NCBI GenBank assembly: GCA_037893245.1
Contig: JBAIAA010000443.1
Coordinates: forward strand, 806,001-870,000
DNA from: Crossaster papposus
Taxonomy: Eukaryota; Echinodermata; Asteroidea; Velatida; Solasteridae
DNA: 64,000 nt
Reading direction: 5' to 3'
Shown here: positions 1 through 64,000 of the stretch, one piece after another
Layout: every line of letters starts with the position of its first letter
Position numbering within the stretch: position 1 is the stretch's first letter
The notes under the pieces: generated by a model
Databases searched by the model: none
What the model saw: only the letters and a program-made list of their open reading frames with translations
Told to the model about the DNA's origin: nothing
Position numbers and translations under genes: made by a program

Positions 1-334
1 GACGCCAACTTTGCCTTTGATCTGATCAGTGAGCTAGCGGGAGCCTTCTTAGCTGCAGCCGATACTCGTTCTCAGGACTGCTCTGCCTATGCCATACAGG
101 AGCTGCTTCAGATCTACGATTGCAAGGAATCACCAAAAGAATCGTAAGTAACTCTTTCAATTTTGTTATTCATTTGATAGAATTTTCGATTATAATTTGT
201 GATTAAAGTATATAAAGTGATAAGAATACAAATATATCTGGAGCCTTTCTTTTATAGAAAGATTGTTAACTTTATGTTTATTTCCTTTCATTGATTGTCT
301 ATGTTGACAATCATCCGCCTGTTAAAGTTATATC

Positions 335-640
335 TGGTGGAGTGCCATGCCGTGCTCTCGTGGTCTGGAGCATTGAATTTGTGGTCTGGGGAATTCTGCA
401 GTTTGCGGGTTTGAGTCCAGCCTGGGTTTATGTCCAGCCTGGGTTTATAATGTGTGTGCCCTTGGGCGAGGTACTTATTCACTGTTTGCTTCTCTCCACC
501 CAGGAGTAAATGGGTATCTATGAGTGCAGAGATGGTTATTGTGGTTGATTTAGCTGCATTGCGCCAAACTGGCAGCATCAAGCTGTATACTTCTCAGGGA
601 GCTGAGATTGTATTTGGAATGTTTCATTGCCCCAATGATT
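335..640 (+). repeat. SINE in ATR intron
   Basis: The stretch holds a B-box-like GGGTTTGAGTCC near 408 and then a body with CCCTTGGGCGAGGTACTTA and TAAATGGGTATCTATGAG, a layout typical of tRNA-derived SINEs of marine invertebrates. ORFs here are not coding. It lies between two ATR exons. Confidence 0.55.
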
Positions 641-1119
641 AGAGTAATAATGATGCAGCTCCTTGGTTATCTGACATGGTGGATAAGTTCACTTTACAAT
701 CTCATTATTATAGCAGCTGTAATGGTAAATCAGATGCAGGTCAAATTTAAATTTTGTCGTATTAACTTTTCCCGACCTGTAGATCTGGCCGTCAGCTTTG
801 GAGGCGTTTCTCCGGCCACATTAAGGAAATCTTACTCCCCCTCCTTGATGCTAAGTATGTCCCCGCCTCTTCTCTTTCATGGACTAACATCCCTAAGCCC
901 ATCTATCGGAGCAAGAAAGGCAAGACGTACAAGGACTGGGTCTGTGCTTGGACTGGATACCTTGTTACCAAGGTAACACTGATATACAGAAATTGTGGAT
1001 TTCAAAAAATATATATATTTAAACATTTGACATTTTTTGAGTGCTCTGTAAAATGCTGTGACCTTGTGATCTGGAGCATTGAATTTATTATTATTATTTA
1101 TTAATAACCAAGAATCCCT

Positions 1120-1500
1120 CAAAAGCGTAAGCCTGAAGAAACCTGTATAGAGAGAAGACAATGAGAAGAAGGTACAGTTTTAGGAGGAAAACCAAGAAGA
1201 ATATACTGGGGAAAACCCACGGAATCAGGCAGGGACTGAAAACCCAATCCACATATTGACCCATCAGTCTTTCATTTTAATAAACACGAGGAGAGCTTAA
1301 AATCGCTTTCCTTAAATCCTGATGTTTATTTGAATCCTGCTATTCGCTCTCCTTAAATAAAAAGTCAAATAAGTTAAGAGGGCCTAATATTTCGATCGTA
1401 ACAAGATCTTCTTCGGAGACAAAATAAAAAAAAAGAAAGAAAAAAAGTACGAAAACAAGAGCTGTTTCGGCCTACATGTGTATGTCCGAAACAGCAAAAA
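1120..1500. repeat. Decayed repeat remnants, including a GCTGTTTCGGC hairpin tail
   Basis: 1170-1255 carries a SINE-like body (GGAGGAAAACCAAGAAG, GGGGAAAACCCACGG, AACCCAATCCACAT). 1458-1495 holds the hairpin GCTGTTTCGGC...GTCCGAAACAGC followed by poly-A. The same hairpin closes the repeat modules at 52620 and 56720-56935, so that array belongs to a family dispersed elsewhere in the genome. No ATR exon is visible here. Confidence 0.5.
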
Positions 1501-1799
1501 AAAAACATGATAAAGATAATACATGTAAATTTTCATTACTGTATTTGTAGCACTGGTTTATTTACACTCACTAATGGAAAACGGGCATTATTATCCACCG
1601 AGTCGAAGTTTGCTAATGCATGTGCTAGCTACACATTTGTTTACAGTGCGCGCGCACACTGTACTTCTTTGTTTAGTCTCAGTGCCATACAATAATGTAC
1701 CACTTATATTTTACCACAAAACGTATTGCTTGCGTCAGGCACTCACATGCGCACGTGCATTGGCAGCCAGCCACATTGACTCATATATGACTAAAGAGC

Positions 1800-1985
1800 A
1801 CAGCCAGAGATCGAAAGTATTTGAATTTTCCAGAGGGAGGAAAACCGGAGGACCCGGAGAAAAACCCTCGTGACACAGAAAAAAAACCAACGCATAGCCG
1901 TACTCGCATATGGTCCGGGACGGGTATTGAACCGGGGCCACATTGGTGAGAGGCAAGCGTTTCTACGCACAAGCCACCCATGGAC
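1800..1985 (-). repeat. tRNA-derived SINE
   Basis: On the minus strand a tRNA-like head with a B-box (CCGGTTCAATACC) is followed by the tail TTTTTCTCCGGGTCCTCC and GGTTTTCCTCCCTCTGG. Such a head and conserved tail are usual in tRNA-derived SINEs. It sits in the ATR intron where an exon is missing. Confidence 0.6.
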
Positions 1986-3183
1986 AATTAGCTCCTAAAA
2001 TACTCTTCTAAGGTTAACACAATACTTTTGTTGTAATTAACATAAAGATACATTTTTCTGGTAGTTCATGGATAGTTCATGGATTTCATTGGGGGGTACA
2101 TAAAAAAAGATATGCATCGTTGAGACATTTCATCAATTTTTTTCCTTAATTGGCAATTTCATCCCTGGTAGGTATCAAGTCACTTCATGAACTTTATCCC
2201 AGGAAAAAAACCACATTTACTTATTTCTGTTGAATATTACTTGTTGCCTTCAGATTTGCATATTGACGAGGATGCAGACTATCAGTTGATCCACGGTTTT
2301 CTAGAGCAGATCCCACAGGATGTACTGGCCAGGGCCTCGTTCCAATGCAAAGCCTATGCACGATCCCTCATGCACTGTGAGGCATTCATCAGTAAAAACA
2401 GACACAACTTACAGCAACAACTAGGATTCCTACAGGTAACACTAAACAAGAAATGGGTTTGCATTTTTTAGAACACTTTCCTGTCGAGAAATGTGTCCCG
2501 TTGTTTGTGAACTTTGTCTCATGCAATCAAATGCTCAATCAAATTCTTAAAATTAAATCAAGTACAGAATTAAAAATCATCCGTGAATATTCTTTTATTG
2601 TATATTATTAAGAATTCAGAAAAGTGGTTGTTTTGAAAAGGAAGACTATCCCAATCTTTCTGATTTTAGGTAAAGATGAAATTCAATAGCTTTGTTGCCA
2701 CTAGCATTGAGAAGATTTATAACAAATCTTTGACAAATAACATACAATATAACAAAGGGCTTCGTTTAAAAGTAACCTCTCACTTGCAAGAAATGAAGAA
2801 TGGGGGAGAACATCGGGAGAGATGTCCGAATGGTTCGCTGACTGCTTCTGAAACTCGCGCAAAGAAGCTATGGCTTTGTGCACATTTATAATAAAATTTG
2901 CCGCTCGTACTTCACGCTATACGCATACAAACTAATACATGCATACATTGTGTCTCCACGCTCACAGCCTTTAGATAGAGATTATTTGCTGACAATTGTG
3001 GATCTGATCCCAACTTTGATCCAATTTTTGTATTGCGAATCATGAGACCTGTTGTCTTTTTTTGCCTTTTTTTGCAGAAGCTGTACATTGCCTTGGATGA
3101 ACCGGACGGTGTGCTTGGAGTGTCTGCCATCCGACAAGAAACGCCAACATTACATGAACAGATACTGGATCATGAGAGTAGAG

Positions 3184-3535
3184 GTAAGAGGTCATGACCC
3201 CAATACCCTAACCCCAACTACAACCTAGCACACATGTGCAGATATTGGATCATGAGTAGCTAGTGTCAGCATTCATGACCTTTGTTAACACTTGCCCGAC
3301 CTCTAAAACTCAACACTCCAGAAACAGATTTTGGATTATGAGAGTATAGGTCAGAGGTCATGACCCAATCCTCCTAACCCCAACTCCAACCTAGCACACC
3401 ATGTACAGATATTGTATCATGAGTAGGGGTCAGAGTTCATGACCCCAGTCCTCATTAGCCCCAACTCCCCAATTGCCTAAACTCTAAAACTCAACATTCC
3501 AGGAACAGATACTGGATCGTGAGAGTAAAGGTTAG
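3184..3535 (+). repeat. Degenerate tandem copies of the ATR exon 3078-3183 donor junction
   Basis: The exon end and donor site (GATACTGGATCATGAGAGTAG with AGGTAAGAGGTCATGACCCC) recurs in altered form near 3240, 3327, 3408 and 3503, for example GATATTGGATCATGAGTAG and GATACTGGATCGTGAGAGTA, each followed by GGTCA-type sequence and CCTAACCCCAACT. Period is about 85 bp. It is an intronic minisatellite seeded across an exon-intron border. Confidence 0.7.
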
Positions 3536-4218
3536 CCGTAACTCTAACTCAACACTCTGTCTCAAGACCCCTCTTGATATTTCCGACATCATGTCCTCAT
3601 CTTCAGGCTTAGGGCAAAATTAAAAAAACTGTAAGCTCAGAAATCTTAAGAACCTTAAGAAAACAATTGTAGCTCCTAGCTACCTGAGACGCCCGTCTCA
3701 GTATGACTCGATCGTCGTTCAGTATTCAGGAACCGTTGCTGTGTCTACAGAGGATTATGCTGGGGCTCTCCGACCGGTGAGGCAGTTTTGGAGATGATTC
3801 TTTCTTAAACTGGAAGCACATTTGTATGAACATCAGAAGGTTTAAAGTATTCCTACTTTTTTTTTCTACCTTGCTCCTACTTTTCGATTTTTTCTTTAAA
3901 TTCCTGCTATTTATCCATCATTTGTTTTGAATTCCGGTATACTTTGCGTGTATACACGTCCTTCGACAGGTTAAAAAGAATAGTTGGGCATTCCTAAATG
4001 AGTGACCTTTCTTTTTAACTTTTCTTTCAGGTAATTAACATGATGCATCTGCCTGCTATGAGCGAGCCATTCAACTGGAGCCAGATGAGCCACCCCATCA
4101 CGCCGGCTTTCTTCGTTCATTCATGGGTCTAGGTCAGCTGACCAAGGCTCTGATTCACGTCAACGGTGCTGTGGCCGAACGGTAGGTTGATAGCTGGACT
4201 AAATTCAAATTTGGGGAA

Positions 4219-4480
4219 CCGCCAACATAGGGCTGGATAGTTCAGTTGCTTGAGCATCAGAATGGCAATCTGGAGGTCACAGGTTCAAGCCCCACTCTAG
4301 TCCATTTCTTTGTTCAAATGTGAGAAATGTATTATAATGTACCTAGTCAATTTCATCTTCTAAATAGATTTCGTTGTCAAACCCTAACGCCCCAAGGTTC
4401 GTGCCAAATCGTATTAATTTTGGAGGATTAAGGACTGTTGGGGTTAATCACTGTGCTATGTACTGGAAGTAACACTAGTG
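4219..4480 (+). repeat. tRNA-derived SINE
   Basis: The head TAGTTCAGTTGCTTGAGCA resembles a tRNA A box and GGTTCAAGCCCC is a B box, about 45 bp apart. Acceptor-stem pairing is poor, so this is a SINE rather than a tRNA gene. A related piece (TTTCAAGCCCTAGC) occurs at 6193-6210 beyond the THAP-bearing insertion, so the SINE may have been split. Confidence 0.6.
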
Positions 4481-6160
4481 ACTAGTGTTATGCAAAACAG
4501 ACCCGAAAACGACCCGACTTGAAACTGACTTTGGGTCAGGTCGGGTAAGTTTTTCTATCATTTAAAGGAAACATGTAATAAGTTTTTTTTTTGCTTAAAT
4601 CAATAAAGTATCATATTGACAACAACATTATGTGTGAGGTTGTGTTTATTTTCTGTGATAAATGGGAGAAAATAATTTTTGAAAATGTTTAGTCATACCA
4701 CTCCGCCCCTCAAAGGGAAGCCTCATTAACATAACACTTCGCGTGGGGTATGACAAAAATCGAGGCAGAGAATTGCCTCGCTGCGGGGGTGCGCTACCCG
4801 GGCCTGGCTTGCATTATGCGCGCATTGCATGCAACAAGTCTTTGTCTACGAGTTTACCATGCCGGTTTTTTATTCTAAATCAGGGTAAAAATACAACTGT
4901 TTTCAGTCATGCCGACTAGATGTGTAGCTGCTGGGTGTAGCAAAACTACCAAGGATAGAGTAAGCCTTCATTTGTTTCCGGCTGATCCTAAATATCGGAG
5001 GATTTGGACAGCCAAAGTAAAGCTTACCAGAGCGAAGTGGTCCCGCCGGGCCTAGTGATTTTTCGGCCCGATCTGCAGCGACCATTTTGAGCGGTCGTGC
5101 TTCGACACTGGTCTGTACAGCAACTTTGGCATGCCCTTAAAAAACATGCTGAAGTCAGATGCTGTCCCAATGATATTACAATCAGACGATCTCTGTACTT
5201 TTTTCGTCAGATTCACTAAAAACCGACGAAGAACTTTCACGATCGTCCATGTTTAGTCCGCGCCGATTACTGTACATGTACATGTACTTTGTACGGTATC
5301 CTTTGCTTTGGACAGTGTGCGTGTGGGTGATCGCGTTTACATGTACATGTATACGTACGTGTGCACAAGGCGTACGGGATTCATACACTCTTGTACTCAC
5401 AACAATGTGTGCGTACGTGGCCACGCGAACCCGTCTCGTACCTAGACGTCGCGTACCGACTATCGATAATTTGTCCGGGTTCTGACTCGATTTACGTCAC
5501 TCATTTTGAGTGGCCGCGAAATTTAAAAAGGGGGGGTCAATTTCTGGACGGCAAATTACCACACTAAACGTACACTAGAACCAATTTTGCTTTTTATTCA
5601 CATTTTATACACATAAATCTATTGATTTAAAACAAAAAATGCGTAATGAAGATGTTAGACTACATGTTTCCTTTAAGTCGTTTCGGTTTTGCGTTTGTGA
5701 TTTTTGGGTCAGTCGGGTCGGGTCGCGGGTCGATTAAAGCTATATTGTGAAGGGAAAAAAAATGAAAAATTTAATAAATTTAAAACAACCGAAACAGGGA
5801 ATTTACTTGGTGTATTAACTTTTTTAACAGCTTCAGGATACAGCCAAATAAAAAAGAACTGTAGACCGGAAACTCGTGCGCAAAAAGATACATTGTAATA
5901 TTTTACATACCACGGGATAGTAAGTTAAACAGGAGGACTTTGCTTAATTCAATGATATTCATACGATACTGGTATAAGTTGAGGCACCAAACGGACACAA
6001 TTTGTGTTGGGCGGTGTTTTTTTTCTCTGAATTTTTGTCGAGTTGGGTTGGAGAGTTCAGATTGGTTTCAGTTCGGATTCGGTTTATATTATTTATGTCT
6101 TGGGTCAGTTTGGCGTAGTCAACCCAATCTGATGCACATTATTACTAGTGACTATTGGTA
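4480..6160. mobile_element. Decayed DNA transposon carrying a THAP-domain remnant
   Basis: The segment lies between ACTAGTGACTAGTG (4473-4486) and TACTAGTGACTA (near 6145). It has weak inverted ends built of GACCCGAC/GGTCGGGT-type words (4510-4550, and 5707-5725 in opposite sense). Inside is a THAP-domain remnant (4909-5258). End structure is poor, so limits are approximate. Confidence 0.4.
4909..5258 (+). pseudogene. THAP zinc-finger domain remnant
   Basis: One frame starts MPTRCVAAGCSKTTKDRVSL, then LHLFPADPKYRRIWTAKV, two adjacent stops (TAG TGA near 5053), then in the same frame PICSDHFERSCFDTG and GMPLKNMLKSDAVPMI. This is the C2CH THAP pattern: C-x4-C, a central W, C-x2-H, and a closing motif equivalent to AVPTIF. 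A PSDFS reading in another frame at the stops suggests two offsetting indels. THAP domains are DNA-binding modules of P-element transposases and host THAP proteins. No transposase core follows. I read it as a relic of a P-type element. Confidence 0.75.
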
Positions 6161-6309
6161 GTAGCAGCTGCTTCCATTGTGGGTGGATGTGTAGTTTCAA
6201 GCCCTAGCTAAGTATAAACTTGGACTCAGCCTTAAGTTTGTGGCCTGAGGCGCTACATCATTATTATCCTGCTCATTGGGCCAATTAAACATTCCAAATA
6301 CAAGCTCCC

Positions 6310-6705
6310 TGGGGAGTATACATGTACAGCTAAATGCTGCCATTTCAGCACAAAGAGGCGAGGTGGCGGAGGGTCAATGCCAGCTTCAATCCTGGTTCCA
6401 TGGGGTGTCTCATCATGAAGGTGTATTTCTTGGTGAGTCTTCCTCCCACTCTCTCTAGCAGTTCATCATACATGGCAGGGCGCATGCGCATGAAGTTGGT
6501 GAAGAGTACGTCTTGTGTCCTTTTTTCGGAGCTCCACCATCAGTTGATCATAGACCCCAAACTGATGTCTTCTTTCTATCCATGGCCGGACCCAGGAGAT
6601 TTTTCGGCGCGCTCTTCTTCTTATTCTTCTCTCTCTTCTTTGACGAAGGAGATGGAGCTGCAGGTTCATGATGTCATGCTGGTGATGGATGACAGCAATC
6701 ATGTG
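6310..6705 (-). pseudogene. PIF/Harbinger transposase N-terminal fragment
   Basis: The minus strand reads RRRARRKISWVRPWIERRHQFGVYDQLMVELR. After a frameshift near 6515 it continues FTNFMRMRPAMYDELLERVG, then MMRHPMEPGLKLALTLRHLAS. This is the helical region before the DDE core of Harbinger/HARBI1-type transposases (RPWxxRRxxxGxYxxLxxEL, FxxFxRMxxxxFDELLxxV, LxLTLRxLA). The catalytic core is absent, so it is a truncated, frameshifted relic. Confidence 0.75.
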
Positions 6706-6759
6706 TTCTCGCCGGTGCCGGCCTGGATCTGTTAGGAGGTCTGTTCACACTGGAGTGTA

Positions 6760-7290
6760 GAGGAGCCATCATATTTATACCAAATCTCGAGTGTATCCTG
6801 GATATACGGCAAGTATGCTATCTGTACGCTGTCTTTGCGTTTCTTAAAAGTTACAAATAAGTACATTGCGCTGCCCGGTCGCAGGACCAACGGTACTAAT
6901 TCGTGCAATACGTCGGCATTCGCTATGCGTGCGTTGTATCTGCGCTGCAAGTACGCTATGTATACGTCCAATGTACGCAGCTCATATGCTGACGGGGTGC
7001 GTGCCGCGAGGTCAGCGTATTATCGCGTATGAACCGCTTTTCCCTCACGAACACATAGCGTATTTGTACCGCGCTCGACCGATGCGGGACCGATGCGCTG
7101 CGTATTTATAACTTATCACCTGCGTAACAGCGTACGCAGCGTAGTTTTGTGCATGCCCAAAACTATCCGGCGTACTGGGCCGTACATAATACTTACACAA
7201 AACGATTGAGATGCATATGAGGTGCATATTGTGCGTATGAAAGAAATGTCAATGCGCAACTCATAAGGAAAGAGGATACGCAAAAGTGTG
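6760..7290. repeat. Low-complexity CG-rich MITE-like sequence
   Basis: Permutations of GTACGC, GCGTAT and GCATACG recur throughout and the segment ends near AGTGTGACAGGGC (7286). The GTGTGACAGGGCC word also marks 11643-11656 and 11943-11956, pointing to a shared repeat class. ORFs here look random. Confidence 0.4.
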
Positions 7291-8988
7291 ACAGGGCTTT
7301 TAAGGCCGAGATTTATTTCATTTTTTAGCAGTTGTATTGGCGACTGATGTGATTAATTGGCGTGTCGCTGGCAATACAAACGACACAATGGATTTTCCCC
7401 ATATGTCTGCCTTTAACGATCATGGTCGTCAACACACACACACACGGCTTTTTATCAGAAATCGTTCATATAATTGCGTCTTGGAAATTTAAGGATAACA
7501 ACAAAAGTGCAAGTCAACTGTTTCCTTTGTATGTATTGTTTATCAATTCTGACATTTTTAGAGGGAATTCGGTGAATGTACGCCAGTATTTTGAAATAAG
7601 GAAAAATCAAAACAAGGTCTATGGTAACTCGATATTGGTTTCTCAAAATATATTCAACTGGATGTTTTTTATTTAATTTACATTACAGCCAAATTTCCTC
7701 AGATTACAAACCACAATGACAAGCAAATGACCAGATGTAAATTTACATGGAAGAACAATTATCGACAATACCAATTACATGTACTTATATTATAGCCAAA
7801 TTCATAATTTCATAGATAGATAGATAGAAATGTATGAAAGCTGAATTTTTGTTGACTGTCAACAAGTTATTTGTGGCACTTCACATGTGATCTGTGAGCA
7901 CATTATAAAAAAGCTAAAATTGCCTAAGCAGCTGCTAAATCAATCTGAAATCAATCTCCTATAATTTGTGTACACAGCAAGTGCAGAAAAAAAAAATTAA
8001 AATCAACACTTAAAAAAGCTTAAACTAACTAAAAACTAAAAAAACAACAATGTTAACAATAGTCAAAGTTGAACCACAGCTCTCCTCTCTACCAACTACT
8101 ACGCTATTGGCGAGTTCGTTGAGGAAGCCGTTCTTTATAATTCTGTTTAGTTCTTTAATGTATACGAGTTGCCATTGCTATTTTTCATCAATATACATTC
8201 AGGCACCACCCAGCTCCTGAAAAAAAATGTGGCGAACCGCTACACCGGTTTAGTATCAAGTGTCTTCCGAGATTTTACATGCCTGATAATTTGGAAACAG
8301 AAGTTGAATCAAACTGAAACTGAGGAAATCAGCCTAAAAGAAGAAATGTCAACATACTTGATAATATTCTGCTAAAGATACAAGCACGTAATTAAGGCAA
8401 ACAGTTGAATAGATTGTACGAAGCTACACTTATTAAAAACAAATGGAAGATTGTCATCTTATTTGCATAAACTATATAATGGTGTTTTAAGAATTAGTTT
8501 TAGTTGGAGAATAGACTCGGAACTTGTAGATTTGTCCATTCTTGGCACAAATGTACCGTCCCTTGTCTGTTCTCCTTAACCCTTGTTCTATGTTCACTGC
8601 AGGTCAGTGGTACATGCAAATGTTAAATTCGGTACCGCCTGATGTGTGCATATACACACAAGCTTTTTTTTGGGGGGGGGGCACAAGAAGCTGGATACAC
8701 TACAAGAAAGGCCACTTCAAAAATCGATCTGGAACATAATACACCCACAAACACTTATCTAGAAACCCCCAAGTCTAATCAATGTACAATGGCATAATTT
8801 AATTAGCTAGTTTCATTTTTATGAGTGCTCAGCCACGATGCTAAAATATGAAATGCCTATAAAATGTTTATTCAAATACGGTTGGTGACCTTGGGAATTA
8901 CACATGCATGTATGTGTGATCATGTAAGAACTCCAACTGTCCAAAATAATCATCCATTGTTGAGAGTATAGCCTTCTTGGTAAGGCCC
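7291..8988. other. No gene recognised
   Basis: AT-rich sequence with a short (CA)n run at 7434-7443, a GATA run at 7816-7828, A-rich tracts at 7988 and 8041, and a poly-G run at 8671-8681. I see no exon, RNA gene or clear mobile element. Confidence 0.6.
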
Positions 8989-9417
8989 TTAGGATCGAGG
9001 AACAGCCGACAGCTTGAAACCGTTGGGTGGAGTCAGGAATCCAAACTTGCCGAGAACTGGAGGAATCTAATAACAAAAAAAATTAAAAATCGAAATAATT
9101 GTCAGTTACCCTAATGCTCACCACTACTTGTGTTTTTGTGTTTAAAATATTATGTGTGAAACTTTATGAGATAACTAATTAGAGCAACGCGCACGCACCA
9201 GTAACCTTAAAGGGATAATATGCCATTTGTCAGTTGTGCATTTTTATCGTTTGAAGCAACAAAAGTGCTCAAAATATATAGAAAGGTGCTTAAAAAACAA
9301 CCTGGTGAAATATTAGCTCTGTTAATGCTGCATATTCTGGGGAAAAAAAAGATGTTATAACATGTTGATTTCAATTCAAAATTTGCCGAGTCGCAATTTG
9401 AATTGAGACCACAATCT

Positions 9418-9905
9418 ATTTATTTATTTATTTATTATTTACCCTGGGGTAACCTCTCAGTGAAACACTGTTTTTCAGAGGGGCCCAGCAGTTATACAAT
9501 TTGAATTGCGAAGGACGCGGCTACAACGTAGTCGAGCCGCTGGCACGTAAAGGCGCCTCTGGCAGCCGGCCACCTCGACTCATATATGACTACGGAGCAC
9601 AGCCTGAGATAGAAAGTGATTTTTTTATATATTTTTTTATTATTTATTTTTCCCAATTGAGCCAGGAACACCGGGGCGAACCCCTTCTCTTAGCGATAAG
9701 TGTTACTGGGTTCTTTTACGTGCATTATAATGATTATTATTATACAATACACGGGACCTACAGCTTTACGTCTCATCCGAAAGACGAAGCAATAGTGGTT
9801 TCAGTGCCTTGCTTAAGGACACAGGTGTCGAGGCCGAGATTCGAACTCACGCTCTGCGGAACAATCTGCATTAAGGGTGCATTCTCAGCCAGCGGATTAC
9901 ATCTA
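9418..9905. repeat. SINE-like repeat in P450 intron
   Basis: Contains words common in invertebrate SINEs: CACGGGACCTACAGCTTTACG, CATCCGAAAGACGAAGCAAT, CTTGCTTAAGGACACAGGTG and GATTCGAACTCACGCTCTG (a B-box-like element in reverse sense). Starts in a (TTTA)n run. The 139-codon ORF across it is not a gene. Confidence 0.6.
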
Positions 9906-10394
9906 CATATAACGCACTGAATTGAACAGGCTAATAATAGTAGTGCCCACATGCGCAACGTGCGTCGTTCGAACGCTTGCGCACAGTATGGTGCACACCA
10001 GGTCTAAAATTAGTATGGGCAATACCACATGCCTAAAGCTAATGCAAATGAGCCAAATGCACTTTAAAGGTAGATATCGAACAATTTTACTACCAAATTA
10101 TTAGAAAATATCTTGTAGGCAAAAGTGAATGCCAATGCGAAGCGAATTTGACGTCACGCGGTATTCGCTGCGAAAATTCTCAAGATTTGTTTTGCAATTT
10201 CTTGTGAGAGCCAGGTAGGGACAATAATTTGGTGACAACCCGACTTTGCTTACATAGGAAAGCGTATTATTACGTCATTACGCCTTGGGGCTATTGTCTA
10301 TATTATGCCCCGCAACACTTATTCAACATACCTCAGTCTCTGCACAAGTCTCCAGGCGGAAGTTCTGCAGCATGCGAACCAATCCCATTTTAGT

Positions 10395-11056
10395 CTGTTC
10401 AACATAAGGAATTAAAAATACCAATTTAGGCACGGGTGTAAACTGGAATAGACCAGTTTCTTAAAGGCAAAAATCACGCTGCGATTTTGGTCATTGGCAA
10501 ATAGTGCAACGTGGATGGTACCCAGAAGTACACGGTTATTTCTTGGCACTCGTGCGGAAAGGAGCCCTGCTGATTTCCCTAGGCTTTGTGCGCATGGGAC
10601 GTAATCCTTTTTATTTTGTTCCCCGTTAAAAACCACTTAGACAAGAAAGTATTACCTATGACGATTTCAGTGACTTTTATAAAAGACAAATGGGACAAAT
10701 CCTAAAGAGAAATTGAGAGAAAATGACAAAACCTTTTGGCCTATTTATGTGCATGCGTACATGAATTTGAATGTATTAGGAAAGGTTTAAAAGACAAGGA
10801 AGTTAATAATCGGGAACACGGTCGTTGTGTTAGTTTGAACAACAGTTTAAAAAGCTTACATTTGCGAACAAGGGTGGCTACAAGTAGGATTGAATGTTTT
10901 TGAATAAGTCCTCTACACACATCAGTGGCGTAGCCCCTCCCCCAGGCCCAGGTCCACCCCCCTCGTCCGGGTTCGACTGAATTCCACGACCTCTTGCGTT
11001 CTACCAAACCTTCAAATATGAATTATTACAAATCACATTGTAGCGTAACGACGTAC
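10395..11056. other. P450 intron
   Basis: Lies between two P450 exons. Contains AGTGGCGTAGCC at 10924-10935, a word common in dispersed repeats. No other coding signal seen. Confidence 0.6.
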
Positions 11057-11389
11057 CTGAAGCAGTGCAAAGCGCATTCCAACACCGAACGGAATCCAAG
11101 CGCACGGGTGGCGCTTCTCACGTTGCTCCGGTGTGAACCTGTAAAAGCACAATTTTGTTAACGTCGCGATCAAAATCCTATTTTTTAGATAGTAATATCC
11201 TGCCAAGCTTCTTTTACACTATTTGAACAGAAGTTATCAGCAGATCGCAAGTGTCGCTTTTTCACCATCCCACCAAAATAGCAAAATTTAGTTTGTGCAC
11301 TGCGGCATTATTGCAAAATAATACATTTAAAATTACAATGCAACTGTTGGAAACAAACTGTGATACACACTACTAAAACTCCCCTATAC

Positions 11390-11960
11390 AGGGTGTATCA
11401 AAAAAAAGGAAACCCAACTTAAAATAGTCACTGTGGCAAAACTATACATTTTACAGCAGAAACCATGGTATCATCTAAAATTAGATGACAAATGCTTTCT
11501 GATGATACTTTATTCATAAATTTTCGGTTACGCATCGCTGAGCAGCAGTGTGTTGGAATTTGGGTCAAGTTATGGCCTAGCGTTGGTCAACGTTTACCCG
11601 CGTGTTACCGAAATTCCAACACGTTGGCCTAAAACGTTCTGGTGTGACAGGGCCATTAGTGTAGTAGCGTGTCGGCTTTTTATACAACTAATCATGTGGT
11701 CGTTGCAGTACGCTGGCGCGCGTTGGAACGCGCTACTCACGCGCTGGGCAGTCGTTCATCAGTCGTCGAGCGCGTTACTAACGCGTTTCTCACGCGCTGG
11801 CGAACGCATTGAACCCGTTAACAACGCGTTATGGACACGCTGGAATCACGGTTCCACTTGACTTTTTCTGTGGAAGTTCAGCGTTTGCCAGCGTATCAAC
11901 TATTTTTAACGCGCTACTCACGCGTTGGCCTAAAACGTTGTAGTGTGACAGGGCCATAAC
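11390..11960. repeat. Repeat segment with mariner-like end and CG-rich GTGTGACAGGGCC units
   Basis: 11389-11410 (ACAGGGTGTATCAAAAAAAAG) resembles the end of Tc1/mariner elements. 11550-11960 is a degenerate array of ACGCG/CGTTGG words with TAAAACGTTCTGGTGTGACA (11630-11649) and TAAAACGTTGTAGTGTGACA (11931-11950) both followed by GGGCCAT. It looks like a MITE with simple-sequence interior. Confidence 0.45.
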
Positions 11961-12119
11961 TAATAGCCTCTCTAAGCAGGTTATGTTTCCTTGTATAGTC
12001 GAGGTGCATATTTTAAACCCGGAAAGTTTCAGTTATGAATATTTGACAATTCCTGTATGAAGGTAGTTATAGGTATTACAAATAATAAACAAAACTTATA
12101 TAACGCCAGTATCTGGCCA

Positions 12120-13830
12120 AAGATGCCATTCAAGGGCGCTGGTCTATGCACAAGTTTAAATGCCCGGTTGAAGAGGAGAGTTTTGAGTTCACGTTTGAAT
12201 GGCTCAATTTCATGCTGTGCGCCGCTAGAGAATTATCTTTCTTCGTACTGTAGCTGGCAAGGCGGGGTATAGGGACGTGGAGTGTGCAGGCAGATGACCT
12301 AAGACCTGCAGCCGATTTCACGAAAAGTGCGTAGCTAGCGCCATTTTCAAAAGTGGCGCAAGGCTTACGCAACAAAAATGTTGCGTAGCTGCGCCATTTC
12401 CTTACGGAGCATTTCACGAAACTTGGCTTAGCTGCGCAACGTTTTAAACAGCGTTTACGACGACTGTTTGCGTATTATTGTGTTCTTTCACGAAATCGTC
12501 GTTGTATCACCTTCGCCCATCATTTTGAAAATAGTTTTGTCCGACTTTCCGCGAAATCGTGTAGCAACATTAACAATTCTGTCACGGGTAAAATAGTGAT
12601 TCTTTTACTTCAATCATGAAACTGTGAGTGTCTTTTATCAAGCTTAATAAGTTGAGCAATAACGGGCTCCACGTCAATTACGATTTGCTGGTAAAATAGG
12701 TCATTTTCAGTCGCTACGCCATATCTTACGCCACCTAAATTGACTGCGCAAGCTACGCCATAATTTGTTGCGTAAGCCGCGGACTTACGCACTGTCAAAC
12801 TTTCGTAAAACTGTCGTAAGCGAAATGTTGCGCAGCAACAAAAGTAGCGCAGCTTACGCAATAAATTGTGGCGCAAGGGGGCTTACGCAATTGCGTAAGG
12901 TTTCGTGAAATCGGCTGCTGGCTTTACATTGCGCAGAGTCCTGGATGGTGATCTTGAATTGGATTCTGAACTGAACAGGGAGCCAGTGTAGTTGATGGAG
13001 AATGGGCGTGATGCGGTCGTATTTCCTACATCCCATAAGTAGTCGAGCTGCTGCATCAGACGATCAGACGAATGTGGTGGAAGAATTGGTGACGTCTTCT
13101 TATGCATGAGTTGATTGACGACTTTAAATGAGTGTCTTTGATCATCTCCACAGTTCTGGATTTTATCATTGTAGAACCGTGACTTTGCCTGAACAAACAT
13201 GAGCTCAACCGGGTCATGCTGAGCTTTGAACATCTCACGGTGTATTTGAAGCCCGAATTTACGCCATTGCCGTTCAAGTAAGCGACACTTCTTCTTTCTG
13301 CAGTGATGATGCCACTATATCAAGCGATAGCCGGCCTTTTGACTATTATGGCAGGTTTTCCCGGGAGCGTGAATATCAATAAGCTGATTAAATTTATTGT
13401 TGTACTCCTATACACCATGATATCCTGCGAAAACAGAACCAGATCAATTGACTTGATCTTACAATACAGGACTTTGATTCTTTCAAGTTTAGGGTTTTGC
13501 ATGTTTAGCTGACAGTGGAGTGCATAGTGGTCAGATAGCCAGTCAGACGTATAGAGACGGACTCGATGCGGGTGTCTGATTTGTAATTACCAGATTAATG
13601 GTATTGCCAGAAGTATGAGTCTTTTCAGATAAAAGCTGCTTGAGACTTTTGCGCATCAGTAAATCAGCAAAGAGTGAAGTGCCATTCGAATCGGTGTCGT
13701 TCCAGTGACAATGTGTCACCCAGGATGATGAGAATCCCCGTGAAAACCACCAGCTCCATTTCTATGAGGAGGTTGGTCGATACAGTACTATGATATGTAT
13801 GACTTGCAGTACGAACGATGCCAATCTGTA
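12120..13830 (-). mobile_element. CR1/L2-type LINE fragment, interrupted by a MITE
   Basis: The minus strand shows endonuclease C-terminal wording (GNTINLVITNQTP, DWLSDHYALHC-like in shifting frames at 13510-13760), then the pre-RT region (FKAQHDPVELMFVQAKSRFY, FKVVNQLMHKK) at 13050-13240. After an internal deletion it shows the RT tail (ITPILHQLHWLPVQFRIQFK) at 12930-13010. Beyond the MITE at 12309-12917 the LINE tail resumes (HVPIPRLASYS, EPFKRELKTLLFNRAFK) at 12150-12290. Most of the RT palm is deleted. It is a dead copy. Confidence 0.75.
12309..12917. mobile_element. MITE with 17-bp TIRs nested in a LINE
   Basis: The perfect terminal inverted repeat CAGCCGATTTCACGAAA is at 12309-12325 and, inverted, at 12901-12917. 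Both sides are flanked by CTG (12306-12308 and 12918-12920), a possible 3-bp target duplication. The interior is a degenerate series of TTGCGTAAGC/GCGCAGC words in both orientations. Confidence 0.8.
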
Positions 13831-13855
13831 TAAAATCAAAATAAGATGACAGCTG

Positions 13856-14101
13856 TTAACCAGTTCGCGCCGGACGACGTAAATAAAAGCAAAACATTTC
13901 CCAAATTCAAAACGAATGACGCATAAACACGTCAAGTTCAAGTTCGGAAATGTATATCAGCAGCGCGAAAGGCCGGAAATGCGTGGGTGTGCTTCCCGGC
14001 ACTATATATCAGCCTGAACCTGCTTCGGATCGAGTTTCGTTAAAAATAATCCCGCCCGTCGGCTCGGCGATGTTAAAATAATCCCGGCGCGAACTGGTTA
14101 A
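13856..14101. mobile_element. TTAA-flanked MITE, copy 1 (piggyBac-like)
   Basis: Starts TTAACCAGTTCGCGCCGG and ends CCGGCGCGAACTGGTTAA, giving TIRs bounded by TTAA, the target duplication of piggyBac transposons. The interior shares AAAACGAATGACGCATAAAC, GTGTGCTTCCCGGCAC and GAGTTTCGTTAAAAATAATC with copies at 44125, 48339, 60680, 61019 and 61935. Confidence 0.8.
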
Positions 14102-16200
14102 GGCAGGATTGGAGGCAGAAAGCGACAATTCATATTTAAATAAGAGGGCGACCCCACCTCCAACGCGGTCTTTCCTAGGGCATGAACACATTTGTATAGT
14201 CTGATGAGACAATGTCTATAGGCCAAGTAAAAAAAGAAGAAAAAAAAGTTGATCGTCCCCGCCCGCTCCGATTTTGGACGCCGCATCGATTTTTGTGTTA
14301 TTTGTTATTTAACAAAACAAATTATAAATACAAAAAACACAAACAAAATTAAACGAAATTAACCAAACAAATATCGGAGCCCTAACTCTCATACATATTT
14401 TCAAGTATATCCTTCATTTTTATTAAGCAATTTCATCATCTTTCTTGCTGGTAGGCCTACTATTTCCACAACGCAATCGTGAGAAAATCTTCATTGCGAC
14501 TATCGTGTTGAAAAATATAAATCGGATATCCGTTTTATCCCACGTTTATGCAGCTAGACTCCATTAAAATAACTTGAGCAAAAGCAAGATAAGAACTCAT
14601 GAAAAGAATAATAATATGTATCCAAATGGACACGGAAACACACATCGCAATCACTGCATAATTTTATTATACACTACATACGCATCCGCATCACTTTTGT
14701 ATGTGTATATGCACACAAGGGACAACGCTCTATTTGCGTCACTTGCTATTCACTTGTTATATTCAAGCTGTATAATACTGTTTGCGATATTGACAAGTGG
14801 ACAGCATGATATAAAATCATTTGTTGATCTACATTGCACCTTAATAACTTAAACGGCACGATAAAACCATCTTCAAATATGTTATGACGGCCATCTTAGA
14901 AAAAATTACAAAACAAATTAAAATAACAAATAATAAGGGCCTCCCTCACAAACTTTTAAAAAAGTCCGGACGATCAACATGATATTTTTTTTACTTGGCC
15001 CAAAGGTTCGTTTTTCTGGTATTCCTGTAAAAGGGCAAGATAAAACAACAGTTTTGCAGGGACCAACATTGTTTTTTAGCTATTTTTGGGTAAAATATAT
15101 AATTATTGCTCAAAAACGGTTCGCGAATTCTGTTTACAATTCTTGATTTACTCTCGATCTCCTTCATTGATACACGGGTATACAGAATGTTCTTTGAATC
15201 GCCTGAGCGGTACCAAAATAAACCCTCACGGTATAACTTACCCATTTCGCGCGTGGACCGATAAAACGTGGTTAAAACTTACGTGCAAACAGTGCGCATT
15301 ATGGGGTACATCAGCGCAGCTAAACATTACACCAAAACGGTTTGTTTTCCGTGCTTTTTATGATTTCAACGTTGGAAAGGTACAATATATCTCAAAACTG
15401 ACATGTTTTTTTAATGCATGCGCCGTATTTCTGGCCGCATGAGAGTGCTGTAAGACGCCATTTTCTGGGTACCCAACGTTTATTGAAGTGGTTTTAGTAA
15501 CTTTACTTTATCTAAAAATTGAATATTAGAAAGAAAAACAATTTGGTGCTGTAAGAATATTTAAACTGACGTGAATTATCTCCTAATCACTTTAAATTAT
15601 ACCGAGAGCACAGCCCCCTCAACGTTCAATAATACGGCCTATTCTAAGCACAAAACGGGGGTGAGGTTAATTCAATGGCTATAACTTTAATTCCCTGATC
15701 AAAAAGTAAAGGGCGGGTGGGGGGATATACCCACATCCAAATGGAGTTACGCTCATGGTATATAACCGCCACAAGAAAGATAAAAGGGCGCACGTACTAC
15801 CGAGAGAAATAGCGTAGGATGTTATGTATATTTGCATATTTTTTTTCTAAGGATAAATCAGCACTTTTGCAGGGACCAACATTGTTTTTTATCCATTTTT
15901 TTGTAAAATATATAATTATTATTGTTACACTTTTCTACGACTCCCTTAATTATATAGGCCATTATAAACATTTTGAGCATCTCAGAAAATAGGTAGCCAA
16001 CGGTTTAGAAAATACACCCATCGGAAGTAGCACTTCCGATAACAAAGGGCGTGGTCATTTTTAAAAGGGCGTGGTCATTTTTTGGCTGTTCTCCCCGGAT
16101 AGAGATTTTGGCCCACATCCCAAGTTGCTCCTTGGGGTCATATTAGCCTAAAACAGTTGAGTTATCCTCTCCTAAAAAATGTGCATACATGTCGAAGCCA
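14102..16200. other. No gene recognised
   Basis: AT-rich sequence. TTGCAGGGACCAACATTGTTTTT occurs at 15054-15076 and again at 15865-15885, with TAAAATATATAATTATT following both, so there is a dispersed or duplicated repeat. GGGCGTGGTCATTTTT is tandemly doubled at 16047-16082. No exon-like signal. Confidence 0.6.
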
Positions 16201-16898
16201 GGTCCTAGACTAGTGGGTCAGGAGCCCAAAAGAGAGCGCTATTATATAGGTAATAACAGTGCGAAGACCCGGTTATTACTGCGTGATAATGACCGGGTTC
16301 GGGGATGACCGCTGGTAATGGATCGAGCCGAAGGCACCAAAATTGGCATAACTACTCCTTTGGGGTCACTGTACACAAAAACCCCGTTAGCCAAATTAAA
16401 ATCCAATATGGCGGCCATTTTCGTCAAGATGGCCGCCACTAAATGGCAACTGTTACGTGCGCCATATCAATTAAAACAAACTGAGCTAGGGCACGGCAGA
16501 AACAAAGTAATAAACAACAAAAGTGAAAACCAGCAATTAGATTTGAACAATGAATTTAATAATTACAATATAAATTATACCCAGGTGATTACAATTGAAT
16601 TATTTAATACAATTATAAAACTCGATACCAGTTTAATGACGAGCCGGGTCGGGTTTTGTGTGGGCGTGGCCAGAAGTCCGGGGACGAACGTCTATGAACA
16701 CGACAGTCCCGCTGGTGTACGGAGTGCAATGAGCTAGTCTGGCCCAAGCCATCTACGGAGTGCAGTGAGCCGGTCTGGCCCAAAGCCATCTACGGAGCCT
16801 CGGAGAACACCGGTAAGGGCATGGTCCGAGCAACACAGACCATCGAAGAAGACCACTAGACAGTGCTAGCGAGGGAAGCCTGACTGACTTGGCATCGT

Positions 16899-16982
16899 CT
16901 TGACTTGACTTGACTTGACTTGACTTGACTTGACTTGACTTGACTTGACTTGACTTGACTTGACTTGACTTGACTTGACTTG
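16899..16982. repeat. (TTGAC)n microsatellite
   Basis: An almost perfect TTGAC pentanucleotide tandem of about 17 copies. The minus-strand QVKSSQVKSS-type ORFs here are produced by the repeat. Confidence 0.95.
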
Positions 16983-17865
16983 CAAAAGGTTTTGGTTTTG
17001 GCATCCAAAACGGCGGGGTGACACATCAAACAGCAACGAAGGAGAAGTGGACGAAGCCTCCGGCTGACCCCGTGGTGGTAGTTTAGTGTGTGTCAAAAAG
17101 GGGAGTCGAACCCGGCCTTATATGCTCGTCAGACTCCAAAATACAATACATTATACAGGGATTAAGACCACTAAGTACAACAAATATGTTAAGCCAATTG
17201 TGTACCGAAAAGGTATGCTAATCCCAGGTGGACTGCAGGCTCAAGCTGTGCCTAATCCTAAGCTTATTAAATACAGATCAAATAAGTTAAGAGGGCCTAA
17301 TATGTGTAAATCTCTGACCGCAACAGTAACACTTAATGTTACATTGGATTAATTGGTCATACAAGCACCAACAGTTGCAACTATCCACAAAATGTACCCC
17401 TTATCAATTCAAAAATAGAAACAACTTAAACATTCATGATGGCGGCCATTTTGTCAAGATGGCGGCCATGTTTTCCAAGATTGCTTTTATTGAATGACAT
17501 ACATTGGTTATTTTACAAAAGAAACCAAATGGTCATACAATAAAGCTGCAATTTACTTCTCGTTGGTCATTTATAATTAACAAATCATAAATCACTTGAA
17601 ATCAAAGAAGGCCGGCATTTCAAAATGGCTGCCAACACGTACGTACAATACCAATTTATAACAATAGCGGGTGTCAGTAAAGAAGAAAATGGTTACAAGA
17701 ATTGCGACCTGACTTGAGATTCTTACCATTACTGTTATAATTACTTTCCAAGATTAACTCTTTATTTTGTATTTGCGTTACTGGACATTTGAAGGCATAC
17801 TTGGCGTGCCTTTGATGCTTAGTACAGTCTGTGTTTTAACACCCCATGCATAGAGCAAATCAATC

Positions 17866-18905
17866 TCATCAGTCCTGGTTGAGCTTGTAACCAAGGTATT
17901 AACCAATCTATTGGTTATTTATAACCAATAGATTGGTTATCCTCCAACTAGTTATATTGGTTGAGCTTGCAACCAATTAAGGTCCTAACCAATATATTGG
18001 TTATTCATAACCAATGTTGGTTGTCCTTCAACCAGTCATATTGGTTGAGCTTGCAACCAAGTTATCAACCAATCTAATGGTTATTCTTAACCAATATGTT
18101 GGTTGTCCTTCAACCAGTCATATTGGTTTAGCTTGTAACCAAGGTATTAACCAATCTATAGGTTATTCATAATGTAGGAAATGTACCTACAGCAACTGAC
18201 CAATCAGAAGTGAGAAAATTTGTTTTGACAATAGTCGATGTTAAATTGTGGTATTTAGTCCCAAATGCACTTTTTTTACCATAATATGTAATTATTCAAA
18301 CGATTCCATGATTGAATTCAGATGTTTGTGCTAACATAGTGACAAATTGACATTAAATTTCATCCGTATTCAACTGTTGACATTATTCATAAACAAATAG
18401 CTGTGACTTCGTCGTGGACAAAAAAGCGAACTATAAAACTAACAACGGCAGTAGCTAAGTGTGTAGTAAGTGGTTAGTAGCCAATAATAATATCTAATAG
18501 GAATAGGTTATTATTGTATGTATGTATAATTGCAATGTGTAATAAGTAATAAGGTATTATTTCATTACGTAATTTGTCCACGTTATGTAATTGGTTGCGT
18601 GGGAACCTTTGAATTAAATATTGTATTGGTTGTTGTTATGCAAATTGGATGCAAATTGTTGCGTGTTAACCAATATGAATATGCAGCCCTACTATTATGT
18701 ATTGGTTAGTGCTATAACCAGTACAAATTGGTTGGAGTCCATTGTAGATTGGTTAAATTAACCAACATTGCATTGGTTGGTGTTATAACCAATATCAGAT
18801 TGGTTATCTTAACCAATATTTTGGTTATCCACATATCTACCAACTGGATTGGTTGAAATCGACCAATATATTGGTTATTTTCAACCAATCTGTTTTTAGA
18901 GTGTA
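17866..18905. mobile_element. AACCAAT/ATTGGTT palindrome-rich MITE
   Basis: Many copies of AACCAATATATTGGTTAT-like palindromes form both flanks (17880-18170 and 18700-18900). The central part 18220-18560 (AATAGTCGATGTTAAATTGT, TTTAGTCCCAAATGCA, AATATGTAATTATTCAAACG) is shared with the MITE at 20558-21351. Confidence 0.7.
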
Positions 18906-20557
18906 CGTCTTTGTACCAGATATGTTACGATTTATGTGTCACTTTTTGTAACATATAGGCTGAGTCATCTTGTGGCGGCCATCTTTAAAAATGGTAGCCA
19001 TCTTGAATTATCAAGTGGTTGACAATTTTAGCATAATATTGGATTCAAATGGGGATTAAATGCCCATGTTGGTCCTTGTATTACTGTTTGATCCTTGGTA
19101 ACACTACTACTAGCCATTCAGTGGCGACCATTTTGGAAAATGGCGGCCATCTTGAATTTTCAAGTGTATAATATACTGTTTTGGATATGCCAACAACAGG
19201 GAGACCAAACATATGTTAAATGCCAAGTTTTGTGCTTGTATTGCCATTCTATCCATCCGTACATCAATATTTCGGTGATAATTTTGGCCTTCATTGGCGG
19301 CCATTTTCAAAAATGGCGGCCATCTTGAATTTTAATTTGGCTAACGGGGTTTTTGTGTAAAGTGACCCAAAATAAGCATGTGTGCCAATTTTAGTGCTTG
19401 TATCACTAAATGCAATATTATTGTAGTAATCTGCAGGACTAACGAGAAAAATAGTGAAAATGCTCCAAATTTAGTGACTTTTCTTTCGGTGATATTTCTA
19501 TTGTTTTGTTTTCATGTTCAGGAGCCACATTTTAGCTTATGCATGGTGTATCCTGTCTCTTCAATATGTGTTGTTATTATTACCCATAATTTGAGACCAG
19601 ACTAGCTGACTACTGATGCCCACCGCGCGTATAGATACAAACGTTCTACGTGTACATTTATAGCGCACAGTATCAAGATTGGACGCGTCCTTGTTACAAG
19701 TTACCGTAGGACTAGCTGTTGCATTCGGCCAATCATTGGACCGAGCCGAAGAGTAATGTCAGTAAAATGAACTTGGTATAGCATTCGTATCTTGATTTAT
19801 TTAACATTTGGTTTCAAAATGGCGGCCATTTTGAAATTCAAGACGGCGGTCATACGGTTAATGGGAAAAAATGTTACCAATACTTTTCTAAAACCTGGAT
19901 GACTACTCTTTCTAATGACACCAAACAAAGCATCCTTAGCAAAGGACACAACTTTGAAATCCTACATATAACAGCCTACACTAAATGTCTATATAGCGCC
20001 CTCAATCTAAAAAGACCAAGTATTGGAAACTTATAAATGTGTCTGTCATTAATTCCCCCCCCCCCCCCCCCCATGTCTCCTCTCCTAACGCGCTAGCTGC
20101 CCTAGGTCTTATGTCAGGGTTTTGCCACGTTTTTCAAGCCCCGCCGGCTAGGTATTTTGGTTACTCACGAGCTTTTTTACCGTCGGCGCAGAAGAATATA
20201 AAAAATATGTTTGTTTTCTTCGCCACATGGTCACCATGCAAAATTATAAATCCGTGGGGTAGTCAGAGTGGCCCACCTGTACCCCGTGCCCGCACACACG
20301 TGAGCCGAGTTTGTCACTCAAGTTTTGCCCCAGGTGTGGGAATTTGGTCACTTTAAAGTAACAATGCCCAGATCTTGGGTGGGGCGCCGGGCTGCGATAA
20401 TTTTATCTGCAGGTAGGTTGGTACATAGTGTACATTTATTAGCCAATCAGAACACAGATGGTGTTGACGTCATCGATGATGTTAGAGTTGTCTGGGATCT
20501 GACTAGGGTTAGGGGTAAGGGGTTAGGGCATAGAGAAAGGAATTTTCTCCATGGTTA

Positions 20558-21351
20558 CACTGCAAAAACTGTGGTGTTAAAATTTTAACACCAATGTTTT
20601 TTAAATCTTTTGGAATGAAAATTGGTGTTAAAATGAAGTAAAATGATTCTTGAAGTATCAGTTTCAAATCAAGTACTGGTGTTACGTACTTTTGGTGTTA
20701 AATTTGACCTAGTGCGCATGCGTGTGTGAAATAAAGCCCTCTGATTGGTCGATAAGGAATTATGGGATATGTTAACAATAGTCGATGTTAAATTGTTGTA
20801 TTTAGTCCCAAAATTCATTTTTTTTACCATAATATGTAATTATTTAAACGATTCCATGATTGAATTTTGATTTTTGTGCAAACATAGTTAAAAATTCGCG
20901 TTACATTTTATTCGTTTTCAAATTTTGACATTATTCATAAAAACTAGTTGTGACATCGTCGTGGACAAAAAAGCGTAGTATAAAACTAACAACGGCAATA
21001 GCTATGTGTGTAGTACGTATTCAGTAGGAATAGGTTATTATTGTATACATATTATGTGTAATAATAATAAGTCAGTTCTTGGTAATATTTCATTACGTAA
21101 TTTGTCCATGCAGTTAATATGTACAAAATTATAGTGTTAAAACAGTACATCCTTTCGCTAGAATGACGAGCAAATGACGTGATATCCATGTTAAATTTTG
21201 CTATCAGAGTGTACACCAAAATTGGTGTTAAAAAAATTTGATTCCCAAACTGGTGTTATTCAACACCCAAATCCCTGCCCAAAATAAACACCAGGAAATA
21301 ATCAAATGTTACACCATTGGTGTACAATTTAACACCACAGTTTTTGCAGTG
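20558..21351. mobile_element. TA-flanked MITE with 24-bp TIRs
   Basis: The left end CACTGCAAAAACTGTGGTGT (24 bp in all, 20558-20581) is perfectly inverted at 21328-21351. TA dinucleotides flank both sides, as for Tc1/mariner-type insertion. Ends are rich in GGTGTTAAAA words; the core 20775-21100 matches 18220-18560. The host site is itself symmetrical: 20385-20456 is repeated inverted at 21353-21415 (CTGCAGGTAGGTTGGTACAT). Confidence 0.85.
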
Positions 21352-21422
21352 TAGGTGTTCTGATTGACTAATGTACCAACCTACCTGCAGAAAAAATTTC
21401 GCCGCCGGGCTGGGGGAGGGAA

Positions 21423-21466
21423 GTACATGTATGTACATGTACATGTACATGTACATGTACATGTAC
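21423..21466. repeat. (TACATG)n microsatellite
   Basis: Hexanucleotide ACATGT/TACATG tandem. Shorter runs of the same word occur at 5274, 5337, 45378 and 62244, so it is a favoured simple sequence of this genome. Confidence 0.95.
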
Positions 21467-21722
21467 TATAAATAGGCCACAGCGTACATGTACCTCCTTG
21501 TTCTATGATAGGATATATCCTGTTCCTTGCTCTATAATTGTACCTATCCAAGTTTGACGACAAAATGTACTGTGTGGGAGTCGTCAAACGGCATTAATTT
21601 AATTAAAATAGTTCTACAAGCGGCACTGAAATCAGAACATTAACTGAGCAATATAAAAACCAAAAGTACTAGGCCTATAACATTAAAAAAAGGTATTGAA
21701 CGGTTCAGAAAATGGTAAAACA

Positions 21723-22159
21723 GGGGTGCGTTCCACTTACCCGAACTGTTTGCGCGAACGTTCGCCAACGTTTTGAGTTGGCGTTAGTTGAAGTGGAACG
21801 ATATTTTAAAAACTACGTTTTCAAAATGGCGGCGCCCAGTGAAAGTGACATCGTTTGGTTCGCTGCTTTTCGTCCAACTCATTATTTTTCTTTAAAAGAT
21901 CCCTGTGAATGCTCAAAACAATCCACCGTTTATAACGAAAAGTAAAACGTAAATAAAAACCGTGAAAAGAACCCTGCCGTCTGCTAACCGCTTCGCCATC
22001 ATTAAAATACGTCACTGGCCAACAGCAAACAGCTCGGAATGTCGTTCGCCGTTTTCGCTAACGTTCGCCAACATAATTGGCGCACATTGCGTTCCACTCA
22101 CGCGAACAACGCTAACGTTGGCCAACGTTGGCAACGTTCGCTGGAGTGGAACGCACCCC
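21723..22159. mobile_element. MITE with 15-bp TIRs (GGGGTGCGTTCCACT)
   Basis: GGGGTGCGTTCCACT at 21723-21737 is inverted at 22145-22159. The interior contains runs of GCGAACGTTCGCCAACGTT in both senses and one AAAATGGCGGC word. A short ATG ORF (MAAPSESDIVWFAAF) lies inside; I do not consider it a gene. Confidence 0.75.
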
Positions 22160-22759
22160 AGGCCGATTTGCCTGCATGTTGCAGTACTGGTACTCGATTG
22201 CTTGCAATAATGTTACCCTAGGTAATCGTACGCGCACCAGCCAAACTAGCATCCGCTTTTGCTTTGATCCGCCAGACTATATGCCTCCGCGTCTAAATGG
22301 CGTACGAGCGCGTGTTTTTTTGAAAGGGTAAAGAACGAACGTGACGCGACCGCGTTTGTGCACGACATATGGATGTTTTTGAAAAAGTGGAAGACTTTTT
22401 TTCTTTAATTCGTCATTTTTGGAGAAAAAATAGGATTTGGCACTCGAATGGCTTAAAATAGATAATGGTTATGGTCTGCGCAGCAGTGAAGTGCCCGGAG
22501 AAGGCCAGGATGTTATTGAGTCGGGAAAATGGAATATTATTTTACAAGTATTAGTCGTTCTTGATTCTACTGCTAGCCGTATACATGTATTCGTATTATG
22601 TGTACCGTATATAAAAAGTACCACCGAGCTGCAGCTGCTGCGGTCAGTGTGCTCAAACCAGGCTACATTTACTACAGTCAGAATGCTGTAGGCTAGTGGT
22701 ACGAGGAAAAGAAGACGAACCTAAACTGAAGCGAGGGGCAGAGCTGAGATTACCGTCCC

Positions 22760-23650
22760 TGGATGACCCCTTGTATTATTAAATTGATGTATAAGAAGTG
22801 TTTTTTTAAAGCTCATTCAATTCAAAATAATTGCCTTGACTCATTAGCCGAGTATAAGAAGACCAGAAATCTTGTCACATCTCTTATTATTAGGAAATCT
22901 AAACGAGATTATTTCGATCAGGTGTCCACAAAGTACAACAATTCCCCTAAACAATTATGGAAAGAAATTCATAAAGTTACTGGTAATAGCAAGTACGTGA
23001 AGAGTATCTATCCTGATCTAAATTGTGATGATATGAATAATTAATTTACTAATGTTGGTAAAGACATTTCTGATTGTTTCACAGAACCCTCCGAATTGAA
23101 AGAATCATGAATGCACTTGTAATACTGTACTACAAGATGATACAATTGTGTACGCTTTATTTCATCTTATCAGTGACAGCAATTTGGATGTTCCTGATTT
23201 TGATACCAAATTGCTGAGATTAGCTTCTCCTTATATTCATGAACCTCGTGACTAGTTTTGTTGCAGATGATTGGAAGTTTGCTCAAACTACACCAATCTA
23301 TAAGGCAAAGGTTGTAAACAAACTAAGGGTAATTACAGACCTATTTCAGTGGTGTGTCACGTAGCCAAAATTATTGAAAAAGAAGTTCAATTTCAACTTC
23401 TGGAATATCTTAACGATCATGATAATGATTAATGTTGATCAGTTTGATTTTTTTTTAAATCCTTCTACTCAATTTAGCTTGCATCGTGTAATTGATGATT
23501 TTTATAAAGCTTTTAATTAATATGAGGTTGTTTGCTCTTGTTTTCTTGATATATCCAAATGTTTTGATACCATTGATCGTGATCTCTTACTTTTTAAACT
23601 GAGTAAGTACGATGTGTCAGGTAATGAAATGGTTTACGAGTTACATCTTA
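22760..23650 (+). mobile_element. Non-LTR retrotransposon (LINE) fragment
   Basis: Plus-strand reading gives the pre-RT region (KCFFKAHSIQNNCLDSLAEY, TSLIIRKSKRDYFDQ, LWKEIHKVTG), then in shifted frames GNYRPISVVCHVAKIIEKEV and FLDISKCFDTIDRDLL-like wording. This is the order of the linker and early RT domain of CR1/Jockey-type LINEs. Multiple stops and truncation after about 23600 mark a dead copy. Confidence 0.75.
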
Positions 23651-24639
23651 AATTGAACGAAAAGATGGCTGCCCGTATAGTCAGTATAACTGAATGTCTG
23701 TCAAATAACTATTGAAAAGTGTGTGAAATGGTACAAACAGCTAAACGTGCATGGCGAGATACCTAGCAGTACCTTCAGTAATCATTAAAGATTAAATAAA
23801 CTTCAGATATAAAAAAACGATTAGAATAATTATACATATAAAACAGAAAAGAAAAAGGACCTCTGAAAAAAATAAACAGAACAACATTTTGTTTTGGTTA
23901 ATTTTACAACGACCCTCTGATAATTGTAAGCTTTTGTTTCTTAAAAACATTTGTTTAGTTTTTAATTTGACATGGTCCGAACATTAGTAGAAATAACGAA
24001 GAAAACATAAAGACCAGTGCAAACGATCACAAGGCTGTAGCGAAAGATTTTGTTTTCATTTTAAACTTCTCACCATAACGTACTTTTCAACTTTCTTCTA
24101 GATACGGGAACAAAGCACAAGGAACATTGCCATACAGCTTCCTCGAATAAACAAGCCACAACAGTCATGTTTAATTTGAACGCACATAAAGTTGAAGTTC
24201 GTTGCCTATAAACGAAAAAGGAAAGAAACCCTATTAGTGTAGGCTGTTATGTAGGATTTCAAAGTTGTGCATTTTTTTTTGCTAAGGATGCTTTTTTGGG
24301 TTTCATTGGAAAGAGTAGACATCCAGGTTTCAGAAAAGTATTGGTAACATTTTTTTCCATTAACCGTATGGCCGCCATCTTGGATTTCAAAATGGCCGCC
24401 ATTTGTTAACCAAATGTTTAATAAATCAAAGTATTAATGCTATGCGAAGTTCATTTTACTGACAATTACTTCAATTTATTAAGCCAAGGAGTTACAGATA
24501 CAATTAGTATTGATTGATACCATCTCACTGGTTGATAGCCATCTTAAATTTCAAAATGGCCGCCACTTTAGGACAATGTTTTTTAACCCAGGATTGGAAT
24601 TTCGTATGATCTCCATTTTGGGTGTCAATACCCACATGT

Positions 24640-25640
24640 ATTATGCTAAGGAGTTTAAAAACGCAGTAGAAGCGCAGTAGGATTGCCAAGAGCGTAATGG
24701 GAACGTAGTAGAGTCTACCTAGGTCGTGGGAGGGTCTCCATGGTCGCCGAACCTCGGCGATCTGGTCCAAAACGCAACGGGAGCGCAGTGAGAGCGTAGT
24801 GGGATATCAAAGAACGTACTTGGGACGTAGTGAAGTCTACCTGGGCGTGGCATGATCGTAACAAGAGCGAGTTGGTATCACCGTCTGCCTAATCTACGAC
24901 TGAAGTACGTCTAAAGTACGACCGCTGTACGCTTGTCACGCTCTCACTACGCTCTTACCGCGCTCATACTGCACTTCTACTACGTCTTATAGGGCTTCTT
25001 CACGCTCATACTGCCTCCACACGGGGCTGCCAGTACGACTATGGCGCCCACAATGCGTCCATGGCGATGTTATGGAGCTTCCTGTACGATCACAGTGTGA
25101 TTATACTGCGATTATACTGCGTGTATAGTACGTTCTGACTTTGACATGCGTAAAGGCCACAAATGGTATAAATACAGCCTATATATCCTCCACACAACAT
25201 ACTAATGTGCATCTCCTCTTCACCATGGCTGTAGAGAGGCAGAGCATAAACATTGTACAACAGATAGCAAATATCCAGCAACATCGAGCTCGCTGTATTT
25301 ATAGTCGCCGCACGAACGCGGTACAAACGCACAGAACGTGGTGGGGACGTAGTGAGAACGTCGTTAGGTCGTAGCGAGGTCGTAGCGAGGTCGCCTTGGT
25401 CGCAGCAAAATCGCGTAGAGCGTAGTAGGAGCGCAGTGAGAGCGCGGCGATGATCAAACTGGGAACGCATAGGTCGCAGTGAGAGTGTAGTGAGAGCGCA
25501 ATGAGCGAGTCAAGAGCGTACTGTGAGCTACCTTATAGATTTCAGGATTTTTGGCCAGTTTTCGGCGACCCCACTGCGTTTTTGATGAAAACTGCATCGC
25601 AATAAGGTCGCCGTGGGATCGCACACGGGTCTGACAGGGG
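24640..25640. repeat. Degenerate GTAGxGAGxGC / inverted GCTCTCACTACGCTC array
   Basis: Words such as AGCGTAGTGGGA, GCGCAGTGAGAGCG and GGTCGTAGCGAGGTCG repeat over 24660-24870 and 25320-25510. The complementary wording (CACGCTCTCACTACGCTC, TACCGCGCTCATACTGC) occupies 24930-25020. The layout is a large imperfect hairpin MITE-like block; the 126-codon ORF inside is a by-product. Confidence 0.6.
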
Positions 25641-25719
25641 TATTAGGATGAAAAGTCTTAAATTTCAAAATGGCCTCCATTTTAGAATCAGTTTGCTTAA
25701 AAACTTAGGATGTGAATGC

Positions 25720-26600
25720 CATAATCAACATTGAGTTTGCCAAGAAGATGCAATATTAATTGCCGGACAGCTGTAGGCATGGATGTCCTTGTATCTGTCA
25801 TTGGGGTCAGGTACATGATCCCTGTTGGTGGCAATGAGCTCGTGGGAAATGTTGGTGGCTGCTTTCCTTTCTAGCTTGAAGTGAAGGCCCTGGAAGATTC
25901 TGTAGCATTGCAGTAAAACTTTCATTGCGCTGATAGATGTTCTGCACAAATCTAGCTGCTCTTCTCTGGATGGCTTATACTTGATTGATGGGGGTTTGAT
26001 GATGGGGATTCCAAACTGTTGAACAATATTCTAAATGTGGCCTGACCAGAGAGATGTAAGCTTGGCTTTTTTCTGCAGCCGTGGGTTACAGTGCCTTAGA
26101 TTCCTCTTAATTAACCCTAGCATCCGGTTGGCTTTCAAAGTGATGATATGGGTGTATTCCAGGAAAGTTTGGAGTTGAAAGATAGTCCCAGATATGGATG
26201 TTCATCAACTGATGTCCGTACATCATAACCCAAGTGGTAGTCAAAGCCGATGTTGTTTTCCAGGTGGGAAACTTGCATCACATGGCATTTATCGATGTTA
26301 AACTTCATCTGTCATTTGGCTGACCAAGAATGCAGCTGAATCAAGATCTTTTTGAAGAGCTCCGCATTCATACACCTTGTTAATAGAACGGTGCATAAAA
26401 CAATCGATGTGATGAAGATATACCATTGGTGAATGTGAGAAATAACAATGGCCCTAACACCGTGCCTTGGGGAACTCCAGAAAGAACATCTGGCCAGTCC
26501 GAAGCTTCGCCATCCACCACAACTCGCAGGCTTCTTTGGGTGAGGAAATTGTTGAACCACTTCAGAAGAGAGCCACAAACTCCGTAATGATATAGTTTTA
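25720..26600 (-). mobile_element. LINE reverse-transcriptase fragment
   Basis: Minus strand: SLLKWFNNFLTQRSLRVVVD, GEASDWPDVLSGVPQGTVLG and PLLFLTFTNG, the fingers/palm region before the catalytic FADD box. Downstream pieces read KFPTWKTT, LVRPHLEYCSTVWNPHHQ and IQRRAARFV, which are RT thumb/connection motifs. Frames shift several times and the YADD segment is degraded, so it is inactive. Confidence 0.8.
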
Positions 26601-27930
26601 ATAATGAAGAGCCTTTAGTAGGGTAATAATAATAACTAGGCGGTCACCCGGGGTTTGTCGGTTCTCGGGTTTTAGACCATGGGACGAAGTCACAAAATCC
26701 TTTCAGAAAGACATTTTCGTGATCCCCAACTTGGTACATGATAAAACCTTCACAAATTGATCTTTATGGCATACCTAACAACATTTGGGGTGTTCATTTT
26801 TGCAAAAGTGGCACTTTGGAGAGTTATTTCACGTTAATAATTTGATGGGGCGAAAATAACATGGGGCGAGTTGGTTTTTCTCGCCTTGTTTTCATAAAAA
26901 ATTCGCCCCAAAGCCAGTTCGCCCCATACTTTTGTTCATCTAATATTGTATTGACTCAAGCCAACTCGCCTCATAGAGCATGTACATGACAGAAAAAAGT
27001 TGCCAGTGACAAACATGAACTAATACCACTGTTTAAATGTAAATCACTTTTTTGGGTTGATGGGTGATCCATTTAAGTGTGTTATTAGATAATTGATTGA
27101 TAAATAAAATGGCTTATATTCAATTTCAATCTGCAATATTTGTTATCTATTTTTGGGGGGAGAGGGGTCAATCAGCTCAGTGTTTTGTTTAAAGGGGAAT
27201 TGTAATGGGTTTCATGCAAGGCGAGCTTGTAATGAAATACATAATAATGAAATACATCAAAAGATAAGATCCACACAATATTTATTGTTTGTCATTTTAT
27301 TCTTGTCAGCACTAGTACATAAACTTCAGTACTCACTAATTTTTTATGGAACATAACAGTTGCAAATAGAATCACATGAAAATTGAAAATTAACAAATAA
27401 ATGTTCACAATTTGTGGCCCTGTACCCACGTTTTGGTTGCTGTGGTCCACGAGTGATAGTGCCTGCCCCAACCCTACAGTTTTATTTTACACTGGACCTG
27501 CAACTTTACTGGGAAGCTGAATTGTTTGTGATTAAAGTCATGGTTGTAATAACATTTAAAATTACAGAAATGGTGAATTGTATGCACCATTTGCAAATAA
27601 CAATTACATTTAAATGTGTGTAAATGCCTTTTTGAGTAAAATCTTTTCTCAGTAAGAGGGATATTCATACTTCATCATGGATGTTTCAGTATGTAGCTCT
27701 AATAAGTTTCAACTAGGTTACACTTTTCAATTAGAAAGAGCCTTGAAAATAGTTGCCCTCATTGAAACAGGGATAGTGGAAGTTAACTGCGTGAAAAGAA
27801 TGAAAAGTGTCAGAAAAATGCTTCTGACTTGTCTTAAATATTTAGTCATTTAGTACACGAAAACCAATTCGAGCATAATTCTCTCAGCCTTTCCCTTCTA
27901 AAATTAAGAATTATAACAATCACAAAATCA

Positions 27931-28115
27931 CTAAAGTGAGCACATTAACTTGTTACAATATTCACAACCCATGCGATTTTGGGCAGATAATGCACATAGC
28001 CGGTACGACATGCTTCTAACGTTGGGGCTTAGATGGTAGGCTGGCACTGGATCTGAGTAAACACAAGTCTTCTTTGGAGGTCTGTCATTATCACTGCTCG
28101 TCTCCTGATTAGCAA
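27931..28115 (-). CDS. Exon-like ORF with cysteine tail, unrecognised
   Basis: After a possible acceptor (TATATGCAG) the minus strand reads about 60 residues to a TAG: ANQETSSDNDRPPKKTCVYS, then YRLCALSAQNRMGCEYCNKL and MCSL. The KK-rich stretch and a closing C-x2-C-x4-C distantly recall the C-terminal cysteine tail of piggyBac-type transposases. No DDE exon is visible upstream. It may be a relic or chance. Confidence 0.25.
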
Positions 28116-28928
28116 CTGCATATAAGGTTAAATCTAGAGAGAAAAAAAAAGGGAAAATACAATCAATTATGAAATTTGGAAATGACTTGTTACAAGAAAG
28201 GAAACTTAGTTTGTCACTTATCCCTATTTTTTATTTATTTTTAAATGTTCTACACAAAAATATGGAGCAAAAGTTGCACACGCTTCCCCCCCCCCCCCCA
28301 ATTTTTTTTTTTTTTAAATTGAAATAAAATGTTTATAGTTGAACGAAATTTTTACGATTTGAAATGCAAACTTGCTGTACACTGCATTTTCCTGAGATAC
28401 CGGTATGGTCTTATTTGTAACCTTGTACAAACAAAGAATTGCTCACACCTAATGTTTTCTCAAACACCCCCCCCCCCCCCTTGATAAAAAGGGGATAAAA
28501 GATAGGTGTATACATGTACTTAGCCAGAGCTGGCTAAATGTAAGTACACGTAATTTTACATAAACGAGATTTGACGAGCTACATGTATGTGCAGCTAAGT
28601 TGTCGTAAATCCAACAATTTCATTTATTAAATTAGCACGCGGAGTTGCTGTAGGCTGTGTCCGGATTACTTGGCTGCGGCTTGAAATTATGCACGAGTCT
28701 ATGGTAGCAGCTACAACCACACCTTATCGACTCATGCATAATGTCAAATGGCAGCCAGAAGGAAAATAGCTGCCAACGTTCATGCTGGATATAGACAAAA
28801 ATACAGGTGAAAAAAAATATCCATTTTTAAAAATGAATTGCAATTGCAACCTCGAGTTGAATGACAATCTTTGACTTTTTGTATTGTATTATTACAGTTC
28901 TTTTGTCAATATCAAATATGTTTTTGAA

Positions 28929-28999
28929 GTGTTGTCGGTGCTGTGCGTGTTGTCGGTAATTAGTATGACCCCTAACAACATTCACAGCACCGACAACAC
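28929..28999. repeat. 17-bp perfect hairpin
   Basis: GTGTTGTCGGTGCTGTG at 28929-28945 pairs with CACAGCACCGACAACAC at 28983-28999, with a 37-bp loop. Isolated; either a tiny MITE or a structured element. Confidence 0.7.
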
Positions 29000-30479
29000 A
29001 TCCATCCCATAACATATACAATGACAAAAGAAAGGGGTACAGAACTATAATAACATAAAGCGTGTTCGAATGTGTGGCCCCGTATATAAGGTCAATATCA
29101 TACTGTAGTTAAGAGAATATGGCCTGTTGTCGTAAATATCATTTAAGAGCATCAGAATCTTTTTCGGAACCACAAACAAACACTGAGGTGTTATTAAAGT
29201 GCTAAAGTGTAGGCAGGATCATGCGCATGCATTCAACAGATAACAAATATTATGGGCTAGGCCTGAACGTTACTGCAACACCTACCGGTTTCAAAGATTT
29301 CCCTTTGTCGTTTCTCTTGGACAGCTGTGACTTGCTCTATCTTATTGATGTCCGTAAACCGGGCGTAGCAAGATTGATGAAATCCAACATGTTTCGGTGC
29401 TAACTAACAGTAACACACCCGCTCTCTGCAACGCGAAGTCATGTTTGGTCAGAAATTATCTCGCTATATCTGACTGTTTTCCCTTCCATTTGTCAGCAAA
29501 CTCGAGGAAGCGAGACCAGCTTTGAATATAAAGAGGTGAAAGAAACCCTGCCTTTGGCTCCAGAATCACAGTGCAAAATACACGTAAATAAAGACTCGGC
29601 GTCGTCTTTAGAAGCCGCCATGTTGGATTGCTGTACACCGGGTCAGAAACTGTGCGTAATGAGAGCGCTGATTGGATGCCGACAGAGACTCATAACACAG
29701 TATTTCCGATTGGTCACAATTTAGGTTTAGTCACGTGAGTGTCATTTTGTTAAATGAAACTGTGTTTCAGTTTTGGCTTCAATTATGCAGTTTGGCAATA
29801 ACGCTGGAGCCAAACACGGGCCAAAGCCTAGGTTCAAGTAACGGCAAGTTTTGTAAAAAAAAAAAAAAAAGGTCCATATTTTCGCCAAAAATACACCAAA
29901 AGTGCCACTTTTGCAAAAATGAACAGTCATTTTTGTATTTAGCAACAACAACTTGAATGAACTTTGACGTTTTCATTTTGTACCAAAATGGGGATCACGA
30001 ACGAACAGCTACTTCCCTGGATGGATGGGGATTGTGGATACATGTTGACTCTATCATGGAGGTGCCAAATAAAAATGTTGAAAGAAACACATTCACAAAT
30101 ATGGTTAATGATACCTTTAAAATGGGAGATATTTGTGGGAGATGTATGACATATTTGATGATGCAATAATTACATTTGCAAGACTTCAGGATCTCACGGT
30201 CTCAACAGATGGATATAAGGACCCTGGACACACATATCAAAGATTTAAACATTCTGGCTATTTTATGTATTTTTTTAAGGACATCCATTGCAAGCATGTA
30301 AACATTGAAATCAGTATTGCGCAATACAGACATGAAACAGCCATATGATACAAATAACAACGACCAACAGCTCTAACTACCCCCCAGGGGATATCTGGGT
30401 GGCGATTGATAACAGCTGTGTTTGTTCTCTACCAAGGCCGCTCAAAGAGATGTCAGCGACTTTTTTTGACAGCGGCTAA

Positions 30480-30945
30480 ACACAAAGGGATCAGATTTCG
30501 ATTTGTCTGCACAACTCTATGGCTTTTGGCCCAAACCATTATTTTGAAGGGATGTTTCACCCCCTGAATGACCTCCTGGGTTAGAATTTTTTTCCCAGTC
30601 CATTAGCCCGATAGGACAAACTTTGAAAATTCGACCCTTAGACGACCTTTGACCCCGGAAGACCCGAAAAACGCTAACCCGTTTTATTTTTGCCACGCTC
30701 ACCTCGCATCGAGCATGCATTGCGATCACCGAGTTTAAGCACGATCCGACCAACTTCAAAAAGGTGACCCCTAGATGACCTTTGACCTCGTACGCTCTAG
30801 CGAATGCAAACTGGTTCTTGCGGGGACCGAGCCGGACCCACCCACCGAGTTTGAACGCCGCACGACCCCGGGAAGGGGACGAAAAAGCGCGCACAGACAG
30901 ACACACAGACAGACAGACAGAGAGTAGCGTATTATTATATAGATA
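30480..30945. repeat. Dispersed repeat ending in (ACAG)n and TATATAGATAATAATAA
   Basis: Ends GCACAGACAGACACACAGAC, GTATTATTATATAGAT. The body repeats TGACCTTTGACC and GACCGAGTTTGAAC words (GACGACCTTTGACCCC at 30641, GATGACCTTTGACCTC at 30774). The GACAGACAGAC..ATATAGAT end is seen in dispersed repeats of several invertebrates. The 129-codon ORF is a by-product. Confidence 0.5.
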
Positions 30946-31244
30946 ATAATAATGGCATTTATAAAGCGCATTTTTCCAAAGGTTTCAATGCGCTTGAGAA
31001 CAACTCCACGAAAACATAAAAAGATGAAATTGCAAAATAAAGGATGAGAGCAAACCTAGCATGAAAACAGATATGATTTGAGTTTACGTTTAAACTGGTG
31101 AACAGAGTTACAATGACGAATGTTGAGAGGTATTGAGTTCCAGCATGCATCTGGGTCCAGCCACAGAGAAAGCCTTATCACCTACATGTTTGAATGTGCG
31201 TTGTATGCTCCGAGCGGAGACCACTACACGTCGGTTGGGCTTAC

Positions 31245-32255
31245 TGAGGTCAAGTGAATGTAGGGTACTCTATCAAAAGCTTTAGAGAAGTCAAAAATGA
31301 TGAAATCTGTTTGCTTTCTGTCATCCAAGGCCTCAACAAGTTCATGAGTTGTAATGATAAGCTGTGATTATTCAAAGGAGCGGCCAGGGCAAATGCCATG
31401 TTGACTTTCAAAATAAAAATGTTGTGAGTTTCATAATGATCCATCACACGGCTACAAATAATATGCTCAAGTATTTTACATGATATTGATGTGAGTGATA
31501 CGGGTCGGTAGTTGGCGGCTTCACTGCGATCACCTATCTTTATTATGGAAACCATGTTTACAATCCTCCAGTCATGAGGGATCAGGAAACGAAGACTTGC
31601 CCATTGATGGCAGATGAGACAGACTCTCGAAGGTGAAAACAGACATGAATTTCATGTTCAAAATTCTAGCTTTACCTTTGTTGTCTGAGATGATCTTGTT
31701 ATTGTGTGTAAGGGGTGAGACACCAGTAGTATCTAGCGCCAGAAATTATTGTTATGTTTGTCATTAGGATGCGGTTAGTGTATGACCAGTAGGAGGCTAG
31801 GATCTTTCTTCATTGCCGAAAGAATTAAAATGATCCCAGTCATCCTTGGAGTTGGAAGCTTTTGCCTTCTTTTACATTCTGGCCTTCTTTCTGATCATAC
31901 GTTCGAGGGAAGGTGTAATCCATGGCCAGTTGGCACGAGATCCTACAATATTACTAGGGGTGTTTTTCTTCATTGTCTGCAGAATAAAAGTCTTCAACAG
32001 GACCCAGTTCTCATTGGTTGATCGCCGAGGTGCCTCGCTGAAAAATTCTTCTTGAAAGGTTACAAAATCCGATCTCACACCTTCCATGTCACATTTGCTG
32101 TAAAAACAGATTATTTTAGGTGCCTTCTTGTTTACTGCAGGCTGGAAGTCAATGTCACTCAATACCGCCTCATGATCACTAATAAGACCTTCCACTATCC
32201 GAGTGTTCTTGGTGGAGTTTTGATGCGATGACAGGGTTAGATCCAGAATGTTGCT
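31245..32255 (-). mobile_element. CR1/L2-type LINE fragment (endonuclease linker to RT)
   Basis: From the high end: SDHEAVLSDIDFQPAVNKKA (end of the endonuclease), a linker with WITPSLERMIRKKARM, then SIIKIGDRSEAANYRPVSLT, SISCKILEHIICSRVMDH and finally, after frameshifts, LVEALDDRKQTDFIIFDFSK followed by AFDRVPY. IIFDFSKAFDRV is RT motif A. The copy is truncated there, and a 29-bp poly-G run abuts the other end. Confidence 0.8.

Positions 32256-32284
<29 letters not shown>
32256..32284. repeat. Poly-G tract
   Basis: 29 consecutive G. A second poly-G tract (27 G) lies at 37111-37137 inside a MITE. Length is probably uncertain. Confidence 0.9.
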
Positions 32285-32286
<2 letters not shown>

Positions 32287-32493
32287 TATAGCCTGAGGTT
32301 GGCATTGGTACATACAGGGTTAAGTAAAAACAGCATCAAAAGCAAATTATTATTGTCAAGTTTATAATTTACATTATAGCTGCATAATTACTCCTGCCAG
32401 CCTAACATTGCTGACAACAGCTATAGCTATACATTTTATTGCCACCAAGTTTGACTTCATATGTTGCTCAGAACCAAAGTTGTAGGGCAAATT

Positions 32494-32640
32494 CTTTTGA
32501 AAACGGCGGCCATTTTGAAATCCAAGATGGCGGCCATATATTTAACGGAAAAAAATGTTACCAATACTTTTCTGAGAGCTGAGAGTCTACTCTAGCCAAT
32601 GAATCCAAAAAAAGCATCCTTAGCAAAAAAAAATGCAAAT
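32494..32640 (+). repeat. Solo copy of the ATGGCGGCCAT arm
   Basis: Matches 19815-19945 (GGCGGCCATTTTGAAATCCA, AATGTTACCAATACTTTTCT, GCATCCTTAGCAAA) in the same orientation, without a partner arm nearby. Confidence 0.75.
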
Positions 32641-32644
32641 ATAC

Positions 32645-34256
32645 ATATCAACAAATTAATGTGCGCTTCGATGCGTCTTAATTGGATTTCATCGATTGTA
32701 GATATGTAGCAGAAATTCAACTGAAGAATGGTGAAAATGTAGTCTTGAGTGGCTATCAATGAAATAGGTTGACGAAGGCGAACCTGAACCATGAACAAAA
32801 TCATGTGTGCACAAACACGAAAATGAAAGCAATTATAGCTAAAAAGAAACCCTAGTTTGAATGAATTAGGGGGAAGTCAGGGGAAGTGCTTGAATTTGAA
32901 TGTGTGTTAATGAAAGAAAAATAATTTGTGATGAAATTGGCCGGGAAAACCTATACATAAATAAATAAATAAATAATAAATAATTATGAAATGATAAACA
33001 TTGTAATTCAAATTGGACAAACATAATTCCAATTCAAATTGGTTCCAAAGTTACGGTACATCATTAGTGACCCAACTTTTTGTTTGCAGCTGCCCATGGT
33101 TTGAAAGTGATTTGAAATTGGGTTTTTAAATGGTGTCCTTTTTTCATGTGGACCAACGATAGATGCACTTTGATGTTTCTTTCCAAAAGTATTTTCAGAA
33201 ATAATTTATTTTTGACTCATGACTATCGGAAGTTGAATACTTATTCACATTTCTTATATACAAATGTGTTATTGTCTATTGATATAAAAGTTTGTATGAT
33301 GAAGAGAGCAACAAAATCTGGCTGTGTTTAGGAATGCATGACAGCATGACTCCCTGTCGTTATTCGTTAGTTAATTTAATGTTTTTTATTGATTTTATTG
33401 GCAGAGCGCTTAAATTCCTCATACCCACATACGAATAAAATAAAAATCTGATAATCTCGATAACTACTGGAGTGAATACACATGCTGCGTTTACCCAAAG
33501 ATATAGAAGGGGTATCTTTGGTTTACCCTACTGCAGAAAGCGCGCCGCCATTGTTTCGGATCACGCGTTCGTGCACAAACACATACGCGGTGTCCTATCC
33601 AGTCTAATGGAGATCAATGCTTTCCGCATACGTACCGTACACTATAGAGCAGCAAAGAACAGTTGTTTCAATTTTAATGTGCTGTACTATTATTTTTACT
33701 TCTTAGAAAAAGTCTGACACAACCGTTTACGTTAAATTGTGAAATGGAACGTGTGAGACATGGCTGCTAGTTATGGCACACCTTCCAAGTGCACAGGTAA
33801 GTAGAAATACGATTCACATGATCATGTTGTATTTTATTTCGACCTAGTGTATACTGGTTCAACCTGTGGCGGTGGTTGCACGACGCGTGATCGACGACTC
33901 GACGCGTTCCGGTTGTTTACAGGACCGGGGCTGTGTTGCTGTGGTTTTGCCGGCCCTGTCAAGTGTCAGTGTGACCATGGAGGTCTGCTCTTATTCCTCC
34001 ATGGTGTGACTGTGTCAATTCGCACTCGCAATCGCTGCAAAATTTGGAAATAAGGGATAATAATGTGTCGTTAAAAGTGTAGTTGAGAATACGTACCTCT
34101 CTAGTATTACTACTACATGTACTGGAAATAAAAAGACTGCTGTGAGTGTGACTTGCATATAAAATAATCCTTAAATTGTTCAAAACTAGGAAAAAGTCGC
34201 ACAGAACTAACAAAATAAAAACCCGGGCCAGAGTAAGTATAAAAAGGTCCTTTCTC
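32645..34256. other. No gene firmly recognised
   Basis: AT-rich sequence. 33760-33796 starts ATGGCTGCTAGTTATGGC and runs to a good donor (ACAG|GTAAGT) and could be a first coding exon, but no partner exon is identified. The rest looks non-coding. Confidence 0.5.
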
Positions 34257-34348
34257 TTAAAGGTACTAGTATACACCATTGATAATTGCTTGAATTATCA
34301 GGAATAAGTGGATCTGGGGGGTTGTATTTTATAGTAAATATTGTTTAA

Positions 34349-35746
34349 TTATACTTCGACTCAAATAAACCACAAAGGAGACAAGTTATTGAGTGATGCC
34401 ACAGCCTCGAAAATGGCAGTATGTTTTATTCCGGATACCAGTTAAAGGGCATACCGGTAGCAAAAGGAAACAATTCAACAAATAAACAATTTGGGCCACC
34501 CAGGCCCCCGGGCAACACCAGGCCCGACCATTAAAATGGGCAACACCAGGCCCGACCGGTCAAGGGGAACACCAATCCCCTATGGGCAACACCAGGCCCA
34601 CCAACACAGGGCAACCAAATGCCCATTGCCAAAGAGGCAACCGTCATGCAACCACAAAGTTGCTTCCATCTACCGATGTTAACTTCGGTCAGGAAAATCT
34701 AGCCTCGGGAAATTCGCGAGCGCTATGACAACAGAGCAATTTGCATAAAATATAATTTACTGCCGGATTTGATTATTAGGCCGCTAAATGTGAGGACTTG
34801 CGTTACTGGCTGTCTGAATCCGTAATAAATTGCCAGGCAGGGGAAAACATAATATTTAATGCCAAAGATAAATTCATTATTACAGCCTATGAAAATAGTT
34901 TCATGATACCTGCAAACACTGTAGTGAATTCCATGAGTAAAAAGGGGACCTTTACATTTGTAAGTGCTATATTAGAAGCAGAGATGTTTATGCTGAGTAC
35001 AGCAATATTGGGAACATATTATAGCCTCATGATACGTTCGAGCGCTATTTAAGATTATAAACTATAAAAAGCCAACCAAGGACATCTATGAGTACAGTAT
35101 AAATCATATATTAGCCTCGGGAAACTTTCGAGCGCTACAGTGTATATTGGAATGTCACCATAAACCCCAGAATTGATGAAATCTGTGAGTACCCTGAACA
35201 TAGCCTCATGACACATGCGAGCGCTATATTGTGAACAAAAGATAAAATTGCTAGAATCTAATTATGAATATGTACATCATAATGCAACATCAACATGACC
35301 GCATGACACCTATGCGAATGCTATAATGGGAACCAACTCAAAAATTGGTGGAGACATTGGGGTGGTGGTGGGATAAAATTTGCTGAACAAAAATTGAGAT
35401 GTTGACTCTGGAATCGGCTGTGACAGAGTGGCTATAAAACTCTAACCCGCCAAAAGCCCAGCTTACCCACGCGGAACCCATGATTCTCATTGGCCAAAAG
35501 TTAACTGTACAAATTTGCATACTGCTGACCTTTTTACCTTTTGCATAATTAACCCTTATATGGGGATAGCATGACATGAACTAAAATTCAATTTCTACCG
35601 CCGGCCCAGGCAAGAGTTTGTTGACCTTGCACTTAGTGCTAAATTCGATGAGGGTGTAAATGTCAAAGAAATGCCATGAGAGGGTAAGGAGGCCGCATGA
35701 GCTTTCGCTGTGTATAAAACCTTTTACCGTGTAACGGTAAAAGGAG
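34349..35746 (+). mobile_element. Insertion unit 1 (1,398 bp), with hairpin array and 3' terminal hairpin
   Basis: Begins TTATACTTCGACTCAAATAA and ends in the hairpin CCTTTTACCGT-GTA-ACGGTAAAAGG followed by AG. The first 487 bp and the last 375 bp are repeated, nearly unchanged, as the ends of unit 2, which follows directly. A spaced motif AGCCTCxxGA..CGAGCGCTAT recurs near 34701, 35022, 35113, 35201 and, weaker, 35299. There is no convincing ORF and no visible target duplication. A terminal 3' hairpin, no TSD and head-to-tail copies recall Helitron-class elements, but canonical TC..CTRR ends are absent. Confidence 0.65.
34493..34689 (+). repeat. Array of nine short hairpins
   Basis: Successive stem-loops: 34493-34507 GGGCC/GGCCC, 34510-34525, 34538-34553 and 34584-34599 GGGCAACACCAGGCCC, 34564-34580 GGGGAACACCAATCCCC, 34609-34624 GGGCAACCAAATGCCC, 34626-34640 TTGCC/GGCAA, 34648-34663 GCAAC/GTTGC and 34672-34689 ACCGA/TCGGT. 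Loops often read AACACCA. Stems differ but stay paired. An apparently identical copy lies at 35891-36087. Confidence 0.8.
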
Positions 35747-37049
35747 TTATACTTCGACTCAAATAAACCACAAAGGAGACAAGTTATTGAGTGATGCCAC
35801 AGCCTCGAAAATGGCAGTATGTTTTATTCCGGATACCAGTTAAAGGGCATACCGGTAGCAAAAGGAAACAATTCAACAAATAAACAATTTGGGCCACCCA
35901 GGCCCCCGGGCAACACCAGGCCCGACCATTAAAATGGGCAACACCAGGCCCGACCGGTCAAGGGGAACACCAATCCCCTATGGGCAACACCAGGCCCACC
36001 AACACAGGGCAACCAAATGCCCATTGCCAAAGAGGCAACCGTCATGCAACCACAAAGTTGCTTCCATCTACCGATGTTAACTTCGGTCAGGAAAATCTAG
36101 CCTCGGGAAATTCGCGAGCGCTATGACAACAGAGCAATTTGCATAAAATATAATTTACTGCCGGATTTGATTATTAGGCCGCTAAATGTGAGGACTTGCG
36201 TTACTGGCTGTCTGAATCCGTAATAAATTGCCACACGCGCCTGCGCGCCCACCAGGAGAAGACGGACAGGGACCCTCCATAAAAACAAAACAGGAGTGAG
36301 AGAGAGTGAGCCCCAGCATAAACAAAAACGCGCGGGAGAATGTCGGACCAGTCATAGTCGGACACCATTGTAAACAATAATCATGTAAGCCGGATAATCA
36401 TATCGGTCTCGACCCAACTCATCCCGAAGGTCACAAGCGTCCCCCACGCCGGCCCCACCCTTGCCTTTCCAGTGGACATTAGTGCCGACAAATCGTTAGT
36501 GCCCAAATGAATAATTATTAATTAGCATGGCCGATGGAGGCCATGGGGCGCGAAATTCAGATCCTATCAACAGTTAAGTTGTCCCAATGGCCTGGACCCC
36601 ATCAGAGCCCTGTTTCGGCCCTCTTAAACCAAACGACCCCAGGGGTAATACATTTATTGAAGCCGCATGGGCATGAAATGATTTAACATTTCTTTCCCTT
36701 TGGAAACAAGAACAATGAAATGCCCGAGGCCCGTAATAAACCCAAAGGAAAGTCCCATAGCGTTTTTAGGAGCACTATATATTGCTGTGCAGTGTTATGT
36801 ACACAAATAATATAATTGAGGCTTATTGCCGCGTTTATACATGTAATTAACTTCCACCAAGCTGATATTCAATTATGGGAAGGGCGAAAAACTCCTGACA
36901 AAACTTCATTTTAAGCTCTGACTTAATCATAAAATTTGAGGAGAAAAAACAGGAGGAAATTCCCTTCCGGCTCCAATTGGCAGCCGAGTATGCATACTCC
37001 AGAATTGATACCAGGCAAAAACGACAAACAACGTCTCATCTGACCGACC

Positions 37050-37550
37050 TTAAAGGTAACATACCCCATTGGTAATTGCTTGAATTATCATGAATGGGTC
37101 GATTTGGGGTGGGGGGGGGGGGGGGGGGGGGGGGGGGTTGTATTCCATAGTAAATATCGTTTAACCCCAACTCCCTACACAACAAAGGAAGTTGGAGGAT
37201 TTTGAAGGAATTGTATGGTGTTTAATAACAATGGTGAGGGAGTCAGGGTTAACTGACTTAACCGAAGTTTTACAATCATGGATGTCGAGAAAAACACGAA
37301 AAACAGCATTTGCCTCCAACCGGGGTCGAGCCGCTATTCTTATGTTATCTTTGTCTTTTCGCGATCGTCGTCCGGCGATCGCAAATTTTTCTTTATAAAA
37401 TTCAATTTTTTGGAATAATTACAGGATATCTAGCGCAATCCCCTTGCTGAATGCCCAGAATCATTATTCACTTTCAACTGAGTAAGATACTTCTTAATAA
37501 TTCGGTATTAATCATTTTCGATTTCTGCAAATGGTGTATACTACCTTTAA
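37050..37550. mobile_element. Full-length AAAGGTA MITE with TTAA ends
   Basis: Starts TTAAAGGTAACATACCCCAT and ends ATGGTGTATACTACCTTTAA, imperfect TIRs including TTAA. Contains a 27-bp poly-G tract (37111-37137) and the family words GTAATTGCTTGAATTATCA and GAAGTTTTACAATCATGGATG. Confidence 0.75.
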
Positions 37551-37859
37551 CAGGAGGCACTGGCAAAAAGCTCATACAAGAGTGAGCGCTCAAGTCTTGC
37601 GGACTTGACTATACCATACACAAACTTGCTGTCACTCAACAGTTGTCCAAATGACCTGGACCCAACGAGAGCCCTAGCTGTTTCGGCCCTATTTAACCAA
37701 ACGACCCTATAGGGGTAATACATCATATGAACCGGCATGGGCCTCAAATTATTTAACACGGAATTTAACGGTACCCTTTCCCTTTGGAAACGAGAACGAA
37801 TGCCCGAGGCCCGTTATCAACCCAAATAAAAGTCCCACAATGCAAAAGGAGCACAATGT

Positions 37860-40800
37860 ATTGTTATGCATTATCCGCATATTAAAGGCTGTGACACAGC
37901 TATTGATATCATAATGATATTACACGTACATGTTCCACAAGAAGACAATGCTTCGTAACTGTGCACTGCTCCAAGGAAAGGCAAATAACAAAAACCTGCA
38001 GGAAAACCGCATATGGATTGAGAAACAAATGGCTAAACGTATTTCCAGTCCTTAGTGGCGGCGACTCAGTATCATGAAACTCCCATGTGAACCAAATAAG
38101 TTGGTATAACTATAGGCAAACGGTAGCCGTGCAATAAAATTAAAAATCCTTAAACACAACCCTCTAAAGTACATTGTACACCAATAAAAACAATGTAATA
38201 ACAGGAGATTCGTGCAACTCTGTAACCCGAATGAACTCGAAACAAAAATCAAACTTATATGTGTCGCATTGAAATATATTCACATAAGTGTTACTGTTAT
38301 TACAGATATATGCACATGTACATCTACATGCATCAACGTAGGCTAGGATTAAACGACAAACCATGTCAAAAAGGATACATTGTAACAAACAAGATACATT
38401 TAGCCTACATGCAGGTCATACACGCCGCTATGAACGGCCCATGCATGCCATACACGCTGCGCGTGTAACTTGCTACATTTCAAGGTCAAATGGCGGGAGA
38501 AGCAATGACGTCGCGCTCCGTTCACATGCGCGCCCCTCTATGAGTCTGTCTTTACGTCGTCTGGCGTCTCGACTTCCCTCCCATAGAAAAACGTACATGT
38601 AAACAAACTAGCGATGACGCCACTATAGCTCAGGTAGTAATGGTGGGCTATACATTACTGCATGTTTTGCCACGATAGCTTACTCTACCTGTTAAGAACC
38701 AATTAACTATTAAAACTAAAATCATACAAAGGATACTTATACATTTGTCGACATATTTCCATCAAATTCCAGTAGTAGTTAGAGATAAATTGTCCCCGCA
38801 CTTGACGACGGTTATCCACCGATTTCAACTTGAAATCGAAATCCAAATCAATCCATCAAGCAATCAGACAAACTTCTGTCCAAACAGGTCGGACTTGAGG
38901 GCGAGAAATGTCCACACTGTGACCGATGTTTATGTCCTGTGTCCGGGTGAATGTTTGAGATCGTGGAACGTTGACTTTAGCCTGCCCTTTAGTCCCTGTT
39001 CTTGATGAACTTTTTGGAACCGCGTGGTCTGGCCATCCTGCAAACAAAAAAGAAAACTCAACGCAGCAGTTGTCTGTTGCCAAGTACATAGGCTGTGTTG
39101 CTCAAGTTCTGTTACTGGAAAAATGCAGGCTATGGGTTTCACAGTTTTTCTTTGTAATTGTTAATGATAAGCATGAGGACTTCTTGGCCCGGATTTCAGG
39201 TTAATCCTGACATTTTGTTTTTATTTATTTTTTATTTCTTAATTAAGATTAAACATCGAAACACAGGGCAGAGATCTGCCACAAATACGTTTCAAACAGT
39301 AGATTCGTAGAATTCAACAATTAATGCTGTCGCCTGCGTACAAAATTGCCACAAAATTAGCAAATGTAAATATGTGACTAGGAAGTGAATAGCGAACTTC
39401 GGAACAATTGTCACATGATTGTAGACAAAAGCAAGCCCAAGTGCTATAATTATATAAGAGAAAAATTACAACTGTCAAATACAAGGCGCTCAAATATTTA
39501 GTAGACACAAAATGTTACAAGCCATGACCACCCTAAGAACCTGTGACCAGATAGCTCACCATGGAGCTAATAAGACCGACCGAAATCAATACGAGTAAGC
39601 AGAAGAAACCACAAGCAGCTAAATGGAGGTCTGCCTCAACCTTAGAAGCAGTTTATACAATTCTGCAATAATTATATACTGTATATGAATGGGGAATACT
39701 TTCCTACCTACCTACCCCTTTTTAAATGGCATGTAATCGCAAAGAGACCATTTATTTATTTTTGTTATTTATTTATTTATTTATCTATTTTTATTTTATT
39801 TATTTTATATTTTTTATTATTATTATTATTTTATTCACGTCTTTTAGGCCTATTTTTAGTCGAAAATCTCATGCCTGTGTGACCAAAATTGCTTTGCTCC
39901 TATTTACTAATCCAGCAAAGGAAAAGGTGGCCTTACTACTAGTACTAGGCCCTATATCACAAACCAAATGCAGGAATTGTGGTCAACGCTTGCTTATGTT
40001 AGCTGTGAACTGAATATGCTAATTAAGCCAAGCAATACATGCTATACAAGCACATATGTAGGCCTAGGCATATTGATACAGCCTAGGCATAGCCTGTCAT
40101 TATTATTTCAACTAGGGCCCGATGAATGAGTCTACCCAGTCTATGGCCATGCACATTTGTTAGAACTCAAACGTAAAATCAAATAGCCTAGGTAGCCTAG
40201 GGCTAGGCCCATATACTCCTCAGTATTCCGAAAACCTTGTTTAAATTTAGGCTATCCCTTGGAACAATTTTTTAATTCAACTAACTTGTGTAATTCTAAC
40301 TAACGTTAGACGAACAGGCATGTGCAGCTTAACATCATTTTTTGTCATGTTTTCCGGTTCAAAAGCACTAATCACAAGAGACTTATTTGCGCCAGTTAAG
40401 CCGTGGCAGCACAGCCTACATCAAGTCACGTCACTGTCCGACAGTAAACACGGACAATGACGGACGAACTGCAACAACAAAACATTGCCCAGACTGCGGG
40501 CTAGACTTATGATAATTGGAAAACCCTCACCTCGAATTCCACAAAATTTGACATGCTTGAACTTGAGTTGAAGCTATTCTGTATTCACGCCACGATGAAC
40601 TCACAAGTGAGAAAACATCACTGAAGAGCCCACCACTCACTAGGGTTGTAAGTTTTTGAAAATGAACCATGCATGCTTGCTCCGAGTGGCTCGAACAAGG
40701 TGGGCACTGGGCGTGCGAACACACGCCGCCCGTCGACCGTCGACTGCAGCTATGAACGGCGGTGCGTAGACCGGGGCTGTGACGCGGAGTACATCCGCGT

Positions 40801-41235
40801 TTATTACGGGATCCATCGGTGGTCACAGTTTTGTTTGACTTATCAGGCAGCGACGACCACTAACCAAGAGTAAGCCTATGTGACGGCTTCTTCAGCTGGA
40901 GCAGCATAATTGGAGCATCCCAGGAATCGAAAAGAAGAGGAATTCAAGTGACAAAACGTGTAGGCTCTTTACGTTTACGGTGTTTTTTTTCTGCGGCTGT
41001 ATCGCCCTACAACAAGCGGAGCCCAGCTTAGGCCTAACGGTAACCGGCAACTGGGGAGGTCCATACTCGATGCCTTCAAAAGGTCACGAAAGCCACTGAT
41101 AATATCATCAAACCCGATAATATCGTTCCTGGGATGTCTATGAGACACTCTACTCAGTACATTTTTAAAAGAAAACGAAACAACAGTAGAAATCCGACCG
41201 GATATTTTGCTATCTACGGAGAAAATGTTTCTTTT
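37860..41235. other. No gene recognised inside insertion unit 2
   Basis: AT-rich with a CpG-richer patch at 38490-38600 and another at 40680-40800, and an ATTTATTT run at 39750-39835. Minus-strand 38870-39035 has an acceptor-like site and an open frame containing WPDHAVP, but its neighbours do not match a known family. Confidence 0.5.
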
Positions 41236-42245
41236 GATAAAATTTGCTGAACAAAAATTGAGATGTTGACTCTGGAATCGGCTGTGACAGAGTGGCTATA
41301 AAACTCTAACCCGCCAAAAGCCCAGCTTACCCACGCGGAACCCATGATTCTCATTGGCCAAAAGTTAACTGTACAAATTTGCATACTGCTGACCTTTTTA
41401 CCTTTTGCATAATTAACCCTTATATGGGGATAGCATGACATGAACTAAAATTCAATTTCTACCGCCGGCCCAGGCAAGAGTTTGTTGACCTTGCACTTAG
41501 TGCTAAATTCGATGAGGGTGTAAATGTCAAAGAAATGCCATGAGAGGGTAAGGAGGCCGCATGAGCTTTCGCTGTGCATAAAACCTTTTACCGTGTAACG
41601 GTAAAAGGAGCTAACCTGTCCGAAGTTTTACAACCGTGAATGCCGAGAAAAGCACGAAAAACAGAGTTTGTGTTTTCAACCGGCGTCGAGCAGTTATTCT
41701 TATGTTATTTGTGTTTTTTTGCGATCGCCGGATGGCGATTGCAAATTTTTCTTTATAAAATATAATTAAAGGATATCTAGCACAATCATTTTGCTGGATG
41801 CCCAGAATCATTATTTACTTTCAGATGAGTAAGATATTTCTTAATAAATCGGTAGTAAATTTGTTTGATATAGGTCTGCAAATAGTGTATCCTACCTTTA
41901 ATAAAATAACCATAACTAAGCCAGTTAGGTGTCTCGGACGAGTGGGGAATTGTGGGATAGAAATTTGATAAACAAACCCACATGGACGCGTGTTGTGCAT
42001 TACTAGCGTAAAGCCAGTGGCAAGGGCAGACCAAGCTATAAACGTTTTGGGTGTTTTTTTTTAAGAAATTGGTACAAATTGTATAAACAAAAAGAGAATC
42101 ATCCACCAAAATTAGCATGAAGTATTTTTGAGTTTTGGAAAAATAAGTATACATAAAGTGACCAAATCTGAAATTTCAATGTCTGTCATAATGTTCGCAG
42201 GCCTCCACATGTCAAAATATTAAAATCGTAGAAAACCCTATCCCC

Positions 42246-42520
42246 AGTCTATGGCCCCGCACTAGAGTACACTCTGTGCTATAGGCCATACGTCCATGAC
42301 TTGTTCCGCCATATTGTTTTGCGTTTATCGCGAATTTTTTGGAAACTTTATAACACAGATTTAGAGAAAAATTACACCAGACGGAACCACGGAAAAGTCC
42401 TAAATTTGAGAAATATCGATGTGCTATAATAAATGAACCTGCATGCCAAGTTTTTTTTAACACTAATGGACACTACATATCCTATAGCACAGAGTGTACT
42501 CTAGTGCGGGGCCATAGACT
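42246..42520. mobile_element. MITE with 40-bp perfect TIRs
   Basis: The 40 bp beginning AGTCTATGGCCCCGCACTAG (42246-42285) are perfectly inverted at 42481-42520. Interior words (CGCGATAAACGCAAAACA, CGGAACCACGGAAAAGTC, in one strand or the other) recur at 62860-62950, where a decayed relative sits next to CCCTAGTCTATGGCC (62712). Confidence 0.9.
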
Positions 42521-42906
42521 AGGGCTAAGGAAACCCCAATAAATAAACTATGTACATTGATTTTAATATCGGTCTTTTATCGCTCATATTACAAACATGT
42601 TATGATTTTTCCTGATCGCACATTGCCGGACGTCCTTACGTGAGACACAAGGAAAATTTATTCCAAATATTGCTTCGCACAACGCGGCAACATGGAACAT
42701 GCGTCGTTCACTAGTCTTGTTTGCAAGACAATGACCTTCATTAACATCGTCTTGTTTAACTGCTCTAATCTCAGCGCGTGACCTCTATACATAATTCAAC
42801 AGGGAGGTCAAAAGCATAATGACGCTTGCGCACTGAAGGAAGTTTTAGAAATGAGCTTGTTAGTTAGGTACCTTGCTATATGGGTACTGTGTGTGCGATA
42901 GTACGT

Positions 42907-43560
42907 ACATGTCAGGCATGCAACTTTTCCGCGGATCCGCGGATTTTCGCGTTTTTGGTAAATTGTTGTTTTTTTATTTATTTTTTTAAATTTGTTTTAT
43001 TAATTTTTTTAAAAATTTATTTTATAATTTATTAATTTTTTTAAAATGTTTTTTTCTTCTAAATAATTGTTTTCTATTTTTTTTGGGGCACCTTACCAGA
43101 CTCAAGCCAGAGATTAAAAAGGACAGTTAAGTCTAAAGCGTCGGCTTTACTAAGATCTTTAAAATGGATCTTGTCGGGACAATATCATGCAATTCAATTC
43201 TTCAAGTAGAAACCTTAGTGCTCTGCAAACCGTCAAATACTCCATACTAGCTAGCCACAACTATGTTTTATACTTCACAGAATAAAACGTAAAAAAGAAT
43301 CACAAACTTGAAGCATTTTGTGTATTTTTTAATGAAAAATATGCCATGAGAAAAACTGGAAATGTGTCAGTCAGCTTTCCATCCAAGTGGTCTAAAACTG
43401 CTTAGAATGCACCACAGAGCATCTACATTTCAAAATTTTTAAGGGGCCCTAAGGCGGGCCCCGGACCCCTGCTGTAAAGAATTCGCGCTGCGCGCTCGCA
43501 GATTAGGCACGCATCTTTTATCTCTTTTTTTGGAATTGAAGAGTTGCATGCCTGACATGT
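42907..43560. mobile_element. MITE with 19-bp TIRs (ACATGTCAGGCATGCAACT)
   Basis: ACATGTCAGGCATGCAACT at 42907-42925 is inverted at 43542-43560. Inside, near the left end, are CGCGGATCCGCGG and a long T-rich stretch. At the right are GGGCCCTAAGGCGGGCCCC and CGCGCTGCGCGC palindromes. Confidence 0.85.
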
Positions 43561-44124
43561 ACACAGGGGCAATCAAACAGACGGGATACGTGGACAGTTA
43601 CATGTATTCATGCCGCGCCGGGTCGCGAACAGACGGTACAATGGCTTTGGCGAAGCCGGGCCCAGGGGCATCTTTGCTGTAACATCGATTGCTTGAATTC
43701 GTCCACTCGGTCAGACATTTTTTTCACTAAACAACGCTATAACAACAACGCACACGACGCGCTCACATGGCCTATTTTATACTATGTCCACACGTCGCTG
43801 CGACGTACAGAAACTATACCAGTGAGTCAGCGATTATGCAAGTTACGTCACGCGATTTTTCACGCAACGTCACACGCGCATGCAAATGCAAAACAATTTT
43901 GCTAGGAATTTTAATTTTGCTAGCGATTAGAGCAGATAAACAAGACGGTCTTAGCGAAGGTCATTCGCGCGTGGTTTACGGCGTGCGGCGTTTACGGCGC
44001 ATCGCGAAGATCGTCTTGAAACAAGATTAGTCGTTCACCTGCATCCAGTGGACTGATTAGTGTGTCTGGTTTGTCTGATTTGTTTTTTTGGTCTTTATTA
44101 TTTTATTTCTTTTATGTATACCTC

Positions 44125-44367
44125 TTAACCAGTTCGCGCCGGATGACGTACATATAAACGCAAACATTTCCCAAAATTCAAAACGGATGACGCATAAACA
44201 CGCCAAGTTCAAGTTCGGAAATGTATGTCAGCAGCGCGCAAGGCCGGAAATGCATCGGTGTGCTTCCCGGCACTATCAGCCTGAACACGCTTCAGATCGA
44301 GTTTCGTTAAAAATAATCCCGCCCGTCGGTTGGCGTTGTTAAAATAATCCCGGCGCGAACTGGTTAA
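44125..44367. mobile_element. TTAA-flanked MITE, copy 2
   Basis: TTAACCAGTTCGCGCCGGAT to CGGCGCGAACTGGTTAA, same interior as copy 1 at 13856 in the same orientation. Overall similarity by eye is high, suggesting fairly recent spread. Confidence 0.85.
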
Positions 44368-44727
44368 TAATAGTTTGTATTTGTTTGTATACATACGTGT
44401 ACGTGTAAAGCTGTAGTCCAAATTGGCATAATCGTATGACATTTAGACTAGAAACGTTACAAGACAATTCTTTCTTGTGTTATCATTTTTTGTTTTCAGG
44501 ATTCTTACACTGTGTAATGTTTCATTTACAACCCAAGAACAACATAAGAGCAACTGCCCAACACCGGTTAAAAACGAATGCATTTATGTACTGGTACATT
44601 GATGTATGTACCGGTACACATCACTTAAACAATATGCTAATATACATGTTAATAAGAAGAAATCCAAGCTAAAATGGAAAAAATTGTGTTCAAGATGTGT
44701 GCATTGCTATCGGGCGGAAAGGTTTGT

Positions 44728-44960
44728 TAAAGGGAAGATACCAATACGCCATTGGCAATTGCTTAAATTATCATGAAGATGTGGATTTGGGGGTTGCATT
44801 TTATAGTAAATATTGTTTAACTGACCTGTCCAAAGTTTTACAATCATGGATGCTGAGAAAAGCAACAAAAAAAACACCCAAAAAAATGAGTTTATTTTCA
44901 ATCGGTGTCTGGCAGTTGTTCTTATGTTTTGAGGATGTAATTTTGGAAATCTTTTGTTGA
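44728..44960. mobile_element. AAAGGTA-family MITE fragment
   Basis: Reads TTAAAGGGAAGATACCAATA, GCAATTGCTTAAATTATCA, GTAAATATTGTTTAACTGAC, CAAAGTTTTACAATCATGGA. It shows the uninterrupted sequence across the join where the 34349-41610 insertion entered another copy. Confidence 0.7.
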
Positions 44961-45427
44961 AATCGCATTCTGTTATTGAATGCAAAATCACATCATGCTC
45001 TTTCCTAGTGTCAAGATTAACATTCCAAAATTACAGACTGTGACTCGCTTATTACAGAGAAAAGGATACCACAGTGTGTGCATGGAACATGTAAGCATTG
45101 TCTGCAGTGCAGATAGTCTGTAGACAGTCAGCAATTTCTGTAAATAAACATGGGAATGCTTTGATTATTTGTATTGATAACCAACCTAGTGTACCGGGTA
45201 ATTCAATTACATTCCTTATCAGTTTGGCAAGCTTCACTGGTCAAGCATGGCTGTCATTGTAAATGGATTGGACACATGGCAAATTTGAGGAAAGACTGTT
45301 TGGAAATTATTTGTTGAACTACCGGTATAATAACATTGTGCAGTGAATCACAAACCTGCACAGAAAAGTATGTATTGTACATGTACATGTACATTAGGCT
45401 TTGTATCAAAATATATCCCGAATACTG

Positions 45428-45434
45428 GTTCTAC
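45428..45434. repeat. Left target-site duplication
   Basis: GTTCTAC directly precedes the left TIR and is repeated at 60492-60498 after the right TIR. An extra G sits before it (GGTTCTAC), and the right copy reads ATGGTTCTAC, so an 8-bp duplication sharing one base with the TIR is also possible. Confidence 0.8.
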
Positions 45435-45465
45435 CATAGAGCAAGGAACAGAAGGAGTTACAACT
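45435..45465 (+). repeat. Left 31-bp terminal inverted repeat
   Basis: Starts CATAGAGCAAGGAACAGAAG and is identical over 31 bp to the complement of 60461-60491. After one mismatch the likeness continues as CCCC. Close by (45500-45521) is a tandem pair of GGTCGTAAAAC, a candidate subterminal transposase-binding site. Confidence 0.97.
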
Positions 45466-45639
45466 GCCCCAACTTAAAAGGCCCCACGAAAGTTACCGCG
45501 GTCGTAAAACGGTCGTAAAACAGTTGGACTCTCGACCGCAGCTTAACGACGGCCTCGCGCTTATCGGTCGATCTTTGCGCTGACGTCACGGAAAAATACC
45601 CACGATGCAGTGCGCGATGTAGCGTCCACATCAACCAAA

Positions 45640-48282
45640 ATGGCGGCTTACGGTAAAGACGACTTTGTATTCAGTGGTTTCGATGATTATGATTTTAGTG
45701 ACTTTTCTGACTTTTCTGATGAAGATAATAACGACAAAAATGAAATATCCTCATCCGAATCTGACCGTGAAGACGACATTCGTCAGTATTGCGTGTGCAA
45801 AGGCCAGATGACAAAAGATATGATCGGGTGCGATCGTATAAATTGTGACATCGAATGGTGGCATTACAAATGCGCTGGTGTTACTGGAGAAACGATCCCA
45901 GAAGGGGACTGGTATTGCCCCAAATGTGTTTCCAGTGCAACAGAAACCGGACTTCATGGTGAGTACTACTGTTGTCACAAAACACCAATTGTCTTTTAAG
46001 TTTTAAATCGAAGTATTTGTGAGAACATAAAGTAAAACTTCGTCATTGCAAATATGATTTGCAAATTTACCAATAAAATTAAAATGTCCTTCAATAAGTT
46101 CAACTCAATTCAATTATGTTTTCGACATTTGTATAGGCATAAGCACTTGTATGATTATTGATATCACCCCAGGGTTTGTTATTTAATCCATACAGCAAGG
46201 AACAGATTGAAGTGCATCGTGTCAGAGTAAATTTGTGATTTTAATTATCAATTATATGCTTTCTAATTGAAATATTTTAATTGTTATTTTTTTCTAGGAC
46301 CCTCGAGATCTGAAGCAGTGGTTAGCCACCAAACAGTTGATGATTCTACTGAGCAAGGTAACCACAGTGCATCACCGGTCATTCAGCAACTGACAAGTAC
46401 ACCAGACTCTAATGCAGAACCTGATGCAGCCCCGAGAGATAAACCATCTGCAACAGTCACTAAGCCAAAAAAAGGAACAAGTAAAAACAAAGGTACTGAA
46501 CATAAAGGATTGTTAATAACATCATCTCAACGTGATTAGACTGTTTGTCTCAGGATAGAGCAAGGCCAAGGGTCTCGGTAATAATCATCATTGCACCCCC
46601 CCCCCCCCCCCCTTCTTTCCACAAAATACGTTAGCGATGTCACAAATCAGGTGATCAGGATCCAAGTTTTTTTTCTTTAGACGAGCCCCCGCATCAATTT
46701 TTTTAATGTATGCACATGTACATTACAATCATTCGTTTCATTTTTAGATGGAACACCAACATCAAAGGATGTTGTGAATGAGAAGAAAACTCCAGACAAC
46801 GGAAAAAAGAACGTAAAGAAAAGACAGAAAGGTATGTAGTGCACAAAATTAATTTTAAAATATCCGCCTAACATAATTTAACCGAGACTTTATTTCACAG
46901 ATTCTTTTTAAACAGTGTAAATATACAAAACCATATTTGACTGTTCAAACCATTTCCAAACATAGTCTGAACTAGAATACAGTACAATAAATTATCACGC
47001 TTTTGTAATCTTTAAAAAACACAGGCACTGGCATAATTATGTACATGTATAGGCATTGTGAAGGACCATTTACGTGATATTGTCACATTGTTATTTAAAC
47101 CATTTTGCATACAGCAAAAATCTGTTTTAATTTTCACACAAGGTTTCCTCTACACAATACTTAAATACAAGTAATGGAAATACATTTAAAGGGTTCATTC
47201 AGTTGGCGTAAAGGAGTCAAAAATGTATATTTATACAATTGATTATTTTTCCTTGTTTTTCAGCCCCCGAACGACCAAAGGCAACTTTCACCGAGACTGA
47301 TGCAATAACGAATGCTACTTCATTTTTTGTGACCAGTCTGCAAAACATGAGAGACCACCCGATTCTTAGTTGTGGCAGTGAGACGTCTCTGATTATTTTA
47401 AGCATTATTATGCAATTACTTGTGAGCACTGAGGAAGTAGCCTTCGTAGAGTTTTGCAAGTCCTCTGTTTTAGGCCTTTGGATTGTTCTTACATCATGTG
47501 AGGGCAAAAGTCTAAAGCCTGAAGTGTATGAAGGCATGTGGTGCAAGTTTCATGACTATCGAATAAGTTCATGCGCAAAATGTGAAGAATTACTCAAGGT
47601 CCTAAATATCTCATACAAATCAAAACATGCCATGAAACTGACTTATCAATATGTAATACAAGCCGTCTTTGGCCTACTTATGAAGGAAAGAAACAAGGCT
47701 GACTTGCCAGAAAAAGACACGACAGTTAATGTAGAGATGGAAAAAGAGGAGGAAAAAGTGCTAAGATATATAGCTGGGTATATACCATTTGCACTGTTAA
47801 AAAGATACAAAAAACAGGTGAATAATACAGCAAAAATGTACTGCGAATTTCTAAAATACTGGTCTGTTCAAAGTGTAATCACTGGAAGAACCTTTTTAAG
47901 TTACACAAAAGAATGGATTGATGCCCAAAATCGAGGTAGATTATTTACAGTCTCAGATGATGTGTATTTGTTTTTTCGATCGATGGAACTAGTAAGTAGG
48001 TCATTTCTGACGACGTCAAATCTTAACAATATGAGAGAACTTAACCTAAACAAAGTATTGCTCAATAACATAAGCACCAACTATCGAGTACAAACTTACT
48101 GGTGTGCTCTCACTGACAGTAAATTAAACGGTGATGCCTCGGAAGTGTTTCTCGACATTATAATACGATACTACATAAAGCTTCGTTGTAAGGCGTTTTT
48201 AAGAGTGTACCTAGACATTAGAAAGGCATCAACAAAACAAGTCTCCAAAAAAGGTGAAAAGGCACTGCGAAAGGACTTGTAG
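45640..48282 (+). CDS. PHD-finger protein of the transposon (four exons, 538 codons)
   Basis: Exons 45640-45958, 46298-46492, 46748-46831 and 47264-48282 join in one open frame; all introns are phase 1 with GT/AG borders. The start ATG sits in CCAAAATGGCGG. Residues 9-46 are acidic with repeated DFSDFSDFSDED. Residues 50-96 are a complete C4HC3 PHD finger (C51, C53, C64, C69, H75, C78, C93, C96), with YCVCKG, an aromatic W73-W74 and GDWYCPKC as in ING-type H3K4me-reading fingers. Exons 2-3 are a low-complexity basic linker. Exon 4 is a helical domain with EEEKVLRYIAGYIPFALLKR and NRGRLFTVSDDVYLFFRSME, which resembles the region after the DDE core in P/hAT-type transposases. No catalytic triad is seen. 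I infer a chromatin-reading accessory protein for the convergent transposase; the fold of exon 4 is uncertain. Confidence 0.85.
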
Positions 48283-48338
48283 TATTTTGTAGTATTGGAG
48301 CAAATTAACGGTTTGTCTCTAAATAAGAAAGGTATGTT

Positions 48339-48542
48339 TTAACCAGTTAGCGCCGGATGACGTATATAAACGAAAAGTTTTCCCCAAATTTAAAACGGAT
48401 GACGCATAAACATGCCAAGTTCGGGAATGTCTGTCAGCAGCGAGCAAAGCCAAAAATGCTTGGGTGTGCTTCCCGGCACTATCGGCCTGAACACGCTTCG
48501 GATCGAGTTTCGTTAAAAATAGTCCCGACGCGAACTGGTTAG
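48339..48542. mobile_element. TTAA-flanked MITE, copy 3
   Basis: TTTTAACCAGTTAGCGCCGG to CCCGACGCGAACTGGTTAG, nested between the two convergent genes. The right TTAA is mutated and the body is shorter than in the 13856 copy. Confidence 0.8.
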
Positions 48543-49052
48543 AGCATAGCAGGGTAAGGACCCGGTAATCACTGTGTGATGACGTACCGGGCGGGGGGAT
48601 GACTGCTGGTAATGGACCTCACCTTCGGCGCAGTCCATTACCATTGGTCATGTATATGAAAAAATAAGGAAACAAAATTAATTTGGCTTTGTACAAAATA
48701 TACAAGTGGATAAAGCACCAAGTCAAAATACCTTGTTTTACACAACAATTTTGTTAACAGTAATGTGTATTCAATTCTCATACACTACATGTATATTGAA
48801 TTTGGTTTTTTTCCCGGGACCAAACCCATTCGAATAGAACAGAATAAAAGTACATTTGCCAGATGCTGTATAAGTATTTGTATTTTTCGTTCGGCAATTT
48901 GTCGATAAATTGTCTCCCCCCCCCCCCCAAAGGAAACAGAGTCCCAAAGTAACTGAATAGGTAAAGACGTTGATTTAGCTGGATTATGTACTGTTTCTCT
49001 AATACTCTGTGAATTAATATTCCACAAAATATTGAAAACGTATAGATACCCT

Positions 49053-52000
49053 CTATTTGTCTTTTTTACGCTTAGGAAGTGGGGTGTCATCAATATGGTG
49101 AGAATTCTTTTCCCCACTGTCCTTAACATTAGCCCGTTTGGAAGCTTTAATGGCTTCTCTAGACACATGAAATGCCATCATGTTGTGGCCAAACTGTTCT
49201 GCTGTGGGGTTATCTGAACTCCCTCCCACTGACCGTTGCTTGGAAAAATACATTTCCAGTGGATCTTGATTAAATCGTTCGCTTAGAAGATAATCTACTT
49301 CTGGATTCTGCAGCAGTACCTTTGCCAACTCGATGAAGGAATGCACTAAAAACAAAAAAAAAGCAATTATGGAATGTTTTAATTTAATTTACCAAGTCGC
49401 TTGGAATGTATCTTTGATGTGTGATTGTTTGTCAATAATCTGGTGCACATTCTTGAGGAAATACAACAGGCATTTGAAAAAAAAAAAAAAATATAGTACA
49501 TTGTACTCCCTCCAGTGTCTCCCTGCTGAGGCACATCTTCTGCTTGACATCTTTGTTTACATTCTCATGGCTTTGAGCTTCCTTCTCCCAGTCGTCTAAG
49601 AAACCGAGGAACTCGTCTTTAAGCCACTATTGAAATAACAACATAGAAGTCTTCAGTAAGCTGTGCAGTGTTGGGCAACATATTAAACGGACTTCTTAAT
49701 ATTTTGTGGTAAAACAATATTTAAAAGTCTTGCTGGTTTTTTTCATGCCATAGGCCTCAATAAATACATGTACATCAGGTACATGCAAATTTTCACGCAC
49801 TTGTACAGTCGACTCTTGTTAATACAAACTCTGTTAATACAAATTCTGTTTATAGCAAACATAAAGCCTAGGTCCCGACAATGAGCAAAATAAATGGGAC
49901 GGGCATTCCGCTTAACAAAATTGGCTGACTCTGTATTAACAAGAGTCGACTGTATAGCTTTTTATCTAGAATTACGACCATAGTTTCACTCGCATAACGG
50001 GCCCAACAAAATAGGGTAGGTAGGTAGGTATTCTCTTTTTTTCTTTTTTTTTTCCTCCCAGCAATGAAAATGATGTTTTCTAATTGTTTAAGCCGATAGT
50101 GATACAAGATAGCGTGTCCAGGTTCAATTTTTTCACAATCCACACACACAACAATGAGAAACGGTCAGAAATGGTTTCAAATGTATTTATAACTAGTTTT
50201 ATATAGATTTTAATCAGTAAATTTCGTCCCTTGAAAACAAAATTATCCAGGGTCGGCCGTATTTTTAGGTTCGGTCTGGTTACGCCAACATAACATTTTT
50301 TTTGTTTATGCCTTACTTATAAGCTAAAATTAATATTTGAGCAAATTTACCTTGAAGCGCCAGTCGTCCACACTCTTGTAAGGAGCCAGGGCAGCCTTCT
50401 GCTTGTGGTGGGACTCATGCGGATTACTCACATTGAGGCAATCAAAGAACTGATCAAAGTTCGACACGAACAATTGTGTAGACTTGGTGTCATGCCGGCC
50501 TAAAGCACAAAGGGCGTTTGCAACTGTGCTGCTCAGTACCTACAGACATAACAAATGAATACAATTAACATGAACTTCACACTTATTTAAAACTTATTTC
50601 ATTTAAACCTTATCTCATGGATTATCAATAAAGAAAGTAAAGCAGCCATAGAATTTGTTTAACAAAGACAATCGGAAATACAACTGCACAACTACATGTA
50701 TATCAATGTTGACTTTAAATTGTCTAATCTAAAAAGTACTTGTACATACTTGTGTGGCCATGTATACACGCATTCGCAGTGTTGGACTCGGGTGAAGGTG
50801 CTCGTAGGTTAGTTTATGCAGTTTCCGTAAGCCTGGGGATTGTCTGTTGAGTCCAACATCCCAGTCATAAAGTGCCAGTAGTTGAGGCCACTTAATATCT
50901 TGCTTCTTGTACTGTAAGAAGAATGAACCAAAATTGTTTTGAAAAAAATCACACACATCGCTGTTAAAGATCTGACAATTACCTTTGAAAATGTAATAAA
51001 GAAAAAGACAAAAACAGAAATAAACTAGAAATGTGTTTGTGGACAAACACAGAGCTGTTTCGCATGTCTAAAATGCCTTTCAATATTTGTGTGGTGGTCT
51101 AAGTGTGTGCCAAGTCTAAAGTCGATCGAATTTAGTGCCAAAGATAAATTGGTTGAAAAAAACGTGTACAAATCCTATGGGGAAAATTAAACCTTTAATG
51201 TGACGTCACATGATACCCGATGATGTCATCATGATGTCATCTTAATTTTCGTCTGTAACACATCCTGGAATACTTGCATACCAAGTTTGACCCCAATCGG
51301 ACATGTACTTCTAGAGATAGAGGGTCCTTAAAACTGAACCTTTAATGTGACGTCACATGACCCACGATGACGTCATTATTACGATTTTTCCCTTGGCCCT
51401 CCTGGGGATGGTGGTCGAGGTATGCGCTAAGTCTGAAGTCGATCAAATTTACGAAAGTGTCAAAGTCAATAGTCTGAAGAAAAACGTGTACAAACCCTAT
51501 GGGGAAAAAAAGTGCACCTTTAACGTCACGTCACGTGATCTTGAATGACGCGATCGCGCCGAATTTCTTTCAGAAATATCTGGGGCTGGTGTTCTAAGTG
51601 TATGCCAAGTTTCAAGTCGGTCGGATTTACCAAAGTGTCAAAGTCAATAATCTGAAGAAAAACGTGTACAAAACCTATGGGGAAAATTTTACCTTTAACA
51701 TGACGTCACGTGACCTTGAATGAGGTAATCGCGACGAATTTCTTCTAGGACCGTCCTTGGGTGGTTGTCTAAATATATGCCAAGTTTCAAGTCGATCGGA
51801 TTTACCAAAGTGTCAAAGTGCTATGCCAGAACAAACGTGTACAAATCCTATGGGAAAAAGTCTGAAAGAGGAAAAAAAAAAAAAACTAGACATGTGTTTG
51901 TGGACAAACACAGAGCTGTTTCGAGTGTCTAAAATTACTTTCAATATGTGTGTGGTGGTCTTTTGTGTGTGCCAAGTCTCAAGTCGATCAGATTTACTAA

Positions 52001-52576
52001 AGTGTCAAAGGCAATAGTCTAAAGAAAAACGTGTACAAAACCTATGGGAAACAATTGAAACTTTAACGTGACGCCCCGTGACCTTGAATGACGTAATCGT
52101 GCCGAATTTTTTCTAGGGCCGTCTGTGGATGGTGGTCTAAGTGTGTGCCAAGTCTCAAGTCGATCGGATGTACTAAAGTGTTAAAGTCAATAGTCTAAAG
52201 AAAAACGTATACAAAACCAATGGGAGAAAAATGTGAACCTTTAATGTGACGTCACGTGACCTTGAATGACACAATCGTGCCGAAGTTCTTTCAGAAACAT
52301 CTGGGGGTGGTGTTCTAAGTGTATGCTAAGTTTTAAGTCGGTCGGATTTACCGAAGTGCCAAAGTCAATAGTCTGAAGAAAAACGTGTACAAAACCTATG
52401 GGGAAAATTAAACCTTTAAAGTGACGTCACTAGGACCATCTGTGGGTGGAGGTCTAAGTGTACACCAAGTCTCAAGTCGATTGGAATCACCAAAGTGCCA
52501 AAGTGTATTGGCAGAACAAACGTGTGTAAATCCTATGGGTAAAAACACTAAAAGTGGAAAAAAAAAAAAAGGAAAA

Positions 52577-52607
<31 letters not shown>

Positions 52608-55600
52608 CTTTAACGAAAACAAAAGCTGTTTCGGTGGAAAACCGAAACAGCTAAAAACTAGAAATGTGTTTGTGGACAAACACAGAGCTGTTTCGCATGT
52701 CTAAAATGACTTTCAATATTTGAGTGGTGGTCTAAATGTGTGCCAAGTCTAAAGTCGATCAAATTTAGTACCAAAGATATATTGGTTGAAAAAAACGTGT
52801 ACAAATCCTATGGGGAAAAATAAACCTTTAATGTGACGTCACATGACACCCGATGATATCATCACAATGTCATCTTAATTTCCGTCTATAACACATCCCG
52901 GAATACCTGAATACCAAGTTTGACCCTAATTGGACTTGACTTCCAGAGATAGAGGGTCTTAAAAACTACACCTTTAATGTGACGTCACATGACCCACGAT
53001 GATGTCATCATGACGTCACCCTGATTTGTGTCTATAACACATCCTGGAATACTTGCATACCAAGTTTGACCCCAATAGGGCCTGTACTTCCAGAGATAGA
53101 GGGGCCTAAAAACTGCACCTTTAATGTGACGTCACATGACCCACGATGACGTCATCATGACGATTTTTCCCTTGGCCCTCCTGGGGATGGTGGTTGAGGT
53201 GTGTGCTAAGTCTCAAGTCGATCAAGTCTACGAAAGTGTCAAAGTCAATAGTCTGAAGAAAAACGTGTACAAACCCTATGGGGAAAAAATGTGCACCTTT
53301 AACGTCACGTCACGTGACTTTCAATGTTTGGGTGGTGGTCTAAATGTGTGCCAAGTCTAAAGTCGATCGAATTTAGTGCCAAAGATATATTGGTTGAAAA
53401 AACGTGTACAAATCCAATGGGGAAAATTAAACCTTTAATGTGACGTCACATGACACCCGATGATATCATCACAATGTCATCTTAATTTTCGTCTATAACA
53501 CATCCCGGAATACTTAAATACCAAGTTTGACACTAATTGGACTTGTACTTAAAGAGTTAGAGGGTCTTAAAAACTACACCTTTAATGTGACGTCACATGA
53601 CCCACGGTGATGTCATCGTGACGTCACACTGATTTTCGTCTATAACACATCCTAGAATACTTGCATACCAAGTTTGACCCCAATCGGGCCTGTACTTCCA
53701 GAGATAGAGGGGCCTAACAACTGCACCTTTAATGTTACGTCACATGACCCACAATGACGTCATCATGACGATTTTTCCCTTGGCCCTCCTGGGGATGGTG
53801 GTTCAGGTGTGTGCTAAGTCTCAAGTCGATCAAATGTACGAAAGTGTCAAAGTTAATAGTCTAAAGAAAAACGTGTACAAAACCTATGGGGGAATAATTT
53901 GAACATTTAACGTGACGTCACGTGACCTTGAAAGACGCAATGGTGCCGAATTTCGTCCAGGACTATCTGTGAGTGGTGTTCTAAGTGTATGCCAAGTCTC
54001 AAGTCGATCGGATTCATTAAAGTGTCAAAGTCAACAGTTTGAAGAAAAACGTGTACAAAACCTATGGGGAAAATGTTACCTTTAACATGACGTCACGTGA
54101 CCTTGAATGACGCAATCGCGACGAATTTCTTCTAGGACCGTCCTTGGGTGGTTGTCTAAATGTATGCCAAGTCTCAGGTTAATCGGATTTACCAAAGTGT
54201 CAAAGTGTATTGGCAGAAAAAACGTGTACAAATCCTATGGGAAAAAGTGACAAATAAAAAAAAAAAAAAGAAAAAAGAAAAAAAAAAAGAAACTAGAAAT
54301 GTGTTTGTGGACAAACACAGAGCTGTTTCGCGTGTCTAAAATGACTTTGAATTATGTGGGTGGTCGTCTATGTGTGTACCAAGTCTGAAGTCGATCGGAT
54401 TTACCAAAGTGCCAAATATATATTGGTTGAAAAAAACGTGTGCAAATCCTATGGGGGAAACTACACCTTTAATTTAACATCACATGACACCTGATGACGT
54501 CACCATGGCGTCACCTTTATTTTCGTCTATAACACGTCCCGGAATACCTGTATACCAAGATTGACACCAATCGGGCCTGTACTTTCAGAGATATAAGGTC
54601 TTAAAAACTGAACCTTTAATGTGACGTCACATGACCCACGATGACGTCATCATGATGTCACCTTAATTTTCGTCTATAACACATCCCGGAATACATGCAT
54701 ACCAAGTTTGACCCCAATCACACCTGTACCTACGGAGACAGAGGGTCTTAAACACTGCACCTTTAATATGACGTCACATGACCCGAGATGACGTCATCGT
54801 GACGATTTTTCTCCTTGCCCTCCTAGGGATGCTGGTCTAAGTGTATGCCAAGTCTCAAGTCGATCGGATTTACGAATGTGTCAAAGTCCATAGTCTGAAG
54901 AAAAACGTGTACAAACCCTATGGGGAAAAAAATTGCACCTTTAACGTCACGTCACGTGACCTTAAATGACGCAATCGTACCGAATTTCTTCAAGAGCCAT
55001 CTGTGGGTGGTGTTCTAAGTGTATGCCAAGTTTCAAGTCGGTCGGATATACCAAAGTGTCAAAGTCAATAGTCTGAAGAAAAACGTGTACAAAACCTATG
55101 GGGAAAATTGTACCTTTAACATGACGTCACGTGACCTTGAATGACGGAATCGCGACGAATTTCTTCTAGGACCGTCCTGGGGTGGTTGTCTAAATGTATG
55201 CCAAGTCTCAAGTCGATCGGATTTACCAAAGTGTCAAAGTGCTATGCCAGAAAAAACGTGTACAAATCCTATGGGGAAAAGTCTGAAAGAGGGAAAAAAA
55301 AAAAAAAAAGAAAAAAAAAAGAAAAAAAGAAAAAAATAGAAATGTGTTTGTGGACAAACACAGAGCTGTTTCGGGTGTCTAATTTGTTTTGTAATAAGTG
55401 GGTGGTGGTCTAAGTGTGTCGCAAATCTGTAGTCAATCTTATTTACCCAGGTGCCAAAGATATATTGGGTGGAAAAAACGTGTACAAATCCTTTGGGGAA
55501 AACTACACCTTTAAGGAGACGTCACATGACCAACGATGACGTCATCATGATGTTATTTTAATTTGTGTCTATAACACACACTTGAATACTTGCATGCCAA

Positions 55601-56659
55601 GTTTGACCCCAATCGGACTTGTACTTCCAGAGATAGAGGGTCTTAAAAACTACACCTTAAATGTGACGTCACATGACCCACGATGACGTCATCATGACGT
55701 CATCTTAATTTTCGTCTATAACACATCCTGGAATACTTGCATACCAAGATTGACCCCAATCAGACCTTTACTTCCAGAGATAGAGGGTATTAAAAACTAC
55801 ACCTTTAAAGTGACGTCACATGACCCACGATGACGTCATCATGACGATTTTCCTTGTGGCCCTCCTATGGATGGTGATCGAGGTGTGTACTAAGTCTCGA
55901 GTCGATGGGATTTACCAAAGTGTCAAAATCAATAGTCTGAGGAAAAACGTGTACAAACCCTATGGGGAAAAATTACACCTTTAATGTGACGTCACATGAC
56001 ACCCGATGACGTCATCTTTATGTCATCTTAATTTTCGTCTGTAACACATCCTGGAATACTTGCATACCAAGTTTGACCCCAATCGGACATGTACTTCTAG
56101 AGATAGAGGGTCCTTAAAACTGAACCTTTAATGTGACGTCACATGACCCACGATGACGTCATTATTACGATTTTTCCCTTGGCCTTCCTGGGGATGGTGG
56201 TCGAGGTATGCGCTAAGTCTGAAGTCGATCAAATTTACGAAAGTGTCAAAGTCAATAGTCTAAAGAAAAACGTGTACAAACCCTATGGGGAATACAATTG
56301 CACCTTTAACGTCACGTCACGTGACCTTGAATGACGCAATCGTGCCGAATTTCTTTCAGAAACATCTGGGGCTGGTGTTCTAAGTGTATGCCAAGTTTAA
56401 AGTCGGTCGGATTTACCAAAGTGTCAAAATCAATAGTCTGAAGAAAAACGTGTACAAAACCTATGGGGAAATTTTTACCTTTAACATGACGTCACGTGAC
56501 CTTGAATGACGTAATCGCGACGAATTTCTTCTAGGACCGTCCTTGGGTGGTTGTCCAAATGTATGCCAAGTATCAAGTCGATCGGATTTACAAAAGTGTC
56601 GAAGTGCTATGCCAGAAAAAACGTGTACAAATCCTATGGGAAAAAGTCTGAAAGAGGAA

Positions 56660-56706
<47 letters not shown>

Positions 56707-58932
56707 CTTTAACGAAAACAAAAGCTGTTTCGGCTGAAATGCCGAAACAGCTAAAAAAACTTTAACGAAAACAAAAGCTGTTTCGGCTGAAATGCCGAAA
56801 CAGCTAAAAAAAAAACTTTAACGAAAACAAAAGCTGTTTCGGCTGAAAGGCCGAAACAGCTAAAAAAAAAAAAAAAGAAAAAAAAAAACTTTAACGAAAA
56901 CAAAAGCTGTTTCGGCTGAAATGCCGAAACAGCTAAAAAATCATAAATTTAGGCGGATTTAGTTTTTCCCCTTGTAAAATTGCTCATAATCTGCAGAAAA
57001 GTATGCAAACCAAAACATCCTCTCTATGGTTGTATCTTACTATTTTTTCCAGAAATGTATTGCTACATAAACAAAGGTTTGGATTTTGTAATGGAGCATA
57101 CTTACATGCAAGTTTCTTGTTTTGTTGTTATATCCTGAATTTTCCCAGTTGTTTCGGGTAGTCTTCATGAGGTGTGGTGGGTCGCAAAAAAAGTACAGCT
57201 TGTGTGGTGATGCAAGATGAGGGGTGGAGTATATGAGCTCATCTCGAGGGCCATGCATCCTGTAGAATTTTCTGTTCGGTGAAGCTCCATCGGAAACGAA
57301 GGCTCTGACAGAAAACCCCACTGCCTCCAATAGCATGACTGCTTCCCACATACAAGGATAGAGTTGATGACTAGAAATACTAAGACTGGGGAAGTACCCG
57401 ATCGGTGACCGCAAAGACGTAAAGATCCCACGGATCATCAAAACTAACACATGGCTAGCAATGGGGACATCTCCATCTTGGCACCTCTTCTCGAACTGTA
57501 CAATTTCATTACCTATGCAGCCCACATCTACAAAACCCACAACAGCTCCAGACCTCACCGAGTAGACTAAACTAGCCTTGATCTTCATCTCATCAAACAT
57601 GATGCAGACTTCCCTCTCATGCTGCTGCAGGGAATCTAGGTTGATGTCCTTGGCAACACGTAGTACAAGATCTGAATTAAAACCAGGAGCCGGGTTGCCA
57701 AAATGTGTGTACTGATGGAGGGTGTTTGGGTGAGGCAGTTTTAAAAAACCACTCTCTCGCAGCAGATTATAGGACGAAGAAGATGCTTTGCAAAGCGATG
57801 CAGAACCTGATTATGGCCGGATGCCATCTCATCCCTTTTCCCTTTTGAAGTGCTGCCTTTTGCTGCTCCCAGAGCAAACCTGCTGGTGTTCCCTCAGTCA
57901 CGGCCGACTTGAAATCATGTTCCCCTTCATCCATCGCCTTCTGGAGAAAAGCCCCCTCTCGACTGCTGACAGCGACACTCTCCCCTTTCATCATTTCCTC
58001 AATCCTCGTATGGAGTGCTGCATTCTTCCTTTTCAATGCCTTGTTTTCCACTTTAAGCAGCTTCATTTTCGTCTGTAACTCTGTATGAGAGAGAATACTA
58101 TTTTTGATGCTGGAAGAAGTGGTGATGTCCCGTGAAGCTGCACCATCAACACGGGATGCCAACACCGTTAAATCAACCTTAAACATCAGGCACACCTCAC
58201 ACTGCACAGCTGGTTCAGGGACAAGGAGGCGACATCTCTTGTGGCGTACTGTCGCAAATGGTACATCTGCACCAAATCCCTATTAGTGATGGACATGGGA
58301 TATTGACCCGCTGAACCATCCCGCGATTTAACAAGATCAGCAAATCCTGCGTTTCCGGTGCATATGTTGCATTTCTCAAGTGTTTCCAACACTTTTGCAA
58401 AGATATCTACATCCGCTCTTACTGGTAAATCCTGCAGAACTAGACATCCTGACCCTTTAATATCGACACCACAAACTGCAATTTGCATTGTCAAATTGTT
58501 TTGGATAAATATCTCCAACTCTGGGCGCCCACTACTTCCAAGATGAATGAACTTCAACACATCTGTGCCACGCCACTTCAAGAACGAAGGATATCTCACC
58601 AACACAGCATTACATTTGTCACAAAACGCCGACAAATCTTCATCTTCTTGCTGTGCAACACATTGGTCACATTGATGCAGTGCAAATGAGGGCACTTGTA
58701 TATTTATTTGCTGCTTCTTTCTCAGCTTGGCAGCACTCCACCACTTGTGTAGTTTTCTGAAGCAGGTGTGACATACAAAAGGTGGATGGGATGCAGCATC
58801 ATCCTCATCAACATCAAGGGCCCTCAAAATTATCTCTCGGTATTTTTCTTTCACATGAGGATGTCTCCTGTCAACCCCTGAGGCACCATCTCCCCCACAC
58901 AATCTGCATACATCCTGCAGGCATGCAGCCAT
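49053..58932 (-). CDS. P-element/THAP9-type transposase with RAG1-NTD-like zinc module
   Basis: The product should cut and join DNA at the element's TIRs. Five exons: 58932-57106, 50911-50750, 50539-50351, 49626-49500 and 49345-49053, with matching phases (0, 0, 0, 1), about 860 residues (human THAP9 is about 900). Residues 9-91 hold CRLCG, RRHP, CHTC and CDQC as in the RAG1 N-terminal region. Next come a Cys cluster (CNIC; HKRCRLLV; QCEVC) and a coiled coil (LQTKMKLLKVENKALKRKN). The P-type RNase H core follows: IMFDEMKIKASLVYS, GFVDVG, AFVSDGASPNRKF, DPPHLMKTTRNNW, then WPQLLALYDWDVGLNRQSPG, LRMRVYMATQVLSSTVANAL, FLGFLDDWEKEA, ETLEGVQ, SERFNQDPLE and GGSSDNPTAEQF. The acids expected for catalysis (FDEM, VSDGA, QDPLE) are all present. 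The tail is basic (PKRKKDK). The start is the ATG at 58932 (AAGATGGCTGC). Two frameshifts lie in exon 1, near 58285 and 57780; either errors or inactivation. Confidence 0.88.
49806..49952. mobile_element. Pogo-like MITE, 147 bp, TA-flanked
   Basis: CAGTCGACTCTTGTTAATAC at 49806-49825 is perfectly inverted at 49933-49952, and TA flanks each side. CAGT-starting ends with TA duplication are typical of the pogo/Tc1 group. It sits in a transposase intron. Confidence 0.9.
51027..56945. repeat. Repeat array rich in GTGACGTCAC, in the transposase intron
   Basis: Five modules start near 51027, 51886, 52658, 54293 and 55336, each with CTAGAAATGTGTTTGTGGAC or a close variant, containing the hairpin GTGTTTGT-GG-ACAAACAC and then AGAGCTGTTTCG. 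Within modules two subunits alternate: TGCCAAGTCTCAAGTCGATC with CGGATTTACCAAAGTGTCAAAG and AAAAACGTGTACAAA..CTATGGGG; and TACCAAGTTTGACCCCAATC with CAGAGATAGAGGGTC and CACCTTTAATGTGACGTCAC. Modules end in A-rich tracts. The tail AAAGCTGTTTCGGC..GCCGAAACAGCT closes one at 52620-52654 and is repeated four times at 56720-56935. Short ORFs (NVYKPYGEK, MTHDDVIITIFPLALLGM) repeat with the units and are not genes. Confidence 0.9.
56700..56940. repeat. Four tandem GCTGTTTCGGC hairpins
   Basis: CTTTAACGAAAACAAAAGCT followed by GTTTCGGCTGAAATGCCGAAAC and poly-A recurs four times (near 56705, 56760, 56815 and 56890). Each can fold as an 11-12-bp stem. This is a local amplification of the array's 3' tail. 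Confidence 0.9.
58660..58932 (-). other. RAG1 N-terminal-like zinc-binding region
   Basis: Residues 1-91 of the transposase: C9-x2-C12-G, RRHP at 22-25, an amphipathic stretch ending DVDEDDAASHPP, C54-x2-C57 with F-R-K-L-H-K-W-W-S-A after it, then H86 and C88-x2-C91. Vertebrate RAG1 shows the same order: CRICG, RRYP, a segment ending KADVDSIHPTE, FCHNCW-IMH-KFS, then HTPSCDIC. The spacing between paired cysteines is close in the two. In RAG1 this region precedes the RING and catalytic core and is not needed for DNA cleavage. Similarity is by eye. Confidence 0.75.
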
Positions 58933-60460
58933 CTTGGACCAGTTGAACAAACGACACCAGGATCACAAAACCAGGATACACAAAACTAACGAGTGAAAGC
59001 ATGTATTTTTCAGAACACCCCTTATGTAAAGAAGAGCGATACAGATGCTGTAATAAAATAACAAAGAGATACAATTTTTAATTAGTTCAATATTTTCTTC
59101 AAATAAAATTGAAAATGTTTACCTATCCAAAACAGTCATCAACAATTAACAATTCTTTATTGATGTAGACTACGTCATGTGTGTCTTAATTGGCTAATAC
59201 CGCCGTTTTACCAATAAGAGCAGTTTCTGTTTTTTTCTGTGATATCTCTCTTTAACTTAATTTTTGTTTAATTGATTATAAAAATGAATCACAAGAAAAA
59301 ATACTTAGAGTGCACCGGTCCATAATTCAGTAGACAGACATGAGACAATGTATCTCTATCATAAAATCGTAGAGATACAAGTTGTTACCTTAATCAAGTT
59401 GACAGGAAATCAAGAATATTTTATTTTGCAAACAATACAAGTTTCTTACTTAACGTTAATTTGTAATCCTACCTACCGATACAAATCGAAAAAAATAAAA
59501 AAAATAAAAAAATGTGAACATAAATACAAACAACACTCTTCAAAGTTGAAACATCTATTTATAATTCTAAAACACTTATTTCGATGTATTCTTCCAATAC
59601 TTGCCGATTCATATCGCGAGTTAACGTCGAAGCATCCTTTATATACGTAACAGCCGTTGAAAAGTGCAACCATAACAACGTGCACAAAAAAACACGATTA
59701 CAACGGCCGTTTTATGTTTAGCATAGTAGCTTTCAATCATCGCGGCAAGTTTCGCATGCTCAACTGTACCACGAAAAACATTGTACCACGAAAAACAAAT
59801 CAAAATAACTTAATTTTCCTATCTATTTTAGTACAAGATGATATCAAATTATAAAATGCACATACTAATGACTTTGACTCGAAAATAGGACAGTCAAAAA
59901 ACATAACTGAACGACCGAAAACGTCTTTTTTGACGATGATTTTTCAGCTTGTGGGCCAATGTGGGACGGGTTGAACAGTACATCAAACTGAAAAGGAGAA
60001 TCTTACAACCACAGTCGATATCCTTTTAGGTGTAGGGAACGCTAGGAACGATCACTTTTATATTAAAATATGAAATTCATATTTTGGGTTTTCGGTAAGC
60101 AGTTTTGAGTTGGCAAGGAGCGTAACTTACCAACCGATGGGCCGATTTTTACTGTTCAAAAACCGACCAGAAGCGAAAGATCATTTTCTCTTCGATGGCG
60201 ACCATATTGAAACTACACATGCCTCGTGGAAGCTCTAACACGCATGCGTTGTCAGTGTTTGTTCTACGGTCGATACTCCAATGATGCCAAGCGAACGACG
60301 CTTACCAGCGATGAGCAGCGAAACGCGGTAACACTCGTAGGGCCCGAAAGGCTGGCTGTGGTCGTTAAATTTACAAGCGCCGCGGGATGTCCCATAGAGT
60401 TTCTACAGGGCCGGGGAGGCCGATGATTGATTAATGCGATAGCTTAAGTGGCTTGGGGGA
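58933..60460. other. Upstream region of the transposase gene
   Basis: About 1.5 kb between the transposase start and the right TIR, presumably holding its promoter. It contains a tandem CGAAAAACATTGTACCACGAAAA (59771-59797) and an AAATAAAAAA run (59490-59510). Small ORFs show no family likeness. Confidence 0.5.
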
Positions 60461-60491
60461 AGTTGTAACTCCTTCTGTTCCTTGCTCTATG
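60461..60491 (-). repeat. Right 31-bp terminal inverted repeat
   Basis: AGTTGTAACTCCTTCTGTTC to GCTCTATG, the exact complement of 45435-45465. Followed by GTTCTAC (60492-60498), the second copy of the flanking duplication. Confidence 0.97.
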
Positions 60492-60679
60492 GTTCTACAT
60501 ACACATTGTACCATAGATATGGACGTACAAAACAACATGTACTTTGTGTAGCGGTACATGCTCACTTTTGCGTGAACTTGTGTACCGGTAGGTCAATTTA
60601 CGTGTACAACATTTTCAAACCTAAAAAGAAAAAACAAACTACTGAAAAGCCTACATTTACGTGCATTGTGAGTGAATAT

Positions 60680-60927
60680 TTAACCAGTTCCCGTCGGAGG
60701 ACGTATAAAAGTTTACACGCAAAGATTCCCCCCAATTCAAAACGGATGATGCATAAACAAGTCACAAGCAAGGCCGGAAATGTCTGTCAGCAGCAAGCAA
60801 AGCTGACAATGCGTGGGTGTGCTTCTTGGTACCATCGGCCTGAACCCGCCTCAGATCGAGTTTCGTTAAAAATATTCACGCGCCTCGGCTCGGTGATGTT
60901 AAAATAATGACGGCTTGAACTGGTTAA
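60680..60927. mobile_element. TTAA-flanked MITE, copy 4
   Basis: TTAACCAGTTCCCGTCGG to GACGGCTTGAACTGGTTAA, same orientation as copies 1-3, more diverged. It lies about 190 bp outside the right TIR of the 15-kb element. Confidence 0.8.
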
Positions 60928-61018
60928 AGAGGCCCAAGCATCCTGTGAATTTTGTAGAAAAGTATATTGTTTGTATCAATTTCCAATGGTGGAATGGGAG
61001 CAAGCCAGTTATATTTAA

Positions 61019-61197
61019 ATAACCAGTTCGCGCCAGATTAAAAACGGATGACGCATAAACCTGTCACGAGCAATGCCGAAAATGCGTGGGTGTGCTTTCC
61101 GGTACCATCGGCCTGAACCCGCCTCAGATGGAATTTCGTTAAAAATAACCCCGCGCCTCGGCTAGGTGATTTCAAAATAATCCTGTCGCGAACCAGT
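61019..61197. mobile_element. TTAA-family MITE, copy 5
   Basis: ATAACCAGTTCGCGCCAGAT to CCTGTCGCGAACCAGT, internally shortened. A further broken copy begins at about 61190 (AACCAGTCCGTGCAGGAGGA) and resumes near 61880 (AATAGTCCCGCCAG to GAACTGATTAA), interrupted by about 0.5 kb of other sequence. Confidence 0.65.
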
Positions 61198-61934
61198 CCG
61201 TGCAGGAGGACGTACATGTATGTACATAAAATAAAAAAACGGATGACAAATGAACATGTTTAGAGCAAGGCGTGAAAAAATTGTTTACTATCCACGGATG
61301 ACGCGTTAATTCGTCAGGCACAGCAGTTTAATTCCTACATAGACACTGCAAAAGGACGGTTATACACGACTGACATGTATGGCGTACACAGCGGTGGACG
61401 TGAATATACATCGACGTTGCCAAGCATGCTTCGTTGTTGCGGTGGACGCTATATTGTGGTACATGTACTGGTATCACGTTTCAGTGATTAGGCCTATTCA
61501 ACACCCTAGTACATGTACCAATGTCTCCATTGAATTCATACAGCCGAGGATTATCAGCTGCGTCCAGCAATTTCCTGATGTTCAAATTTCCCAACTATTG
61601 TTCCTTAGTCTCCTTTGAAATTGTTAAAAGGGTGTTTTTCAGCTGGGCTTGCAAATATTTGTATACTATACACATATATTACCATGTATAATTGTACCCG
61701 GCCCTGTGTGTAGTTACACGTGACGTATACACACGCGTCAGATTTTATGGCGGGTAACGGTTGACGTAATATCATGCTCAGACTGCAGAGAGGAAAAATG
61801 CCCTAGATGACAGAATGTAGTGTTTGCATTATCAAAGCAGGAATATTTTACTAAATGAAAAACCAAAGTTTTTAGACGGAAAATAGTCCCGCCAGTGGTC
61901 TTGATAACTTAACAAATAATCCTGGCAGAACTGA

Positions 61935-62181
61935 TTAACCAGTTCGCTGCAGGATTATTTTAACATCTCCAAGCCGAGGCGCAGGATTATTTTTAACAAA
62001 ACTCGATTTGAGGCAGGTTCAAGCCGATGGTACCGGGAAGCACACCCACGCATTTCCGGGCCTTGCTCGATGCGGACAAACATTTCCGGCCTTGCTTGTG
62101 AGGTGTTTATGCGTCATCCATTTTGAATCTTGGGAAAACTTTGCGTGTATGTCCATGCGTCCTCTGGCGCGAACTGGTTAA
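61935..62181. mobile_element. TTAA-flanked MITE, copy 6, inverted
   Basis: TTAACCAGTTCGCTGCAGGA to CTGGCGCGAACTGGTTAA. The interior words (GGGAAGCACACCCACGCATT, TTTATGCGTCATCC) show the opposite orientation to the other copies. Confidence 0.85.
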
Positions 62182-64000
62182 TACCTGAGAATTACTCCCC
62201 TATCTTGGTCTTTATATAAATCACTTCATTTCATCTGAAGTTCATGTACATGTACGTATACATTAGTACTTGTAGACATTCTAATATTTGCTAGAGATTA
62301 ATCTATAATAGATACCAGGCCTCAACCTTAAGCTTCAGAGGGTCAAGGCCACTTGGCCTCAAACTCAAAGGCTCCAAAAAAGAAAGGGGCACCAAGGCCA
62401 TTTTCAAACTGTTATTTGTTCATCCCTGGATCACCACCGCCCCAACTCTCCGAGTCAACCCCCCCCCCCCCCTCACCCCCCCCCAAAAAAAACCCCTCAA
62501 GGCTCAGAAAATTCAACCTTGAAGTTGAATATAAAATTTAAAAAAATCGATATTCTTAGAATTAGAAATAAATATGATTATAAAAATTTAAAACGAACCC
62601 CCCCCCCCAAAAGCCAAATAATTGGCCTATGTAAACGTAATTATGAAAATTGAAAACGAATCCCCTAAACGCCAAATCATTCGCCTATGTAAACGTGCAT
62701 GTTTATGCCTAGCCCTAGTCTATGGCCGGCCGGCCCCGCGTCCATCAGTGAAAAAAAAAACGGGTTTTTTTTCACTTATTTTATGGAAATCATTCGGTCT
62801 CAAACTCGGCATGCATGTTCATTTATTATAGCGCATCGATATTTCGCCGAAATTATGACTTTTCCGTGGTTCCGTCTGGTTTAATTTGTCTTTTGTAATT
62901 AAAAAAAAAAATTCAAACAATTCGCGATAAACGCAAAACATCATGGCGGAACGTCAAAGCAATGTGATCTTCGTAATGGGTCACAAGTCACAACGTTAAC
63001 ATTATTTGTTATAACACTTTACATACCGGTAATACATAATACATGTATAATGGAATCAATGAAAAGGGGCACGACGGCCAAGTGGCCGTAAGGTATGTGG
63101 TTTTTTTGTAGGGGCTTCACGGCAATTCGCTGGGGCATCGCGGCAATGGCCGCTGGTGGCCGCTGTAGAGGTTGAGGCCTGAGATACTATAGAACGCTAG
63201 TCCATCCATTTTTGAAAGTTCCTGCAAAAACAAACGGTGACCTTTAAATATCTTGTCTTTTCGGTTTTTGTTTTTGGACTGATTTCAACATGACTAATGG
63301 TACATATCGTCACCGTTTTCACGAAGAGGCAAATTGAGCCTTTCACGGTCTGAACAAACTTTCGATAAAATCGCTTGCAAAGTTCGTCCTTTTTTCGTTT
63401 GGCAGTTTGAAACATAAATATCATATACAAGATTAAAGTATCATGGGAAAGAAGAGATTTCAATCTTCTTAAATATAGCAAACGTTAAGAAAACTAGGTG
63501 ATTAGTTTTGCAGAATTAATCAATTAATAGAATTGTCTCTTCGTGTTGCATTTTTGCATACTGTTACATTTGGCAGGGTCCAACATACCGTACATGTAAT
63601 ACCCTGGCTTAGGGTTAATCTAATTGTTAATTGTTAACCTAATCTAAATGATTCAATGTACCGATAGTCATCTCAAAATCTGCAAATTTGTACATGTACC
63701 GGTAGTAAGGAATGAAACTTAGTGAATTTGGTCACATTGTCGTCACATCTTAAAAGTTCCCATAGTAAAACAAAATTGGTTTTCCTGACCAGTCTCAGCC
63801 CTTGGTAGAGAGGGTATTCATGTCAGTGTCATTCATATGCAAAATTATCTCTATTCAGTTTGAAGTTCGAAGGATACCGGTACTACAGGCATTGTGCTAC
63901 ATTGTACGTATACATATTATTGTACAAACAAGGCAATTCAAAATCCGGCCCATGTATGGCCTACAGTGCAGTCTATAATCACCCACCAGTACCATTTGTG
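62182..64000. other. No gene recognised
   Basis: Contains poly-C runs (62459-62472, 62599-62608), a decayed relative of the 42246 MITE (62700-62950) and AT-rich sequence with GTACCGGTA words. The 94-codon minus-strand ORF at 63197-63481 shows no family motif. Confidence 0.6.

Follow-up and report, generated by a model that had tools for sequence, protein, structure and literature searches.

The window, that is, the whole 64,000-nucleotide stretch of Crossaster papposus DNA that was analysed, contains a transposon in which terminal inverted repeats (TIRs) enclose two convergent genes. As the preliminary description had claimed, both genes are spliced and meet tail to tail, the PHD partner gene (protein B) lying on the forward and the transposase gene (protein A) on the reverse strand. 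Exon borders in both genes were derived from splice sites and the comparison of copies. The following features were recognized in window coordinates:

45428–45434, no strand: left target site duplication (TSD), GTTCTAC (flanking letters, facing-pair comparison)
45435–45465, forward strand: TIR on the partner side (repeat search, own-genome 31-mer search)
45640–45958, forward strand: partner exon 1 with the acidic SDFSD segment and the PHD finger (also in copies L029 and L033 at 95–96%)
45787–45927, forward strand: ING-type PHD finger, partner residues 50–96 (Pfam PHD 1.9e-5; ING3 2.4e-14)
46298–46492, forward strand: partner exon 2, linker (splice reading, sister copies)
46748–46831, forward strand: partner exon 3, linker (splice reading; open in L029 too)
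47264–48282, forward strand: partner exon 4, conserved helical C-terminal region to the stop
47731–48231, forward strand: part of exon 4 with a predicted fold matching the P-transposase C-terminal domain (CTD; 6p5a residues 617–734; fold match)
49053–49345, reverse strand: last transposase exon with RNaseH_C (NQDPLE motif) and the stop (Pfam, copy comparison)
49494–49626, reverse strand: transposase exon, its 3′ end differing from the intact L029 (copy comparison)
50352–50540, reverse strand: transposase exon (window reading, copy comparison)
50747–50908, reverse strand: transposase exon (window reading, copy comparison)
51005–56947, no strand: imperfect direct repeat block in the transposase intron, absent from L029 (repeat search, copy comparison)
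57106–58932, reverse strand: first transposase exon (NTD, second Cys-rich region, coiled-coil-like segment, HTH, RNaseH_N), with two frameshifts here
57256–57690 (C443:863256–863690), reverse strand: N-terminal half of the RNase H domain, PF21787 (PF21787 genome scan)
58660–58908, reverse strand: RAG1-NTD-like zinc module (Pfam and profile matches)
60461–60491, reverse strand: TIR on the transposase side (repeat search, own-genome 31-mer search)
60492–60498, no strand: right TSD, GTTCTAC (flanking letters, facing-pair comparison)

The perfect 31-bp TIRs and the 7-bp flank noted earlier proved to be real. The 31-bp core begins with CATAG and is identical in inverted order at the two ends, with GTTCTAC outside both, and the repeat arms of this copy extend over 38 nt (45433–45470 and 60456–60493) with 97% complementarity. 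The search of the own genome (1,023,315,904 bases or 1.02 Gb in 1841 contigs) for the 31-mer yielded 28 matches with at most three mismatches versus none for the reversed-pattern control. These matches gave seven facing pairs, six of which are bordered by perfect 7-bp TSDs, each different (CTTTTAC, CTCCAAC, GTTCTAC, GTCCAAC, CTCAGAG, and ATGCAAC); the C53 pair has no TSD. The element was thus mobile in the past. The ends are like those of the zebrafish Pdre2 element in starting with CATA (as given in passages of PMC10983969) and like those of the fly P element in having a 31-bp perfect TIR (as given in passages of PMC7776569). However, the TSD is 7 bp long, while 8-bp TSDs are described for P elements of the fly (PMC7776569) and of zebrafish (PMC10983969), and no clear subterminal inverted repeat was seen here, none exceeding 11 bp. 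Nor do the ends, CATAGAGC, with their 7-bp TSD correspond to the RSS-like ends and the 5-bp TSD of RAG/RAGL transposons, the latter as described in the relevant passages of PMC7204232.

A complete sister copy, L029 (C273), is 8,900 bp long, is flanked by CTCCAAC, and has both genes open and tail to tail, their products being 538 (partner) and 870 residues (transposase). About 6 kb of the 15-kb window element consists of the direct repeats in the transposase intron (51.0–56.9 kb). The copies C910, C267, C544, and C53 have internal deletions and retain fragments of both genes, and C991 is a 0.6-kb element made up of the two ends, which covers about 75 bases of partner exon 1. Other genomic copies with the same TIRs and both genes were therefore found: the two genes are full-length in two of the seven pairs, remains of both are seen in four, and one has a sliver only. 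Consistent loss of one gene from the TIR copies, which would speak against a two-gene element, was not seen among the six pairs with substantial coding remains. Seven of the 14 unpaired TIR sites were read further; no coding match was found at six of them (C74, C162, C850, C456, C834, and C167), and the seventh, C579, is a decayed relative with pieces of both genes on one strand. C721 harbors two 97% copies, yet it has no 31-mer match within three mismatches.

In the Pfam scan, the window transposase matched TNP-like_RNaseH_N (1.2e-26) and RNaseH_C (9.6e-10). This copy is not intact, as compared with L029 it has the two frameshifts in the first exon and a changed end of exon 6. The proposed P-element/THAP9-type DDE core was borne out by the match to 6p5a (E 3.8e-17), and the three catalytic acids of the TNP-like RNase H domain are present, the catalytic residues of P transposase being taken from passages of PMC7776569. 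As in Drosophila P, zebrafish Pdre2, and THAP9, the RNase H core of the homologs is split by a GTP-binding insertion domain (PF21788, above the cut-off in 10/10 homologs scanned) and an HTH model is matched. Unlike in these transposases, no THAP domain was found in the 10 homologs (one of them start-truncated) or in the window exons scanned, where the RAG1-type NTD stands in its place, and the CTD is not in the same protein as the core: its fold sits on the second gene together with the PHD finger. All eight homologs with RNaseH_C end 34–53 residues after this domain and L029 does likewise, its open 870-aa protein stopping about 45 residues past the RNase H domain. Consequently, the CTD, if it is needed, has to be supplied from elsewhere. 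In Foldseek searches with the models of both proteins, no hit had an E of 0.001 or lower.

The likeness of the zinc module to the RAG1 N-terminus was confirmed by profile comparison: the profile of 14 module sequences matched RAG1 at E 8.2e-10 and ZAD at 0.0018, a lead of more than six orders of magnitude. Pfam RAG1_imp_bd was above the cut-off in two of the 10 homologs scanned, and PF12560 reached 1.4e-11 in one module member versus 1.8e-6 for zf-AD. These values argue against a generic ZAD-like zinc fold, whose resemblance to RAG1 would be nothing special, and we regard this explanation as improbable, although the RAG1-type module and ZAD may represent one fold class. The solved RAG1 NTD, 21wb, was absent from the fold lists. 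The element shares an N-terminal zinc module with RAG and RAGL transposases.

The same NTD (Chapa) module is found at the N-terminus of the transposases in the own-genome copies L044–L049, which have a RING-like stretch downstream and were named Chapaev-type by layout, after the description in passages of PMC4411706. Unlike the P-type proteins, they have a non-P catalytic core as far as read, while no RING was detected in Pfam scans of the P-type proteins here. According to the passages of PMC4411706, dating from 2015, the RING and Chapa domains are not known from any other transposable element; a P-type element with a Chapa/NTD module contradicts this, for Chapa/NTD only. The preliminary description had also considered the element as a source of the RAG1 N-terminal module. 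When one RAG1 and one Chapaev-type sequence were compared pairwise with 14 P-type modules, RAG1 scored 110 with the Chapaev-type module of the own genome versus 53–94 with the P-type ones, and 13 of the 14 P-type modules preferred Chapaev over RAG1 by raw score (by shuffled z-score, 10 of the 14 did). The pairwise scores thus give no support to this element as the ancestor of the RAG1 module and suggest rather that the NTD module was passed among transposase superfamilies.

The partner gene has four exons by splice-site reading, codes for 538 aa, and is open in the window copy. Its acidic N-terminus (charge −13 over 48 residues) is followed by the full PHD finger claimed for the convergent gene. 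The profile of 10 partner PHDs found the ING family as the closest solved PHDs (E 2.3e-20), and the Tyr/Phe, Met, and Trp that we take to be the aromatic-cage positions, by analogy with ING2, are kept in 10/10 sequences. This finger may therefore be an H3K4me3 reader. The predicted fold of the C-terminal region matches the P-transposase CTD, while the THAP9_C family model PF22824.1 reached none of 14 partner rows and a later version of the model was listed for two of 12 homologs (P0003 and P0004). Judged by the predicted fold, the partner seems to carry a P-transposase CTD and not a RAG2-like body. Homologs of the partner retain the C-terminal region even where the PHD is replaced: in the amphioxus homolog, it is swapped for a C2H2-like finger, which would suit an exchangeable targeting head.

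The plan of the element is like that of RAG1-RAG2, ProtoRAG, and RAGL: two convergent genes between TIRs (here for F1, the family of the window element, only), a homologous NTD in the catalytic protein, and a PHD finger in the second one, which is missing in amphioxus in both systems (for RAGL, according to passages of PMC7204232). An element of the RAG lineage could have exchanged its core and kept a PHD partner derived from RAG2, and the RAG1-NTD homology, the PHD, and the convergent order known from RAGL pairs (PMC7204232, in the same passages) would all agree with this. However, the core is of the P and not the Transib/RAG1 type, the TSD is 7 bp and not 5 bp, and the partner combines the CTD fold with an ING-type and not a RAG2-type PHD. 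RAG2 was not among the matches listed for the finger (34 and 50 chains), so the kinship with RAG2 implied by the preliminary description did not hold and RAG2 ancestry of the PHD was rejected. When the window exons, the exon-4 alignment, and seven partner homologs were scanned with Pfam, no kelch propeller was found in them, nor was any other ING domain reported. Membership in the RAG lineage thus fails on core, TSD, PHD type, and partner domains, and such an origin appears extremely unlikely.

Partner exon 4 as query detected 43 places in the own genome. The pairing count was based on the 19 that cover 336–338 of the 338 residues stop-free; the other 24 are incomplete or contain stops and did not enter it. 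Seventeen of the 19 full-length partner genes have a PF21787 match within 10 kb, convergent in all 17 cases (about 0.003 expected per locus; at least 131 matches in the scan, with 150 of 172 candidates scored). Near the C603 partner, a 92%-identical transposase NTD fragment with two stops lies 0.6 kb away in convergent orientation, while neither list shows any piece of a transposase for the C430 partner, which adjoins a related TIR (C430:443909). Among the left-out matches, C850:39191 has a PF21787 match in convergent order, and three of the larger ones (C305:33569, C165:664421, and C381:1674493) have none within 10 kb. In the reverse direction, 16 matches (out of at least 57, with 74 of the 369 candidates scored) begin inside the NTD (query start ≤41). 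Counted by eye, 15 of them lie within 10 kb of a convergent partner match, C850, C443, and C603 among these being broken or partial; C556:257784 has none within this distance. A host PHD gene standing apart from any transposase was rejected, since 17 of the 19 full-length partners adjoin P transposases, the C430 gene being the exception without any transposase piece.

By our grouping, the 19 full-length partners form eight families with 41–100% identity to the window exon 4. Both 5′ regions were read in one member of each of the other seven families: all seven partners have an acidic start and a PHD finger, and all seven transposases have the CRxCG module. In the F5 copy that was read (C17), the NTD lies in another frame than the remaining transposase. 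The distances of partner exon 1 correlate with those of the transposase N-part (r 0.77, reached in 0 of 20,000 shuffles) over nine pairs, that is, the eight families and Acanthaster. The pair recurs and co-diverges. As to whether the PHD gene may also lie outside TIRs, F1 is enclosed, whereas F2–F8 lie beside P transposases and no word longer than 13 bp was shared between the two fetched 5′ stretches, except for F5, with a related TIR at the partner end only; enclosure was thus shown for F1 alone. The nearest homologs come from sea stars. The two Acanthaster proteins are LOC110988468 and LOC110988470, both on a 398,091-base contig, and the ENA proteins P0010 and P0028 are both on a 76,877-base contig. 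Size and numbering indicate that each pair shares one contig, so the gene pair is apparently present in Acanthaster and on one ENA contig.

Transposons carry pieces of host genes and the ING-type PHD is a common host domain, thus a PHD gene of the host might have been picked up accidentally by an ordinary P element in this lineage. As a recent event, this is scarcely credible, since the pair occurs in eight families and apparently also in Acanthaster and on an ENA contig. Both genes are also under purifying constraint between the window copy and L029 (dN/dS 0.20, binomial p 1.3e-7 for the transposase; 0.32, p 0.007 for the partner; both from rounded counts), and the C-terminal region is kept in partner homologs even without the PHD. 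An ancient capture of a PHD by a pre-existing CTD gene is likely.

The element has a new P-superfamily layout, in which THAP is replaced by a RAG1/Chapaev-type module and the CTD, judged by its fold, appears to have moved to a convergent PHD gene. Probably it is a two-component, split P-superfamily transposon with the CTD supplied in trans by the PHD partner. Protein A, consisting of the zinc module at the place where fly P and THAP9 have THAP, a coiled-coil-like segment, the HTH, and the RNase H core with its three catalytic acids, would pair the element ends and cut. Protein B, built from the acidic segment, the ING-type PHD with its cage, the linker, and the helical C-terminal region acting as the P CTD in trans, would dock onto protein A via the CTD. 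In the fly complex, the CTD contacts the target DNA and has the RNase H domain of one subunit on one side and the GTP domain of a different subunit on the other. The likeliest role of the PHD would be target choice in H3K4me3-marked chromatin, or licensing of activity there. The two proteins would then probably share a single function in the manner of RAG1 and RAG2, though with a separate origin.

Alternatively, the partner may be a regulator and not a transpososome subunit. In that case, the PHD would keep the element chromatin active or control how strongly the transposase is expressed or how many copies exist, and the CTD-like fold would serve only for binding the DNA ends. A CTD with a chromatin reader could compete or activate by itself, and the acidic N-terminus resembles an activation segment. 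This possibility seems unlikely to us, because the early end of the transposase in 8/8 homologs requires another source of the CTD, if this domain is needed, and the pair is kept in eight families, co-diverging with the transposase. We favor the split transposon and lean toward the broader proposal that a non-Transib superfamily independently built a RAG-like two-protein recombinase, with a RAG1-homologous NTD and a co-evolving subunit whose CTD in trans is fused to an H3K4me3 reader aiming at active chromatin. From the interpretation in the preliminary description, the RAG1-NTD-like module, the P core, the PHD, the convergence, and the recurrence stood, while RAG2 kinship and the role as NTD source did not.

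Two old questions, why V(D)J recombination takes two proteins, one of them equipped with a histone reader, and what the origin of the RAG1 NTD is, have so far rested on Transib/RAG as the single lineage. In the present element, the RAG1-type module is joined to a P-type core, the partner resembles a piece of transposase, and the general layout of a catalytic protein plus a convergent PHD protein is seen again, with a PHD that has a different origin. Should the split be borne out, it would show how fission of a transposase can give rise to a second subunit, and PHD-guided targeting could be tested in a system that comprises several families, was mobile recently, and includes an open pair. The RAG1/RAG2 logic could likewise be tested in what would be a second, separate case. 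In the open-licence literature covered, no description was found of a P-type transposase that carries a RAG1-type NTD or is accompanied by a PHD protein. The N-RAG-TP transposon of Aplysia was reportedly presented by Panchin and Moroz in 2008. By its description only, it is comparable to the present element in coding for a RAG1-N-terminus-like protein (passages of PMC8355894 and PMC2996935).

A related TIR, CATAGAGAAAGGAACAGAAGGAGTTCCAACT, was located at six sites in the Crossaster papposus genome (C numbers denote contigs), and a short element was found at a further position:

C17:2298371, C430:443909, C509:709286, C890:514328, C1249:31422 and C410:687483, related TIR CATAGAGAAAGGAACAGAAGGAGTTCCAACT
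C991:80553-81178, 0.6-kb element consisting of both ends, with its own 7-bp TSD

At all of these TIR sites except that on C410 (five of six), the TIR adjoins partner genes of family F5, thus its sequence is common in part to families whose partners are just 44% alike. The short element on C991 is a MITE of the window element's family.

Two kinds of repeats were detected in and around the window element:

51005-56947, imperfect direct repeats, approximately 6 kb, with A-rich stretches, in a transposase intron
48416-48527 (within the element) and 60769-60880 (just beyond its right end), 112-nt repeat in two copies, 85% identical

The intron repeats are absent from the complete sister copy L029; similar ones lie close to the left end of the internally deleted C53 copy. 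Stretches resembling the 112-nt repeat also occur close to the TIR sites of L023 and L024.

THAP9_C-like frames of 271–288 aa were observed on C543, C510, C130 (1816655), C804 (1121135), C245 (two), C826 and C233, and no PF21787 was present near them among the matches listed. They may represent additional genes that encode a CTD alone and belong to other split elements. The P-type transposase P0022 of the thrips Frankliniella fusca, in which the Pfam scan detected no RAG1-type NTD, likewise terminates shortly past RNaseH_C; the CTD split may predate the echinoderms and extend beyond them.

The same Crossaster papposus genome also encodes Chapaev-type transposases (loci L044-L049 on C616, C630 and C117) carrying the RAG1-NTD-like module and a RING-like stretch, which are a third context for this module.
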